The notes below the pieces were generated by a model. It was not told the DNA's origin, ran no database searches, and saw only the letters and a list, made by a program, of their open reading frames with translations. The translations under genes and the position numbers were made by a program. From Volutella citrinella (taxonomy: Eukaryota; Ascomycota; Sordariomycetes; Hypocreales; Nectriaceae): 64,000 nt of DNA. Below are positions 1 to 64,000 of the stretch, one piece after another. Location of the stretch: NCBI GenBank assembly GCA_034401135.1, contig JAWZSP010000006.1, positions 310,001 to 374,000 on the forward strand, given 5' to 3'. Numbering within the stretch: position 1 is the stretch's first letter; each line of letters begins with the position of its first letter.

Positions 1-1
1 T

Positions 2-1176
2 TTGGCAACCAGCGCAGCAAGCAAATTCTCCTTTACCAAGGACTGCAGTTACCAGCAAGCTGCTCTCAGATATTACACCTCGGCTGTGAACTGCCTTCGC
101 AGCAGTCTGCAATCTTTCAAGGGCGGGACGACAGACCCCTACGTCACGCTGTTGACGACAGTCACTTTCCTCTACGTCCACGATGTTAGTTGCCCCCTGT
201 TTCGTTGTCGCAGGAGTGAATCGGACAGCTGACAGACCGATAGCTCTGGGATCTGGATCCCAAAGTCGATGCGAGGAAGCACGTCGATGGTGCCATCAAA
301 CTCCTGAAGCTGCGCAACGCGAACACGAGCTCGGATGCGCCAGCTTCCAAGGCTTGGGACCGCATCACGACAGAGAGCATCCTCTACCAGGCCCTTTACC
401 TGTCGATGCGGAATCCACTCCGCCCCAACTTTCACATAGATCCCGAGTTCCTGCTCTACTACCAAAAGAACGTGACGGATGAATGGTTGCTGGATATGAG
501 GCACGGCATCGACAGTCCCATCATGGGACTCCCGCTCTCGCTCTACCTCCTCATCATATCTGTCATAGAACTACGATCTCATCCGGAGAACCATTCTGCC
601 GAGCGCTTTTCTGACCTGAGAAATCAGGTCGCATGGTGGGAGCGACTGATCCTCGGTGGCAACTTGGATATTGTCTCGGCGTGCCCACACGATTCGGTAG
701 CGCCTCTCCCGGTAGGGCATTCTGTTTTCAGCTTGGAGGCAATATCTATTTTTGCGCTGGCTACATCGCTTCTCATTGATCAGCCACCTTTCCAGTCTTT
801 CGCCGGTGGCACCAGCCTCATCTCGACGGCGGCGGCAACTTCACCAGACAACCGTCCGTGGCAGGTCGAAGCGGCGCTCAGTATTCTCTGTCGCCAGGGC
901 GCTTGCGACACCTGGACGGGATGCTTCCTCGGAGCTTGGCCCATACTGATCATTGGTCTCTTCGTGACTCGCGATGAAGACATCGAGATAACACGTTCTA
1001 CCATAACGCGCATGATACAACGCACGGGATACGGTGAGTTTCAGAGGATTCTCGCCGAGCTTGAAACTGTTTGGGCCTCCCTTCCTTATCAAGAGGCTGC
1101 CAACTCGCGAACCCAATACGACAGGGCCGCTGGCATCGAAGTCGCGTCGGGGCTCGTCACCACACCACCCCAGTAA
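2..1176 (+). CDS. Fungal transcription factor, C-terminal part (5' end outside window)
   Basis: This is the C-terminal regulatory half of a Zn2Cys6-type fungal regulator; the DNA-binding end lies left of the window. Two exons are visible, 2-184 and 244-1176. They are joined by a 59-bp intron with donor GTTAGT after codon GAT and acceptor TAG at 241-243. The splice restores the frame, reading VHD then LWDLDPKVDARKHV. The first segment (ALRYYTSAVNCLRSSLQ, then LLTTVTFLYVHD) has the helical pattern of the Fungal_trans_2 middle-homology domain. The stop is the TAA at 1174-1176. Family assignment rests on the helix pattern only, because the zinc cluster cannot be seen. Target genes are unknown. 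Confidence 0.75.
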
Positions 1177-1901
1177 GTAGGTATATTATGGAGGCGAACA
1201 ATACATCAGTCAATTCCCCCTATCTATCCTAGTGAAGCACATTTGCAACGACGTCCCTGAGCTTGATCAACACACGGCCTGCCCTGGCCAGCACTGAACT
1301 GCCCTCAGCAGCATATCTGTCCCAGGGGACCGTGTTCCGCGCGTGTGGACGCTGGGCGTACTCGAGCGTCTTCGTGGAGACAGAAAGGTCGAGATTGCGA
1401 AAAGATAAGCCTCTCTACGTTTGTTTGGGCGCGAGACATCTCGGGATGTACCTACTCAAGGTCAGGCACTCCGCGACTGAATCTTCAAGACCTCTACTGA
1501 AGAACTAGCCTAGACCCGCACAGCGGCTGAAGCCGCGTAACCCTCTCCAACTGCCTCAGCCATGGAAATGTTAGAACGGGAGAAGCGCCCGGCAATCGAC
1601 CCTTCTCTGTCGACATCTTGCATTTTTTCGTGTAGTGTAGTGTGTGGTAGTCATGTTACTAAATTGACCGTGTCGTTTATCCAGGATACGTGTATGCAAT
1701 GGGAATGTTGCAACCGCCAACGTGTTGCATTCACATGATCTGATCACGATCGATCACTTACGACAGGAGTCTGCTCATACACGGCCTCGGAACTGTGATC
1801 ACTTTGCAACACGGAGCTGCATTAAAACCGAAGACGATAATTTTATTCGAAGTACCAATTGTTCAACATCTTGTCATGTTTTTGATGTCTTACATGCGCT
1901 G
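1177..1901. other. Intergenic, no gene recognised
   Basis: Only short reading frames without recognisable features occur here (for example 1263-1508 and 1722-2084 plus). I see no RNA gene or mobile element. Confidence 0.5.
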
Positions 1902-2570
1902 TCACTGTCTCACGGGCCAGAAACAGTCGACAATGATAGCCAGAAAAGCGGCAATAGTGAGTATAAAGTTGCACCACAGTATAAAGTTGCACCACTTTAT
2001 CCCCTGACGTATTTCATTGTTGTTGCCAGATATAAAAGATTGAAAATTGATATTGATTATGTTGCTATTGCGCGGCTGCGTTGATCGTGGAGCCGGCTTA
2101 ACAAACGCCGACGGTATTATCGATGGTGGCGATGCCACTTCAAAGGGTGATAGGTAAATGGTGTTTGACCAGGGGGCATTTTTGAATCCCGTTGCCTGAA
2201 ATGATGGTAATGTCTGAAATGATGGTAATATCTGAAATGAGGGAGAGTTTCCTATCGGAGACGTGAACCGGTATGCGTGGGAGTCCGGGAATGCATAATT
2301 AGACACCAAGCCAGTGTATTGTGGCAATGGAAGTGTACGACGGCTGTCATATTTGCCACCATGGCCCGATGCCATAATAACCATATCGGGTTGGTCAAGT
2401 AAAAGAGAGGGCTGAACCATTATTTCACTATCAATGGATAAATTTTGTCGATAATTTCGCGATTGTCGCTGAACAATATCAGTCCTGCGGCCGACGCAAC
2501 CGCAAGGTTGGCGAGTATGTCCACAGATGAAATTTGGTATGTGGTGAGACATGTAAGCTGGGACGTTCAT
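1902..2570 (-). CDS. Hypothetical small tail-anchored protein with in-frame duplications
   Basis: A 222-residue single-exon frame starts at a true ATG (2570). The body is low complexity, rich in Pro, Ser and Asn, and contains a triplicated PSFQ-type hexapeptide (about residues 110-126). The end has an Asn-rich stretch, GNNNEIRQG (182-190), followed by a duplicated WCNFIL and one hydrophobic helix (about 198-218). This suggests a tail-anchored membrane protein with its body in the cytosol. The GNNNEIRQ segment resembles the GKANTVRQ half-unit in the small membrane protein at 5419-5811, which also precedes a single terminal helix. I recognise no family. It could be a chance frame, but the duplications keep the frame and the membrane segment is convincing. 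Confidence 0.45.
   Translation of the reverse strand: MNVPAYMSHHIPNFICGHTRQPCGCVGRRTDIVQRQSRNYRQNLSIDSEIMVQPSLLLDQPDMVIMASGHGGKYDSRRTLPLPQYTGLVSNYAFPDSHAYRFTSPIGNSPSFQILPSFQTLPSFQATGFKNAPWSNTIYLSPFEVASPPSIIPSAFVKPAPRSTQPRNSNIININFQSFISGNNNEIRQGIKWCNFILWCNFILTIAAFLAIIVDCFWPVRQ
1961..1995. repeat. Tandem duplication, 18-bp unit
   Basis: Two adjacent copies of an 18-bp unit that starts GTATAAAGTTGCACCAC (1961-1978 and 1979-1995). The duplication keeps the frame of the minus-strand ORF and produces the doubled WCNFIL at the start of its membrane segment. Confidence 0.85.
2196..2242. repeat. Tandem 18-bp repeat, two full units and a partial third
   Basis: Units of CTGAAATGATGGTAAT plus two bases occur at 2196-2213 and 2214-2231, with a diverged partial unit after. 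On the minus strand they encode the PSFQ-containing hexapeptides of the 222-residue protein. Confidence 0.85.
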
Positions 2571-3257
2571 TTTGCGGATTGGTGCGTACTGAGTAATGGT
2601 CAGGACTGAGCGGGTTTTATCGATAAAAGGAGAGAAAAGAAGTAGAAGAAACTATGGAATGTCAGAAGTGACTGGATGTTCCGCACATTGACGCGCTTGG
2701 GGGAGCCTTCGACCTTTATGGACATGGACTCCTCTGTTGTGCGAACTGCCAAGGCTACGAAGGGTTCGGCTGCCATGTTCTCTCACGGCCGATGACCCTG
2801 CTGTGGCTGCATGGAGTGTGTGCACGTGAATTGTTGGTTCTTCGGCAACCAGGATGCTTATTGGACTTCAATGTGCAATGCACTACGCCTTGGGGGGCGC
2901 CTTGCAGAAATGGGGGACGCCTCACGGCTGTGGTGTCTCAACGAGATGAACTCGGGATGCAAGCGGCTCAACGGGGTCAAGTCCGTCATCAGAGCTGACT
3001 TCGACTACACAGTTTGGCCCCAAGCTGCCTCCGAATACTGAGTGTGGCTGCTTACAGTTACAGTCCGGTGACATCGCTAGGACTTGAGGATAAGCAGACT
3101 TAGATCAGGGCATGCAGCAGCAAAAACAAGTCGAGGTGGCAGGAACCCTAGCCTGGCCGTGAAAGGATTGATCAACGCCCTGTCAAGGAATATGGTGGAG
3201 TTGAATTAAGCATATTTTTGCGAACCGATGGATCCAACTCCGGTATCCGTTGCAACA
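2571..3257. other. Intergenic with possible decayed cysteine-rich frames
   Basis: On the plus strand, about 2702-2790 reads a cysteine-rich segment (LLCCANCQGYEGFGC). A neighbouring frame (about 2790-3041) reads CCGCMECVHVNCWFFG and runs to a stop at 3041. There is no common start, signal peptide or clear intron. A degraded small cysteine-rich protein gene is possible but unproven. Confidence 0.2.
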
Positions 3258-4723
3258 TCAGCCTGCTCCGCGCCCCAACCAGGCAGTCAGATGGCGCCAG
3301 AGCGCGTCACTAATACTGGCCTGGTCCTCGGATATCTGCGTTATCGCATTTCGCTCTCCGTGAGTTCTGCTCTCGTGGGCGTCACCGAACTGATGCGTCT
3401 GGTTGCTGCTGCCCTCAACATGGTTGCGGTTGCCTCGCCCGATTTGTGTCAAAACGTTCCCATCCCCGGTTACATTACTCATGTTTCCCGGAATCGGGAC
3501 AGATGGTGAGTCTGGCCTTGCTCGGTGGGCACGTGCGGCCATGACGAACTCAACAATGTTGTCTTCGACCTGTTTGTAGGTCGGGTCGTCAGCCGTCGAA
3601 AACTTGCACATCCGGCTGTGGTTAGCGGCCAGCCCGATCTGGGTTTCACGCTCGGTCCCAAGACCTAACGTTGCTGAAGCCTGGTCAACGACCAACTATA
3701 ATGAGGCGAATATCAGTGTCTAGTGCCTCGAGCCCGCGAGAGGAGAAGATCGTTTTGAGCGTGGGTGACCTACATCGCGGGTCTTGGGCAGAGCCAAGGT
3801 CTCAAAAAAGCTGATAAATTGTAAACGTTCAAGAAACTGACGGAAATCAGCCGTGATTGTGTTCAACAGGACTGAGTTGTTCTTGAGAGCCTCCATGAAC
3901 GTGTTTGGTGGGTTCCCCAGGGCGGCGCGCGCAATTGCAGCTGCGCTGGCCCCAATGACGGCCCCATTTCCTCCACGATGAGGCGTTCCAAAGAACACAA
4001 TACCATATGTAGAAAGGGCTATCTTTTTGTAATTGTCATTGCCGTTAGAAGCAATGAGGGCCTTGGAACGTCAGCGATGCCCACAAGCCTACAAGGTGAT
4101 TGGGATAGGCCAGTAGCCGAAATTAGGGACAAACATACGCGCTTTACAATCAATCCACCGAGACTGTGACACACAAAGACCAATGGGCGATACTGATCTC
4201 CCTGCTTCAATGTCAGTGACTTCAGTATCGACAAGGGCAAGGTGCGGTGCCCCTACATTCCGCTTCAGTGCTAGGCGGTTAAGTAGGTTATCGCCTTGCT
4301 CAACGAGACCGGAAGTTGTGGTTCCAAAGGCAACGTTTGAATTATATCCAAAGAGCATGATACGTGCGAAGGGTATTCGGTCTGTTATGAACCCACTGTC
4401 CCTCAGCCAGAGCTTCCCGTCAGCCGTCCAGGTCGACCGCGCATGATCACTAGAGTTGAGGGGGTTGAGCCCATGGACAGCGACGATGCTGCAGCTAGCG
4501 TATCAGACTTTATGGAATCGCAGAGTAATTTATAAGAATCTCTTGGGCCAGTACTCACTCAATCTCTGCGCTCGGGGGATCTACCAGGACCTCGAGGAAG
4601 TTTTGGTGGCTGATATTCTGTTTTGGGGAAGCCGTTAGTAGGTTGCTTGGATGGTGGCTTTTCAGAGACGGGTCAACTGACGGCCTCTGACCGAGCCAAG
4701 ATTTGAGAAATCCGTAGAGGCAT
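3258..4723 (-). CDS. SesB-like alpha/beta hydrolase with C-terminal amyloid-like repeat
   Basis: Six exons splice cleanly: 4723-4682, 4617-4559, 4488-4257, 4201-4139, 4061-3774 and 3695-3258, giving 373 residues. Introns have GTCAGT, GTGAGT, GTAGGG, GTATGT and GTAGGT donors and clear branch sites. The N-terminal two thirds match the SesB/serine esterase family: IVAVHGLNP, IMLFGYNSNVAFGT, the nucleophile motif VCHSLGG (Ser124), VFFGTPHRGG, and a late His in GLAANHS (about 254). In Podospora-type NLR clusters such hydrolases carry a C-terminal prion-forming motif that couples them to an NLR sensor. Here residues 305-350 hold two and a half 18-residue units, including TQIGRGN, and the chain ends in an amphipathic WRHLTAWL helix. 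It resembles the described SesB-like proteins with a PP motif. The substrate is unknown. The intron structure is intact, so the gene looks functional. Confidence 0.85.
3330..3467 (-). repeat. 18-residue amyloid-like motif repeats in the SesB-like protein
   Basis: These bases encode GDGNVLTQIGRGNRNHVE, then a second unit with N and Q at the same positions (GSSNQTHQFG), then a partial GERNAITQIS. The register G1-N4-Q8-G10-N13 equals that of the units at 5629-5718 (plus) and 6089-6301 (minus). Confidence 0.75.
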
Positions 4724-5418
4724 GGTGCTGTTTAATCTTGTTCGGCTGCGGCAGAATGCGTGCCTAGCCTACGTTTTAATCGCGACGCCCCCTCCTCAGT
4801 CTTGCGGAACTGCCGAGGTGCATGAGGCAAACAAAATCCTGCAGCCTTAGACAAGGTTGACAGCTGCTGACGTGGCAGCATATGACGTGTGTATTCTACT
4901 ACCACCTAAACAGCTGTTATTGACCTGTTTCTGGGTCTCGGGGTTGCCGAGTCGGGCCATCCGGAGCTTTCAGCTGCCAAGAAAGGGCTTGAAAGTGCAG
5001 ATGAAGCAGCCAATCGTCTTTGAATATTGCTCCTGCAGATGTTGGGTGTGGTTCGAGTTTGCTCAAGGCTTGCAGGTGTTGCTGGCCTCATTTTGTCAGC
5101 AGACATCCTACATGACAAGGTTCCCTGGGAGCCTCGACATGAGCAAACACTCCAGCGCCGAGCCTCCGTTCGTAGAGGGGCGCTTTCCGACGGACTAGGC
5201 CCGTCCTAAAAGGTGGTCTTGTGAGTGTAGCAGCAGCTATGCAGTGAAGAGAGAACCAGCCCCAAAGCCTACTGGACGGGGGAACTGGAGTATTTAGTGC
5301 CGCAACATTCGACAGGCTAGCCAAGTTCCTTGATCATCCAGCATTGCTAGCGTATCGAGTTACCTGACCGAACACCTCGTTGCGAACCACACATTCGCCT
5401 CTGGAAGACGAACACATC
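4724..5418 (+). other. Possible decayed exon between divergent genes
   Basis: One plus-strand frame is open from about 4916 to 5209 apart from a single TGA at 5021-5023. It reads an amphipathic helical segment (VAESGHPELSAAKKGLESAD), then LLLQMLGVVRVCSRLAGVAG and ADILHDKVPWEP. A splice acceptor-like AAACAG precedes it. It could be a remnant or an unrecognised upstream exon of the 5419-5811 gene. I recognise no family and could not join the parts. Confidence 0.2.
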
Positions 5419-5811
5419 ATGGGGATAGATTTCCAGACCGAGACACCGGACCACGTCAGTCATCTTCCCTTCGAAGCCGAGCAAGACGACGCGCCTGTGC
5501 AACTCTACAGGGACCCAGTCCACCGGAGAAACCCTGAGGCCCACGCTCGCTCGCATCGTGGTACAGGAGAACAGACAATGCCACGTTTGCCAGACACGTT
5601 CGACCCCGACAACGTTCAATGGACCATTGGCCACTCCAATGATGTGGATCAGCGAGGCAAGGGAAACGCTAATATGATACGGGGCAAGGCCAATACTGTG
5701 CGACAAAACGCAAGAGCAGGGGAAATGCCTGCCGATTGGGTCTGGGGCTTGGCTGTATGCGCTATTTTGGTGGTGTGTGTTTTGTGGGCGCGGTTTCCCA
5801 CCCCTTCTTGA
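5419..5811 (+). CDS. Small tail-anchored protein with one 18-residue amyloid-like motif
   Basis: The first ATG is at 5419 (130 residues); the open frame extends upstream to 5380 without an ATG, so an upstream exon is possible. The N-terminal part is charged and His/Arg-rich with no recognised fold. Residues about 71-101 read GHSNDVDQRGKGNANMIR followed by GKANTVRQ, which matches the repeat unit of the SesB-like protein and the 5900-6430 protein position for position. A single hydrophobic helix follows (about 106-124, VWGLAVCAILVVCVLW) with a short basic tail. That layout predicts an ER or outer-membrane tail anchor exposing the motif to the cytosol. It converges on the minus-strand repeat gene 88 bp away. 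It may act as a membrane docking partner for the other motif proteins; this is inference. Confidence 0.55.
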   Translation: MGIDFQTETPDHVSHLPFEAEQDDAPVQLYRDPVHRRNPEAHARSHRGTGEQTMPRLPDTFDPDNVQWTIGHSNDVDQRGKGNANMIRGKANTVRQNARAGEMPADWVWGLAVCAILVVCVLWARFPTPS

Positions 5812-5899
5812 GGATTCCAATGTGGGAGGTTCGGTGGTTCAGTGCGATTAAACCGAGACGATACTATTCATCAGCGTCAATGACTAGGTCAATCTACCT

Positions 5900-6430
5900 T
5901 CAAGAACTGGGCCAAAACCGCCACTTCGAAACAGTCTCTGTCCACGCTTCCCATTGCGTCCATTGCCCTGCAGCGAGTATTCTCCGAGCTTTGTCCACAA
6001 TCGCCCTGACTCTATCACTGATGTTGGATGGGCCACCCTCCGTGTTGGTACCCTCCACTGGAATCTGCTGGTAGCTTCCGTCGGGCTGTTGTACAAAGTG
6101 ACTCGTAGCACTCCCATCTTGGTGTTTGACGTGATTGTTCCCCTCAATCTTGCCGGAGGACCTACCTTCCTGGTGCATCAAGTTGGCATGTCCGTCGATA
6201 GAGCCTGTATTTTTTCCACCTTGCTGTACAGCAGCATCATTGGTGCCTTTGACGTGGCAATGGTTGTCTTTACCTAGCTGACAGACAGCATTGCCATCCC
6301 CACATATCTCATCCGTGTTCCAGTCGACCTTTGCGCCAAGTGTCAAGATCTTTCCTTTGTGGGAGACGTGCATGCAATGGGTGACCGAGTTCTCCTTGTC
6401 AGAAATGTCGCCAGCTTTTGAATGAATCAT
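5900..6430 (-). CDS. Small protein with four tandem 18-residue amyloid-like repeats
   Basis: The frame is open from 6586 but the first in-frame ATG is at 6430, giving 176 residues. An upstream exon spliced near 6490 cannot be excluded, since a GTGAGC donor lies there. Residues 44-114 form four tandem units of 17-18 residues, each with G1, N4 (or N3/H4), Q8 and G10, such as GDGNAVCQLGKDNHCHVK. The unit matches the C-terminus of the SesB-like hydrolase and the tail-anchored protein. A proline/glycine linker leads to a C-terminal helical segment rich in Trp (ending KWRFWPSS). There is no enzyme domain, signal peptide or membrane helix. It may be an amyloid scaffold or adaptor that nucleates the other two proteins. 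I know no named family with this layout. Confidence 0.6.
   Translation of the reverse strand: MIHSKAGDISDKENSVTHCMHVSHKGKILTLGAKVDWNTDEICGDGNAVCQLGKDNHCHVKGTNDAAVQQGGKNTGSIDGHANLMHQEGRSSGKIEGNNHVKHQDGSATSHFVQQPDGSYQQIPVEGTNTEGGPSNISDRVRAIVDKARRILAAGQWTQWEAWTETVSKWRFWPSS
6089..6301 (-). repeat. Four tandem 18-residue repeat units (protein level)
   Basis: Four consecutive coding units of 54, 54, 51 and 54 bp. Core residues are G-x-x-N-x-x-x-Q-x-G. The first two units keep the second Asn at position 13; unit 3 is one residue short and unit 4 is more diverged. Confidence 0.75.
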
Positions 6431-7006
6431 CTGGAGCTCTGCGCCACTTGGTTGGTCAACACGCACTACGGATTCATTCAATGTACGCTCACCGGATCGC
6501 TGAACACTCGTAGGGCTTTTGTACGCTCCTGATGGAGAGAGTGGCAGTACAGAGCCGAATGAAATTGCGACCTGCAGCTGACCCTATGCACTTATATGAT
6601 AAAGTTGGATTCATAGTGGTCGCATCGTCAGAGGTGGGCTGACGTGGCTGGGCATGTCGCAGGGGTCAATCCTTAGATCCAGTGCGGCTGAAGGCTGGCG
6701 TATAGCTGAAAAGGGAACGCAAAAACCCCGACACATTGCATCCAACTTATTCTGACATATTGCGTAGAGGCAGACTCAACACCCCGCCTCACCGTCACAC
6801 GTCGACAGTCTACAACTCAACGCCGCTGCTTGCGTTGCGAATAGACATATTGGTCTTTTTCACTCAATGATACTGTTAGCTTCGCATTAGTTTATCAGCA
6901 AGGAATAGAATTTCTCCAACGTGACTGCAAGACTGCACTAGAGAACCGTTGAGTTCCGAGCATGGGCAAGATCCTGACAGTCCCAATCTGCCCCTGCCCC
7001 TTGTGC
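6431..7006. other. Intergenic, no gene recognised
   Basis: Upstream of the repeat gene; possible 5' exon sequence around 6490-6613 (a minus-strand ATG at 6613 runs in frame to a GTGAGC donor). Nothing else is recognised. Confidence 0.3.
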
Positions 7007-9015
7007 TTAGATATTTGCCCTAATTAATTTGTCTATATCGACTTTTGGAATAAGAGGTCGGCCATGACCGATAAACACTGCCAGTGTGCTGTTTTGTGCG
7101 TCAGGACGATGGGAGCCATATCCGGAGGGCCAACAAAGCAACCTCGTGCCATTCCGTCTAAGCCACCCATGGCTCCGCGTCAGAGTCGTGTTTGAACATG
7201 GTAAGAATGTTTTGCCGCTTAAGCAATACACATGGGACATCCATCCATCTTTTCTCATCTGAAGTTCGTCGTTAGTAACGAATGAGATGCTCTGTAAAGC
7301 ATCCCAGCCGCAGGCGATCCGTCCTGGCCCTTCAGTACTGTCAGTGACTTCCCAGAGCTTTATTTTGCCGGAAGATGATGGAACGGCTAGGCAACTACCG
7401 CTGGGTAAGAGCGAAAGTAAGTTGACGGCACCATCACTGCCTATGGGTACTGGCTTCACTGTCCTTCGTGTGCCTAGCCGAGCGTTCCACACCATCAGAC
7501 CACCACCGTCAGAGGATGAATCACTGTATGATACAAGCGTGAAGCCATCCGGAGAAAACAATAGTTTTTCGACAGTCTCTGTATTACCCTTCAGCGTGCG
7601 AAGAGATGGCTTGAGGCTGTAATCGAGAATCGCGATAGCACGCCGATCATCGCGATAGCCAGTAGGCCACACGAGTCCCAGATTCGAATCCAAAATGTCC
7701 GGGGGCACCCTGCACTGCCGTGCCCGAGTTCATGTCCCACCAGTACGGAGGGTCCTTATCGGCACTCCCTACCAAAGTGTTCCCATCACTCGAAAAGGTA
7801 AGCCAGATTCGAGTACAAAAATGTGAACGTGTCAGTGATTCCAGATACCAGGCTTGAACCATCTGGAGAGAAAGCCAATGCCAGAGTGTTCCGAAAACGG
7901 TGTAGTTGCAGGAAGCACAGCTTTGCACCTGAGAGGGCATCCCATATTGTCGTCCCGTCGTCCGAGCCGGAAGCTATCATTCTGCCACCTGGGGAAAAGA
8001 CTGAGCATCGCACGGGTGAGGCATGCGGCAAACGCTGTAGCTCTACTCCAGATGCAGAATCCCATATCACCACGCCTCGTTCACTCAGCGTAGTTGCTAT
8101 CGTTTTTCCGTCCGGTGAGAAGGTCAGATGGTCGACGAAGTCGTGACAATCAAATGTCTGCAATACGCCACTCCAGTCGTTTTGCACCCACAGCTTCGTT
8201 TCGACCCATTCCGGTATGCAATTTTCGAACTGTTTTCTGACTGTGCTCTGGGCTGGTGCAAATAGGAGTGCGCTGCAATACAGCTGAAGTGGAGCTTTCT
8301 GTATCATTTCACGGCTACTGATCACGAATCGTCGCACATCGTCCCAGTAAACAATATGCGGCGTCTTCCGGTTTCTTCGTCTGGCGACTCTTTACCCATG
8401 ACATCCGTTCGTCGATACTGACCTCCGACAGGGCAGTACCCTGTAATGCGGCCTCTGGGATCTTGGTGTCTCGGAGATGAGTTGAGCGAGAGACTGCTTG
8501 TCGCCGAGTCTGGCGCCGCTCGCGCTGAAGAATTCCACGGTGGAAGGGGCCAGAAGCTCTTGAAGTGTCCAACCGCGCGTGAACCATCGACTGCGGCGGA
8601 AAGCATCCTCAAATTGCAGGGGTGGCGTGATATCTGGAAGGTAGACATAGCACTTTTCGGCCTTCTGATACCACCGAAACATTGAAATGATAGCCTCAGC
8701 AAGCTCCGCGCTGTTTGTCTTGTCGATGCAACATGTATCGACCCAGAAATGGCGGAGATTGTCGCTCTCAGCTTGCTTGGCGCGGAACTGGATCTTCTTG
8801 TACCCATAGCTCGTCTGGTTAGGTTCCAGACTCAGGCGTATCCGCTTGTTTCCCGAACGCGGCTCAGATATAGCTGCTTGGAGATCCTGGAAGCTGACTT
8901 CGTCGCTGTCTGCCCCCCACGTGTGCGAAAGTATCGCATACGGCGGGCGCTGCTCGTCGAGAAGGTTTTCCGTTAGGCTGAACCCGCCGTCCTCGAGAAT
9001 GCGGAAAAGGCGCAT
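7007..9015 (-). pseudogene. HET-WD40 (HET-E-like) gene remnant lacking the NACHT domain
   Basis: From ATG 9015 the frame begins MRLFRILEDGGF and gives a good HET domain: AILSHTWG, FWVDTCCIDK, CYVYLPDI, RSRWFTRGWTLQELLAP. Near 8475 one base is missing; in the next frame the family text resumes (IPEAALQG, IDERMSWVKSRQTKKPEDAA, then YCLLG). Directly after YCLLG the sequence becomes RRFVISSREMIQKAPLQLYC, the linker that normally joins NACHT to WD40 in HET-E-type proteins. The whole STAND NTPase is therefore missing. WD40 units follow (FSPDGKTIATT, VVIWDSASG, FSSDGNTLVGS, FSPDGFTLVS) but change frame at about 7790 and 7710. The C-terminal WLRRNGTRLL region is typical of the family. Intact relatives control heterokaryon incompatibility or NLR-type cell death. 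With at least three frame breaks this copy is most likely dead. Confidence 0.85.
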
Positions 9016-9595
9016 TCTGGCGGTGTCTGACGTTGCGTTAAGGTTATTTCTTAGCCTGCGATGATGGTGTTTGAGGAAGAATTGGGAGCGGGCTGACGGC
9101 GTCTCACGGGCTGGGGGTGAGCATGGCAGCCTGATGGGCATCCCCGCACCTTGGGCTCGACGTCCGCAGCACAGCCTTACTGCAGTTATGGAAATTGAGG
9201 ATATTGCGTCACCGCCGAGGCGTATTTCAGCGGCACACGCATCTACCCTAGCCACATTTGCGCCACCTTGTCGTCTGTCACGCAGCCGAGTCTCTCCGAT
9301 ATAAGGCTGCTACTGCAACTCACATGTACGAATAGATTACCCCTGGACAGTGCATGTCAGGTACTGTGCTCTCTGGCTCCTAAGGTCTTATCAGTGGCTA
9401 CCGGGGTCTTCCATTCACCATGCAGGCAGCTAGTCATGTCTCAGCGGCGCATCTATGTATTTATTTACCCTCTTTGCTGGTTCTATTTCATGAATCTCTC
9501 TTTTCTTAAATAAAGTGCCAATCTATTTCAGCACTCTCAAACAATCTCTCCGTATCTCGTTTCTATCACGACACTGCAACCAGTACAAACGAACA
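9016..9595. other. Intergenic between HET remnant and MmgE/PrpD gene
   Basis: Divergent spacer; no gene recognised. The plus-strand frame before the MmgE/PrpD ATG begins at a GTG (9515), not an ATG, and was not used as a start. Confidence 0.5.
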
Positions 9596-11100
9596 ATGGT
9601 ACTAACTGCGCTCCCTCCGCAGCCTGTTACTAAGGAGCTCTGCGAATGGGTATCGAACCTCTCGCTTTCTGATATACCACCCGAGAAGCTCACACGAGTC
9701 AAATATTTGATCCTGGACGGCATAGCTTGTGCTCTCATCGGGGCCCATCTTCCCTGGTCAGAGGCCGCAGTGCGAGGCGTCTTAACCATGGAAGGCTCCG
9801 GCCGTTGCGATGTCATCGGATGGGACAAGGTAACCCCAACTCTGGCCTCATACTTGGAACCCAGTTAACGCAATGACAATAGAGAGTCGGGCCCCTTGCT
9901 GCCGCGCTGCTCAACAGCACCTTTATCCAGGGATTCGAGCTGGACGACTACCACACGGGAGCGCCCATCCACTCGAGCTCCATCGTCATCCCCACGTTGC
10001 TTGCCGCCCTGCAGCACTGTGACGACTCGGACAACACGCAGCCGCCAACAAGTGGCGCTGATTTCCTCCTTGCGTCAGTTGTGGGCTACGAAACGGGTCC
10101 TCGGGTCGGTCTTGGTGTCTATGGCATTGAGGTTCTCTCACGGGGTTGGCACTCCGGCGCAATTTTTGGTCCCGCAGCCGCAGCTGCGACCGCCACCAAA
10201 CTCTTCAAGCTACCGGCTGCATCGATTGAAGATGCCATCGGAATCGCCTGCACGCAGGCTGGCGGCCTCATGTCGGCGCAGTATGAGAGCACGGCCAAGC
10301 GGATGCAGCACGGGTTCGCATCACGAAACGGCCTCTTTGCGGCTTTTATGGCTCGAGATGGATATACCGGCATCAGGCAAGTCCTCGAGCGGCCGTTTGG
10401 CGGGTTCCTCAGCACGTTCAGCCTAGGGAATGGGCGACATCCGGCCTACGTCGCAGACCAGGTGACCCAAGACCTGGGGGTGAAGTGGGAGATTGATCGC
10501 ATCGTTGTCAAGCCATATGCGTCTGTGGCAACCACTCACAGTGCTATCGATGGCATTATCGCCCTTCGGGTGAGACATGCAGCTCAGCTGGCCGACCTGC
10601 GCCGGATCCGCTCCATCAGACTAGAGATGTGTGAGGTGGCCTTCAAGAAGTGCGGCTGGACACCCACTCGCCCCCTGACACCCACCGGGGCGCAGATGAA
10701 CTGCGCCTATGCCGTCGCGATGCAGCTGCTGGAAGAACAAGTCCAGGCCGAACAGTTTGCGCCCTCACAGCTCGAGCGCGACGACGTATGGGACCTCATG
10801 AGCCGCGTACACTGCGAGATTGGCGCCGGTCTGGAGACGTGGGCACAGCGAGTTCACATTCAGCTCGAGGGCGAAGCTGAGCCTCTAACCGAGTTGGTGA
10901 CCGCTCCTCGCGGCAAAGGGGTCCCGCTATCCAACCAAGACATTTTAGATAAGTGGCGCCGCCTCACAAAGGATGTGCTTGATCACGAGCGACGCACGGA
11001 CATTGAAGACATGGTGTTGCAGCTGGACAAGGTGCACGATGTTCGCCCTCTTGCCGCCTTGTTGGCTAGACAGACACGGAACATTTTCGCAGCAGAGTAG
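9596..11100 (+). CDS. MmgE/PrpD family protein (2-methylcitrate dehydratase / cis-aconitate decarboxylase type)
   Basis: Two exons, 9596-9829 and 9883-11100, joined by a 53-bp intron (GTAACC donor, TAACG branch, ATAG acceptor), give 483 residues. The start is the ATG in ACAATGG at 9596. The sequence follows the MmgE/PrpD fold: ILDGIACALIGA near the N-terminus, FELDDYHTGAPIHSSS, GYETGPRVG, GWHSGAIFGPAAAAA, AGGLMSAQYES, KRMQHGFASRNGLFAA and the C-terminal dimerisation-type domain with VKPYASVATTHSAIDG. Known members dehydrate 2-methylcitrate in propionate catabolism or decarboxylate cis-aconitate to itaconate. The sequence does not decide between these, and no prpB/prpC-like gene or itaconate exporter is adjacent. 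No N-terminal targeting peptide follows the chosen ATG, so the protein may be cytosolic. Confidence 0.9.
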
Positions 11101-11309
11101 AGGCGTGGAGTTGACAACAAGTCTCGAAATCATAACATAAGATTGCATGAATAAACCAGACTCAGTTGTGAAACCAAGTTTTGCAGCTACCTCCCCAAGC
11201 ATCCCACCAGTCTACAAAATGTACACTTCTGCTTGACATCCTTCGGCCGGGCACCTTTCTGCCCAGGCTCAGAGCGCCCAATGCTGACTAGCGTTGAATC
11301 TGGGTCAAA

Positions 11310-12026
11310 CTAATCATCCTTGGGCAGTTCCACACCCCAGTACTTGTAAATGTGCTCCCTCAACAGTTCATAACACGAACCCTTCCGGATGACCTTCATG
11401 TCACTGAAGTCAATCATGGTCGATGGCCGTCCGTTGTAGACATGATAACGCTGCAGTCCGTAGTCGACAATGATATCCACCGAGTCCTTGATTTCCTGGT
11501 CAATGTCCTCCACCCGAAACTTCTGGCCTGTTCCAGTCAGATTCGCACTGGAGCCGATGACAATTTGGCCAGCTTCCTGATTCAAGCGATCCAGCTCAGC
11601 CATGAACGGTCCGCGTCCCAGAAATATGGCCAGTGTCCCGTCTTTGATGGTCTTTTCGAGGATTTCGCTAGGTAGCTGCTTTATCATCGGGTGATCTCGT
11701 CGAACCGGTGCAACAATGCCAATAGGCAAGTCCAAGTCCTGGTGCAGAGTCCGAATCATCTCGAATGTCTCCTCGGGCAGTATGTGAATGTCACGGTGCA
11801 GTTGGTATGTCCCGATAAATGCTTGTGTATGCCCAACCCGGCGTTGCTTTGCATCAAATGATCGTTGCACGGCCTCGGCCGTCGATGCTAGAAGTGTATA
11901 ACCGACTTCCGTGGGGATTATGGCTACACCACCGTCTCGGAGAACATTGAAGACGCGCAGAGCATCGAAGCTGGCATTTGGGCGTTCCCTGGGGGCCGGG
12001 ACCACTTCGGGTTGAGTCTTGTTCAT
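11310..12026 (-). CDS. YrdC/Sua5-domain protein (threonylcarbamoyl-AMP synthase-like)
   Basis: A single-exon gene of 238 residues from the ATG at 12026; the frame extends upstream only to a GTG. It has the YrdC alpha/beta fold: GGVAIIPTEVGYTL, FDAKQRR (lysine-rich nucleotide loop), DLPIGIVAPVRRDHP, DGTLAIFLGR, the conserved GSSANLTGTG motif and RPSTMIDFSD near the end. The classical role of the family is making threonylcarbamoyl-AMP for the t6A37 modification of ANN-decoding tRNAs. It lacks the extra C-terminal Sua5 domain, so it may be a single-domain paralogue of the housekeeping enzyme with a modified substrate. It converges on the MmgE/PrpD gene, 209 bp between stops. Confidence 0.85.
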   Translation of the reverse strand: MNKTQPEVVPAPRERPNASFDALRVFNVLRDGGVAIIPTEVGYTLLASTAEAVQRSFDAKQRRVGHTQAFIGTYQLHRDIHILPEETFEMIRTLHQDLDLPIGIVAPVRRDHPMIKQLPSEILEKTIKDGTLAIFLGRGPFMAELDRLNQEAGQIVIGSSANLTGTGQKFRVEDIDQEIKDSVDIIVDYGLQRYHVYNGRPSTMIDFSDMKVIRKGSCYELLREHIYKYWGVELPKDD

Positions 12027-12688
12027 GGCGAATTGGCTGCAGTGGTGTTGGCGATTAACGAGGAGGATGCGCAAAGCAGCAACAGCGACCACGGAATCTG
12101 ACAGTCTATTAGTAGAGCCTAGCGTCGTCTAGCGCTGGAGGCAGTTAGCGCCAGCTCACTCAAAAGTTCCAGCGACTCAACATTCTGCCGATCTCTAGAT
12201 CTGTCCCCGATCCTGCCTAGCCATAAGTGATCTGGTAGCTGAGCTAGTCGCTTCGGCTCGCCTGCAGTATATTTCTTCTTCCAGATAAGATGCTAAGCGA
12301 GTTGAGCCGAGGACATGAATCCAATAGTTTATGCAAGGCCGGGTGCCGGTGTCACGGCTGTTGCGTTCGTGGCGCTCTTCACTGAGACATGCATGGAACC
12401 GATCCTCCAGAGGGCAGTTTCGATAATGACCGGCGCATAAGTGTAACTCTGGTCGTCTGAGCCGTTAATTGCACTCAAAGCCTGTAGTTTGCGCAAAGTG
12501 TAGGCTAGGAATAGGCGCGGCCGTGCACACCCAGCCTTGATTGAGATGTATCTATATGTGTCCAATTTTTAAATACAACTTGAAAAAGACAACAGTAAAT
12601 GATACGTAGTAAAAGCAAAAGGAAGATGTCTAAATCTAGAACAAAGGAGAAAGAAAAAGAGAGATCTAGTAAGCTGCAGCCATTACGC
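12027..12688. other. Intergenic, no gene recognised
   Basis: Upstream of the YrdC gene and downstream of the ABC transporter; an 78-residue minus-strand frame at 12329-12565 shows no family features. Confidence 0.5.
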
Positions 12689-15600
12689 CTACAAGGACTT
12701 CTTAGACTTCGGAACTCGGACTAGCCAGTAGAGGAGAATTGCAGCAACAATGTTGAAGCCAACAAACACCCACATCAGCCCAAAGTCTCTCCAGCGATTA
12801 TCGAAGTTGACGTTGACCGCCTGAAGGAATTTAGTTGTGCCAGAGAGAAGGCAGTACTCGCAAACGTCGGTCGAGTTCTCGTCTTGGAGCCTCCCAGTAC
12901 CAGCGTCAGAGATGAACTGCGCCATGTAATCACCACAAGTCTGCGTAGAAGGAGGTTTGAATCGGAGGAGTTCATTGGGGTTGCAGGTTGCCGTGGCCTC
13001 GGCAAGTGCGGTACCAAGGAACCCCTCGACGAAATAGGTGAATGGGTTGACGCGATACATGAATATCCAGAAGCCTGGCATTGTAGTGGGGCCAGCGATG
13101 ATACTAATAAAAGGTCAGTGAAAGGCTCCCCGTCTCGCATGGGGGTCCGGGTTGTACATACCCGCAGAATGTGAACATGAGGATCGTCATCAATCCAACG
13201 ATACCACCTGCCACCTCGTAGCTCTCAAGTCCGGCAATGATCAGGTGGGCGAATGAGGTGGTGAACAGGAAGAAGACCCAGATGAATAGGAAAACCAGTG
13301 TGCCACGGGAATGCTCGGCGCCAGTCTCGCGAGAGTTGCGATACAGTCCCATGGGGAAGTACCAAAGAAGAAAGCTAAAGATGCTCATGATCTTGTTGGA
13401 TGTTAGACAGGATACTTGGTAGTTGTGGCTTTCAACTCACAGTGTTATAGAATAGTTCAACAGCCATATTGGCAATCATGAAGGCCTTCCAATCGTACGT
13501 CTTTGCCGGCCGCTCCCGAGCTTCGTACATGGTCCTCTGTGAGACAAAGATGGGCATGATTTGATCAACAAGCTGACTGAAGATGGTCAAGAAGATGAAG
13601 ACACCAAACATCTGGTCATGAAGGCCACTCTGGCTATTCTTGCTGTTGAGAAAGGAAAGGCCAATGAAGAAGGCCTAAAGTGAGAGGTGTTAGCATGTGG
13701 CAGAATAGCAATTCGCGGGATGACACTTACCCCGCCAATTGACAGAAAGGCTTTGGAATAGATGTACGAAGGACTTCGCCAATACTGTCGGAAGACACGG
13801 ATGATAACCTGAGCTAGTTGGGTGGTGAATGGGGCAGCGAACTCGGTGGCGTGAACTGGGCCGGTGTTCAATTGAGTCCGGCCCGAACCTGAAGCTAGTC
13901 GCTTCAGTTCTTCCTGGACTTGTTGATACTCTGGCGACTGTCGCCAGACTGCAGGCCAATCAATGTCTGTTGATGCCCCAGGAGCGGCTCCAATGACCTC
14001 GAGCATATGCTCGGCAGGGTTTGCATTCTCGGGACAGGCCGGCCCACCATTTCGCACAAAGTAGTCTGTTAAAATCCGCGAGTTCTTGCCAATGTCGCCA
14101 AAGTAGACGGTGCGGCCGCCCTTGGCAAGCAGGAGCAGACGATCGAAGCGCTGGAAGAGAATAGCCGATGGCTGGTGGATTGTGCAAAGGATAGCCTGGC
14201 CGCTCTTTGTCAACTTCTCCATGAGGTTGCAAATAGACCAAGATGTTTGGCTGTCCAAGCCAGAAGTAGGTTCGTCGAGGAAAAGTAATAGCTGGGGCCG
14301 GGCAGCAAGTTCGACTCCGATCGTAAGACGTTTTCGTTGTTCCACGTTCAATCCCTCACCGGGAACACCGATGATGGCGTTTGCATACTCTTCCATGTCG
14401 AGCAAAGAAATCACTGTATCAACATAAGCAACCCTTTCGGCTCTTGTGTATTGATCAGGCTGTCGAAGAATGGCGCTGAATGTCAGGGCTTCCCTGACCG
14501 TAGAGGTATGAAGGTGCAGGTCCTGCTGCGTCACGTAGCCCGTCTTGCGCTGGAAAGTCGGATCGCGAATTTGGCCGTCAACAAGCATTTCGCCAGTAAT
14601 AACGCCCATAGTAACGCGGCTGGCAAGGACATCAAGAAGGGTAGTTTTGCCAGCACCGGATACACCCTAGAGAATATTAGATCATGGTGAGACTACTTGG
14701 TATCAATAACTCAACATACCATCAGGGCGGTTAATGTACCTGGCTTGACCCAGCCGTCGACATTGTCCAGGATTCGGCGAGGTTCCTTCTTGATCTTGAT
14801 ATCATAGCAAACATCGTGCCAGTGGAATACCGAAGTTTGGCTTTCGAGGTCAGATGCTGCACCACTGCTGTCTTGCCCAGGCGGAACAGAGCCCTTGGCT
14901 TGAGTCTCGAGGTCGCTGGTTGCCTGCATGCGTCGACGACGCTTCAATGCTTCACGGGTAAACACGAGAATCTCGCCCTTTGATCGCTCCCCCGCAATGA
15001 ATTCGGCAGAAACAAGATGGCACATCATGAAAAAGATCATAAAGGCAATGATGATGCCGACATTGCGCCACCTGTGCGCGTTGACGTAGCCGTAGGATGT
15101 CTTGAGGTAGTTAGTGCCGTGCACGACCGATTCGCCAGCCAAAGCGCCTGCAATCGAGCAAACGCGCTCCTCTGACAAGGACGAGGCATACGAGGGGCCC
15201 ATGGGTATGAAGGAGGCGCACTCAAATGTTCGGCCAACAAACTCATTCACCATGAGATTCTCGAATCCATAGTATGCCGGGTTCAGCCATCGCAACCATC
15301 CTAGCCAGACCTGCATATTCTGGTTCTTGATGGCAAAGCCCGTATAGAGACAGATGATGAGCAACACCACCGAGGAAGGGGCCAGCGCTGCAGCGATCGT
15401 CTTGGTGAGGGACCCCATAAGCCGAAACAACATCGACATTGTCAAGATGATGAGAAAAATGTTGAGCAGGAAGTAGAAGAATGGTCCGGGCTCCCGTCTG
15501 AGATTGGTCATGAAATAGATGATGATGTTGCTGATAATCGTGTTTGTGAACTTGTAGGGGAGGTCGGCGATCATTGATGCTAGAGCTTCTGCGCTTGGAT

Positions 15601-17404
15601 GATAGAGAGCGTAACGAGAGTGCTTCTCAACGATGGGCCGCTTTGCATAGAGAGTCATAATTTCCAGAATACTTCCAAAGGCGTTCATCAATACAATAAA
15701 GAAGAGGATGGTTCCTCTTCTGCGAATGTCTGCGGAATTGTTGCGGAGGTTGTAAAAAATGCTGCTGGTAATGAGCGCCTGGAAGAGGTTGGTGATAAGC
15801 ATCGTTATAGTCATGCTGGGGTCTCCCTTGAGCATCAGCCAACTGCGCCAAAGCGTCAGAGTGACCTGGTTCCAGTACGACAACGTGTACGGGGACTTGG
15901 GTCGCTGGGACTCGGCTTGATCGAGTCGACGAGAGGCGAGGAACTTCTCGTAATGCTGGCCGTTGAAGGGATGCTCCGCCAAGTACGCAGAGATTTCGCC
16001 GTCGAGGCGAGCACGCGCCTGGCTGCTCTTCCAAGCTCGCGAGAACTCTTCCGGGCTTCTCGGTGCCTTGTTTTCGAACCCGGGTCGCACAATACGCTCC
16101 GTGTGGCTCGTCATGGAGGTGAGAAAGTCGGCCGTGGTCTGCTGCTCAGGGCAAACGAAGCCGAGGTGCTCGAAATAGGCCCTAGCCTCATCGGCTCGGC
16201 CAAAGAAGATCTGGTGGCCCTCGTAGAGTACAATGACCTTGTCAAAGAGCTGGTTGTTATCAGTCTCTTGTCAGCAGCGTTTCCAAGAATCTGGGTGAAG
16301 GTGACAAACATTGTACGCATCTTGAGAAGCCTGATAGAGTGAAACACAGGCAGTTGCCTTTAGAATATCGGCTTGAGTCCGGAGCGTGCGACAGAATTCC
16401 AAAGCGTTAGCACTATCCAAACCCCTAGTGCTATTGTCCCAGCACTGCAAGGGGGAATAGCTGAGGGCAGCCTCGGCGATGGTCACACGTTTGCGCTCAC
16501 CACCACTAACACCACGGATAAAGTCGTCCCCGACACGAGTGTTGATAGTGTGAGAGATGCCAAACATAGCCATAGTGACGTCTCGCAGGTGCTTGCAGTA
16601 CTGGTCGCGTGAAGTGTTGTCTGGAACAATTCGAGGGCATCTGGCATAAGCGGCAAAGTAAAGCGTGTCGCCGACAGTCATGTGCGGAAAGTGGGCGTCG
16701 ACTTCGGCCGTATAAATCGCTTCGCCTCGAAACCTCGTCTTCATCTGCTTGGGGGTGACGCCTTGATAGTTAATAGTCGCATCATCGGCGATGTGGAAGC
16801 CGTCCGTCTCTCCCGCAATCGTCTTGAGAAAGGTTGAGCATCCGGACCCAGGGGGGCCAAGCACAGCCAGCATTTCTCCGGCATTGACAACACCCTCGAT
16901 GCCTTGGAGGATGTCGATGCGTTGCTTCTGCGCCCCCGTCAGCTTCCGCAGCATTGTGGTGCCTTCCATGACGACGTTGCCGACGCTCTTCTGGAAATCG
17001 GTTGGCGTTCCAAAGCCGTGCACGTCGAGTCCGCGGAAGGCCACGCCCGAGGTTCGCAACGGCGTGTCCCCCGTGGCATCGTCCCGCAAACTGAAGAAGG
17101 CGCGAGCCCATTTCTTGGCGTCAAACTTGTCGCTGGCTGGATCCAGGCTCCCCCCAGCAGCGTGCGGGAACAAACCACCAACCGCATGGCTCTCGGTCGT
17201 GTACTGTCGTGCAAGTTGATGGATGTTATCATGAATAGCAGACTGGCGCCGGTTGTTCTCGTTGACCGTCCCGCCCTCCTGTCCGTGACGATTGTCACCG
17301 CCGATAATCGTGTCCATGTCGGAGGCGCTCGAGGAGTCGGAGTGCGGAGTGCCTATGACGCGGTTCACCCCTTCGTCTTGGGGTTTTTCGATGGAAGCGG
17401 TCAT
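12689..17404 (-). CDS. PDR-type ABC transporter (full-size ABC-G), multidrug efflux
   Basis: Six exons, 17404-16310, 16249-14720, 14666-13731, 13674-13441, 13391-13162 and 13103-12689, splice to 1479 residues, the usual length for fungal CDR/PDR pumps. The order is NBD1-TMD1-NBD2-TMD2. NBD1 has the degenerate fungal Walker [11 protein letters not shown], signature [14 protein letters not shown] and altered Walker [15 protein letters not shown]2 has a canonical Walker [13 protein letters not shown], an altered signature [12 protein letters not shown] and Walker [15 protein letters not shown]. This asymmetry is normal for the family. The C-terminal extracellular loop holds several cysteines ([20 protein letters not shown]). 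The likely role is plasma-membrane efflux of azoles or other hydrophobic toxins. It is divergent from a Zn2Cys6 regulator with an 858-bp shared promoter. Confidence 0.97.
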
Positions 17405-17611
17405 GGGAATGATGGCAGCCACTGGTTTCGGCAGTTGACGCTTGTCTTGATTCAAAAGAGTGACTGAGGCCAACAAGGGAGAGACTGACGAACAATCAGG
17501 TCATATCTTTGACGTGCCGCCTTCTTTATTATATGCCGATGCTAGGGCTGGAGGCCTATTACTGTCTTTCCTCTCCCATTCCATGGCTTGACAGCTCGGC
17601 GTTTCAGAGCG

Positions 17612-17624
17612 TTCGGACACCGAA
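17612..17624. promoter_or_regulatory. Perfect TTCGG-ACA-CCGAA palindrome, candidate Zn2Cys6 operator
   Basis: A 13-bp perfect inverted repeat with CGG/CCG half-sites spaced by three bases, the typical layout for a dimeric Zn2Cys6 factor. It sits 208 bp upstream of the ABC transporter ATG, in the promoter shared with the regulator gene at 18263. The half-site pattern is seen directly; binding by the neighbouring regulator is inference. Confidence 0.45.
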
Positions 17625-18262
17625 ACACCGGGCTCATTTCGTCATCTCGGCGATTGAGATTTTCTGCTGGCGGCGGAGGTTGGTGTTGTAACTTATTTTA
17701 CGCGCGGCCACTGTCAGTTGTTTTTTTTGCCTAGTATGTTTTTTCTGGGAAACAGGTTTTTCTTTCTCTTGGCGTCGTCTTTGCCGCGATTCAAGATATG
17801 CTGGGGACGCGAGAGAGAAGCCAACGGCGCTCCCCATCAAAAAAATAACGGGCCTAATGCCTCATCAACCAGCACGCCGCACAACGAGCGGTAACCTCGC
17901 ACAGTAGCTTCAAGAGGCGAATGTCTAAATATTTTTCTCGACTGTTTTCAAGATGCATCTTACAAGCTGCAGACCAGGGACTCGGTTCAGCCAATCGACC
18001 GAGTCATTTCACCCAACTGACACAAACACATGGTCCAACCCCACGCCTCGGCGGCCAAGAGATCATCTTAGTCTAGCCCAGATCATTTCTCGGACATGCG
18101 GGTCGCGCGGGATCCGTGTTGTCCTGGCCAGCAGCACCCACGATGCCCAATTCCGTGCCACTTTTGCTTCTTCAAGTTTTATTAATCCGTCTCGCCCTGT
18201 CTGGCAAACTATCGCACCGAACTGCCGAGCTCCCGACAGACCGAGAGGCTCCCACTGCCGCA

Positions 18263-21117
18263 ATGACCACGCCTCCGATCCCTAAGAAGGCAGTAAGTCT
18301 CATCGCTCTGCACCAGCCCCCTTGCCTGGCCTCTGGCCTAGACTGCTTCCATTGACTGACCTCCTTCAGTGCGACCCATGCCACAGTAGAAAGGTACCAA
18401 TCAAGATGCGCACAAAACTACCTGATGCTGCCAGATACTCCCTATGCCATTCTATGCCCTAGTGCGATTGGCTAACGAGTCAAGATACGATGTGATCGCA
18501 AAGCACCATGCTCCAACTGTGAAAAATCCAAGGCCATCTGCACAACATCGCCGCGAGTCGCCAGGCCAAGGCGGTCCCGTGCCGTGGTCGCCGCTCAGTA
18601 GTGCGTCCTGTCCTGATTCCATCTCATGTTCACATTGACTTCCCTTGTCAGCCCCCTCACCCCTGTCCTTCTGCCTGTATTATTCCACAACGCTGACATC
18701 TTGACTCTTCTCACGTAGTGGTGGCACTATCGACATCCTCAGCAAGCGCCTAGAGCGACTCGAACGTTTCGATCGCCTAGCAGACACTCTTGAGCATTCT
18801 GCCCGAACGCAGAGTCCAGAGCTCTCTGCCAACACCACGTACACCCCTACAAGCAGCGACTCTGCCTTGCCAGCACCATCTGCCAATCCCACCTTCGCCT
18901 TGTCCTTGCCTCCAAGTAACGCTGCCAATAACAGACCTCGAAATGGGTGGTTGGAGCAGCGTGCCATGATGGGAACACCTCCATCCAGTGTCACAACTCG
19001 AGAGCGACGATTCGGCGATGGTGCGTTGACCCCCAATGGCACCAGTGTCGTGGGATCTTCCTTGTCTGCCCACTCGACATTCGCCGTCGAGCTGTTAGAC
19101 CAGATGAAGAGCTCCCTTGACACTAATGAGCACACGCTGCACCTCGACGAGCTTTCTCTTCCCATCCACAACATCGTCAAGGCTTTGCATGGAGAGCAGG
19201 TCCCCGGTGAGACCGAGCCTCCCGGTGTCGCAACTCATCAACAATCGCCAACCTCCCCACTCGAGAAACGAATGCCACCCATTGAGGCATCGGCCGAAGT
19301 GATCCGAAAAGCCCAAGGTGCGTTGCAGCCCCAACTCCAACTTCACGATGTTCTGGACACTGCTGCTCGGCCGGCCATCACTCCTTGAATTTGCTGACCG
19401 CCGTCGACTGCCCCTCACAGATAGCGGGTACTTGCCTTTCAAGTTCGTTTCAGCGCTATTGCACAATACTTCACTTTCAGAAATGTGCCTCGGCGTATAT
19501 TTTTCCGAAAAGGACTCACAGGCCGACTACATTATTCTCAATGTCACACTTTACTGTAAGTTTGCGGTCCCTGCAGATGATGCCCATGAAATTTGTGCAT
19601 GCGAAGCTGACGCGGTTGTAGTTTTCTTTGGCGACAGGTTTGGCAATCAGCCAAGTCATCCACTGGGTTCCGAGTACATGTCTTGGTGTGGGGACAATTT
19701 GCAGATGGCCATTACAGGACTGCCACTGCTTTTGAAACAGGATCACCACCATGTAATGGCCCTTGTTGCTGCGGTAAGAATTGCAATCTCTCAAACCTGA
19801 CATTTTATCCGCCTTGCTGATGCGCTAGCAAGGCCATCTTCGCCGTCCACACATCAAAGCCATCATGGGCATGGACTTTGATCACCTCGGCCAGCCAAAT
19901 AGCACAAGCCCTCGGCTTTCACAACCACCAAGCGGGCTCAACACCTGGACGCAGCGGCCTGACTGCTTCTGGGAGGCTGTTTTGGACGATATACTACTTG
20001 GAAAAAAGTCTTTCCCTTCGCCACGGCCGATCCTCTACTATTGTGGACGCCGACATTACCATTCCGCTTCCAGGTGAAGGCATTTCCACGCCAGGACTCT
20101 GGGACTCATACGCAGACATGGCCATAGATTTCAGCGGACTAGTGGGCAGGATCTATCCTAGCCTTTACTCCCCAAGCTCTTGGCGACTCGGTGAACCGGT
20201 GCGTAGGCAAAGAGTCCTAGATCTGTCGACGGAACTCGAGGAAATACGCAACAGAGCTTCAACATTGACGGTAAGACCAGTTTGAAATCCAGTCAAGGCC
20301 CCTCTCATATAATCATATTCATAGGAAACCACCATCCAACCCATTAACGAGGATGAATTAAGGATGTTCAATGTTATTGGATTGTTTGACCAGGTCCTTT
20401 ACCCTTGCATCAGCACCCTCATCCACCGAGCCGTGGCGTCACCAGTTGGTTCAGCAACATTCACTGAAGAGTGTATTGTGTCCGCGAGAGCTACTCTAAA
20501 GTCTCACGATGAGTGTTTACCCACTCTAATGATGGATACCTCACCGCTGTTTTCAGCTTATATGAATTGGTACGTCCTCTATCACTTTTTACATCCTCGG
20601 ACAAGTTCCCGAAATACCATAGCTAAGCATCGCAAACTTTAGGACTATCCTCTTCTCACCCTTTGTCCCCTTTATCGTCTTATTTTGCCATTCTATCCAG
20701 ACAGGAGACAAGGACGACTTGGACCGAATAGGACGATTCGTCAACTCAATAGAACCCGTGTCACACCAGTCCATGCTGGTTTTGAATCACTTCCGGCTAT
20801 TTCAGGTTCTTTATAGCGCATCATTGCATTATAATAATGCAAGGATGCCACCACTCTCTTCAATGGCCGAGGAGAGACAGTTCCGAGCCGACATGGACCA
20901 TTGCTTGGACAGTTTTGGGATTCGAACCATGGGTATGAATACAGGCGCGGTTGAGCAGACAGACCTAGAAGGCACTGGGGAGATATTAGCCTCGCCCGGA
21001 GCCCAGTACACGGGCGAGACGGCTCCAAGCATGGATGATGCAGCACAATTTGAACCCTGGGTCAACTCAAGCCAATTGATGATAAATTGGCTGGACAACA
21101 ATGGACTGCCGTTTTAG
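18263..21117 (+). CDS. Zn2Cys6 transcription factor divergent from the PDR transporter
   Basis: Nine exons can be followed: 18263-18292, 18370-18393, 18485-18600, 18719-19317, 19421-19555, 19622-19773, 19833-20270, 20325-20569 and 20643-21117 (737 residues). The first three rebuild a canonical zinc cluster: CDPCHSRKIRC then DRKAPCSNCEKSKAIC, spaced C-x2-C-x6-C-x5-C-x2-C-x6-C. A short leucine/arginine coiled-coil (DILSKRLERLERFDRLAD) follows for dimerisation. The middle homology region includes EMCLGVYFSEKD, SASQIAQALGFH, RLFWTIYYLEKSLSLRHGR and VDADITIPLP, typical of the Fungal_trans family. Position and shared promoter suggest it controls the adjacent ABC transporter, and possibly itself. 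The N-terminal exon of only ten codons is chosen because it places the first cysteine after a clean GTAAGT intron. Confidence 0.9.
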
Positions 21118-22430
21118 GTGTCGGTTTTAAGTATCGGGATAGACAGGCTTGATTACACAAGGATCTAATTTCACTCAATGCATTAGTAGACAGCTTGGGA
21201 AGGTGGTGCTCAAAGAAGGTGCATACATTTTCTTACGCAGGGGAATTGTGATCACATGCAAAATGCATCCCAGTACAGGTTACTGTGATTTGATTCAGAG
21301 TCTCGCCGAAATGATTACCATGGCGAGGGCTAACATGATGAAAGCGTTTTTCACCAGCTTATGTATAAACCGTACGCCTGAGATATTCCAGAAACGAGTA
21401 TTAGCAGCAATAGGAGACCTATTCCTGCGTAGAAGTGAATTTTCTACGGCAGAATTTGGACACGCAGGATCTCGGAATGCTCGGATTCGGCTTGCGTCGT
21501 ATCTCGGCGTGGCGGTGGATCGGACGCCGAATGCCGCCGCGATGGCCGGCTCGGGGTGTGGGTTCTGGATAACAGCTACCCTATATGCCAGACGAAGAAC
21601 TCTTGCAAGTTGAAACGGACATTTGGATATCGTTTCAACAGGATTCGTGTATATAGTAGTTCACGACGATCAGGGGTAATTATTTTTTATCTATTAGTTT
21701 GTCTACACGGCGGTAAATCCTGTTTCCCTCTCGGCTTGCCTCGGTATTGAGCGTTGTAAAAAGGTACTGGTTGTGCAAGTCTACCAAACCGGCTTCAAAA
21801 CCGCATTCAAGGAATCGCGGCCATGAAACTGGCATCCGATATGAGGGTTGGACACTGTCCGCTTCATCCGGGCTGGCCAACAACAATCCCCCCAGGTCCC
21901 GCGATGTGGCGGAAACCATTGCGGCATGCAACGGCCGGCACAGTCCCAACACCTGCAAAGACCCTCGCGTGCCGAACTACCGAACTAATTTGTTCAGGCG
22001 GCGCACTGTGGGGATAGCTTGGCGGCATGTCGGGCGGAATGATCGGATGTCAGGCGAGCGAAGAAGCAATGGCAGCGGGGCCAGGGTCTTGGCCCCGTTC
22101 ATATGACTCCACACCAAGGAGCTTGACCTTCGTCATGGTGGAGACTGGAGGCCACGTCCATTGGAGGAGAGCTGGTTCATACATCACACCACAGTGCGAC
22201 GCAGCAGCCTTGATATCAGAACCGGGCCGTGGACGCTAACGGCGGGGAACAGTTGACAAGTTTGTTGGAGAGCGCGGCATTAATTATTCTCAATCTTCGA
22301 CCTGCTCCATGGGCGAGGCATACGGTCGGCCATCGGACAAAAATACTCCAATTGATCGATAGCGACCAGAGTCAGCGGGCGTTGAAGCTGATCTGGTCCA
22401 TGGACCTGTCTTGACGGGACAGCTGCAACA
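21118..22430. other. Intergenic, no gene recognised
   Basis: Includes a 154-residue plus-strand frame (21149-21613) with no family features or start context; I do not call it. No repeats or RNA genes seen. Confidence 0.4.
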
Positions 22431-23859
22431 ATGCCTCGTGACGTGACAGCAATGAGGATCCCGCCGAGAAGCAACAAGACGAAAGAGTGCGTTGGCGATG
22501 CTCGGAACGGTGACAACACTCGGGGCTGCGACCTCGAGGCTGGGAGCGGCGTCAGGGAAGCAGCCTTTCCGCAGCCTGGGTCAGCTCCTCTACGACTACG
22601 TGACCGTGTCGTGAGAGTGACCTGGGGCTGGTTCCTATGCACAATGGCCACGGGCGGCCTCGCCAATCTCCTCTGCCACCAGCCGTATACGTTTCCTGGC
22701 CTCGATACTATTGGCAAAGTCTTTTACATTCTCGATCTCGCCCTATTCGCGATCATCACGGGCCTCATCGTTGCTCGTTTCTGCATCAAACCCCGCGCTC
22801 TGTCCACGAGCCTCCACCACCCTTCGGAATCCTTCTTCTTCAGCTCCTTTTGGGTGTCCATCGTCCTCATCATCAACGGCGCCCAGTCTTTCGGCGGTCC
22901 TGCCACCGGATCCTGGTTCACCACGGCAATGCGCATCGTCTTCTGGGCCTTTTACGGTCTTCAGTTTCTGGTCTCCGTCTTCCATTACCACATCATCTTT
23001 GAGAGGGAAATGATTTCCCTGTCCGAAGCCCTCCCAGCGTGGATCCTCCCCGCCTACCCTTTCCTCGTTATGGGTATACTGGCAGCAAACGTCAGTAGTC
23101 AGCAACCTGACTGGAGCGCCAGACAAATCCTCATCGCAGGGCTTATGGGACAAGGCCTGGGATGGATACTTGCTTTGTCGATATATACAGTATATATAAG
23201 TCGCTTGATTCATCACAACATGCCGGCGCCATCCCTGCGTCCGGGTATGTTTGTCGCAGTGGGGCCCACTGGTAAGCAAGCTTCTTTCCCCCCATGATCC
23301 GTCCAAGCAACTATTAGTCTGGCTAAGATATATATGGCTAGCATTCACTTGTGCAGGACTGCTCTCACTGGGCAGGCAAGCCAAAGACTCTATTCCAGAG
23401 GGCTATTTGGGTATCACAAGCCTGTCCGTTGGCGATCTATGGCTGGGCATCTCTGTTCCGGCGGCATTGTTTATCTGGCTCATGGCTATCTGGTTCGCCG
23501 CCCTGTCGACGCTATCGGTCGTCTTGACAGCACGGCAAATGCACTTTACCATTGTTTGGTGGAGTCTCGTGTTTCCCAACACTGGGTTGGCTCTAGCTAC
23601 AATAAACGTTGGCCAAAGCTTGGACTCGCGTAGCATCAAGATACTGGGGTCTGCTATGACTGTGGTCATCATTCCCCTATGGATTTTCTGTGCCGTCGCT
23701 CATATTCGGGCTATAGCAAAGAGGCAGCTGCTGGCGTTTGGCAAGGATCTGGCAGTCGAAGAGATCAATAAACGACACGACACAAGGACCGAAAGACGAC
23801 GGCTAGAAAGGCCCGCAAACTCTCGTACTGTCTCCGGCTATCAGAGCGAGCGAGTTTGA
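22431..23859 (+). CDS. TDT-family transporter (malic acid / sulfite efflux type)
   Basis: Two exons, 22431-23271 and 23357-23859, with an 85-bp intron (GTAAGC donor, GCAG acceptor), give 447 residues. After a hydrophilic N-terminus come about ten membrane helices. The opening VTWGWFLCTMATGGLANLL is characteristic of the tellurite-resistance/dicarboxylate transporter (TDT) family, which includes Mae1 malate permease and Ssu1 sulfite exporters. Later helices include QPDWSARQILIAGLMGQGLG and MHFTIVWWSLVFPNTGLALA, the latter a family hallmark. The C-terminal tail is basic and cytosolic. The substrate cannot be told from sequence: C4-dicarboxylates or sulfite are the usual options. It converges on the MFS transporter gene, 137 bp between stops. 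Confidence 0.9.
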
Positions 23860-23996
23860 ACATGTCGATTGCTATTCGTTTGTTGCTGATTAGGTTGAAT
23901 AGAATAAGGACTCATGGCTTCCAACATTGATTTTAACACCATCCTCGAATTCCAATTCTTGCCCACACTCCGCCACAGTGCAACCATCTTTCCCAA

Positions 23997-25377
23997 TCAC
24001 TTGTGCTTGTGTGCCAGATGGAGCAAAGCCAAGAAGATGGCCGCACTAATGTACATGGCTCCGGCAAACATTTGTACGCACAAGTACGGGTACGCTGAAT
24101 GGATGTCGCCACGGAGCTGGACAGCAATAACCTCGGCGAACGTTGTTGATACTCCAAGCGCCACCCAGAAGATGGTCAGCGCACTCTGAAACTGGGAGAA
24201 ACCAACAGTTTCCACTGCCAAGGGTGCCGCCGCTGCCCACGGGGTTCCTGCGAACAGTCCGACGACCAGGGAAAAAGCACAAATTGATGCCATCGTCTGA
24301 GAAAAGGTCCAGAACACGAAGCAGAGGAGGCCGGGCAGGAAGGTGGCAGCTGTGGTGACACTGAATCGTCCAAACATATCGCTTAGCCTACCGACTCCAG
24401 GACGACCTAGTGCTTGGCCGAGGTTGAAGAGGGCGCTCACAATGCCGGCTTGGTGTTGAGACAGCCCAACCGCCACCGCATAGCTGGAAAGGCTGTAGAG
24501 GAGAATGATGTATCCCAAGCTGCTCAAAGCGCCCCAAGCAAGGAGAAGAAGATAGGTGGGCTTCTTCAAGACAGCAAGACTGAACGGGGATGCTGTCTTT
24601 GGCGAGACAGATGTCGGTGGGAGGCGCACCAGAGCTCCGGCGCCAAAGTTAATGACGAAACAAATGATGCCAAGAATTCGCATTGCCCAGTGGAAGCCCA
24701 GATTGGAAATCATTGAACTCGTGCCAAGAGAGTAAATGAGGCCGCCTATGCCGGATCCCGCAGCCGTGATACCGTTGGCAAGGCTTCGTCGGCGGTCGAA
24801 CCAATGCGACACGACGCCAACGGAAGCGATGAAACAGAATCCCAAGCCGAGTCCGAAGCATATGCCTTGAGAGAGAAAAAGTTGCCAACCTCTCTTGACG
24901 AAGGAGGTGGTGATGAGCGAGGTCATTTCGAGAGAGGCTCCTATCAGCAGAGCAGGTCGCATCCCCAAGCGATGAACCACAAGAGTGACAACTGAGGATA
25001 CCAGCAAGGCGACAGATATACTCAGCCCGCCGACGAAAGCATAGTCAAGAGCACTCATGCCAGAGTATGTGTTATTCGAGAGGTAGAAGGCGAGGATCAC
25101 GCCGTATGCCTATAGTTTGTTAGATTAAGGAATCAATTAGCAGCATGAGCCTGGATTTTCTTACGCTGTTTATGCCCCAGGTGTGTGCATTGATGAGAAA
25201 AACGGCGGCGACACAGACCCAGCCATATCCGCCTTCTGGCAGCACGGGCTTGGCTTCGACGCTGCTGTCTTCTGCTGTCGGCTCGATCGTTTCCATGCCT
25301 GAGCATTGCACTGTGGTAGAGTCGCTGTCTTCAGAAATGGCGGGGTGGCGTGAAACCATTGTTTCTGCTGCTAACAT
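23997..25377 (-). CDS. MFS transporter, monocarboxylate-transporter (MCT)-like
   Basis: Two exons, 25377-25165 and 25109-23997, with a 55-bp intron (GTAAGA donor, ACTATAG acceptor), give 441 residues. The N-terminal tail is acidic and leads into LPEGGYGWVCVAAVFLIN, the [D/E]G[G/S][W/Y][G/A]W signature of the monocarboxylate porter family, then AYGVILAFYL. Twelve helices are predicted, with loop motifs SHWFDRRRSLANGI between helices 4 and 5 and GRPGVGRLSDMFGR between 8 and 9. The likely role is uptake of monocarboxylates or related organic acids, or riboflavin as in some fungal MCT homologues. It ends in a short basic tail. The ATG at 25377 is the first in frame. Confidence 0.93.
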
Positions 25378-26272
25378 GTTTGCTCTTCAGAAGGACCCTG
25401 GTTGATGATGATGCGAAGCATGAACCAATTTCACAGTGATGCTGCGATGTTGGAACGGAGGATCGAGAGACGCTGAAGAGAAACTTATAGCAGTTGTCAT
25501 CTTGGACGACGGACCTGCTCGGTACCGGGCGGCGCCGAGTCAAGGCTGGCAACTATTGCAGCAGTGGATGCCACCTTGATCTCGGCGGAACGTCAACGTC
25601 AAGAAAGTCATCGCATAAGCCAATCATATTGATGAAGCGATTCCCAGCATGGAAAAGCGCTTCAAATCGCAGAGCTGAGGTGGGACGGTCCACATTTTAA
25701 AGACTCTTTCCGCCCTTCGGTCTTTGCACCCCAGCCGACTAACGCCGTTTCGAAAATGCCGATTGTCGACGGCATTCTTCTTTGTCCAAGTTTATTAGCG
25801 AATTGATCGTGCCGAAGTACTATGGGCATGTCTGCAGAGTCATACCAATCTCGGCTGGAGATCCGTTCTCCGTCGACGGAAACTCTGGTCCGATGCGGCT
25901 AGAAACCCCATTTCGTGTAGGTAATACCGGAGGGAGTATTCCCTAGACCTGTTGATACCCGACGATGCCGCCGAGCGCACACTGTCTACCAGAGCCAGAA
26001 GGTAACATCATGTACCGCCAGCACCATGTTTAGGCACTGGAGTCGTTTCCAAGCATACGAGACACTGTACGCGAGCTCAATAACTGATGGTAACATTCAT
26101 CTGATAAAAAAAGTACATGGTGTCAAATTAGTGTGCAAGGGGTCAACAAATCGGTCCACTCAATATCACGCTCACCTCCTGTCTCGTCGATTCCAAGAAC
26201 ATAAGCCACCTCGTTAACCAACATTCTCCACTTCAGAAGGGTAAAAAGGATTGCGTGGGGTGGCTCTTGGCT
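25378..26272. other. Intergenic, no gene recognised
   Basis: Upstream region of the MFS gene and downstream of the mutase-like gene. Only short frames without features are present. Confidence 0.5.
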
Positions 26273-26747
26273 TCACAGCCTGTAGCAGAGGATGAGCCAC
26301 ACCGGAATATTGCCCAGCGTCGCGCCAATATGCGCTGCAGCTACAATGTTTTCCTTCCAGGCGGCAGCACCTGGAGCACCCGCGCCAGCCTTGTGACTCG
26401 AAGTTAGCATCGCACAGGCTGTAGTGCAGATAATCGGCTGCCCTTACAATTCTTAGCATCTTGTTGGCACCCCAAAATGACGCTGCAACCTGCGCGAAGA
26501 GCATGGGCCACGACACCCACACGCCCCAGTATATAACGGCCGCCTCCCAATTCTGCAACGGGCTCCGCAGATGCTGCACCAGCACACCGACGACGACGGC
26601 CATGGTGCCCATGGACGCAGCTTGAGAATGGGCCATGAGAGCAAGGCGCTGGTAGGGAGTCGTCGGGATAAACATGCCCCAGACGCAGCAGAAGAGGAAG
26701 AGGCCGGCGCCAAGCCGGTAGAGGTCGAGGCTCAGGTTCGAGTCCAT
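26273..26747 (-). CDS. Hydroxylaminobenzene mutase-like small membrane protein (HabB-like)
   Basis: Two exons, 26747-26448 and 26389-26273, joined by a 58-bp intron (GTAAGG donor, GCTAACT branch, ACAAG acceptor), give 138 residues. Four hydrophobic helices are predicted. Features that recall bacterial HabB: a first helix LGAGLFLFCCVWGMFIP, the loop LALMAHSQAASMGTMAVVVG (HabB has SAHLEG followed by a long helix), a WVSWPMLFAQVAASFWGANKM segment, and a final AAWKENIVAAAHIG helix. Known HabB enzymes rearrange hydroxylaminobenzene to 2-aminophenol during nitrobenzene breakdown. Fungal homologues are usually uncharacterised. A nitroreductase lies 4.6 kb away in the same orientation, which would supply the substrate type. 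Family confidence is moderate; the gene model is firm. Confidence 0.7.
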
Positions 26748-27114
26748 AGTCAGCGATTTGATGAGAGTAATCTTGAGTTGGGTAAATGCGGAGGTGACCA
26801 ACGGGAGGGGATGTCACCTTTCTGTATGTGGCTGGCACTGGCTGCTGACGCAACACGTGACAATAACGTTCAGCCAACGAAGCATCTTTGACGGCACCGG
26901 ATTGGGACAAGACCGAGGATGCATCAACGCTATACTAGTTGGTACTTTTTCAATTCAAGTCTAGCTGGATTTCCCAATCGCCTATATATAGATTGAGGCC
27001 GGCACGCAACCGTTCAACTCAGGAGTAGAACACTTCAAGCCTACACTAGAAATATAGTTGCTCTATCCCAGCGCTCTTCTCCTTGAATTTTCTCCCCTTC
27101 TATAGTCTCTACTC

Positions 27115-27951
27115 TCATATAGTCTCAAACTCATCCGGTAGTGGCGTCCCTCCAACCCAAGCCAGGATTCCGCGACCGAATAGCTCCGGGAATTGAATGT
27201 TCCATCCATGCAGCGCCTCTCTCACTACCACAGCGCGTGACATATCCGCTGGTGAAGCTTCGTCAATGGACCGGGCTCGCAACGCCGCACCCACAAGAGA
27301 TGTGCCTGGCACATCGTCCTGTCGCCCCCCAGCAACGCTCAGCATGCGTGCCTGAATCTTTTGCACATCTGCTAGTCGGTACTGCAAGATGGAATGAAAC
27401 ATGTTGCCAAGAGTTTCCTGTGCGCAGTTTTGGCGCATCTCTACCAGCAAAGCCTCGTGACGTGGGAGGCCCATCCTGGAGGCAGTCCACCAGTACAACC
27501 AGTCGGGGATGGACAGGCTCAAGTAGGATGCCCAGTAAGCCAGTGCAGGTCTGGAAACGACGGCAGTTCTGATGCCCTCCTGGAATGGCTCTGCGCCGGT
27601 GACGAAAAGTGACGTGACGAGGGAAGGGTATTTTATGGCCAGGCGCTGTGCAACGAAGCCCCCCATGGACAGGCCCACGACGTGTGCCCGAGAATCCCGA
27701 GCATGTTCACGGATGAGTCGCGCCACATGGTCTGCCACCTGCTCAATGGACTCGAGTTTGATGTGGCGAGATCTTGAATGGGAGGGTAGGTCGGGGAGAA
27801 GAAGGTGGTAATCGGACAGCAGTGGCACCACTCCGTTCCATTCAATGTGACATGAGAGTCCTCCGTGAAGAAGTACAATTGTAGAAGAGTTGTGCTCATT
27901 CAAGGACTCAAAGTAGAGTGACTGCGCATCCGTGGGGGTTTCGGGCGACAT
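27115..27951 (-). CDS. Alpha/beta hydrolase fold protein
   Basis: A single-exon gene of 278 residues from the ATG at 27951. It shows the oxyanion region IVLLHGGLSCHIEWNGVVPL, the strand-turn LLLPDLPSHSRS, the nucleophile elbow VGLSMGGFVAQRLA (Ser in GLSMGG), a cap region rich in Trp, and a candidate catalytic His in ALHGWNIQFPELF. No signal peptide is present, so it is probably cytosolic. The family covers esterases, C-C hydrolases and haloperoxidase-like proteins; the substrate is not evident. Its upstream region holds three tandem TCCNCGGA sites at 28261-28299, about 310 bp before the ATG. Confidence 0.88.
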   Translation of the reverse strand: MSPETPTDAQSLYFESLNEHNSSTIVLLHGGLSCHIEWNGVVPLLSDYHLLLPDLPSHSRSRHIKLESIEQVADHVARLIREHARDSRAHVVGLSMGGFVAQRLAIKYPSLVTSLFVTGAEPFQEGIRTAVVSRPALAYWASYLSLSIPDWLYWWTASRMGLPRHEALLVEMRQNCAQETLGNMFHSILQYRLADVQKIQARMLSVAGGRQDDVPGTSLVGAALRARSIDEASPADMSRAVVVREALHGWNIQFPELFGRGILAWVGGTPLPDEFETI

Positions 27952-28260
27952 TGCGGCGTCTATTGAAGGCAGACTAACATAGTTCTCACGTTGTTAGAGG
28001 CGGTTCAAAGAAGCACAAATCGCGGCGATCCCTCTGCCAGCTTGTAATGACGCATGACACGTGACCTTCGAATTGGTAGGGGTGTCTAAGGCAGCAGTTT
28101 TCAGCTGCGGGCCGTGCCATCTTGAAACGCAATCACCGACATTGGGCACCATATCACCGACAATACGTGAAATACGCGGCCCCGCAATAACAACAGTGCA
28201 CTAGCATCGCATCAATCTTTTCGGCTTCCCTATCAAGTAGCCGGTAAGAAAGCGTTTCTG

Positions 28261-28299
28261 TATCCGCGGACGGTATCCACGGACGGTATCCGCGGACGG
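28261..28299. promoter_or_regulatory. Three tandem 13-bp units carrying TCCGCGGA/TCCACGGA (PDRE-like) sites
   Basis: TATCCGCGGACGG, TATCCACGGACGG and TATCCGCGGACGG follow each other without gaps. Each contains a TCCGCGGA or TCCACGGA octamer, identical to yeast pleiotropic drug response elements and to everted CCG/CGG sites for Zn2Cys6 factors. They lie upstream of the alpha/beta hydrolase gene (minus strand), with the nearest plus-strand gene 810 bp away. The repeat is certain; the regulatory role is inference. Confidence 0.5.
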
Positions 28300-28980
28300 C
28301 AGATGATAACGCGCTTAGTTGCCGGATTGATCTGCAACGCTCAGCACACGCGCGGCCTCCCAGAACCAATCACTGTTGTCACGACACGATCCTTTGGGGC
28401 TGTGAGTTTGTTGAAGGGCATTTAAGCTGGCGGTCAAACTCTACATGGCTGGAGTTAAGGCTGACGGCAGGAAATATGGGGGCCAAATCAGGGATTGTAG
28501 TGGCCACCTGACCTGCACGCGGGGAGGGACCTTGTGTGGCAGCGCCGAAGGATAGGGGGAGGATACAAGAGCAACCGCTAACTTATTAGGGAAGGAGATA
28601 GATGTCATCAAGCAGCTGCATAGAAACATGCCGTTTGGCGGCTTGACAGGCCCAGCGCACCCTACTTCCTATTTCGTTGGAGTTGGCTGCGGTGCTGACG
28701 ACTACGCGGTCCCACCAGCTTAGTAGACTCCTAAAAATAAGCATGATTATTCGACCAGTAAATGAGCATTCCAGGAGCAGCATGCGTGCTGAGAAACTCC
28801 CTAACTCCAACCAGACAACGACCGCGCTCGACTCTGCCAAGGCCCGCATAGCCACTTCGGTTGTACCCTCATTGCACATGGTTCGTGGCCATCAGTTGAA
28901 GTCGAATCCTTCCAGATGTTTGCGGCTCAGCTGGCGAGGCTTGGGCAAGTCGAGCGAGTAGTTTCCCCGAGGTGATCAAG

Positions 28981-28986
28981 TATAAA
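28981..28986 (+). promoter_or_regulatory. TATA box of secreted protein gene
   Basis: TATAAA 124 bp upstream of the ATG at 29110, followed by a CA-rich leader, consistent with a strongly inducible promoter. Confidence 0.4.
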
Positions 28987-29109
28987 GAGACGAGGGCATC
29001 CAGACGAAAACAATTACCCATCACTACTGGCCAGCACAAGGCTCCGGGTACTAAACACATCAACACTCGACTTGAACATTCTCTTGCCTAACTAAGGCCT
29101 CAAACAACG

Positions 29110-29770
29110 ATGAAGATTTCGTCTACCCTCCTCTTGGCCAGCCTGGCTTCTGTCTACGCCCTCCCCGCAAGCAGCAACGCGGGAATATCTCGGCGTGACG
29201 AATCGGAAGACGCCGAACAATACTACGGCAAGTATATGAAACTTCCCGGCTTGGGCCCCACTGCTTCCGACGGAGGGCACTGCAGCGCGAGCACGTATGA
29301 GCGCGACTGGGACGCCGATGCCAGGACGTCCAACTGGTTGCACTGCAAGCACCTCGAGGAGGGACTCCGGAGGACCAACAAGGGGTGGTCGCTGAGCAAT
29401 GGCGGCGGCGCTGGTGTTCCACGCTGGATCGAGGTGGCCTCCTACAAGACCTGCCACATCTTTGTCGACAGAAAAGGCTTTCCCGACCGGACTGTCAAGG
29501 GATACAGGGCCTATGTTGGTGCCGATGACTTGGCCAACATTGTCAGAGATGTCGTGAACGACCCGGCATACCGCACGTACAGCACCGTTACCTGGGGTAG
29601 TGGAAGTCTCCAAACCGTGACATTGCTGCCTACCACGGGCAAGAAGTAAGTTAATTACCCACAAGGAGCGTTGTCTCTCGATTCTAATGTGCCATGATAG
29701 TACATGCAGCCGCCACAAGTCTGGCTGGAAGATTAAGGGCAACAAGGGTGAAAGGTGGGAGGACGACTAG
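29110..29770 (+). CDS. Small secreted cysteine-containing protein, Ecp2/Hce2-like pattern
   Basis: Exons 29110-29645 and 29701-29770 are joined by a 55-bp intron (GTAAGT donor overlapping the unspliced TAA stop; GATAG acceptor), giving 201 residues. A signal peptide is clear (MKISSTLLLASLASVYALPA), followed by a dibasic SRRD site that may be a Kex2 processing point. The mature part has four cysteines (GHCS, LHCK, KTCHIF and NTCSRH in exon 2). The spacing, with NWLHCKHLEEGL, a W-rich middle, KTCHIFV and VGADDLANIVRDVV, recalls the Hce2/Ecp2 effector fold, but the match is only by pattern. Without splicing the last cysteine is lost, which supports the intron. Probably secreted; role unknown. 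Confidence 0.75.
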
Positions 29771-30575
29771 ACGATATGGGGCAGGACACCAGCGGTTGAT
29801 GAGCCTTGGAAGGACAGAATGATGTTGGATACTATAGATATGGCCTTGGGTTCTTTTCGGTAACAATGATTAAATCGTGGATGCTCTTTTAGTATCAAGC
29901 TGTCCGGCGTGCTGATGCTAAGAATCACCTCCGGGTGTACTGCATGAATTGCTAAGGTGAGCGATGTGGTGGTAGGGCTGCAGGGTCGCTCCCTCGTATG
30001 AATACTGAGCCTTGCCGGACAGGATCCCCAATTCGACAATTAGAACAAGGACTGACAGTGACGCGGGAGTGGAGACGATCGATATGGCGACAATGGCTTG
30101 TGGGATCAGACCCTGGCTTGGCGCCGATCCTGCTGGCCCAACGCAGCTATTCGTGAGATCCATCTACGCCCGACTTGGTCTAGAACCAGATCCCCGGTGA
30201 ATAATTTGACTTTGCAACACGCATGGAAATCCTCCATTCAATCGCTAGGGCCGCGTGGGCCAATTATAGGGCTGGGCTGTAGCACGATGCGAAAAGATTC
30301 GCTCACCGACGACTCTGCCAAACGGATATTCGTGAATGGCAACGAGGAATGAAATCCAAATGTTAGAGTTGCTCAGTTCTAAGCGATACCGAGATAGAAA
30401 AGGATTCAACCCATGGGCGGTTTGGCCGGCACCTAAATTCACTCTCTTTACCTGCTTGGCTATTAAAAGCCCAACGATCCCGGCATCTTCAGCTTATCTT
30501 TCTCCAGTTTCCCACTATCAACGACCCCACTCCGACTCTTGAGAATCATCCGGCTTTTCCTCCAACAACTCCAAG
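29771..30575. other. Intergenic between the two secreted protein genes
   Basis: No gene recognised; short overlapping frames only. Confidence 0.5.
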
Positions 30576-31100
30576 ATGAAGATCACCTACGTCGCCCTTG
30601 CGAACCTCTTTGCGACCTTCGCAGTCGCCGCGCCAGCAGAGTCCCACAGCCTGCAGCCTCGTGTTATTGAGAGCTGCACGGCTCCTTGGAACGACGGATG
30701 GGGCGAGGTCCAGTGCGACGAAATCAGTCTCGTCATCAAGGCCTGGACGTCTGATCAAGCGAGCAAGTCATCGCTATCTCCGCATGTGAATACTATGCTA
30801 ACACGCTACGCAGGGGGTGCCTGGCTCAAGACCGGAGGGCCAAACGGCGCCTCGGACGCATTCGACATCTGCGATGGCGATGGCGCGAGGAATTCGAGAC
30901 GACATGACAGCTACGTCTGGTCTGTTGATATAGAAAAAGGGAAGAACTACTGCAACCGGAACATCATAGACCCCATCTTTTCTCTTGACTGGGTTACCAT
31001 CTACTACACGAACCAGAAGATGAACGTCCAGGATGACCCCCGCTGCGGAAGGGTACAAAAGTACACAAGGCGCTGCATCTTCAAGAAGGCATATGAATAG
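30576..31100 (+). CDS. Small secreted cysteine-containing protein
   Basis: A 174-residue frame from the ATG at 30576. The N-terminus is a signal peptide (MKITYVALANLFATFAVAAP), followed by a propeptide-like LQPR. The mature protein has six cysteines (ESCTAPW, VQCDE, DICDGD, NYCNRN, PRCGRV, RRCIF) and a basic C-terminus. No domain is recognised. A GCTAACAC...CGCAG stretch at about 30800-30812 looks like a branch site and acceptor, but no donor keeps the frame, so I read the gene as one exon. It follows the other secreted protein gene in the same direction, 805 bp downstream, and a TATA-like sequence lies about 110 bp upstream. Candidate effector or antimicrobial protein. Confidence 0.65.
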   Translation: MKITYVALANLFATFAVAAPAESHSLQPRVIESCTAPWNDGWGEVQCDEISLVIKAWTSDQASKSSLSPHVNTMLTRYAGGAWLKTGGPNGASDAFDICDGDGARNSRRHDSYVWSVDIEKGKNYCNRNIIDPIFSLDWVTIYYTNQKMNVQDDPRCGRVQKYTRRCIFKKAYE

Positions 31101-31369
31101 GCTCGTGGCCAGGTATTGCGGATAACAAGGGTGTTTCAAGAGCTGGGCTCTTTGGCGTTAGGGCAACGACGAAAGATTGGTTTGGTTTGGCAAGTAGTAG
31201 ATTATAGAATTGAGAGTTTCGTCAGCAGCACGCTGTTCACTTCTTGTTTGGAGGTTTGAGGGCTCCTGTCATCACAAGCACACTCTCATAAGGCGGCACG
31301 CAGAAGCATCAAAGCAAATCTACTTCTATTGCTGATATTCTATAACGCTGAACTGCAGTCGCTAAAACT

Positions 31370-32061
31370 CTAAGCGATGACCTTGACGGTCTCGCTAACG
31401 GGCAGCTTCTCGGGCACCGCGGGGTGGTCCTGGGCCATGTCGCCGTAGTTGAGGTGAGCATCGAGCTTGTACTCCTCTGGCACACCGGTGAACTCCTTGA
31501 TGACGGCCTCGACGGGAGGGATAGCGTTGAGGTGCTGCAGGTTGGCGCCGAGTCCCTCAAGCTCGAGGGCGGTCCAGACCAGGATCTGGTGCATGCCGGT
31601 GGCGTGCTGGCCAAACTCGGCAAACATGTGCGCAGCAGACTTGTGGGTCTCGCCGGCCTCCTTGATGGAGTTGCCGTTGGTCCAGAAGAGAACCTATCAG
31701 GAGTCAGTACGTGAATAGATGGGAAATACACTTGCGCAGGGGTACATACCGAGCCGTAGGCGCCCTTGTGGGCCTGGAAAATGCCGTTCATCGAGTTCCA
31801 CACCTGCTCGCCGGCGCCCTTGAGGATGGGCTCGGCAGCAGTGATGATCTTTTCCCAGAGCTGCTTGTGCTTCTCACCCGTGACAAGGGTGACGCGCACA
31901 GGCTGGGTGTTGTATGACGAGGGGGCGAAGGAGAGGACCTCGTGGAGAATCTGCTCAACGCGGCTATCGGGGGAGGCGGAAGTTCCCTTCAAGCCATAGA
32001 CGGTGCGGCGGTGCTTGGCAGCAGCGAGCCACTGGTCGGTAGAGACAAGTCCGGCAACCAT
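31370..32061 (-). CDS. Nitroreductase family protein (Frm2/Hbn1 type)
   Basis: Two exons, 32061-31750 and 31693-31370, joined by a 56-bp intron (GTATGT donor, GATAG acceptor), give 211 residues. The FMN-binding N-terminus reads KHRRTVYGLKG, and APSSYNTQPVRVTLV is the family motif that contacts FMN phosphate and ring. Exon 2 gives VLFWTNGNSIKE, EFGQHATGMHQILVWTALELEG and GLGANLQHLN, which are typical of fungal Frm2/Hbn1 oxidoreductases. These are FMN-dependent NAD(P)H enzymes linked to lipid signalling and stress, and to reduction of 4-nitroquinoline-type compounds. It is likely cytosolic or nuclear. Its nearness to a HabB-like mutase is noted as a possible pathway. Confidence 0.93.
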
Positions 32062-33497
32062 TTTGATATAGTGGATGATGTAGTTGATTGAGTTGGAAGT
32101 GTAGTGAATTGGTATATCCTAAGATTCCTAAGGGGCTGTTCCAAAGCTCTCTTTAATATTCAACCGATACATCGTCAATTACAAACCAACTCCTGCTACT
32201 CCATCATCTGCAGGTCCCGAGTCATTCCCAACTATCGCCGCCGCGAAATAGATTACGCTAGCAGCCATGGGTATCCCGCGCGGTAACTTACTTAATGTGC
32301 GGGGCGAGTGTCACAGCAGCGCCCTGAAGAGGCTGACACTAGTCCCGAGATGGTAAGCACAGAATCCCGCGCGCTTGTCACGTAATCGAAGATGCTCCTT
32401 GATTCGCCCCGCGACGGCGCAACGGTACCCACAGCCGCTCCCGAGGCGTTATACGGCATGATTGGGCTTGCCTTGAGGGGCGGTAAGAGCACAGCGGCCA
32501 AATTCCCCCCGACAAAAGTCTCCGGGAGGCAGGCAGGGGTAGATCAGATTTGTAATCGGCTCTCATGGAGGCTGGTAGCCATGCAGGGGGCTCACAACAT
32601 TGGTACTCCCCCTGGCTTAGCTGGAGCCCAGCTTGGCAGCGTGTGGCCCTGGAGGAGCATGCGCGCGCAGGAGTTGCTTGGTTGCCCAGCTCGTATATGG
32701 CTACGATGTCGCACTCGGCTATGCGCGCGCGGTGACGCATTTACCCGTCTTGCTGGTGTTGATTTGTGATGCTGATGGAAGTACGACGATAAGCTGAGCA
32801 GCAGGACACCATGTCATGAATACAGCCAAACAATGGAGAGGGCGTGAGATTTCTTGCTCTTCGACCCGAGTCTGGGTTTCGTCTGCAAAATAGCGGGAGT
32901 AAGGCTCCACGAAGCTGCTCCAGGGGACTAGGGGGTCGCAAAATTAAGCCTATGGAAGGACTAGTGCATGCCATCCCCATAAGTAAGTTGGCATCCATCG
33001 ATAAGGAGGATCGGGGCTACTCGGAGTACAGCCGGGTTGTTCCGTTGGGCTAGCTGAGCCATGTGGGCGGGAGTCCCAGAGGCTAAGGTCAGGCAGTGTT
33101 TCAGTTGTATTTCAGCATACAAGCTTTCTTGACTATATTTCTGTTCCTATCGTCTATCCCCTACGTCTAGAGTTGCCTCGGCTGGCCCAATAGTGAGCCG
33201 ATTTTAAAGTGCATGTCGATCAACGAACAGGATCCCAATACAGGGTAGGTGTGTGATCACTTCTAACGACCTGGGATATTTCCAGCGCGGCGAGTTAAGC
33301 CTAGGATGGTAGGTGGTGATATGGCTGGAATTCCCAGTAATGAGCCGAAAGTCACGATTGAGAATGCAAAGTCATAGATGTTGGTGGGTTCTGGTATGGT
33401 ATTTCTTTTAACACAACGCCGCTCGTATTCGCCCAGCTCGCGACGGGTCAATAAAGTCATAAATTCGCCTCAATGCAACAATATTTAATTGAGTCGA
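32062..33497. other. Intergenic, no gene recognised
   Basis: Contains short frames (32392-32769 plus; 33263-33460 minus) without family features. No RNA gene or repeat seen. Confidence 0.4.
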
Positions 33498-35555
33498 CTA
33501 CAACATGGGCTTTAGATCATTGTTTGTCAACCCCCAATCCTCTTTAATCATATCCGCTGCCTTCTCGCCAATTGCGAATGCGGGCATTTGAGTATGACCG
33601 CCATTGAGAGTTGGCATGATGCTGCAAACTGCAACACGGAGACCCTTGACACCCTTTACGCGAAGTCTCGAGTCCACAACAGTCTTGGGATTTTCTGCCT
33701 CACCCATGGCGCAAGTGCCTGACGCGTGATAACCTAAAAAGGGTGCGGGATGTCAGTACTCCAAGGTGTCTCAAGTCAAATGTGCTGAGAGGGAGGCATG
33801 TGACGCACATGTGGTAGCATTCTGCTTGACAAATCCAATCCACTCTTCTCTGGTTGAGAGCAGATGGTGGCCAACCTCGGGAGGCCATGAACCCTTGATA
33901 ATATCCTTGGTGCCTTCACCAGTCAGAACAATCTCGTTCACAAACCGGCAAGCCTCGGCCAAGACTTCAACATCAAGAGGGTCGTTCAAGTAACCGCAAT
34001 CGACGACAGGGATTGCCTTGGCATCCGCATTCCGCAGCTTTACCGTGCCACGGGAACGTGGCGCAAAGAGCTCGGGCACGACGCCAAAGACAGACTCGCC
34101 CTTTGTGGGAAAGTCGGTAAACTGCTTGGGCCCACCGTAGAGCTCCGTGTTCCAGAATTCAATGTTTGGCTGCAACGGGGTGAGACCCATTGGATCACGG
34201 CCAGGTAGCCGCGGTGCAGAGTTCCACAAACTCGAGTCTGCTAGCCGATGGTCGAGGCGAGCGTACGCAAACGCGCCGAAGGGGTATGTGGAGAGGAATC
34301 CCTTCTTCTCGTCCTTCCACAGCTTGTAGGTCTTCTCAAATGCCCCTTCGCCATATACCAAATGATCATTGGTGAGGTTCGGCTTGTTGATCTCATAGTA
34401 CATCAAAACGACCTAGACATACCGCTGTTACCAAATGGCCGCGTCAAGAGAGATAAGAATCCAATCTCACCACATGATCCATCCAATTCTTGCCAACCGC
34501 TGGAAGATCGACAAGAGTTTGGATGTCATGCTCCTCAAGTTCGGCTTTGGCTCCAATACCAGAGCGGTTCAGAATATTAGGGCTGCAAAATGCGCCACCA
34601 CTAAGAATGACTTCTTTCTTTGCCATGGGCTCCGAGACGGAGCCATCAGCCATGACGACGCGGACACCGCATGCCTTATGCTGGCCATTGAGTTTCTCAA
34701 AAAGCACCTTGTCGACATGTGTGTCAGTTAGAATGGAGATGTTGGTTCGTTTGCGTCTGCCAGTCACGAAATCGGCAGACGTCACCCGCAGCCCATCTTT
34801 GACAGTTCGCGTGACATGGCCGCATCCATGAGAATTTCTTCCGTGAGAAAACATGTCGTGGTCTAGGGCGAGGCCCTTTGATTCCATGGATTTGATCATG
34901 AGCTGGGAAATCGGGGCAAGGTCATGAGTCTCTGTAGCCAGTGGGCCAGAATATCCATGTGACTCTTCAGATGTTTGGAACCAGGGCTTGCTTGTAAAGC
35001 GTTCAGCCTAGATGCGACCTCAAATGAGCGAGGTCCGGAATAAAAAACAACGAGGAAAACAAACCTTACTCATGTAGCGGAAAACCTCGTCGCCGCTCCA
35101 GTCAGGGAGATTCCAGTCGTCAAAGTCCTGTTTGGATCCGCGGATGCAAAGTGGCCGTTACAGCCAGTCGAGCCTCCGAGGAACTTGCCACGACTGAGCT
35201 TGACTTGTCTGTTGTTGATGCTTTCGCCAGGTACAGTGACAATGTTCCAGTCAGTCTCCTTGTCAAAGTTCTGCGACCAACTGGAGCAAAGTCAGAAGGT
35301 ACCCGCTCATCGGGCTGTTCAGACAGCTCACCCTCCTACCATATGTACGGTCTCAATAGCTTCATTGCTCGGACCAGCTTCAATCAGCAAAACGGTTACT
35401 TTGGGGTCTTCAGCAAGTCGGCCAGCGACTACGCAGCCTGAACCCCCAGCTCTACATCAGCGTTAGTAAAAATCAACTTGACGTCTAGGGGGAGGAAATA
35501 TAGCTCACCCGCATACAATGAAGTCCCATGCTTCTTGTTGAAGCTGTGCTGCCAT
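33498..35555 (-). CDS. GMC oxidoreductase with a 1-nt frameshift (possible pseudogene)
   Basis: Six exons are recognised: 35555-35509, 35451-35332, 35280-35065, 35007-34471, 34412-33809 and 33733-33498. With one base restored they would encode 586 residues. The FAD site FIVCGAGGSGCVVAGRLAED, GMC signature-1-like KLSRGKFLGGSTGCNG, and signature-2 region VILSGGAFCSPNILNRSGIG are clear. The C-terminal CYHASGTCAMG segment includes the conserved active-site His, and MPTLNGGHTQMPAFAIGEKA closes the FAD domain. In exon 3, right after GCNG (about 35145), the family text continues as LCIRGSKQDFDDW only in the next frame. That equals a one-base deletion. Everything else is intact, so the break is recent or a sequence error. 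The family oxidises alcohols such as choline or glucose; the substrate is unknown. A DAO-type oxidase lies upstream in the same direction. Confidence 0.85.
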
Positions 35556-36177
35556 TGTTGATTCAGCTCCTTTGTTCAAAGATGCGTGCGAACTAGCAGT
35601 GATCACAACGGAAGACAATATATGGACTGGGTAGTCGATGGCTGGGATTGAGGAGCAGAATGTCCCATAGGTTCAGATTTTGAGTGCTTTATATGAGGCA
35701 CACTCGCCGAAACACGTGTCGTCTTGGCTTATATCAGGGCGCATCGTCGAACGCCACACAGGTGGGTATGCAGCTACGTGGTTTGACGAGAGCGGGCTGA
35801 GAGAATGAGTTGCGGGTCTCAGATTGACCAAAGTCCTTTCCCGGGAGGCATAACACTGGAGCATGGATCATATGGGTAGCCAAACCAATTCATGGCTTTT
35901 CGGTTGCGTGGTAGTTTTATCCCTGTTGTCATTACTAAATCACTGCCGGAAAGCCGTAAATTAAAATCTGATTAATGGTTCAGCTTTCAAAGTCATGGCT
36001 GTCTTTAAATACTCCACTGCCGTAATTTTGCTTTACGTTGAACTAAAAAACATAGCATCTTCTGTAGATCCGCTGCTGCAACTCAGGCAACGTTCTCAAT
36101 TCCAAGCCAAAGCGGGCACCCTATTCATCATCTAGCCTTCCCCGCTGCATGTTATAATTCCCTACTTTTCAACCTGG
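35556..36177. other. Intergenic, no gene recognised
   Basis: Promoter of the GMC gene and 3' flank of the DAO gene; no frames of interest. Confidence 0.5.
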
Positions 36178-37700
36178 TTACAGCTTTGGGACCGAAGGAA
36201 GGTTGTTGTACATGTCCATGACAAAGTTCTCCGCGCTAGAGAGGCGCTCACTCGTCTCCTCAAAGACAGCCGGGATTCCCGACTCTTCGTAACTGCAACC
36301 GGTCAATACCATCTGACTGAGGCCCTTGGCGCCAAGAAAGATCTGAGGCATGCCGTGACCAGTGAAGCCGCCCATGATAAACATGTTGTCCCGCCCAGGA
36401 ATGCTGCCGAACCGAGGCAGTCTGTCGGATGAATAGCCCATGACTAAGAGAAGAGTTAGTAATTCATTACAAATCTAAGCAAGATGGATGGACTTACTTC
36501 CAGTCCAGACTTGATCTGTCGTGGCACCACTAGACTCCCACCCTCTGAAGTGACGCTGCATGTATCCATCAAAGTAGTGTCTGGCGCGCTCGATCAGACT
36601 ACCATCGTCCACGTTGCCGTACCAGTCGTCGAGGTTTCGCAGGTATGCACTACGCCCACCTCCAACAATGATGCTGCCGTCTGCCCGAGGGATAAGATAA
36701 TCGAAATCCCATTCGTTGAAGCGGATTGTGTAAGTATTGGCTAGGAGAGGCGGGGGATTTGGGGTCACGATGCGACTGCATATGGCGCGGTAAGGGATGA
36801 TCTTGTCCTTGTACTCTGGTAAAAGGGCTGCTGTGTAGGCATTTGTCGCCATGATGACCTGCTTTGCGCGGACAGTGCCTCGCTCAGTGTGGACCAGCCA
36901 GTCCTTGCCGCTAGAAGTGACTGACATGACAGGGGTATTTGTCTGAAGGTTGATGCCTTTGGCAATGGCCTGGGAGAACATGTGGTGAATCAGCTTGTAG
37001 GGCCACACGTGGCCAGCGGTATGGCTGAAGGCGCCCTTGGCACCCTTGACGCCTGATATCTGCCAATGCCCTTGAGTCAGCTTTACCCTTGCACTACCGA
37101 GGGATACTTACCATCTCTGCATCCTTGCCATTGATATGGAAGGCATTGTTTGCGACATCCACGCCAGCATCCAGCAGGGCATCGTAGCCGGCCTTCACAG
37201 ATGTTACATGTTTCTCAGACAGATAGACATCAACGCCCCGGGTGAGGAAGAATTCGCAATCTACACCAGATTCCCGCGCGTACTTCTCTACAGCTGCCGC
37301 ATTGGCCAACTCAAACTCGGCCACTTGGGCGGCAGCAGCAGCGCCGAATTTGGCAGTGAGATGCCTCGTCATGTTGTAGGCATCTGGCTTCATGTGGCCG
37401 CCTTTGCGGAATCAGAAAGTCATGTTTTCATGAGTGGGCAGATTCCTACATACCATTTCGGCCTGTGGCACCAGAACATAACTCGCGCGCCTCTAAAACG
37501 AGGATGCTCTTCTTGAGGCCATCCTCGGACTCGAGTAGGTGGGTGACCAACGACCCGCCAGAGAATCCAGCACCGACAATGACAATGTCTGCCTTCTGGG
37601 GAACTCCTCCAGGGGAGCGATATGTGTCGAAATCTCCAGTGTCAGACCGCCAGAAGGAGGGCATCCCTTTCGGGTGAGGGAACGGCTTTGTTGACGACAT
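36178..37700 (-). CDS. FAD-dependent amine/amino-acid oxidoreductase (DAO family)
   Basis: Four exons, 37700-37454, 37401-37112, 37059-36498 and 36443-36178, splice to 454 residues; each intron is 52-54 bp with GTATGT, GTAAGT or GTAAGT donors. The dinucleotide fold reads ADIVIVGAGFSGGSLVTHLL, then LVLEARELCSGATGRNGGH, which is typical of gamma-glutamylputrescine-oxidase-like DAO proteins. Later come QVIMATNAYTAALLPEY, DYLIPRADGSIIVGGGR, DQVWTGIMGYSSDRLPRFG and NMFIMGGFTGHGMPQIFLGA, the FAD-closing motifs. No signal peptide or peroxisomal C-terminus (ends SVPKL) is certain, although the last residues are somewhat PTS1-like. It is divergent from an amino-acid permease, suggesting uptake and oxidation of one amine or amino acid. 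Confidence 0.93.
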
Positions 37701-37800
37701 GGTGAGGGGTGTACGATTACGCTGACAAAACTGATAGCGCAGTTGGCTATATTGACTGCGACTTCGGAAGTCAAGTGTGCTTTGTTTCTGACTTAAGTGT

Positions 37801-38774
37801 CTTATCGCTAAACTGAGCCTACTGGGTCCATTCGACCAGCCCAAGGACCGGTGTGATGCATGGGATGGGCAGGGTGCGGGTGGAGGATGGCCCAAGCGAG
37901 ACATTTACCCAATCTGGTCAAGTAAACGAGGGTGTGGGGCAGAGTCACGAACCTCGACGCCATCAGTCAACGCTCGCCACCGCTCGTTTGGGCATGCTGC
38001 ATTGAGCATGAAAAGCGAAACATTACGCCGATCAAGAACGAGAAGGTTCAGTTGCATCGTATTCTTCTGATAGAACACGCGCAGGGGGAGCCACTAAACC
38101 TGCTGACCTGACACAGCCAAGCCTCGAGGTTGGTAGGATATCACTATTCCGATGCGTGGTGCCTATAGACGCTGTAATTCTTCACTTTTGCATATCAGTA
38201 GCCAGCTGAGCAATTAACATCGTCAAGCAGCCATGTAGCCTCAGGCCATCTGGTCCCTGTCCGCGTTTCATTACATCTTTCTCATTGCTTGGCATAAGCA
38301 ACACATGGGTGGGTATAGCGCTAGGCTGTATCGGGTCAATTGAACGAAAAATATGGATCGACACTTTCCCAAAAAGGCTGGCTAAACGACGCTTGCTGAT
38401 TCGCCGTCTTTGACATGGCCCCACGACAGAAGGATTTGTTGGAGTCAACCATGTGGCCAACAACCTGCCAGGAGGTAGGAAAAAAATCAGAAATGCAAAA
38501 GCAAGAAGCATGTGTTGCCCCAGGATTTGGTAACAGATTCGATTCGATGTGTCACATTCTGGGGTATTACTCCAGGATGCAGTGAGATATTGAGGGGAAC
38601 CCAGATTGACATTGACTGACGCAGGAGCCAGCAGGCCATTTCCAACTGACTGGGATATTTGCCATTCAACAAACCTGGAATTGTCTCATCCCGTCTTATC
38701 TCCAGGGACCCATTATTTTAAGTCTAACGGCGGAGAAATCCCCGCAGCGTCCATTCGATACTACCCCAGATAAG
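37801..38774. promoter_or_regulatory. GATA sites in the shared DAO/permease promoter
   Basis: CTTATC at 37801-37806 lies 101 bp upstream of the DAO start. CTTATC at 38695-38700 and GATAAG at 38769-38774 lie about 190-265 bp upstream of the permease start. These fit HGATAR sites for AreA/NIT2-type nitrogen regulators. Such hexamers are common by chance, so the case rests on their position in a divergent catabolic promoter. Confidence 0.35.
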
Positions 38775-38960
38775 ACGCCAAACCGAGCTTGCTCACGGAG
38801 CCGCCTACTTATAGACCGAACCATCCCCATAGCCCGTGCATCTGCAGCTCAAACGGCCAACCGCCTCTACTGCTCGGCAAAAGCTTCCCGACTTGTTGCT
38901 CTTGTTGAGCTACAGAAACTCTTTCAAGCTTGAACACGTCCCACAGACCTGTCTACGACA

Positions 38961-40812
38961 ATGGCGGCTGTCACCGCTCCGTCTCCCCCCAAGGAGATGA
39001 TGGACGAAGACTTCCGCAAGTCAGCTGAGCTCGAGCTCGGCGGGCAGGAGATGACCAAGCAGCCCCAGACAAAGCGAGGTCTGGCCCCCCGCCACGTGCA
39101 GCTCATGACAATCGCCGGCGGCATCGGCGTTGGTCTCTTCGTGGGCGTCGGCACCGTCCTGCGCGACGCCGGGCCCCTCCCGCTCATCATTGGCTACATC
39201 ATCTACGGCCTCTTCTTCATCTGGCCGACCTGTCTCAACGTGGCGGAAATGGTGGCGTGGCTGCCCATTCGCGGTTCCATCTACGAGCTTGCGAACCGTT
39301 TTGTAGATCCGGCGCTTGGCTTTGCGATGGGCTGGACTTACTTCTTTGCTGCGACGATGCTGGTCTGTACTGAGTACTCGGCTGTTGCAACGGTCATGGA
39401 GTATTGGGTTACGGATATAAACCCTGCTGCCTGGATCGCGATATCTATGGCCATTTGTTACTTTTTAAACATGGTTGCAGTAAAGTATGTCAACGGTCAC
39501 CTTAACTCGTGTCTCTTAGAAATGACAAGAGCACCTGCTAACTTATTCTAATAGATGGTACGGCGAAACCGAATTTATAATGGCTTCGACTAAGGTGCTC
39601 CTACTTATCGGCCTGGTCATGGCCACCATCATCACCATGGCAGGAGGCAACCCTAAGCACGATGCCTACGGCTTCCGCAACTGGGGCAACGGCAACTTCA
39701 TCCACTCGTACTATGCCAAGGGCGCAGCTGGCCAGTTCCTCAGCGTCTGTATTTCCGTCCGCTATGCCGTCTTCACCATGCCTGGCCCGGACATGATTGC
39801 GCTCGCGGCCGGCGAGATTCGCAACCCTCGCAAGACGATCCCCAGCGTCGCCAAGATGGTCCTGGCCCGCGTGCTTGGCATCTACGTTGTTGGCGTCTTT
39901 GCCGTCGGCATCATCTGCAACTCCAAGGACCAGCGGCTGCTGGGAGCCATCAAGTCGGGACAGGCTGGCGCTGCTGCCTCGCCGTGGGTCATTGGCCTGC
40001 TCAACGCCGGCGTGGAGGGCTTCCTGCCAAGCTTCATCAACTTCTTCATCCTGTTGTCGGGTCTGTCCTGCGGCAACGCGTTCCTGTACAGCTCAAGCCG
40101 GACACTTTACTCGCTCGCCCAGGACCGTCAGGCTCCGAGCATCTTCCTGCGCTGCACCAAGGCCGGTGTTCCTTGGGTAGCCGTGACGTGCATCACCCTC
40201 ATCTCGTGCCTATCGTTCCTCGTGGCCTCCAACGGCTCTGCGATCGTCTTCAATTGGTTCGTCGGATTGACGACGGTTTCGCTTTGTGCCAACTTTACGG
40301 CCAAGGCTTGGGTCTTTATCGGATGGCGCCGTGCGCTCAAGGTCCAGGGATACGCCCTCGTGGGCAAAAACAACATCAACCAGAAGTCGTGGATCTCCAA
40401 GCTCCTACACAACAAGCCTCCTGCTAGCGAAATCACCGAAGACACCGTCGTCTTCCCCTACATTGCACCATGCGGAACCTGGACGCCGTGGCTGAACCTT
40501 GTGCTCGGCTCTACCGTCTGCATCTTCATTGGCTTCGATGTGTTTTCCCCATTCACGTACCGCGGGCTCATCACCAACTACTTTGGCCTGATCTGGTTCA
40601 TCGTCATGTTTGTCTTTTGGAAGTTTTACAAGAAGACCAAGTTTGTAGTCGCTGCCGAGGTGGACATTTTCGCCGATGGACGTAAGCAGGCCGTTGACGA
40701 GGAGTGCCGCGTGTGGGAGGAAGCTGTTCCAGGAGGGGGAGACCGCGCACACGAGGAGCTGCAGCAGTACAACGTGTTTGTGCGTGGATGGAAGAAGTTT
40801 TGGGGGGACTAA
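38961..40812 (+). CDS. Amino-acid permease (APC superfamily, YAT type)
   Basis: Two exons, 38961-39484 and 39555-40812, joined by a 70-bp intron (GTATGT donor, TGCTAAC branch, AATAG acceptor), give 593 residues. The cytosolic N-terminus ends in KRGLAPRHVQLMTIAGGIG, followed by VGLFVGVGTVLRDAGPLPLI, the fungal amino-acid permease signature (family: IGTGLFLGSG). Twelve helices follow; helix 6-8 loops include YAVFTMPGPDMIALAAGEIRNP and SGLSCGNAFLYSSSRTLYSLA, typical of YAT permeases. The C-terminal tail is acidic and may carry ubiquitination sites. It is probably a plasma-membrane proton symporter; the amino acid is not predictable. It diverges from the DAO gene. Confidence 0.95.
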
Positions 40813-41226
40813 GTAGCTTCTCGCTGAGAAGGGTCAGCGGAACTCATCTAAGGAGGGATAGTATTGTATGTATCCAAATAGGAAGTCTTCCTGTCTGTAT
40901 TTAATACAGAAGCCGATTCTCATGGTTACCTTTCGAGCAGGCCCTGGATCTGAGTCGCTGCAACTTTCACCAATTATAGGTCCCTTAATTGCTTATAAGT
41001 GATAACCGCTGGGAATGGTGAGATGGATTTAAGTTATGAAATCTATTAGCAGGGAGCAACACTAGGTGTTGCCGGGCGAGGGATGAAAACAACAACAAAA
41101 CAGATGAGTTAAGCTTGATTACTAGATATAAAAGCCAACCACTAGTCCTCACAGTACTACATAACAAATCGACCCTGATTGTATTATGAAGACGCAAAGC
41201 TGTCCTCATATAAAGCGAGCATCAAA

Positions 41227-42681
41227 TCAAGGCACACCACAATTTCTTGAACCTGCAGCGCAGATATCTGTGTCCGTCCTATAGTACGGATATTCAGAAA
41301 ATGCGCAGTCCCTGTTCCCATTCATAACACCCCACGACAGACAAACAGGGTCGATGGAACAGGCACGTGCGCAGAGTGGAACGGAATTGTACTGAGGAAA
41401 TATCCTGTAGTCCCCCACCATTTCAGAGTTGAAGCTAATCTCGCCGTTGCATGGCCCCAGCTGTGGTTTGAAGAAGTCGGAAGAGCAGCTTCGGGAGCCA
41501 GCGAGCATGATTCTGCTTCCCTGAGGGGTCTGAGCCTGGGGCGTGAAGACGTCTCCAAAGGAGCCAGTAAACATGTTGCATTTCTGCGTTAAGCTGTCGT
41601 ACTGCCAGACTGTACACTGGCTGCTCTTCATGCAGAGTTGGGCGCAGTCGCGCTCAAGTTGGACCTGGGTCGCTTGCGCAAACGAGCTCGTTGAGATGGA
41701 GCCGAAGCCGATCTCGTCGTTGCAAGCGGTATAGTCCCGGGGCGAGCAGTTGCGAGAGCCAATCAGTAAGCCGTCCTCGTTGGTGGGTTTGCTGAACTGG
41801 GACAACTCCTCCTGGGTATAAAGGTTGCAGCTGCCGGCCGTCAAGAAGAACCAGGCATTGCATGTTTGATCATTGACGCAATCCTCCCAACACTCCTGTT
41901 CGCTTGAAGCCGCGGTGGTTGTGTAACCCCGTGAAAGAGCTTCGCCGCGGTAGATCTCGTTGTTGCAAGGTGGAAGTGGTGCGGTTGACGTTGTCGTAGC
42001 AGGAGCAGTAGTCGTAGTCTCAGTAGTGCTTACTGTGAAGTCAGTCGTTGAGGCTTCCATGCTTGTTGAAGCTTCCGTGCTTGTTAAAGCTTCCGTGCTT
42101 GTTAAAGTTTCTGTGCTTGTTGAGGCTTCCGTGCTTGTTGAGGCTTCCGTGCTTGCTGAGGCTTCCGTGCTTGTTGAGTCTTCCGTGCTTGTTGAGAACT
42201 CGCTAGAGCTCGTATCAGAACTGATGGTTGTAGTGCCAGTTAGAAATCCAGTATCCGACGTAGTAGTGCTAGCTGTCGCAGTCGCCTCAGTGTTCGTCAA
42301 CGAAGATTCGGTCGTGGAGGCGTCTGTGTTTGTTGAGATCTCGTCAGTGCTAAGAGATATAGTAGCTGATAAAGTTGAGGTGGTAGTTGTAATCTCAGTA
42401 GCAGACAACGAAGAGTCGGCAGCGGAGGACTCTTTGCTTGTTGAGACATCATCAATGCTCATTGAGCTGGTGGCAAAGGTGTTTGAAGTAGACCCGGTAG
42501 CTGATTCGGTCTTGGAGCCAGTAGCCGAGGAGCTTTCCTTTGCGGAGGAAGTCAGGGCGTAAGAAGAAGAGACAGCCGAGGCAGTGAAACCAGGAGTAGT
42601 ATGAGGCTTGCAAGGCCCAGCATGAACACCTGTGATGGCTCAAGAGGCCAAGACGGCCACAATCCGCTTGGAGATAATCAT
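41227..42681 (-). CDS. Ser/Thr-rich protein with PAN-like domains; stop codon in the signal peptide
   Basis: From the ATG at 42681 the frame reads MIISKRIVAVLAS, a TGA (42642-42640), then AITGVHAGPCKPHTTPG and a long Ser/Thr mucin-like region up to about 41990. Three cysteine-rich units follow, each starting with CN-E-I (PCNNEIYRG, ACNDEIGFG, PCNGEISFN) and ending GSRNC or GSRSC; they look like apple/PAN-type modules. If translation begins downstream at 42462, 411 intact residues remain but the signal peptide is lost. The TGA sits inside an otherwise perfect signal peptide, so this is either a recent null allele, a readthrough case or a sequence error. The functional form would be a cell-wall or secreted adhesin-like protein. 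No GPI signal is seen at the C-terminus. Confidence 0.7.
42050..42193. repeat. Coding minisatellite, eight 18-bp units
   Basis: Eight tandem copies of a GAGGCTTCCGTGCTTGTT-type unit with a few substitutions. On the minus strand each encodes six residues of the STSTEA type in the mucin-like region of the PAN protein. The unit length keeps the frame. Confidence 0.9.
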
Positions 42682-44281
42682 GATTTGTCTAACAATGAAT
42701 GACAGGACGGGCTTAACGAATGACAGAGTTTGAAAGGAAAAAGAACGCACGGAGTGCTACGAGAATGGATCGGGCTTTGCTTTTAATTAAATGATTCTTC
42801 GAAGTTGCGTGGTCGACTGGCAGGTGAGAGTCTGGACCCAATAGAACCAATAGTCAGGAGAGGGGCGGCGCTATTGAGCCACAACGGTGACTAGCCCAGA
42901 GAGCTGGACCGCCAAAAGCAGCGAAGTCCAGGGGTTACGACCAGTACGTGGGACCACTAGAAGCCAATAGCGGATCAGACTAGCATGCCAAAAGAAGAAA
43001 AAAGTGACAGCTGCCAGCGCTATCGACTCACAGCGCAAAGAGGTCTGAGGGCTGCAGACGTTGTCTTATGTCCCATCGCAGATACTTGCTAATGAAAGTC
43101 GGCGCAATGACATGAAGAGATCAGAGATTGAAAAACTAGGTGTCAACAGGCGTCGCCAATTTCAGCGACACCAGCTTGAGGGTCAAGACCTTGTGCTTTT
43201 GCAGCGTTGCTCAGCTTTTACCTCTGAAGATGCGGGCTTGCTGGTAGAGCTGTGGGAAAAGCTCTGGTATAATCAGTTGATCTAACTATTCTTCATTGCA
43301 TTTGCGTCCGATATCGTCATCACCTACCCAGGATGGTGAGGCAACGACCCTGTGACGAGCACTACCTTCTCCTACCCTATGGCATGCGATGAATGTATCC
43401 ATGTTGGTGAATTCGATCTTGTCAGGCCAAGCTATGCGTAACCTATTATCTGTTAGGTCAAAGCTAAAGTGATTCTATCATACAGCGGTACAGAAGTAAC
43501 CAACAATTGCACCCACTGGCGTACTACTGGACGCGCCCTCGCATTGCAGGCTGGTTGGTTCGCAGGCCGCCATACTGCCTTTACCTACATCAATATTGGC
43601 TTCGCCACTGATGGTCCCCGCGGCATCCCAAGAGTATGGCTCCCATGATTCCCATCGTCCAGATTCTTTGTTTGATCGGTGCCTCTATGCAATCATCACC
43701 AGCTTTATCCTTGGTCTCTCTGAGTCGAGTGAGTCGTGACCTAATCCAGGCCAGGGATAAATTACATGTAGTTGTATCTGAATTGGAGGTCTTTCTGTCT
43801 ATATTTAATTCAGCAGCCAGTTCTGCTGCACAGCTTGTAAACTCCAAGTAATTGGATGGAATTACACCGAGTCCAGTGGTATTACAAGCTAGGGATATAG
43901 CCAGCATTAATCTCATCTATAATAATTCTTAGCACTGTGCCGACAATAGCAACGCGCACTAATCAAGTCATCACCGTCCCCGATCTCGGACCAGGCGACC
44001 TTATCTACCACACCAGGCCAGGAGTGGGACTGTGGGGAAGAATGAGCCCACCCTTACGGTCTGTGCTGTGCGTCCTGCAAAGATGTCGTTGCGGGGGCCC
44101 CATCCAAAGCCACTTTTCCCAAACTTGCCTCTGCATCCGTCATGAGCATCAGCCCTCATCTCATTTGTCCTTGCCGACCCCAACCTATCCCGGCCCAAAC
44201 TGAGTGGTGATTGAGAAGACCAAGAGAGTAGATGGAAGCTGTCATCACAAATCGACAGTTCCGGTCCCCCACGCCCGACCA
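42682..44281. other. Intergenic with one decayed fragment
   Basis: Divergent spacer between the PAN protein and a Zn2Cys6 regulator. Besides the fragment at 43502-43648, only short frames with no features are present. Confidence 0.4.
43502..43648 (+). pseudogene. Fragment of an unidentified secreted-protein-like frame
   Basis: A 48-codon stretch reads NNCTHWRTTGRALALQAGWF, then AGRHTAFTYINIGFATDG, and ends at a TGA. It has the composition of a conserved globular C-terminus but no start or upstream exons that can be joined. I do not recognise the family. Confidence 0.25.
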
Positions 44282-46324
44282 ATGCCGCCCAAAACGCCAC
44301 ATCGCAAATCCCGAAATGGGTGCCTTCGATGCAAGGCCCGCAGAGTAAGTCGTTCCGTTGGAGACCCCCACCCGTCAGTGGCCCATATTGAACTCCTTGC
44401 GCAGGTCAAGTGCGATCAGAGAGCGCCAAACTGCGCCCGCTGCGAGAGTCGCGGCCTCGTCTGTCCCGGCTATGTGCTCAATCTTCGATTCGCGCCCCAG
44501 AGCCAGCATCAACAGCTGCCGCCTGTCGCATCCACGGCCTCCAGCAGCCAGCAGGCAAGCTTGGCAACCAGCACCATTGTTGCTCAGGATCAGATGAGCG
44601 CCGGCGATCCTAGCCCCGCATCATTTATGACTCCAGACGCCTCGGGTTCGGCTCCGGCATGGAGCCCGCCCTCCCTCTCCCCAGCAGCGCAATTATCGTC
44701 TTATCCAAGTCAGTGGGGATTCCCAATGGATTTTGATCCCTTCTTTTCCGACCTCTCGGGCCAAGATCCTTTCTATGGTGCGCATCTTGGCCCCATCTTT
44801 GCGAATGTGCCAGTTCCAGCCGTGGCCAGCACTCCTTCTGCCGACTTCTCGTGGCAGACGATGATAGAGCAGCTGCCTAGCGAGGGTGATAGCCTTCGCG
44901 TTATTGATGTCGAAAGCTCCGACGGGGAACCAGCAGACACGCAACAGGCGTCAATACCTGCAACTGCTAGTCCAGGTGCAACCACAGATGAACTAGTGCA
45001 ATGGGATAACGCGGGCGCCGTCACACGAGTCTCTGAAATTGTCGACATCCCTTCCATGTTGTCCGACTACTTCTTCAAGGAAGTCATCACGCTGTACTCT
45101 GTATGGGACAGCCACGCCAACACTCTGAGAGTCATGACGGCATCCATGTGGCAGTCGTCGGGAGTCCTCTACCACACAATGCAGAGCATGGCAGCCGCGT
45201 GCCTGGCCAAGTCGTTCCCAGAGATGCGCGCCATCGCGGCCAAGGAGCGTCGCCTAGGCCTGCAACTTCTCAGCAGCAGCGACTACATCGATGAGGACAA
45301 GATGATTGGAGCGATCCTCCTCGGGCACACGTCCACCTGGGACAGCCCGCACGACCTGGCGCAGGAAAACTTTGACAATGCGCTCGTCAGGCTGCACGCC
45401 TGGGCTTCCCACACCAAGGACCGTTCACAGCTGGCCTTCTTTGGAGGCGCCTTTGACTACTGGGCCATGCTGCTCTCGTTTGTGTCCGAGACGAAGCTCG
45501 ACCGCAACCACCTCCGCCACTCCATCGCCAGAGCCGGTCCCGCCAACATCAAGGAGCCAACCGAACCGCACGCCTTCATCGGCACATCCGCCAACATCAT
45601 CCAGATCCTCACAGAAGTCGGCATGCTCGTCTTTGAGCACCGCAAGCGGGTGTCGGAGATTGACTTCTTGTCCGAGGACGAGCTCGACGCGTTCCGCAGG
45701 GCCATCCGCGACGCCCGCCAGCTGGAACGCCGCTTACTCGCGTTTACGCCCCTGGTGCCGACCAAGATCCGCGATACCGGGGACCAGTCGACGTCGCCGC
45801 TGCACTTTGTCAAGATTGACGAGGGCCTGCGCTGCACGGGCCTGCTGCAGCTCTATCGGGTGTTTCCAGACCTGCTCAAGGATCGATACCAGGTCTGGAA
45901 CCAGGACGCACTGCTCCAGCCTCAGCCAGCGTCCAAGGTCCCGTCCCGGCAGGAGATGAATGAGTGGCTGACGAGTCTGGCGCTGCATGTCCTGGGCATT
46001 GTGCGAGACATACCGTTTGAGTCGCGGACGCGCGCCATGCAGCCATTCATGCTTATTACCTTGTCGTGCGAGCTGCGTCTTCCGTCGAGTCTTGCGCAGG
46101 GTGGTCAAAATGACAGCGACGCGTGTAATCCCATCAAGATGGCGCAAGCTCGCGATTTTGTGCGGTCGCGAATGTCGGCTTACATGCACGTTTTGTCGGT
46201 CCGCAAGACGGAGAGGATGTTTGACCTCATTATGAATATTTGGTCGGCTCTTGACAAGGGCGAGAGTAAGGTCTACTGGTTGGACGTGGCGCAAAAATGC
46301 CGACTGAGCACAATCATGGGCTAG
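44282..46324 (+). CDS. Zn2Cys6 transcription factor (paralogue of the 56825-58833 gene)
   Basis: Two exons, 44282-44344 and 44405-46324, give 660 residues. The 60-bp intron (GTAAGT donor, GCGCAG acceptor) lies inside the zinc cluster and has no stop, so an unspliced frame is also open; splicing restores GCLRCKARRVKCDQRAPNCA then RCESRGLVC with C-x2-C-x6-C-x6-C-x2-C-x6-C spacing. A Pro/Ser/Gln-rich region follows, then a helical domain: YFFKEVITLYSVWDSHANTL, MWQSSGVLYHTMQSMAAACL, ILLGHTSTWDSPHDL and the C-terminal YWLDVAQKCRLSTIMG. The same landmarks occur in order in the gene at 56825-58833. Target genes are unknown; nearby candidates are the small secreted proteins and the PAN protein. Confidence 0.93.
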   Translation: MPPKTPHRKSRNGCLRCKARRVSRSVGDPHPSVAHIELLAQVKCDQRAPNCARCESRGLVCPGYVLNLRFAPQSQHQQLPPVASTASSSQQASLATSTIVAQDQMSAGDPSPASFMTPDASGSAPAWSPPSLSPAAQLSSYPSQWGFPMDFDPFFSDLSGQDPFYGAHLGPIFANVPVPAVASTPSADFSWQTMIEQLPSEGDSLRVIDVESSDGEPADTQQASIPATASPGATTDELVQWDNAGAVTRVSEIVDIPSMLSDYFFKEVITLYSVWDSHANTLRVMTASMWQSSGVLYHTMQSMAAACLAKSFPEMRAIAAKERRLGLQLLSSSDYIDEDKMIGAILLGHTSTWDSPHDLAQENFDNALVRLHAWASHTKDRSQLAFFGGAFDYWAMLLSFVSETKLDRNHLRHSIARAGPANIKEPTEPHAFIGTSANIIQILTEVGMLVFEHRKRVSEIDFLSEDELDAFRRAIRDARQLERRLLAFTPLVPTKIRDTGDQSTSPLHFVKIDEGLRCTGLLQLYRVFPDLLKDRYQVWNQDALLQPQPASKVPSRQEMNEWLTSLALHVLGIVRDIPFESRTRAMQPFMLITLSCELRLPSSLAQGGQNDSDACNPIKMAQARDFVRSRMSAYMHVLSVRKTERMFDLIMNIWSALDKGESKVYWLDVAQKCRLSTIMG

Positions 46325-46603
46325 GAGCTGTAAAGAAGAAGATCTATAATGGTGACTCAATATTATCTTAAAAGTGAAATATACCAATCTAGTTGCAAGT
46401 TGCAAGTTCAAGTTGAAGCCTAGATAAGAGTCAAAAAGCTAAGATATACTAAGACTAGTATTTTAATTAAAAACAGATAGCTATTTTAATTATCCTTCCT
46501 AGTCAATAGAAAGACAAAGGACAACTTGGTAGTTTGGCGATTGAAATTGCGACGAGCGACACAAGATACAAGCTGTAGGAGTGGTGGGATGATATTGGTG
46601 TCT
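46325..46603. other. AT-rich spacer
   Basis: Short AT-rich 3' flank of the regulator gene; nothing recognised. Confidence 0.4.
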
Positions 46604-46858
46604 TTAGTAAAGCTGAGAAAGCCTTAGTGGGTGAGTAATGAGTGATAGGCATCTGCTTTGGTGCCATGTGCATCCTTGATTGGCCGGGATAGTTCCATGT
46701 GCGTCGGCCGCCGGCTCCTTATGGATCCAACCGAACCCACCGTTGGCTCGAAACGCGCCAGGATCCTGCTGCTCCGGCACTATTATAGTTTCTGCCCCAG
46801 AGCTGAGAGTAAGTGCCCAGCCAAATAGAGCCAATAACCACGGGGAGAGGAACCGCAT
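46604..46858 (-). CDS. Possible small secreted peptide
   Basis: An 84-residue frame from an ATG at 46858 with a convincing signal peptide (MRFLSPWLLALFGWALTLSS, then GAE). The rest is short and polar with two cysteines (GCTWHQSRC) and ends without features. No homologue is recognised. It is divergent from the secreted protein gene at 47102. The signal peptide is the only support, so this could be a chance frame. Confidence 0.3.
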   Translation of the reverse strand: MRFLSPWLLALFGWALTLSSGAETIIVPEQQDPGAFRANGGFGWIHKEPAADAHGTIPANQGCTWHQSRCLSLITHPLRLSQLY

Positions 46859-47008
46859 TGGGCATGATATAGATTAAAAATAGCGCCTCTACCCTGTAAA
46901 CCCTGTTTTATTCAACCCACCGTGCGCGCACTTGGTGAGATCCTTGGCGGCGTGGGAATGCATACATACACAGACAATGGCATGGAATATCTCCGGTCTT
47001 TTTCAGCA

Positions 47009-47014
47009 TATAAA
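47009..47014 (+). promoter_or_regulatory. TATA box of the secreted protein gene
   Basis: TATAAA 93 bp upstream of the ATG at 47102, in the pyrimidine- and CA-rich context usual for strongly induced secreted-protein genes. Confidence 0.45.
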
Positions 47015-47101
47015 TCAGAGCGTGTCCTATTGACGGGGTCTTGTGTCCTATGCTCATCACCTCATCCATCAAACATCAACTTCTGCAATTGTCTATTCAC
47101 A

Positions 47102-47581
47102 ATGCAGTTCAACCTTGTTGCCCTCCTGGCCGTTGCCGCCGCTGGGCCCATTGCTGCCAACCCTGTTGCCCAGCCCGAGCCTGTCGACGCTCTTGAGGCC
47201 CCTGAAGTTGTCGAGCGTGCCGCGCCCTCCATCACTGTGTCAGCGCCATTGCCTTCACTTTCCCTCCCACCCCCTTTTCCGGCCCGACCGGATAACATTA
47301 CGGCCAAATGCACCAAAGTCGACAGCAACACGTGGGAGGTCACGAGCGAATGGATTGGCGAGACCGCTATTCTGCCCTTTTGCGAAAAGATGCTACGCAT
47401 GGTCTCCAGCTTCCATGGCTGCCCTAACGTGGCGGTTCACGAGTGCACAGTGAATCCGACTACTGGAAACCTATACTGGGGTCCGTATAAGCATGGTGGT
47501 GATTGCAACGGTGGGAAGATTCAGTCGGCCTGGTGGGAGACCACTGGAAACACTATTGGCGAGCTCCACTGCCCTTGGTAA
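47102..47581 (+). CDS. Small secreted cysteine-rich protein, candidate effector
   Basis: The start is the ATG at 47102, which begins a signal peptide (MQFNLVALLAVAAAGPIAAN); the frame is open upstream but the leader there is not coding-like. The 159-residue product has a Pro/Glu-rich pro-region ending VVERAAP, possibly cut by Kex2-like activity, a proline-rich linker and a globular domain with six cysteines (AKCTK, PFCEK, HGCPN, HECTV, GDCNG, LHCPW). WGPYKHGGDCNGGKIQSAWW and the terminal CPW are distinctive. Even cysteine number and small size fit an apoplastic effector or antimicrobial protein. No named family is recognised. Confidence 0.75.
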   Translation: MQFNLVALLAVAAAGPIAANPVAQPEPVDALEAPEVVERAAPSITVSAPLPSLSLPPPFPARPDNITAKCTKVDSNTWEVTSEWIGETAILPFCEKMLRMVSSFHGCPNVAVHECTVNPTTGNLYWGPYKHGGDCNGGKIQSAWWETTGNTIGELHCPW

Positions 47582-48652
47582 ATGCTGCGCCTCGCGAGTC
47601 GCTGGGGGGTTATCTAGAGAGGGTGATTGCCTCTTGAGAAGGTCAATACATGTCGAAAGTCGATACAGGTAGGGAAGGTGTTCGCTGGATTGAACACATT
47701 TTAATTTCATTATACTTAACCGACATTTCGTGAACGAGTAAATCTCAAGGGGGTTCACTATATTGGTTACTTGTCAATTTCATTATCATCACCATCACTG
47801 CCTAGAACAACATCCCGTTTTATTTGTACAGCGTGAGTGCTCTATGAATCCTGTTACCTAAAAGCACTGCCTGGGCCTCTTCGTCTGCTACGGCGACGAC
47901 CGGTGTGATTTAGACAATCAACTTGACGTCCGCGGGCGCCGGGCGAGGTCCATGAGATGAGCGTCGGGCGCTGGCTAGATCTAAGTTATATTCTCCCATA
48001 TTTACCCTAAACCTAATAAGGATAGTAAGATGCGCTACTAGGGAAACTAGCTAGCCCAAAGTTTTGGGACCTGCAAATCCTGCCTTGGGCGGCACCAAGG
48101 ATTAAAAGACCTGACATCTGACGTGGCTCACGGACAAACCGGGCGAACCCAGAGTTCATTGTCCAAATTCCACTGTCCTCGGTAGGCCAGCCCCGGATTC
48201 ATAGACCACTCACGTTGCACAAGTAAAGCGATTTTATTGCCCAGAGTGATGATGAAAATGACGTTGACTAGTGAACAATCTATTCCTACATCATACCCCG
48301 TTCCGTGGATTATTTTTACTTCCGAATACGTACCCCACCGGGTGAAGAGCCACCAAGCTTCATACGCTGCCCTATCACGATTCACGAGCGATCTCAGGTC
48401 TGGTCACTTTGGTGGGGGATTACGAGTCAGCCGGCTAAAAGCGTTAGTCTCATCTTGGCCCACGACACTGATGGGCCCTGGTGTCATGCAGGCTCCACCC
48501 TTGAAACGTGGAGACTCCGCTGACACGAGGTTTTCCTGCGACCCCTGATCCTCTCTTCCGGAGGCAGCTTGCGTTGCTCCTCACTCGTGATGCTAGCTGT
48601 TGCTTCCTTCGCCTTTGTCGCACCGTCGCGTTGAAGCTCCAGCCTAGGCCAA
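47582..48652. other. Intergenic, no gene recognised
   Basis: No gene, repeat or RNA recognised. It contains the likely promoter of the TRP-PLC gene. Confidence 0.45.
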
Positions 48653-50359
48653 ATGCTGCTGACTCTCACCCTCATCAGTCTTCTCGCATCCTTTTCCACC
48701 GCAGCATACGTCCAGTTCGAGAACTGCTACCATGTAGGAGGGTCCGGCGACAGTGTGACTGGGGGTGTCCCGAAGTTGCTGCCCGAGTCCCTCCGCGCCG
48801 CCGCCAGCCGGTCCGACAACAGCACGCATCTGAGACTGAATATGACTGTCCTCGCCCCGGAATCCTTCACATACGACGCAGGATTCGTGGACAGCATCGC
48901 GGCGCGACTCTGGACGACCAACCTCGGGGGGATGCAGATCTACGACGGCCACATTGTCAACGTAACAACAAACGAACACTACCCAGTTCCTCCGCGACTC
49001 CGCCTTGAAATCACCGCGACTATTCTTCAACTCTCGTCTCTGGACACAGTCGAAACTAGAATCGAGCTTCTTGCGAAAAATTACGAGCTAATAGCCTGCA
49101 TGAGGGCTGCCTTGACTCCGGAAATCGGATCGGGAGAGCACGCCCTTGGCCTCTATATCCCAATCATCACTTGCTCCCTTGCACTCATTGTTGCCGTCTG
49201 GACCTCTCGACAACGAAGCCTGTCCAGCCGCACTCCTTCTTTGAATGGAGGGCAAGACGACCGTTACCACCTCGTTCGAACCGCCGACCTGTTCGCCTAT
49301 GTCCAGTTCGTCTTCTTCTCCGGCGCCCTCAGCTTGCAGTATCCGGGCTTTTTGCAACCCGTCATTGGCCTTAGCGGTTGGTCAATGCTGATGTTGCCGG
49401 CTGGGCCAGTCATTACCGATTCGCTTTACCGTGGCGTAGAAGATGGCATCTACGCTACAAACGGGACGCTCACTGGTGAAGCAGGGCTGGAACTCATCAC
49501 ACAAGTCACCGCCTCCCCCAACAAGTCGGAGTCGTGGATCAACATTGTCACTCTGGCCGCCTTCATTCTTGTTGCCATTTTCATCCTGATCCAGGTCAGC
49601 GATATGCTCGCATCAAATGTCTCAATCCCTCGCCCACAAAGCTCGACCTGGTCGTTCCGAAATATCTGGCCCAAAGTCTACAACCGCTTCTTATCCGTTA
49701 CTCGGATCTTCCTCAGCTACTTGTTGCTTCCAGTCACCACCTGGTCCATTTATCAAATTTCCGGCTCCTTTACCCTCAACATTCGAAATTCGAGCATGGC
49801 ATCCGTCGTTTTACTGATCGTATCCTTATCGCTGTGGGCCGTCTTTGCACGAAACAACTCACTTGACGCTAGCTACTTTATTGCACCGCGCTCCTTACAT
49901 GATTCGAACCGGAAAATATCTAGACAGCATTACTCCATCATAATTGCGGTCCTCACGGTGACCCGCGGCGTCGCCATCGGAGGGTTGCAGAGACAAACAT
50001 TGGCTCAGTTTGGCGTTCTTATGGCCTGCGAGATTGCTCACGTCTCCGTCGTCCTGTACTGGAGCGGATTTTCATCACGGACTTGGACCCCAGGCGCGGT
50101 TGCCATCTCCAGACTCGTCATCTTCTCACTCTGTGTTGGTTTTCTTCCAGGGACAGATCACATCTGCAAAATCTACCTTGGGTACATCTTTTTGGGCTTG
50201 CATCTTGGCGTGCTTGTCGGCTTATTCCTTCTACCAACTACTGCCGACCTGGTTCAGCTGGTCCTCACGAGCTTAGTGAAGTCCCCGACCCCAACGATGG
50301 CCAGAACACTTTCATCTGTAGGTCTCGCTCTAGGCGCGCATCGAGTGTCGACTAATTAA
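48653..50359 (+). CDS. TRP-like ion channel (FLC/Pkd2 type), probably N-terminal part of a TRP-PLC fusion
   Basis: Read alone this frame gives 568 residues. A signal peptide (MLLTLTLISLLASFSTAAYV) leads into a luminal ML-like region beginning VQFENCYHVGG, with four N-glycosylation-type sites, then a first membrane helix (about 165-185). A cytosolic or loop region and about eight more helices follow, in the pattern of fungal TRP-like (FLC/Pkd2) channels. Fungal FLC proteins act in calcium release, cell-wall stress and flavin/haem handling. The last 13 codons (50318-50359) overlap a likely intron. If that intron (50318-50370) is spliced, the channel continues in frame into the phospholipase C at 50422, giving one protein of 1167 residues (exons 48653-50317 and 50371-52209). 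I favour the fusion but two separate genes remain possible. Confidence 0.85.
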   Translation: MLLTLTLISLLASFSTAAYVQFENCYHVGGSGDSVTGGVPKLLPESLRAAASRSDNSTHLRLNMTVLAPESFTYDAGFVDSIAARLWTTNLGGMQIYDGHIVNVTTNEHYPVPPRLRLEITATILQLSSLDTVETRIELLAKNYELIACMRAALTPEIGSGEHALGLYIPIITCSLALIVAVWTSRQRSLSSRTPSLNGGQDDRYHLVRTADLFAYVQFVFFSGALSLQYPGFLQPVIGLSGWSMLMLPAGPVITDSLYRGVEDGIYATNGTLTGEAGLELITQVTASPNKSESWINIVTLAAFILVAIFILIQVSDMLASNVSIPRPQSSTWSFRNIWPKVYNRFLSVTRIFLSYLLLPVTTWSIYQISGSFTLNIRNSSMASVVLLIVSLSLWAVFARNNSLDASYFIAPRSLHDSNRKISRQHYSIIIAVLTVTRGVAIGGLQRQTLAQFGVLMACEIAHVSVVLYWSGFSSRTWTPGAVAISRLVIFSLCVGFLPGTDHICKIYLGYIFLGLHLGVLVGLFLLPTTADLVQLVLTSLVKSPTPTMARTLSSVGLALGAHRVSTN

Positions 50360-50370
50360 GTCATGTTTAG
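50318..50370 (+). other. Predicted 53-bp intron joining TRP channel and PLC frames
   Basis: Donor GTAGGT after codon TCT, branch-like GACTAATTAAG, acceptor TTTAG. It is phase 0 on both sides. After the acceptor, 17 sense codons (DTSFTSSTTGYSLKNLV) lead straight to the Met that starts the PLC frame. The size matches the other introns here (53-60 bp), and a GTAGGT donor is also used in the SesB-like and receptor genes. Confidence 0.65.
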
Positions 50371-50421
50371 GACACATCATTCACATCCTCTACAACCGGA
50401 TACTCTCTCAAGAACCTGGTT

Positions 50422-52209
50422 ATGCCGCCATTGCGAGTCGAGGACCTCCACCGGCAATATCTCGCTCGCCATATACTGAACGGAGAAGCTACTATCTTAA
50501 AGAACGGAGCGGAACAAGGCATCGGGCCTGATGAGTTCTCCGCCTTTATGCAGACCGTTCAGGGCGAACATTTAGAAACTGACACACCGGCTTGGTCTAA
50601 CCTCGTAGCTGAGTTGACAGATGACATACATAAAGCCGGCAGAGTTTCTGGCAAGGATGGAAGGCTTCCACTTGGAGATCTAGTCGATTTCTTGCTATCC
50701 GAGTCAAACTCGCCCATTTCCCCGAGAGTAGATATTGCTCTCGACCAACCGGTCAACCAGTACTTTATTTGCAGTTCCCACAACACGTACCTATTAGGTC
50801 GACAAGTGGTCGCACGATCGAAACTTCAAGGGTACAGCGCTGCCCTTCGAGATGGATGTCGTTGCGTCGAAATCGACTGCTGGGACGGCCGGGATGGCCA
50901 ACCAGTTGTGAAGCACGGATACGCGCTGACATCCTCGGTGAGCTTCCAGGATGTGGTCACCGAAATCGACAAGCATGCATTCTCCCAGTCAGAATTTCCC
51001 CTTTGGCTATCTCTCGAAGTTCACTGCAGTGCGCCACAACGGATGAGAATGGTCGAGATCATGAGGCAAACTTTTGGTGAGAAGCTCGTCACTGAACCCC
51101 TGGAAGGATCTTCACATACGCTTCCAACACCATCCCAGTTACGAAAGAAGATTTTGATCAAGGCAAAAACTTTGCACGCGCCGCTGAGTGAAAAAGCGCA
51201 CGAATCAAGAAACGATAGAATCCACAAACTCCAGCCCACGGCAGCATATCCGGCGCTTCCGTCACTCGAGGATGACCAGATCTTGATGCAACCAGGCGGG
51301 GATCAGTCAAGCGATGGTTGCAGCGTCTCTCAAGAGAGCTACGTTGATCATCAGACGAAAAGCCCAGATACACCTAGGCAGGGCGGTATGGCGCTGGAAA
51401 AACTTGCAGTATATGGCCCAGCCCGGAAACTCACTGCCAAGATCTCCACCGATAGCCCCAGGCCATACATCCATTCCCTTTCTGAATCCGGATTCAGAGC
51501 ACATTCAAAAGCAAAAAGCTTCCCGGAATCCATCGAAGCCCTCAACAAGCACCACATGATGCGCGTGTACCCTGACCCTACCCGCATTGACTCGTCCAAC
51601 TTCAACCCCCTTCCATACTGGAGGCACGGGGTGCAGATGGTGGCAATGAACTATCAGACTGCAGATGCCCATATGCAGCTGAACAGAGCCATGTTCTCGG
51701 GCGGTTCAGACGGCACTGGCTACGCATTGAAGCCAGCCTGTCTGCGTCAAGTTTCCATGCGTGAACCGGCACGGCTGGAGATGATACGATTGTCAGTCGA
51801 CGTGATTCTGGGCAAAAGTCTACAGTGGCCGCTGAGGCTCAGCGCCAATATCCAGACCTCTGTCTATATAGAACTGGAGATGCTTCTCGCAGACGGCGCC
51901 GGCCAAATGGCAGCCTCGCAACTACTTGCTCGGTCTGAGCCGGTCCTCATGACTGAGAATGATGTGCTTTTCAACCAGAGGCTGGACCTCTGTGCGGAGA
52001 CTCGGTATCCCAGCCTTGCCTTTGTGCGATGGTCAATAAGGATGACCTCTGACAGCCAGGGATCAGGTGGTTCCCTGACTCTAATGACATACGCAGCGAA
52101 ACTCCAGAACCTGAGGCGGGGTTACCGGCTTGTGCCCCTGCAATCGGGCTTCCAAACTAATGAGCAATGCGGGTTTTTATTTTGTAAGATTATACCCTCT
52201 CTAGATTAG
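50422..52209 (+). CDS. Phosphoinositide-specific phospholipase C (delta-like), probably fused to the upstream channel
   Basis: From its first Met this frame gives 595 residues. It has no PH domain; an EF-hand-like helical region (1-105) leads to the X box: ICSSHNTYL (His120, Asn121), DGCRCVEIDCWDG (Glu150, Asp152), VVKHGYALTSSVSF (His165) and WLSLEVHCS (Glu199). These match the catalytic and Ca2+-binding residues of PLC-delta. LRKKILIKAK supplies the phosphate-binding lysines. A variable linker follows, then the Y box HHMMRVYPDPTRIDSSNFNP, YWRHGVQMVAMNYQTAD and a C-terminal C2-like domain. The enzyme should cleave PIP2 to IP3 and diacylglycerol. Only 62 bp separate it from the channel frame, and splicing of 50318-50370 joins the two in frame. 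Confidence 0.95.
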   Translation: MPPLRVEDLHRQYLARHILNGEATILKNGAEQGIGPDEFSAFMQTVQGEHLETDTPAWSNLVAELTDDIHKAGRVSGKDGRLPLGDLVDFLLSESNSPISPRVDIALDQPVNQYFICSSHNTYLLGRQVVARSKLQGYSAALRDGCRCVEIDCWDGRDGQPVVKHGYALTSSVSFQDVVTEIDKHAFSQSEFPLWLSLEVHCSAPQRMRMVEIMRQTFGEKLVTEPLEGSSHTLPTPSQLRKKILIKAKTLHAPLSEKAHESRNDRIHKLQPTAAYPALPSLEDDQILMQPGGDQSSDGCSVSQESYVDHQTKSPDTPRQGGMALEKLAVYGPARKLTAKISTDSPRPYIHSLSESGFRAHSKAKSFPESIEALNKHHMMRVYPDPTRIDSSNFNPLPYWRHGVQMVAMNYQTADAHMQLNRAMFSGGSDGTGYALKPACLRQVSMREPARLEMIRLSVDVILGKSLQWPLRLSANIQTSVYIELEMLLADGAGQMAASQLLARSEPVLMTENDVLFNQRLDLCAETRYPSLAFVRWSIRMTSDSQGSGGSLTLMTYAAKLQNLRRGYRLVPLQSGFQTNEQCGFLFCKIIPSLD

Positions 52210-52724
52210 TTAAATCGTTGAACATGCGCTTGTTATCCTTCATGCCAATAGTCCAATCTAGTTGCATACGCCAGCCCAGGTCATGGCCCTCTGAAGCTCT
52301 CGTTCCGAGGCTCAGGTCATCTTTGTACCGAGGAGCCGATGTCCCCCGGGGTCATACAAATGGACATTTACAAGAGCTATTTGCTTTTTATCGGGGCTTT
52401 TCATGGTCTTAGGATCATGAGGACGCCTACGTAGTCGGAGAGGCAATGTCCCACTACTAGTGCCGTGTGGCGTCCTGGTTTTTCCCTTTTTGATTTAGTC
52501 CGACCTCGTCTTGATTATCCGAAACGGGATTAGGAGCATTCATGGTTACGAGTCAGCAGCACTTCTTGCCCTTCAGGGTAATAAGACTAATCGACAGCGA
52601 AACTCTTCACGGCGCGTCTCGTCGGAATACCCAAATCGAATTGTGTTATATATTGCACACGTTACCATTTTCAAATGCGCAGTGTCACGATTCATTTCTT
52701 CCAGTAATTCCCCAATACGACCAA
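52210..52724. other. Intergenic, no gene recognised
   Basis: 3' flank of the PLC and promoter of the permease. The frame upstream of 52725 is open to 52542 but the extension lacks transporter features. Confidence 0.5.
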
Positions 52725-54251
52725 ATGGCTTCTACGGTCAACAAGTCTAACCACCAAGTCCCGGACGAGAAGGGCGTCGGCAAGATGGAAGCCGATGACA
52801 TTGAGGTCGTGGAAATGGGCTACACTGCAGAGATACCTCGCGAATTCACACTCCTCTCCGCCTTTGCTCTCTCTTTTACAATCTCGGGCGCCGCAGTCGC
52901 AATCATTGTCGCTCTTCCTACCGGAATCGGCTCTGGTGGGCAAGCTGTTGTTGTCTATGGCCAACTCATCATCTATGCCGCCTCGTTGTGCGTCGCCTTC
53001 AGTCTGTCCGAGCTGGCCTCTGCGTTCCCAAATGCTGGTGGCCAGTACTACTGGATAGCACGCCTTGCACCCAGTTCCTGCAGAAGCATCCTCACCTTTG
53101 TCGTCGGCATTTGCAGCTGGGTGTCTGCCATGTTTGCTACTGCTTCCGTGTTGGTCGCCGCTGCATCTGCCATCAGCGCACTGGCTGCAGTTCGTGGTGG
53201 CGCGGAACTGTCGGCCGGTGTCCAGTTCGCTATTTACCAAGGCTTCAACCTTCTCGCAGCCTTGTTCAACGTATACCACAAATCGATTCCCTTCTTCAAC
53301 AGGGTCTGGTTCACTGTGTATATTTGCGTCCTGAGTGTTGTCCTTATTGGTTGCCTGGTACGCTCGCCCACCAAGCAATCTGCCAAGTTCGTCTTCCAGG
53401 GCTTCACCAACGCAACAGGCTGGAACGACGGGATTGCCTTCATTCTGGGCCTTGTTGCAGTGAATTGGGGCTTCTCTGCACTAGACGCAGTTTGTCACTT
53501 GGCCGAAGAGATCCCCGACCCTAGGAGGAACATACCCAAGGCATTGATCAGCAATGTTGTTGTTGGAATTGTTCTTACATGGCCTATCGGCCTCATCCTG
53601 TTGCTCTGCATGCAAGACATCGACGCCCTCGTCAGCTCAGGTGCCTCGACCATTGTGCCATACATTCTCCAGGTTTGGTCAGGCAATACGGCGGCAGCCA
53701 TTGGAATTCAGTCAGGCATCATCACCGGCCTCCTCGGCGCCGCGGCGGGCTGTCAGACTTGGCAATCTCGGCTGGCCTGGTCCGTCGCACGAGACGACGG
53801 CTTTCCATTCTCCAAGCACTTGAAGAAAATTGCGCCAGAGCCTTACAACGTGCCGCTTTGGGCTCATATCTGGTCAACGGCCTGGGTCGCTGTCCTTGGC
53901 TGCGTATACCTGGGATCAACCGCTGCCTTTCGTTCCTTCACTGGCGGATCAGTCATGATACAATACAGTACCTACTCCGTTGCCATCGTACTGATGCTCA
54001 TTAAGGGTCGGGACAATATCCCGAGAGGGCCATTTTGGCTTGGAAAATTTGGCCTCGTCTGCAATATTGGAACACTGATTTGGACCGTCTTTACGACCGT
54101 CTTTTACTGTTTCCCACCCTACTTGCCGGTTGAAAGTACGACTATGAATTATGTTTCAGCCGTGTTTGTTGGGCTGCTTATTGTGTTCACGATGTACTAC
54201 GCCTTTGTCGCAAAGAAGTCATTTCGAGGACCACCTCTCGTGGCCGACTAA
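52725..54251 (+). CDS. APC-family permease, choline/GABA type
   Basis: Start ATG at 52725 (CAAATGG context); 508 residues, one exon. A short acidic cytosolic tail leads to YTAEIPREFTLLSAFALSFT, then ISGAAVAIIVALPTGIGSGG, typical of the fungal choline/GABA (Hnm1/Uga4-like) permeases. Further landmarks: ELASAFPNAGGQYYWIARLA, the loop FVFQGFTNATGWNDGIAFIL, CHLAEEIPDPRRNIPKA, and QSRLAWSVARDDGFPFSKHL after helix 8. Twelve helices are expected. It likely imports choline, GABA or another quaternary/amino compound across the plasma membrane. A DAO-type oxidoreductase of the dimethylglycine/sarcosine class lies next in the same direction. Confidence 0.93.
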   Translation: MASTVNKSNHQVPDEKGVGKMEADDIEVVEMGYTAEIPREFTLLSAFALSFTISGAAVAIIVALPTGIGSGGQAVVVYGQLIIYAASLCVAFSLSELASAFPNAGGQYYWIARLAPSSCRSILTFVVGICSWVSAMFATASVLVAAASAISALAAVRGGAELSAGVQFAIYQGFNLLAALFNVYHKSIPFFNRVWFTVYICVLSVVLIGCLVRSPTKQSAKFVFQGFTNATGWNDGIAFILGLVAVNWGFSALDAVCHLAEEIPDPRRNIPKALISNVVVGIVLTWPIGLILLLCMQDIDALVSSGASTIVPYILQVWSGNTAAAIGIQSGIITGLLGAAAGCQTWQSRLAWSVARDDGFPFSKHLKKIAPEPYNVPLWAHIWSTAWVAVLGCVYLGSTAAFRSFTGGSVMIQYSTYSVAIVLMLIKGRDNIPRGPFWLGKFGLVCNIGTLIWTVFTTVFYCFPPYLPVESTTMNYVSAVFVGLLIVFTMYYAFVAKKSFRGPPLVAD

Positions 54252-55093
54252 CTTTTCTTGACCCCTCGACTCGAGTACCACAGCTGAGAGCTGTCCCAAA
54301 CTAGGGCGCGACAACTTGATTGAGCATGAGAATGTGAACTTTTGTTTATAGTCCATGATAACTACTTTTGAATGTCAGTACAATAGGTGTCAAACATACG
54401 GCGTTTCGTCAGATCAAGTGTGAATGTGATTGATTCTGTAAGCTTTCCAACCGTCCCCGCGCGTAATCCTACTTCGCGATGTTGCATGTTTTATGTCCCC
54501 AGCTCCGTTGGTGTTTCGAGGATGAGAAGCAGATGTGAAGTGTTGTGGCACTGCTGCTAGAGCCAGCATCCAGGACGGAGCCAGGCAAATAATGGAAGAT
54601 AACAAGGACTTCACGGGCCGGTATCAACATGCATGCTTCGATTTCCCATTGAGTCCACACCTGTCGCCAAGACAAAGCAAAGCACCTGCTGTTTTCGGGC
54701 AAGGGCTCGAAGAGGCGTGCCAAGAGCTAGAGCTCTCAGCTCTAATGACATACGGCAGCAATGACTGGCCGGGGTGCGGATCCTGGTCATCTTCGAGCAA
54801 CCAAAGTTCGGCTTGAATTTCCCAAACAGGCAATTAGCTGCTTTGAATCACAGGACCTTCTGGCACGAACTTATCAGCCAACCCTCGTGTACCCAAGGTA
54901 CCTGGATGAACGAGTATATAGCACTGTTGTCCTTCGCTCTTAGGATACTTTGGATACCCCAACTGTTCAAGGTTCCTGTCTTCACCCTCACCCCACCACT
55001 TCCTCTCTCCGCACGAAGCGAACCAGCACCTACATCCTCTTCAACCTTTCCGACTCACACACTACTCCAAAGCAACTACAACTCGCATTGTCA
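54252..55093. other. Intergenic, no gene recognised
   Basis: No gene recognised. The frame continuous with the DAO protein opens at 54950 but its extension lacks homology-like features. Confidence 0.45.
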
Positions 55094-56419
55094 ATGGCTG
55101 TGCCAAAGGCAAAAGTGCGAGAACTCGCAACCTTGGGGAAACGCCCACGAACCGTCATCATCGGAGCAGGCATTGTCGGAGCAGCGATTGCTCACTTCTT
55201 GACCCTCCAGAGCTCAGATGAGGTCATCGTTCTGGATCGATCCATTGATGAACTGAAGGGCTCAACTGGACATGCCCCTGGATTTATCCACATGGCGGGC
55301 AAAGTTCCGCTCCTCACCAAGTTGGCCGCCGACTCAGCTGCCACCTATGCCGATATCCCAGGCGGCTTTCAGGCCGTGGGCAGTCTCGACCTTGCCTATG
55401 GGGACGAGGGCAAAACCCTGCTCAAGTTTATGAAAGACGCGGCCGATCAATGTAACATCACCTATCGCCAAGTCTCTCCATCTGAAGCCGATAAATTCGG
55501 TGGCGAGCTTCTTGAAGCACCACCGACAGAAGCCGTGTTCTTTCCAAACGACGGCACAGCAGATGCACGCAAGGTGACGGCTTGGTTCCGTCGAAATGCT
55601 AAGTCGAGGGGAGCGCTGTTTATTGAAGCCGAGGTCCAGGAAATCTTGAACGAAGGCGCAAGAGTGTCCGGTTTCCGCACAGATCAAGGCATAATTGCTT
55701 GCTCTACTGCAGTTGTCGCCGCCGGTATATGGACAGCAAGCCTTTTATCTGCCTCTCCATTCAACTACCAGGTTCCCATCTACCCGGTCGAGCATCCCTA
55801 CTTTCACAGCCGCCCTCATCGACGCGAATCGACTCATGCTCTGCCTGCTGTCCATTTCATGGACTCGCAGACTTACTCCCGCGATCATGGAGACCACTTT
55901 GGCTTTGGATGCTTCTCGCACCCGCCCCGGATCACTCCGAGCTCTGAACTTGGGACTGTGGCCATACAACCCTGGCGTCCGTACCTGGACAAGTGCCCTA
56001 AGGAAGCCCTGAAGCACACGACGGGAGCGTGCAGAGAGTTATTTTCAACTTATTCGACACGCACAACCACGCCTGACTCAGGCTTTACCGAAGCCTATGC
56101 TTTCAATGGCCTTATTGCTGGCACGCCGGACTCGCTCCCATTGGTAGGCCGCGTGGCCCAATCTCCAAACCTGTACATGGCTGCATCAATCTGGGTGATG
56201 CACGCCTGCGCGAGTGCCAAAATACTAGTAGACTTGATGACGGACAAGGTGGTGTCCAGTGACATTGTCAAGGCGCTGGATCCGACGAGGTTTGACGGCT
56301 ACAAAGATGCGGAGGTGCAGGAAACTGTTTTGAATGCCTACAATCTTCGACCCGCGGATTCGCATGCTCAAGAGGACCCCAAGGTACACAACTCGGGGTT
56401 GTGGAAGGGCCGGCTCTGA
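55094..56419 (+). CDS. FAD-dependent oxidoreductase (DAO; sarcosine/dimethylglycine-type)
   Basis: Start at ATG 55094 (TCAATGG), 441 residues, no intron. The FAD fold is RTVIIGAGIVGAAIAHFL, then EVIVLDRSIDELKGSTGHAPGF (the GSTGHA region is where related enzymes attach or bind FAD). Middle region: AVFFPNDGTADARKVTAWFRR and CSTAVVAAGIWTASLL; C-terminal: GLIAGTPDSLPLVGRV and NLYMAASIWVMHACASAKIL. This resembles the oxidase domain of dimethylglycine and sarcosine dehydrogenases without the folate-binding half, so it probably releases formaldehyde or acts on another N-methylated or secondary amine. Together with the choline-type permease it could form a methylamine/choline catabolic pair; inference from adjacency. 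Confidence 0.9.
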   Translation: MAVPKAKVRELATLGKRPRTVIIGAGIVGAAIAHFLTLQSSDEVIVLDRSIDELKGSTGHAPGFIHMAGKVPLLTKLAADSAATYADIPGGFQAVGSLDLAYGDEGKTLLKFMKDAADQCNITYRQVSPSEADKFGGELLEAPPTEAVFFPNDGTADARKVTAWFRRNAKSRGALFIEAEVQEILNEGARVSGFRTDQGIIACSTAVVAAGIWTASLLSASPFNYQVPIYPVEHPYFHSRPHRRESTHALPAVHFMDSQTYSRDHGDHFGFGCFSHPPRITPSSELGTVAIQPWRPYLDKCPKEALKHTTGACRELFSTYSTRTTTPDSGFTEAYAFNGLIAGTPDSLPLVGRVAQSPNLYMAASIWVMHACASAKILVDLMTDKVVSSDIVKALDPTRFDGYKDAEVQETVLNAYNLRPADSHAQEDPKVHNSGLWKGRL

Positions 56420-56824
56420 GTATTTTGTTCTTTGGGGTTATGTTTTAGATCCAGGCCTTTGAAATCGACGATATTCTGCGCAATCTAATGCCATCGAGCA
56501 AGCAAACTGTGTCTTTGCCGTAGCCACATTTTCACCCAGTAAATTTGACAGACCAGAGCACCCGGCCTCAGTGCGGACACAATCTTGTTGGTTGTAATAA
56601 GAGGGGGCAGCACCAGTGACAGGCTAGTCAGGAATGGCTTATCAGCACGCTAAGGCACTTACTTCCCCGGATCGAGATGCAGGGCGAGAGACCATTGCGA
56701 CGCCATTCCTTTTATGGGAGATAAACCTTTGCTACATCCCGGAATCCCCTCCTTTATCATCCACACCTTTCATTCCGGCCGCCTGATCCCACCTTTTAAC
56801 CAGCGAACAAGTCAATGCACTGGT
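56420..56824. other. Intergenic promoter of Zn2Cys6 regulator
   Basis: No gene recognised. Confidence 0.4.
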
Positions 56825-58833
56825 ATGGATTGTCGAAAACGGCGTTACAACGGCAAGTCGTTCAACGGGTGTGAGCAGTGCAAGCTGCGCAAGGTGGGTG
56901 TGAATCAGCCGTTGAAGGATGGCCCCTTTGGTTGACCACAATGCAGATCAAATGTGACGAAGCTCGGCCGCGATGCAGGAAGTGTCGTACAGCGAGGTTG
57001 GACTGCTCAATTGGCACACGACAGAGACCACTGCGCTGGTCCACCAAGCACGAGGTTTTCACGGCAGTGTCAGCTCCTCCCACAACACGGATCGAGGAGG
57101 TGTCTGATCTCGGTCACAACCCCCGCCCTCCATCACGGCTAAATGGGTTGGAGGGAGATACCGGGACATCACTGGGACATGATGGCCCCCTGCTTGTGGT
57201 CTGGTCTGCTGCGGGCAACGATTCAGATCAAGGACAGATGTGTCCTGACAGCCCATCATCTGACCCAAGCGAGAGGCATTGTGACCTGCAGTTGGAGTCA
57301 CTGCCTGGTCTGCATGCGGATGACGCAAGTCTCCCTTCACCAGCACTTGAAAGTGATGAGGAGCTCTGCACGATCAATATAGGCCATTTCATCAATGGGC
57401 CAACCCTGACAAGCCAGGACATCTCGACCGAGACGAGGGATGTCGAAGATGTTAGCTCAGGCTCTAGCATTGTTGGATTTGCTTCATTACCGCATCAGTT
57501 GAGCCACCTTGAGACGGATCTCGTACAACTATACTTCATCCGGATCTGCCCCATTTACTCCGTCTACGACGGCGAGCATAATCCATTCCGCAGCTTCGTC
57601 GGCGAGACCTGGCAGTCCTCCGAGGTCATCTTTTACGCCATACAAAGCATGTCGGCTGCAATGCTTGCCATGTTAAGACCGGAAATGGTGCGAGTAGCAC
57701 TGGAACGGCAAAGCTTGGCCCTTTATAAGCTGCGGTGTATGCTGAATGATGGGGATGGGCTTTCGCCCGAAGTCATGTTCTCCATCCTGCTCCTCGGTTT
57801 GTCCACCAGCTGGCATAACCGAGAGGACTTTGGGCTCTGTCACTTGCTGGCCGCGCAGACAGCCTTGCTAGAGGATCAGGTGGGCGACTTTGCGCAAAAC
57901 AAGGACTTTTTTGAAAAGGCCCTCATATACTGGGAGATGGCTGCTTCCATGATTGATGACAATGTATCACTTCGTGATTATCATAGCCTACAGACGGTGC
58001 AGGAGGATTCTCCAACAGAGACGACGAGGAATGCAGTGCAAACTGGTGGTTTGGGAGGCCTTCAGGTCAAGCCCCATCCCTGGACAGGATTGTCTGGGGA
58101 TATTCACGTCATATTGGCTAACACTATGCGCAAAATTCGCCAGCTCCGCGAGATTCAACGACGAATATCGGTATCCAATGCAACATTGACGGCCATGTCA
58201 CACATTCTAGACGAAGCCAAGCAGTTGGAGGACAAGGCATGGCAGCAGAAACTACCCACCCTCTACGAAGTCCAAGACGTCGGCGACCCAGACACACCTG
58301 CGATTCACCAGATTCTCATCGCAGAGGCATTTTTGCTAGCCACCCTTTGCCAGGTGTATACAGTCTTCCCAGGATTATGGGATCAGAGACGTATGCTGCT
58401 GCACGGGGATCCAAATGGTTCAGACAGCTGGCGCAGGGGAACCCTGTACCAGTTGAGATTTTGGGCACCACATGACAATAACCTCATCGATGCCGAGGAA
58501 TTGCTAAGAGTACTGGGCTTGAACATTGTGCTGCGAATAGAACAGACGACCGGCACCTCGGGTACCAGATGCATGCACTCACTCCTGCTCCTGATTACCT
58601 CCAGCACCCTATCCAAGCCTCGTGAGGGCGAGGATTCATTAGCAGCAAAGGTGGCTCACGCACGAGACTACACAAGACAAAGATTGGCTGATTATGGAAA
58701 GCAGAACCCGCACGAAGGTGCAGAGTGCATCATTCGTGTGGTTGAACGGTCATGGAGTCTACTCGACCGTGGAGAGCCAACATATTGGATGGACGTTATG
58801 CGAGAGATGAACGTCGAAACGATGTACGGGTGA
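56825..58833 (+). CDS. Zn2Cys6 transcription factor (paralogue of the 44282-46324 gene)
   Basis: Two exons, 56825-56893 and 56947-58833, with a 53-bp intron (GTGGGT donor, ATGCAG acceptor) inside the zinc cluster, give 651 residues. The joined cluster is FNGCEQCKLRKIKCDEARPR then CRKCRTARLDC, spaced C-x2-C-x6-C-x6-C-x2-C-x6-C. The intron interrupts the cluster just before the third Cys, one codon from the matching position in the gene at 44282. The regulatory domain has LVQLYFIRICPIYSVYDGEH, WQSSEVIFYAIQSMSAAMLA, ILLLGLSTSWHNRED and the end YWMDVMREMNVETMYG, all parallel to the other gene. It may control the adjacent permease/DAO pair. Confidence 0.93.
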
Positions 58834-59319
58834 CGGAGAATTGGTCCTTGAGGGGTAGTCTACTGTACTTTTGAGATGGAATGGCCAAGCCCGATTCAAC
58901 CGGATAATAAAAGCTATGAAATCCGTGATGATGGTGGAGCTCACACGGCGAACTGGCGCATCGAGCTAATGAGTGATGATTATGCGGGCCCCGCTCTCGT
59001 CTCGATTTCCCCTTTGTGGAATAGTTCCTACCAGAGGCTAGCTAACTGCAGGAGCCGATGGATCCAGACGCGAGTCACGCGACTACGTACAGGGTGGCTC
59101 CTGAGGTAGGCGGTAATTCATCACGGTATCGTCAGTCAATATTGACAGGGACAAATTTCAGAGGTCGTAACAATGACAACAAAAACTCTTTGCAGGGGCC
59201 AGCTCTCTATTTAGGCTCTGGTCTATCTCCTAGGCAGACTTGAAGGCTGAGCCACCAGAGCTTCTCCGAAAGAATCCTCAAATGGGGTATCTAGGATTCT
59301 CACCTCTTCAACACTGTCA
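58834..59319. other. Intergenic between convergent genes
   Basis: Convergent spacer; nothing recognised. Confidence 0.5.
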
Positions 59320-60738
59320 TCAGTACTCAGGTAAGATCTCAGTGATGTTGCTCTTCCCAAGCTCAGCAGACTCGTCCAGCACCTCGATCATACGGCTTCT
59401 TACCTCGGCATTCCGCTCGTCTCCCGCCTCAGCCATGCCTATGTGCTCCGTGACGACACAGACAACCGACTCCATCAACCGTTTTGCAGTTTCGCCAGCC
59501 ACCCCAGTCTCATAGAACGCCGGTGTCTCGTTAACCTCAAGCAACCACGCCGCTCCAGTAGTGTCAAAGAGGAAATCTATCGCGAATAGTTCAAAGCAAC
59601 GATCCAGTGGCATGAACTTGTCGGCCATGGTATGCGCTGCAGCCCGGAACAGCTCCGCCGAGATGTCGCACACCTGCTGAAAAACGCTTTTCTTCCAGTC
59701 GCCAGGAAGTAAATCATCGGGTGCCGCCCACAGATCGCGCATCGACTCGTTGTTGGCCACTTCGTCTGCGCCCTGCAGCGCCGTGTTGGTCAACGACGAC
59801 CGGAGACTCGGATTTTGCCACGGCGGCTGGTAGTTCTGGGCTGCGAGAAGGGCGAGCATGTCTCGAAACACGTAGACCTTGAGCCGCCCGATGGACAAAA
59901 CGTATGCCCGGGCATGCCATTTCTTGTTGTCGAGTAGAGGCATCTGGACAATGTACCTCTGGGCGACGAACTGGCGCATCTGTGCTGACGGAATGCGGCT
60001 GGTTTCGTCAAATTCAAACTGCTGGGCTGTTGCTCTTGGAGATTCCTTGCTAGCGGGCTCATCGATGGTCAGCTTGCCTGATGCAGTGACCAGGGCATCC
60101 AGTGAGCTGAGGTATGGTGTGGACAGACTCAGAGACAAGCCGTCATCCTCGTCACTCTCATGGTTCGTCTCTGGCGCTGTGTCCTCTGAATCGTCATCTT
60201 CTTGAATGTCGGCAGCAAGTTCCAAGTTGCTCGCAAGCTCTTCCACCGTGCTGAATATCCGGATCCCAGCGCCGCAATCCACCAACGCTGGTTTGAGAAT
60301 CCACCACTCGCGTTCTGATACATTCTTCTCAACATTCTCCTCGAGTGAATACATCAACGTGAGGTCATCCGCTGCAGCCAGAGCATCGTCAACGTACTCG
60401 CTATAATCCAGCGATAGTTCCACCGTCTGGGGGACATGGTGCTTTAGTAGGCTCTGTGGTCGCTTTGCCGTCCAGTAGTCAACTGCCCTTGCCAGGTAAT
60501 CCTTGCGGGCCAGTGCGTCGCTGTTGGGGTAGGCATTGATGAGTCCTTTGGTCGAGGCATTAAGTGCTGCAAAGTGCCGATTGAGTTCCCATCCATCACA
60601 TAGCTGCAGAGTAGTCGCTCCCTCGTGAGGAAACTCGGCGATGTCGTCGACAAAGGTGGCATCTGGCACATGTTGTTGGATGTAAGACTTTATGTGGGGG
60701 TCCAACCAACTATTGGCTCCTTGGATGAAGACATGCAT
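59320..60738 (-). CDS. Tubulin-tyrosine ligase-like (TTL domain) protein
   Basis: A single-exon gene of 472 residues from the ATG at 60738. It has an ATP-grasp layout typical of TTL-family proteins: WWILKPALVDCGAGIRIFST (nucleotide-binding lysine loop), FVAQRYIVQMPLLDNKKWHA then RAYVLSIGRLKVYVFRDMLA, and the metal-binding C-terminal part FELFAIDFLFDTTGAAWLLE followed by VNETPAFYE. An acidic low-complexity insertion (about 190-215) separates the first two blocks. Members add tyrosine or glutamate to tubulin or other proteins; yeast Pby1 is a P-body relative. Cytosolic. The gene is convergent with the Zn2Cys6 regulator. Which protein it modifies cannot be told. Confidence 0.92.
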   Translation of the reverse strand: MHVFIQGANSWLDPHIKSYIQQHVPDATFVDDIAEFPHEGATTLQLCDGWELNRHFAALNASTKGLINAYPNSDALARKDYLARAVDYWTAKRPQSLLKHHVPQTVELSLDYSEYVDDALAAADDLTLMYSLEENVEKNVSEREWWILKPALVDCGAGIRIFSTVEELASNLELAADIQEDDDSEDTAPETNHESDEDDGLSLSLSTPYLSSLDALVTASGKLTIDEPASKESPRATAQQFEFDETSRIPSAQMRQFVAQRYIVQMPLLDNKKWHARAYVLSIGRLKVYVFRDMLALLAAQNYQPPWQNPSLRSSLTNTALQGADEVANNESMRDLWAAPDDLLPGDWKKSVFQQVCDISAELFRAAAHTMADKFMPLDRCFELFAIDFLFDTTGAAWLLEVNETPAFYETGVAGETAKRLMESVVCVVTEHIGMAEAGDERNAEVRSRMIEVLDESAELGKSNITEILPEY

Positions 60739-62179
60739 CTTGGGGAATTCTAACTCAGGCAGCTATAGCTTCAGCCGCTGACCTTTGCTGGTTCTGGAGG
60801 GTGTGCAGGTTGGCGGGGGTTGCTGGCACTGCCTGGTCGAGGCTTCATGGGGTTATGGATTGGGATAGGCATAGAAAGCTGGAGCGCCTGCAGTCAATGG
60901 CAAACAAGACCCAGAGGCGGATTTGGTACTGATACTGTGCTTCCTGCGGTACCTGAAGATCATTGCCGCTGCTCTTATAACACCTCCAAGTTCATGATGT
61001 CCCTCCCTGCTCGGCCTTTTCAACCCCTGTCTGTTGCTGATGACCGGTGGGCCATGAAGCAATTAACACGATTCTAATTGAGTGCCATTCTAGGGTTTGT
61101 TCCTGAAATAAGAAACCTGGTAAGCATGTCGGTCCCGTATTACGTTTGGAAATGAAGTGCCCAATCGAAGCTGGCGGTGGTCGGGCCACGAAGACCCACA
61201 TCAGTCATTTCAACGCAGCACATCAGGCATTTCCAGGACAAAAAATACATCAAGAGGTACATCAGGCATTTCAAAAGAATTGCTCGAGATTGAAATGCAT
61301 ATTGCCTGTTGCAGACCCCAACGTCCCAATGTCCAGTCCCAACAGGGGAGGCGGGACAAAAGAGAGTGAGAGACCCGAAGCGCCCAATCGGAACATTCTC
61401 CATCGACCGGCTGTAGCCATGCATTTTTTCTTTTCATCGATTGAGATTAGGATGGGATAGTGCAATTATGGAGAATCGGTGGCTGACGTCTCGGCCGGCC
61501 GAGCGTGCCGTGGCGCCGAGTTGGAGATAAGCCCCCAAGCTCCAATTCCCCCAGTACATATACATTCAACTGCTGCCGTTACCTTCGCATTGACTCAACT
61601 GGGTATAATTCCAGAATCCAGGGAATCCTCCCCCTCTTCTAGAATTAGTTACACCAGGCAACCCCGTAGATCGCTCCGAAAAAAGGAAACCCTGTCTATG
61701 CCATTGCCGCTTCCCGTCGATATCTCCTAGACTTGCCACGGGCCAAGATGCAACAGAAAACAGCGAAGCACAGCACATGATTGGCTAAACCGTGCTACGT
61801 CATGATTGCACATGCAGCACTGTCACAACCAAACTATTGGGCTGAAAAACCCCGTGAGCCGAGGTTAGTGCTTAGCAATGATCGTCTCCCATCTAGTGAA
61901 CTCTATCGCAACCTTTGCCCATTGACAAGCCAGCACACGCGCCACCGCACGGCATGTGCCTATTCGCCGGGGCGAACTAGTTTGCTGCCGTCATCTTTCG
62001 CCTCCTTTGGGGGCCACGGCTCAAGACCGGCCGGTGCCCCTCATTTCCACATTTGCATCCATCCCCTTCTCCTCCGCAGCCAGCGATCCCAGCCTCGCGA
62101 TCCAGAACCCGATGCTCTCGCGACGAGGCGATCCGTGGAGGACCAGCACAGCGTCGTACATCGGTCCAAGGCACCGGCG
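60739..62179. other. Intergenic, no gene recognised
   Basis: Divergent spacer between the TTL-like gene and the receptor gene. It contains the open frame preceding the receptor ATG (from 61781), which has no coding character. A short direct repeat of ACATCAGGCATTTC type occurs near 61208 and 61260. Confidence 0.45.
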
Positions 62180-63960
62180 ATGCGGCCCTCGATGATGGAG
62201 TCGTCGGATCGCATCGGCAACCATGTCCGGGCCAGCTACCCGGGCGCGGTGCCGCCACCTCCAGGCGTCGTGCCAAATCTAGAGAACCCTTCAGACCAGG
62301 GCCACACCGCCAACATCGTGGGCCTTTCGGTTTGCGTCTCGTTTGCGACTCTCTTCTTCTTCTTAAGGATGTATGTAAAACTCGCCGTGACGCGCAATAT
62401 TCTCCTTGAAGACGGTAAGTTGTTGGCTTCATTCTAGTTATCGTCACTTGTTCATCGCTGACATTCAGCCAAGTGTCATGCACCATTACTTGGGTGAGTC
62501 TCTTGCAAAATTGAATGCCGAATCAACAGGTCAATTCTGATCATTTCCAAAACTAGATTTTGCTTGTACTATATGCCACCTCAGTATATATGAGTACGTC
62601 TAAGCTGTCTGTCTGACAATGGGCCCATGATTAACATAGACAGTGTCTCGCTTTGGCGTAGGCTACCATAGTTGGGATATTTCCCCCGAAGACTTTTCCA
62701 TGATGCTCTACGTAAGTATTGATCCTCTTTGTCCTACATATGGAGTCGAATCTGATGGCTTGCAGTGGCTATACGTGGGCTCTGTCATCTACACCTTTGC
62801 CGCCTTCTTCATCAAGGCCACGCTGCTTCTCCTCATCGCCCGGGTCTTCACAATCCGCCGGAGGGTATCTCTTGCCATCTATGCCTTCATAATCTTCCTC
62901 ATTGTCGCCTATTCTCCCGTCCAGATACTCAAGATCCGTGTCTGCAACCCCATCAGATATTACTGGGACAAGTCAGTCAACGGAACTTGCCTCAACCAGC
63001 GCAAGCTGTTTCTCGCCGATATATCTTTGGCAATCTTGGGCGACTTTGTCATCTTAGTCATTCCGATTCCGCTTACTTGGACGATGAAAGTGCCCTGGCG
63101 CAAGAAACTCAAGATTGCACTGCTGCTGGGAGCAGGTGGCGTCGCAACGGCGACAACAGTGCTTAAGCTGGTCAAGGCGATTCATTTCCTCGATAGCAAG
63201 GATGTCGCTGCAGACTTTATTTCTCTAGCCATGTTGACGTAGGTTAACCCCGTTTTTCCTTTTGATTCCTCGCTAAACTCACAACCTCAGAATCGCCGAA
63301 CTCACCATTGGCCTCATCTGTTCATGTCTTCCTGCCATCAATGTCCTCCTCGAGCGCCGCCAGTCCTCTCGGAAATCACCAAACTCCCCACGGACATCGG
63401 GACCGAAGCTTTTCTACCGCAACTACGGCCCCATCACCTGGGCAGGGCTTGGTACCATTGACGAGCACGACGACAAGACTTCTCCTGACTATGTGACATC
63501 CGCCGGACAGCCGATGATAGAGAGACCGCAAGCGACAGACAGAACACAACAAAAGGCATCTCCCGAGACGCCATCATTGGAACTTGGTGTGGAAGTTCAC
63601 AATCAAGATGACGATCTGCACCGCCACGGCATCGAGCATTGCGAGTATGATTGGGCTCGTCGGAATCCCCAACCCCGGCGTTCGACGCCTTCAACGCCCG
63701 TGCTATTCACCCGGGACTCTTGGCCCATCATTTCGCCCGCAAATTCTCATGATGGGCGGCGCGATGGCTGGCTAAGAAGGGATACCGAGGTGAGCAGTCA
63801 ACTACACACCTTGTCGGCCGAGGAGGTATCGGAAATGGTTGAGTCCCGCGAGACGAGGGATGTTACGTCAGAATTAGCAAGGGTTAGCGGCAATAGGCCA
63901 TGGAGACGCATTTGGGATGGGAGGTGTAATTCTGTCACATCAGCTGAGGCAGGCTTATAG
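62180..63960 (+). CDS. Integral membrane protein, fungal rhodopsin-domain / PTH11-like receptor
   Basis: Six exons, 62180-62414, 62474-62493 (a 20-bp microexon), 62557-62593, 62644-62711, 62766-63238 and 63291-63960, rebuild one frame of 500 residues. Seven membrane helices are predicted. Family landmarks: VSFATLFFFLRMYVKLAVTR, EDVSCTITWILLVLYATSVY across exons 1-3, SRFGVGYHSWDISPEDFS (the conserved G-x-G-x-H-x-W-D loop), YVGSVIYTFAAFFIKATLLL, CNPIRYYWDKSVNGTCLNQR with paired cysteines, and LADISLAILGDFVILVIPIP. The C-terminal tail of about 200 residues is polar and cytosolic. Such proteins act as surface sensors, some related to PTH11 needed for host recognition. The ATG at 62180 was chosen; a second lies at 62192. 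The gene has no CFEM domain. Confidence 0.9.
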
Positions 63961-64000
63961 ATGTCATGATAGATGTGCGATTAAGGTTGACATCAGAGTC

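What the first reader, a model, noticed from the sequence alone, without database searches (positions are those of the whole stretch)
48653..52209. Probable natural fusion of a TRP-like channel to a phospholipase C
The TRP-like frame and the PLC frame lie 62 bp apart in the same direction. A 53-bp intron (50318-50370; GTAGGT donor, CTAAT branch, TTTAG acceptor) is phase 0 on both sides and joins them in one frame. The 17 codons between the acceptor and the PLC Met contain no stop, and the in-frame stop just upstream falls inside the intron. PLC catalytic residues are all present. PIP2 hydrolysis is a known regulator of TRP channels, so a single polypeptide with both would be a self-coupled Ca2+/lipid signalling module. 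I know of no described fungal TRP-PLC fusion.
Basis: partly seen in the sequence, partly recalled or inferred. Interest (0 to 1): 0.87.

Follow-up and report, generated by a model that had tools for sequence, protein, structure and literature searches.

The report
Fungal TRP-like channel fused to phospholipase
One fungal gene appears to encode a single protein that joins a TRP-like membrane protein to a complete lipid-cutting signalling enzyme, and the same join is conserved across Fusarium relatives, so it is very probably a real natural fusion, of which we found no description.

Summary
A 53-bp GT-AG intron (50318-50370) joins a 555-codon TRP-like exon to a PLC exon, giving one 1167-aa frame. 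The fusion is conserved: of 120 homologues listed (144 found), 40 carry both halves, 36 named Fusarium/Neocosmospora and four unnamed; 37 of the 40 cover TRP core plus PLC X and Y. One apparently intron-blind relative (P0121) leaves its TRP exon and, 50 nt on, enters the PLC exon in another frame; a second (P0122) agrees but is weak alone. This fits a phase-0 intron one alignment column from the window's. Trees of each half give one fused clade with the window sister to the Fusarium rows used, favouring one origin. The host is a Nectriaceae fungus outside core Fusarium. The PLC half keeps all eleven catalytic residues checked; a modelled homologue has a PLC-delta core (EF part, X, Y, C2) starting after PH. 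The TRP half is predicted as signal peptide, ML-like domain and nine membrane helices, placing PLC in the cytosol. Transcripts, channel activity and self-coupling are untested. Eight literature searches, top listings only, showed no description.

The parts
48653..50317 (+). Exon 1: TRP-like half, residues 1-555 of the fused protein
   Evidence: open frame; Pfam TRP PF06011 E 2.3e-8; BLASTP matches to 40 Fusarium-type fusions
48653..48706 (+). Probable signal peptide, residues 1-18
   Evidence: hydrophobic N-terminus; start aligned with the starts of 10 of 12 Fusarium-type fusions
48707..49117 (+). ML-like beta-sandwich domain, residues 19-155, predicted lumenal or extracellular
49130..50281 (+). 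Membrane region, residues 160-543, nine predicted long helices, N-out C-in
   Evidence: AF2 helices; hydropathy and K+R counts of loops
50318..50370 (+). Phase-0 intron of 53 bp in the linker; GTAGGT donor, CTAAT branch, TTTAG acceptor
   Evidence: matching-position intron inferred from P0121 and, weakly, P0122
50371..52209 (+). Exon 2: linker plus PLC half (612 aa and stop)
   Evidence: homologous to Fusarium fusions
50743..51168 (+). PI-PLC-X domain, with residues equivalent to H311, N312, E341, D343, H356, E390, K438, K440 of PLC-delta1 (numbering recalled)
   Evidence: Pfam 5.3e-58; residues conserved
51397..51741 (+). PI-PLC-Y domain, with residues equivalent to S522, R549, Y551 (numbering recalled)
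   Evidence: Pfam 7.3e-34; the three residues conserved in 40 of 40
51763..52206 (+). C2 domain (limits approximate, carried over from the model of P0001)
   Evidence: model of P0001 aligns to PLC-delta1 through C2, model 581-1155; Pfam C2 not detected in the window

Best explanation
The locus is one two-exon gene for a membrane-tethered phosphoinositide PLC. An N-terminal signal peptide and ML-like domain lie outside the cytosol. About nine membrane helices of the fungal TRP-like (PF06011) family follow. A cytosolic linker, interrupted in the gene by the phase-0 intron, then leads to a PLC-delta-type core (EF part, X, Y, C2) in which no PH domain was found. Supported by computation: the single frame, conservation of the fusion, one clade for each half, catalytic residues. 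Inferred: the TRP-like half stands in for PH as membrane anchor and places the enzyme next to its substrate; a stimulus felt by the ML/membrane half, or Ca2+ it lets in, activates the Ca2+-dependent PLC, which cuts nearby PIP2 to IP3 and DAG, and the local lipid change may in turn affect the membrane half. My odds: single polypeptide about 0.93; active PLC about 0.85; ion-conducting TRP half about 0.5; mutual coupling about 0.35. The score below is for a membrane-tethered, catalytically competent fusion protein.
Against: No transcript data. The Fusarium proteins are database models; some look over-merged or incomplete (P0007, P0025, P0037, P0039, P0040). The shared intron rests on two read-through tails, one of them no better than its shuffles (P0122: 8, 8 and 8 codons against maxima of 8, and 5 against 9 for P0006's exon). 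In 12 of the 40 rows the precomputed Pfam column lacks TRP or X, and P0007's TRP score is below the cut-off (26.7 against 28.5). The TRP-half model is of middling quality (pLDDT 68, pTM 0.66), the full-length model too (pLDDT 66, pTM 0.50). Nothing tested shows ion conduction. The window row has long branches in both trees, which the program flags as unsure. The donor GTAGGT is not the commonest fungal form (recalled).
Confidence: 0.85

Rival explanations
1. Two adjacent genes: a TRP-like gene ending at 50359 and a PLC gene starting at 50422, merged only by gene prediction.
For: Each has its own open frame and possible Met; fungal gene models can merge neighbours, as P0025 (C-terminal Ras) and P0007 (N-terminal HET) may show.
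Against: Only 62 bp between the frames; the PLC Met is not conserved (0 of 34); both halves present in 40 homologues of differing sources, four of them unnamed JGI proteins; TRP and PLC halves share one history; shifted-frame evidence places the PLC exon 50 nt after the TRP exon in P0121, and 49 nt, weakly, in P0122.
Confidence: 0.06
2. A real fusion whose TRP-like half is only a membrane anchor or lipid sensor, not an ion channel; the protein is simply a constitutively membrane-bound PLC.
For: The predicted build, ML-like domain plus about nine helices, differs from animal six-helix TRPs (recalled); the PDB profile search matched no chain in this half; the modelled PLC half of P0001 aligns to PLC-delta1 only from after PH, which fits a swap of anchors.
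Against: 28 columns of this half are invariant in an alignment of 49 fused and free-standing rows, more than a mere anchor would seem to need; loss of either of two S. pombe relatives disturbs Ca2+ balance (PMC8618638, passage).
Confidence: 0.4
3. The host copy is a decaying gene and the 53-bp stretch is a frame-breaking lesion that only resembles an intron.
For: The host row sits on long branches in both trees.
Against: All eleven catalytic residues checked are kept, 1167 codons otherwise open, splice signals present and a matching-position intron inferred in another lineage.
Confidence: 0.03

Closest known systems
Fusarium/Neocosmospora TRP plus PI-PLC-X plus PI-PLC-Y proteins in public databases (for example P0001-P0006)
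   Same: Same domain order, 35-46% identity over the 40 rows, catalytic residues conserved where present
   Different: Named in the listing only as PLC, phosphodiesterase, hypothetical or unnamed product; the window's host lies outside core Fusarium
Canonical fungal PLC1 (host copy at G000:C2:2347505-2349376, L002)
   Same: Homologous PLC core; the fused PLC half groups with this family rather than with the host's three other PLCs found
   Different: The host PLC1 has a long N-terminal part with no Pfam TRP match in place of the TRP-like half
Free-standing fungal TRP-like (PF06011) proteins, such as P0123-P0137 and host L010
   Same: Same Pfam family for P0123-P0137; homologous to the TRP half
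   Different: No PLC domain in the precomputed Pfam column for P0123-P0137; 30-35% identical to the window's TRP half
Animal channel-enzymes TRPM7/TRPM6 (kinase) and TRPM2 (NUDT9-like)
   Same: Channel-type protein with a C-terminal enzyme or enzyme-like domain
   Different: Different membrane family and a different enzyme; known from abstract starts in the listing and recall, no homology tested
PLC-regulated TRP-like Ca2+ entry in Neurospora crassa (PMC4150065, abstract and passages)
   Same: PLC-2 and a TRP-like conductance are proposed to act together
   Different: There PLC and the unidentified channel are treated as separate proteins

Membership tests
Phosphoinositide-specific PLC (eukaryotic, delta type) | X and Y catalytic domains with the active-site residues | tested here: met
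   Pfam X and Y; eleven residues present in the window; alignment to PLC-gamma2 seen; PLC-delta1 numbering recalled
Phosphoinositide-specific PLC (eukaryotic, delta type) | EF-hand region and C2 domain around X-Y | tested here: met
Phosphoinositide-specific PLC (eukaryotic, delta type) | N-terminal PH domain (delta1) | tested here: inconclusive
   No Pfam PH hit in the window PLC and the P0001 alignment starts after PH (PH limits recalled); but Pfam gave no PH in the host PLC1 either
Fungal TRP-like family PF06011 | Match to PF06011 above the curated cut-off | tested here: met
   33.7 bits against cut-off 28.5
Fungal TRP-like family PF06011 | N-terminal ML-like (TRP_N) domain | tested here: inconclusive
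TRP cation channel | Ion conduction; six-helix tetrameric pore fold | not testable with these tools
   About nine helices predicted; PDB profile search matched no chain in this half; structure comparisons too weak to use
Channel-enzyme (channel and enzyme in one chain) | One polypeptide carrying both parts | tested here: inconclusive
   One open frame by predicted splicing and conserved fusion support it; no transcript or protein seen, and channel activity untested

The most novel reading that the evidence does not exclude
A new natural channel-enzyme, TRP-like membrane protein plus PLC, arose once in Nectriaceae and works as a self-coupled switch: Ca2+ passed or lipid sensed by the membrane half drives its own tethered PLC, whose local PIP2 cut feeds back on the membrane half.
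Probability: 0.35. Interest if true: 0.85.

Novelty: new variant of a known kind. Interest (0 to 1): 0.7.

Why it matters
How PLC and TRP-type Ca2+ entry are linked in fungi is open: PMC3410928 (passage) notes that IP3 receptor genes are absent from fungal genomes although PLC and IP3 seem to matter, and PMC4150065 (abstract and passages) infers an unidentified PLC-regulated TRP-like channel. A gene that carries both in one chain, kept across Fusarium relatives, ties a TRP-like protein to phosphoinositide signalling by its build and makes the link directly testable by one gene removal or one expression construct. It is also a build for a channel-enzyme that we did not find described.

Tried and rejected
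Scans of viral contigs and genome contigs with P0012 to obtain Fusarium DNA at the junction found no relative, so the second-lineage intron is inferred from protein read-through, not seen in DNA.

The third protein search, with alignment A1, was aimed at fusions outside Fusarium. It gave 29 proteins, all seen already, among 7993 candidates scored. It also listed only 14 of the 40 known fusions, so it missed many and says little about absence elsewhere. The first search scored 8000 candidates and listed 120 of 144; the 24 unlisted were not examined.

Horizontal transfer between host and Fusarium was considered: both halves put the window outside the Fusarium rows used (14 of the 40 fusions) and the host's own PLC1 places it in Nectriaceae, so common descent is simpler. 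The host's genus was not resolved.

Literature searches for a described TRP-PLC fusion; nothing in the rows listed. These were top listings (11 of 11, 20 of 166, 20 of 162, 20 of 32, 20 of 465, 12 of 3,588, 15 of 471 and 12 of 12 papers) of an open-licence library. PMC4928787, PMC6997533, PMC3410928 and PMC8618638 were searched for phospholipase and PLC: 0, 1 (a reference), 1 (IP3 remark) and 0 places, none on a fusion.

Full report
OBSERVATION. The window is part of a 45.1-Mb assembly in 26 contigs. Exon 48653-50317, intron 50318-50370 and exon 50371-52209 translate as one 1167-aa frame with the intron in phase 0. Without splicing, the TRP frame runs to a stop ending at 50359 and the PLC-frame stops nearest upstream of the PLC Met are at 50353 and 50368, both inside the intron. 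Pfam gives TRP (PF06011, residues 210-519), PI-PLC-X and PI-PLC-Y. In the stretch 50200-50421, four of six branch-bearing GT-AG pairs join the frames without a stop, all using the same acceptor; one, 50318-50370, has a strict donor. Without the branch requirement six pairs join. Simple shuffles gave a branch-bearing joining pair in 160 of 1000 and a strict-donor one in 11 of 1000. The shuffle keeps base composition only and demands no open frame upstream, so it is a rough guide.

CONSERVATION. A whole-length protein search found 144 proteins at E 0.001 or better, 120 listed. BLASTP of the window's TRP half matches 40 of the 120, namely P0001-P0040. Of these, 36 are named Fusarium or Neocosmospora (29 named species and four 'sp.' strains) and four (P0010, P0013, P0014, P0017) are unnamed JGI proteins. 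The precomputed Pfam column shows TRP, X and Y together in 28 of the 40. In a joint alignment 37 of 40 cover TRP core, X and Y by my thresholds; P0037, P0039 and P0040 do not, perhaps for lack of modelled exons. P0041-P0120 gave no TRP match. A profile search with A1 added no new protein, but it recovered only 14 of the 40 fusions, so it is no proof of absence elsewhere.

INTRON IN A SECOND LINEAGE. A search with the TRP half alone gave two unnamed proteins, P0121 (595 aa) and P0122 (569 aa), 85-93% identical to the TRP halves of fusions P0005 and P0006 (Fusarium solani complex, recalled) up to ...EKTAP and then different. Their tails begin V-S-I, which GTRAGTAT would encode; other codons are possible. 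P0121's tail then fits the PLC-side exon in another frame: 28 consecutive codons compatible with the exon of P0009, starting at the residue after the AP where P0121 diverges, against a maximum of 8 in 100 shuffled exons. With P0003, P0005 and P0006 the runs are 20, 18 and 23 against maxima of 10, 8 and 8, the P0006 run starting inside the exon. This implies a 50-nt gap whose last bases can be AG. P0122 implies 49 nt, but its runs (8, 8, 8 and 5) do not exceed its shuffles (maxima 8, 8, 8 and 9). The place is one alignment column from the window's intron. I conclude that a phase-0 linker intron is probably shared, though the DNA itself was not seen. The four JGI proteins run through without a break, which would mean no intron in their lineage if, as I assume, they come from an intron-blind caller.

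ONE HISTORY. Quick maximum-likelihood trees used 14 of the 40 fusions plus the window. The TRP half (17 rows labelled fused, including the window, P0121 and P0122; 17 free-standing) puts the fused rows on one side of a branch, SH-aLRT 99. The PLC half (15 fused, 20 canonical, 3 other host PLCs) does likewise, 100. In both, the window is sister to the other fused rows (support for those 96 and 89), and these split the same way: P0007, P0001/P0002 and the P0003/P0005/P0006 types (82 and 89) against the rest (100 and 100). The fused PLC lies with the PLC1 family, not with the host's three other PLCs. The program flags long branches, the window row among them. In a tree of 28 PLC1 proteins the host's own PLC1, up to 75% identical to a Fusarium one, falls in a group of 11 with Fusarium, F. 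nematophilum and Ilyonectria, support 95, outside the eight-row core Fusarium clade. One fusion in a Nectriaceae ancestor is the simplest reading.

MECHANISM. Supported here: one frame, conserved fusion, shared history, intact catalytic residues, cytosolic placement by prediction. From established knowledge (recalled): delta-type PLC is Ca2+-activated and cuts PIP2; TRP channels respond to PIP2 and DAG. Inferred: the TRP-like half stands in for PH as anchor and couples an outside or lipid signal, perhaps Ca2+ flow, to PLC. In Neurospora, PMC4150065 (abstract and passages) reports that PLC-2 is needed for a Ca2+ response attributed to an unidentified TRP-like channel; this suggests that fungi link the two functions, not that the fusion does so. 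PMC8618638 (passages) places A. nidulans TrpR in the Golgi, so the membrane of action of the fusion is open.

NOVELTY. Eight searches of the open-licence library showed no description of a TRP-PLC fusion in the rows listed; most were capped lists, and subscription papers are mostly not held. The domain order is visible in database entries, so the sequences are known but, as far as I could see, not discussed. Channel-enzymes as a kind are known from TRPM proteins (listing); this pairing differs in both parts.

VERDICT. A conserved, probably functional fusion; high confidence in one polypeptide, moderate in an active tethered PLC, open on channel activity and feedback.

Noticed in passing
P0007 (1628 aa) and P0039 (1567 aa), F. 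nematophilum: Both carry a HET domain in the precomputed Pfam column, N-terminal in P0007; either a further fusion or a merger of neighbouring genes in annotation.
   Followed up: partly
P0025 (1576 aa, 24 member sequences), F. graminearum: Model extends past the PLC into a Ras-family GTPase domain; probably a merged neighbour gene, but worth checking.
   Followed up: partly
P0010-P0014, P0019, P0020, P0026, P0029 linker: The linker of these fusions is longer than in P0003-P0006 and the window; it could include former intron sequence.
   Followed up: no
window 46922-47581 (+): Small cysteine-containing, possibly secreted protein (internal Met followed by a signal-like stretch) with no Pfam match at E 0.01.
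   Followed up: no
window 44204-46324 (+) and 52542-54251 (+): Neighbours are a Zn2Cys6-type transcription factor (PF11951, PF00172) and an amino acid permease (PF13520).
   Followed up: partly
G000:C3:4697213-4698880 (L010) and G000:C5:2169739-2170953 (L011): The host has at least two other TRP-like stretches, 31% and 30% identical to the fused half.
   Followed up: partly
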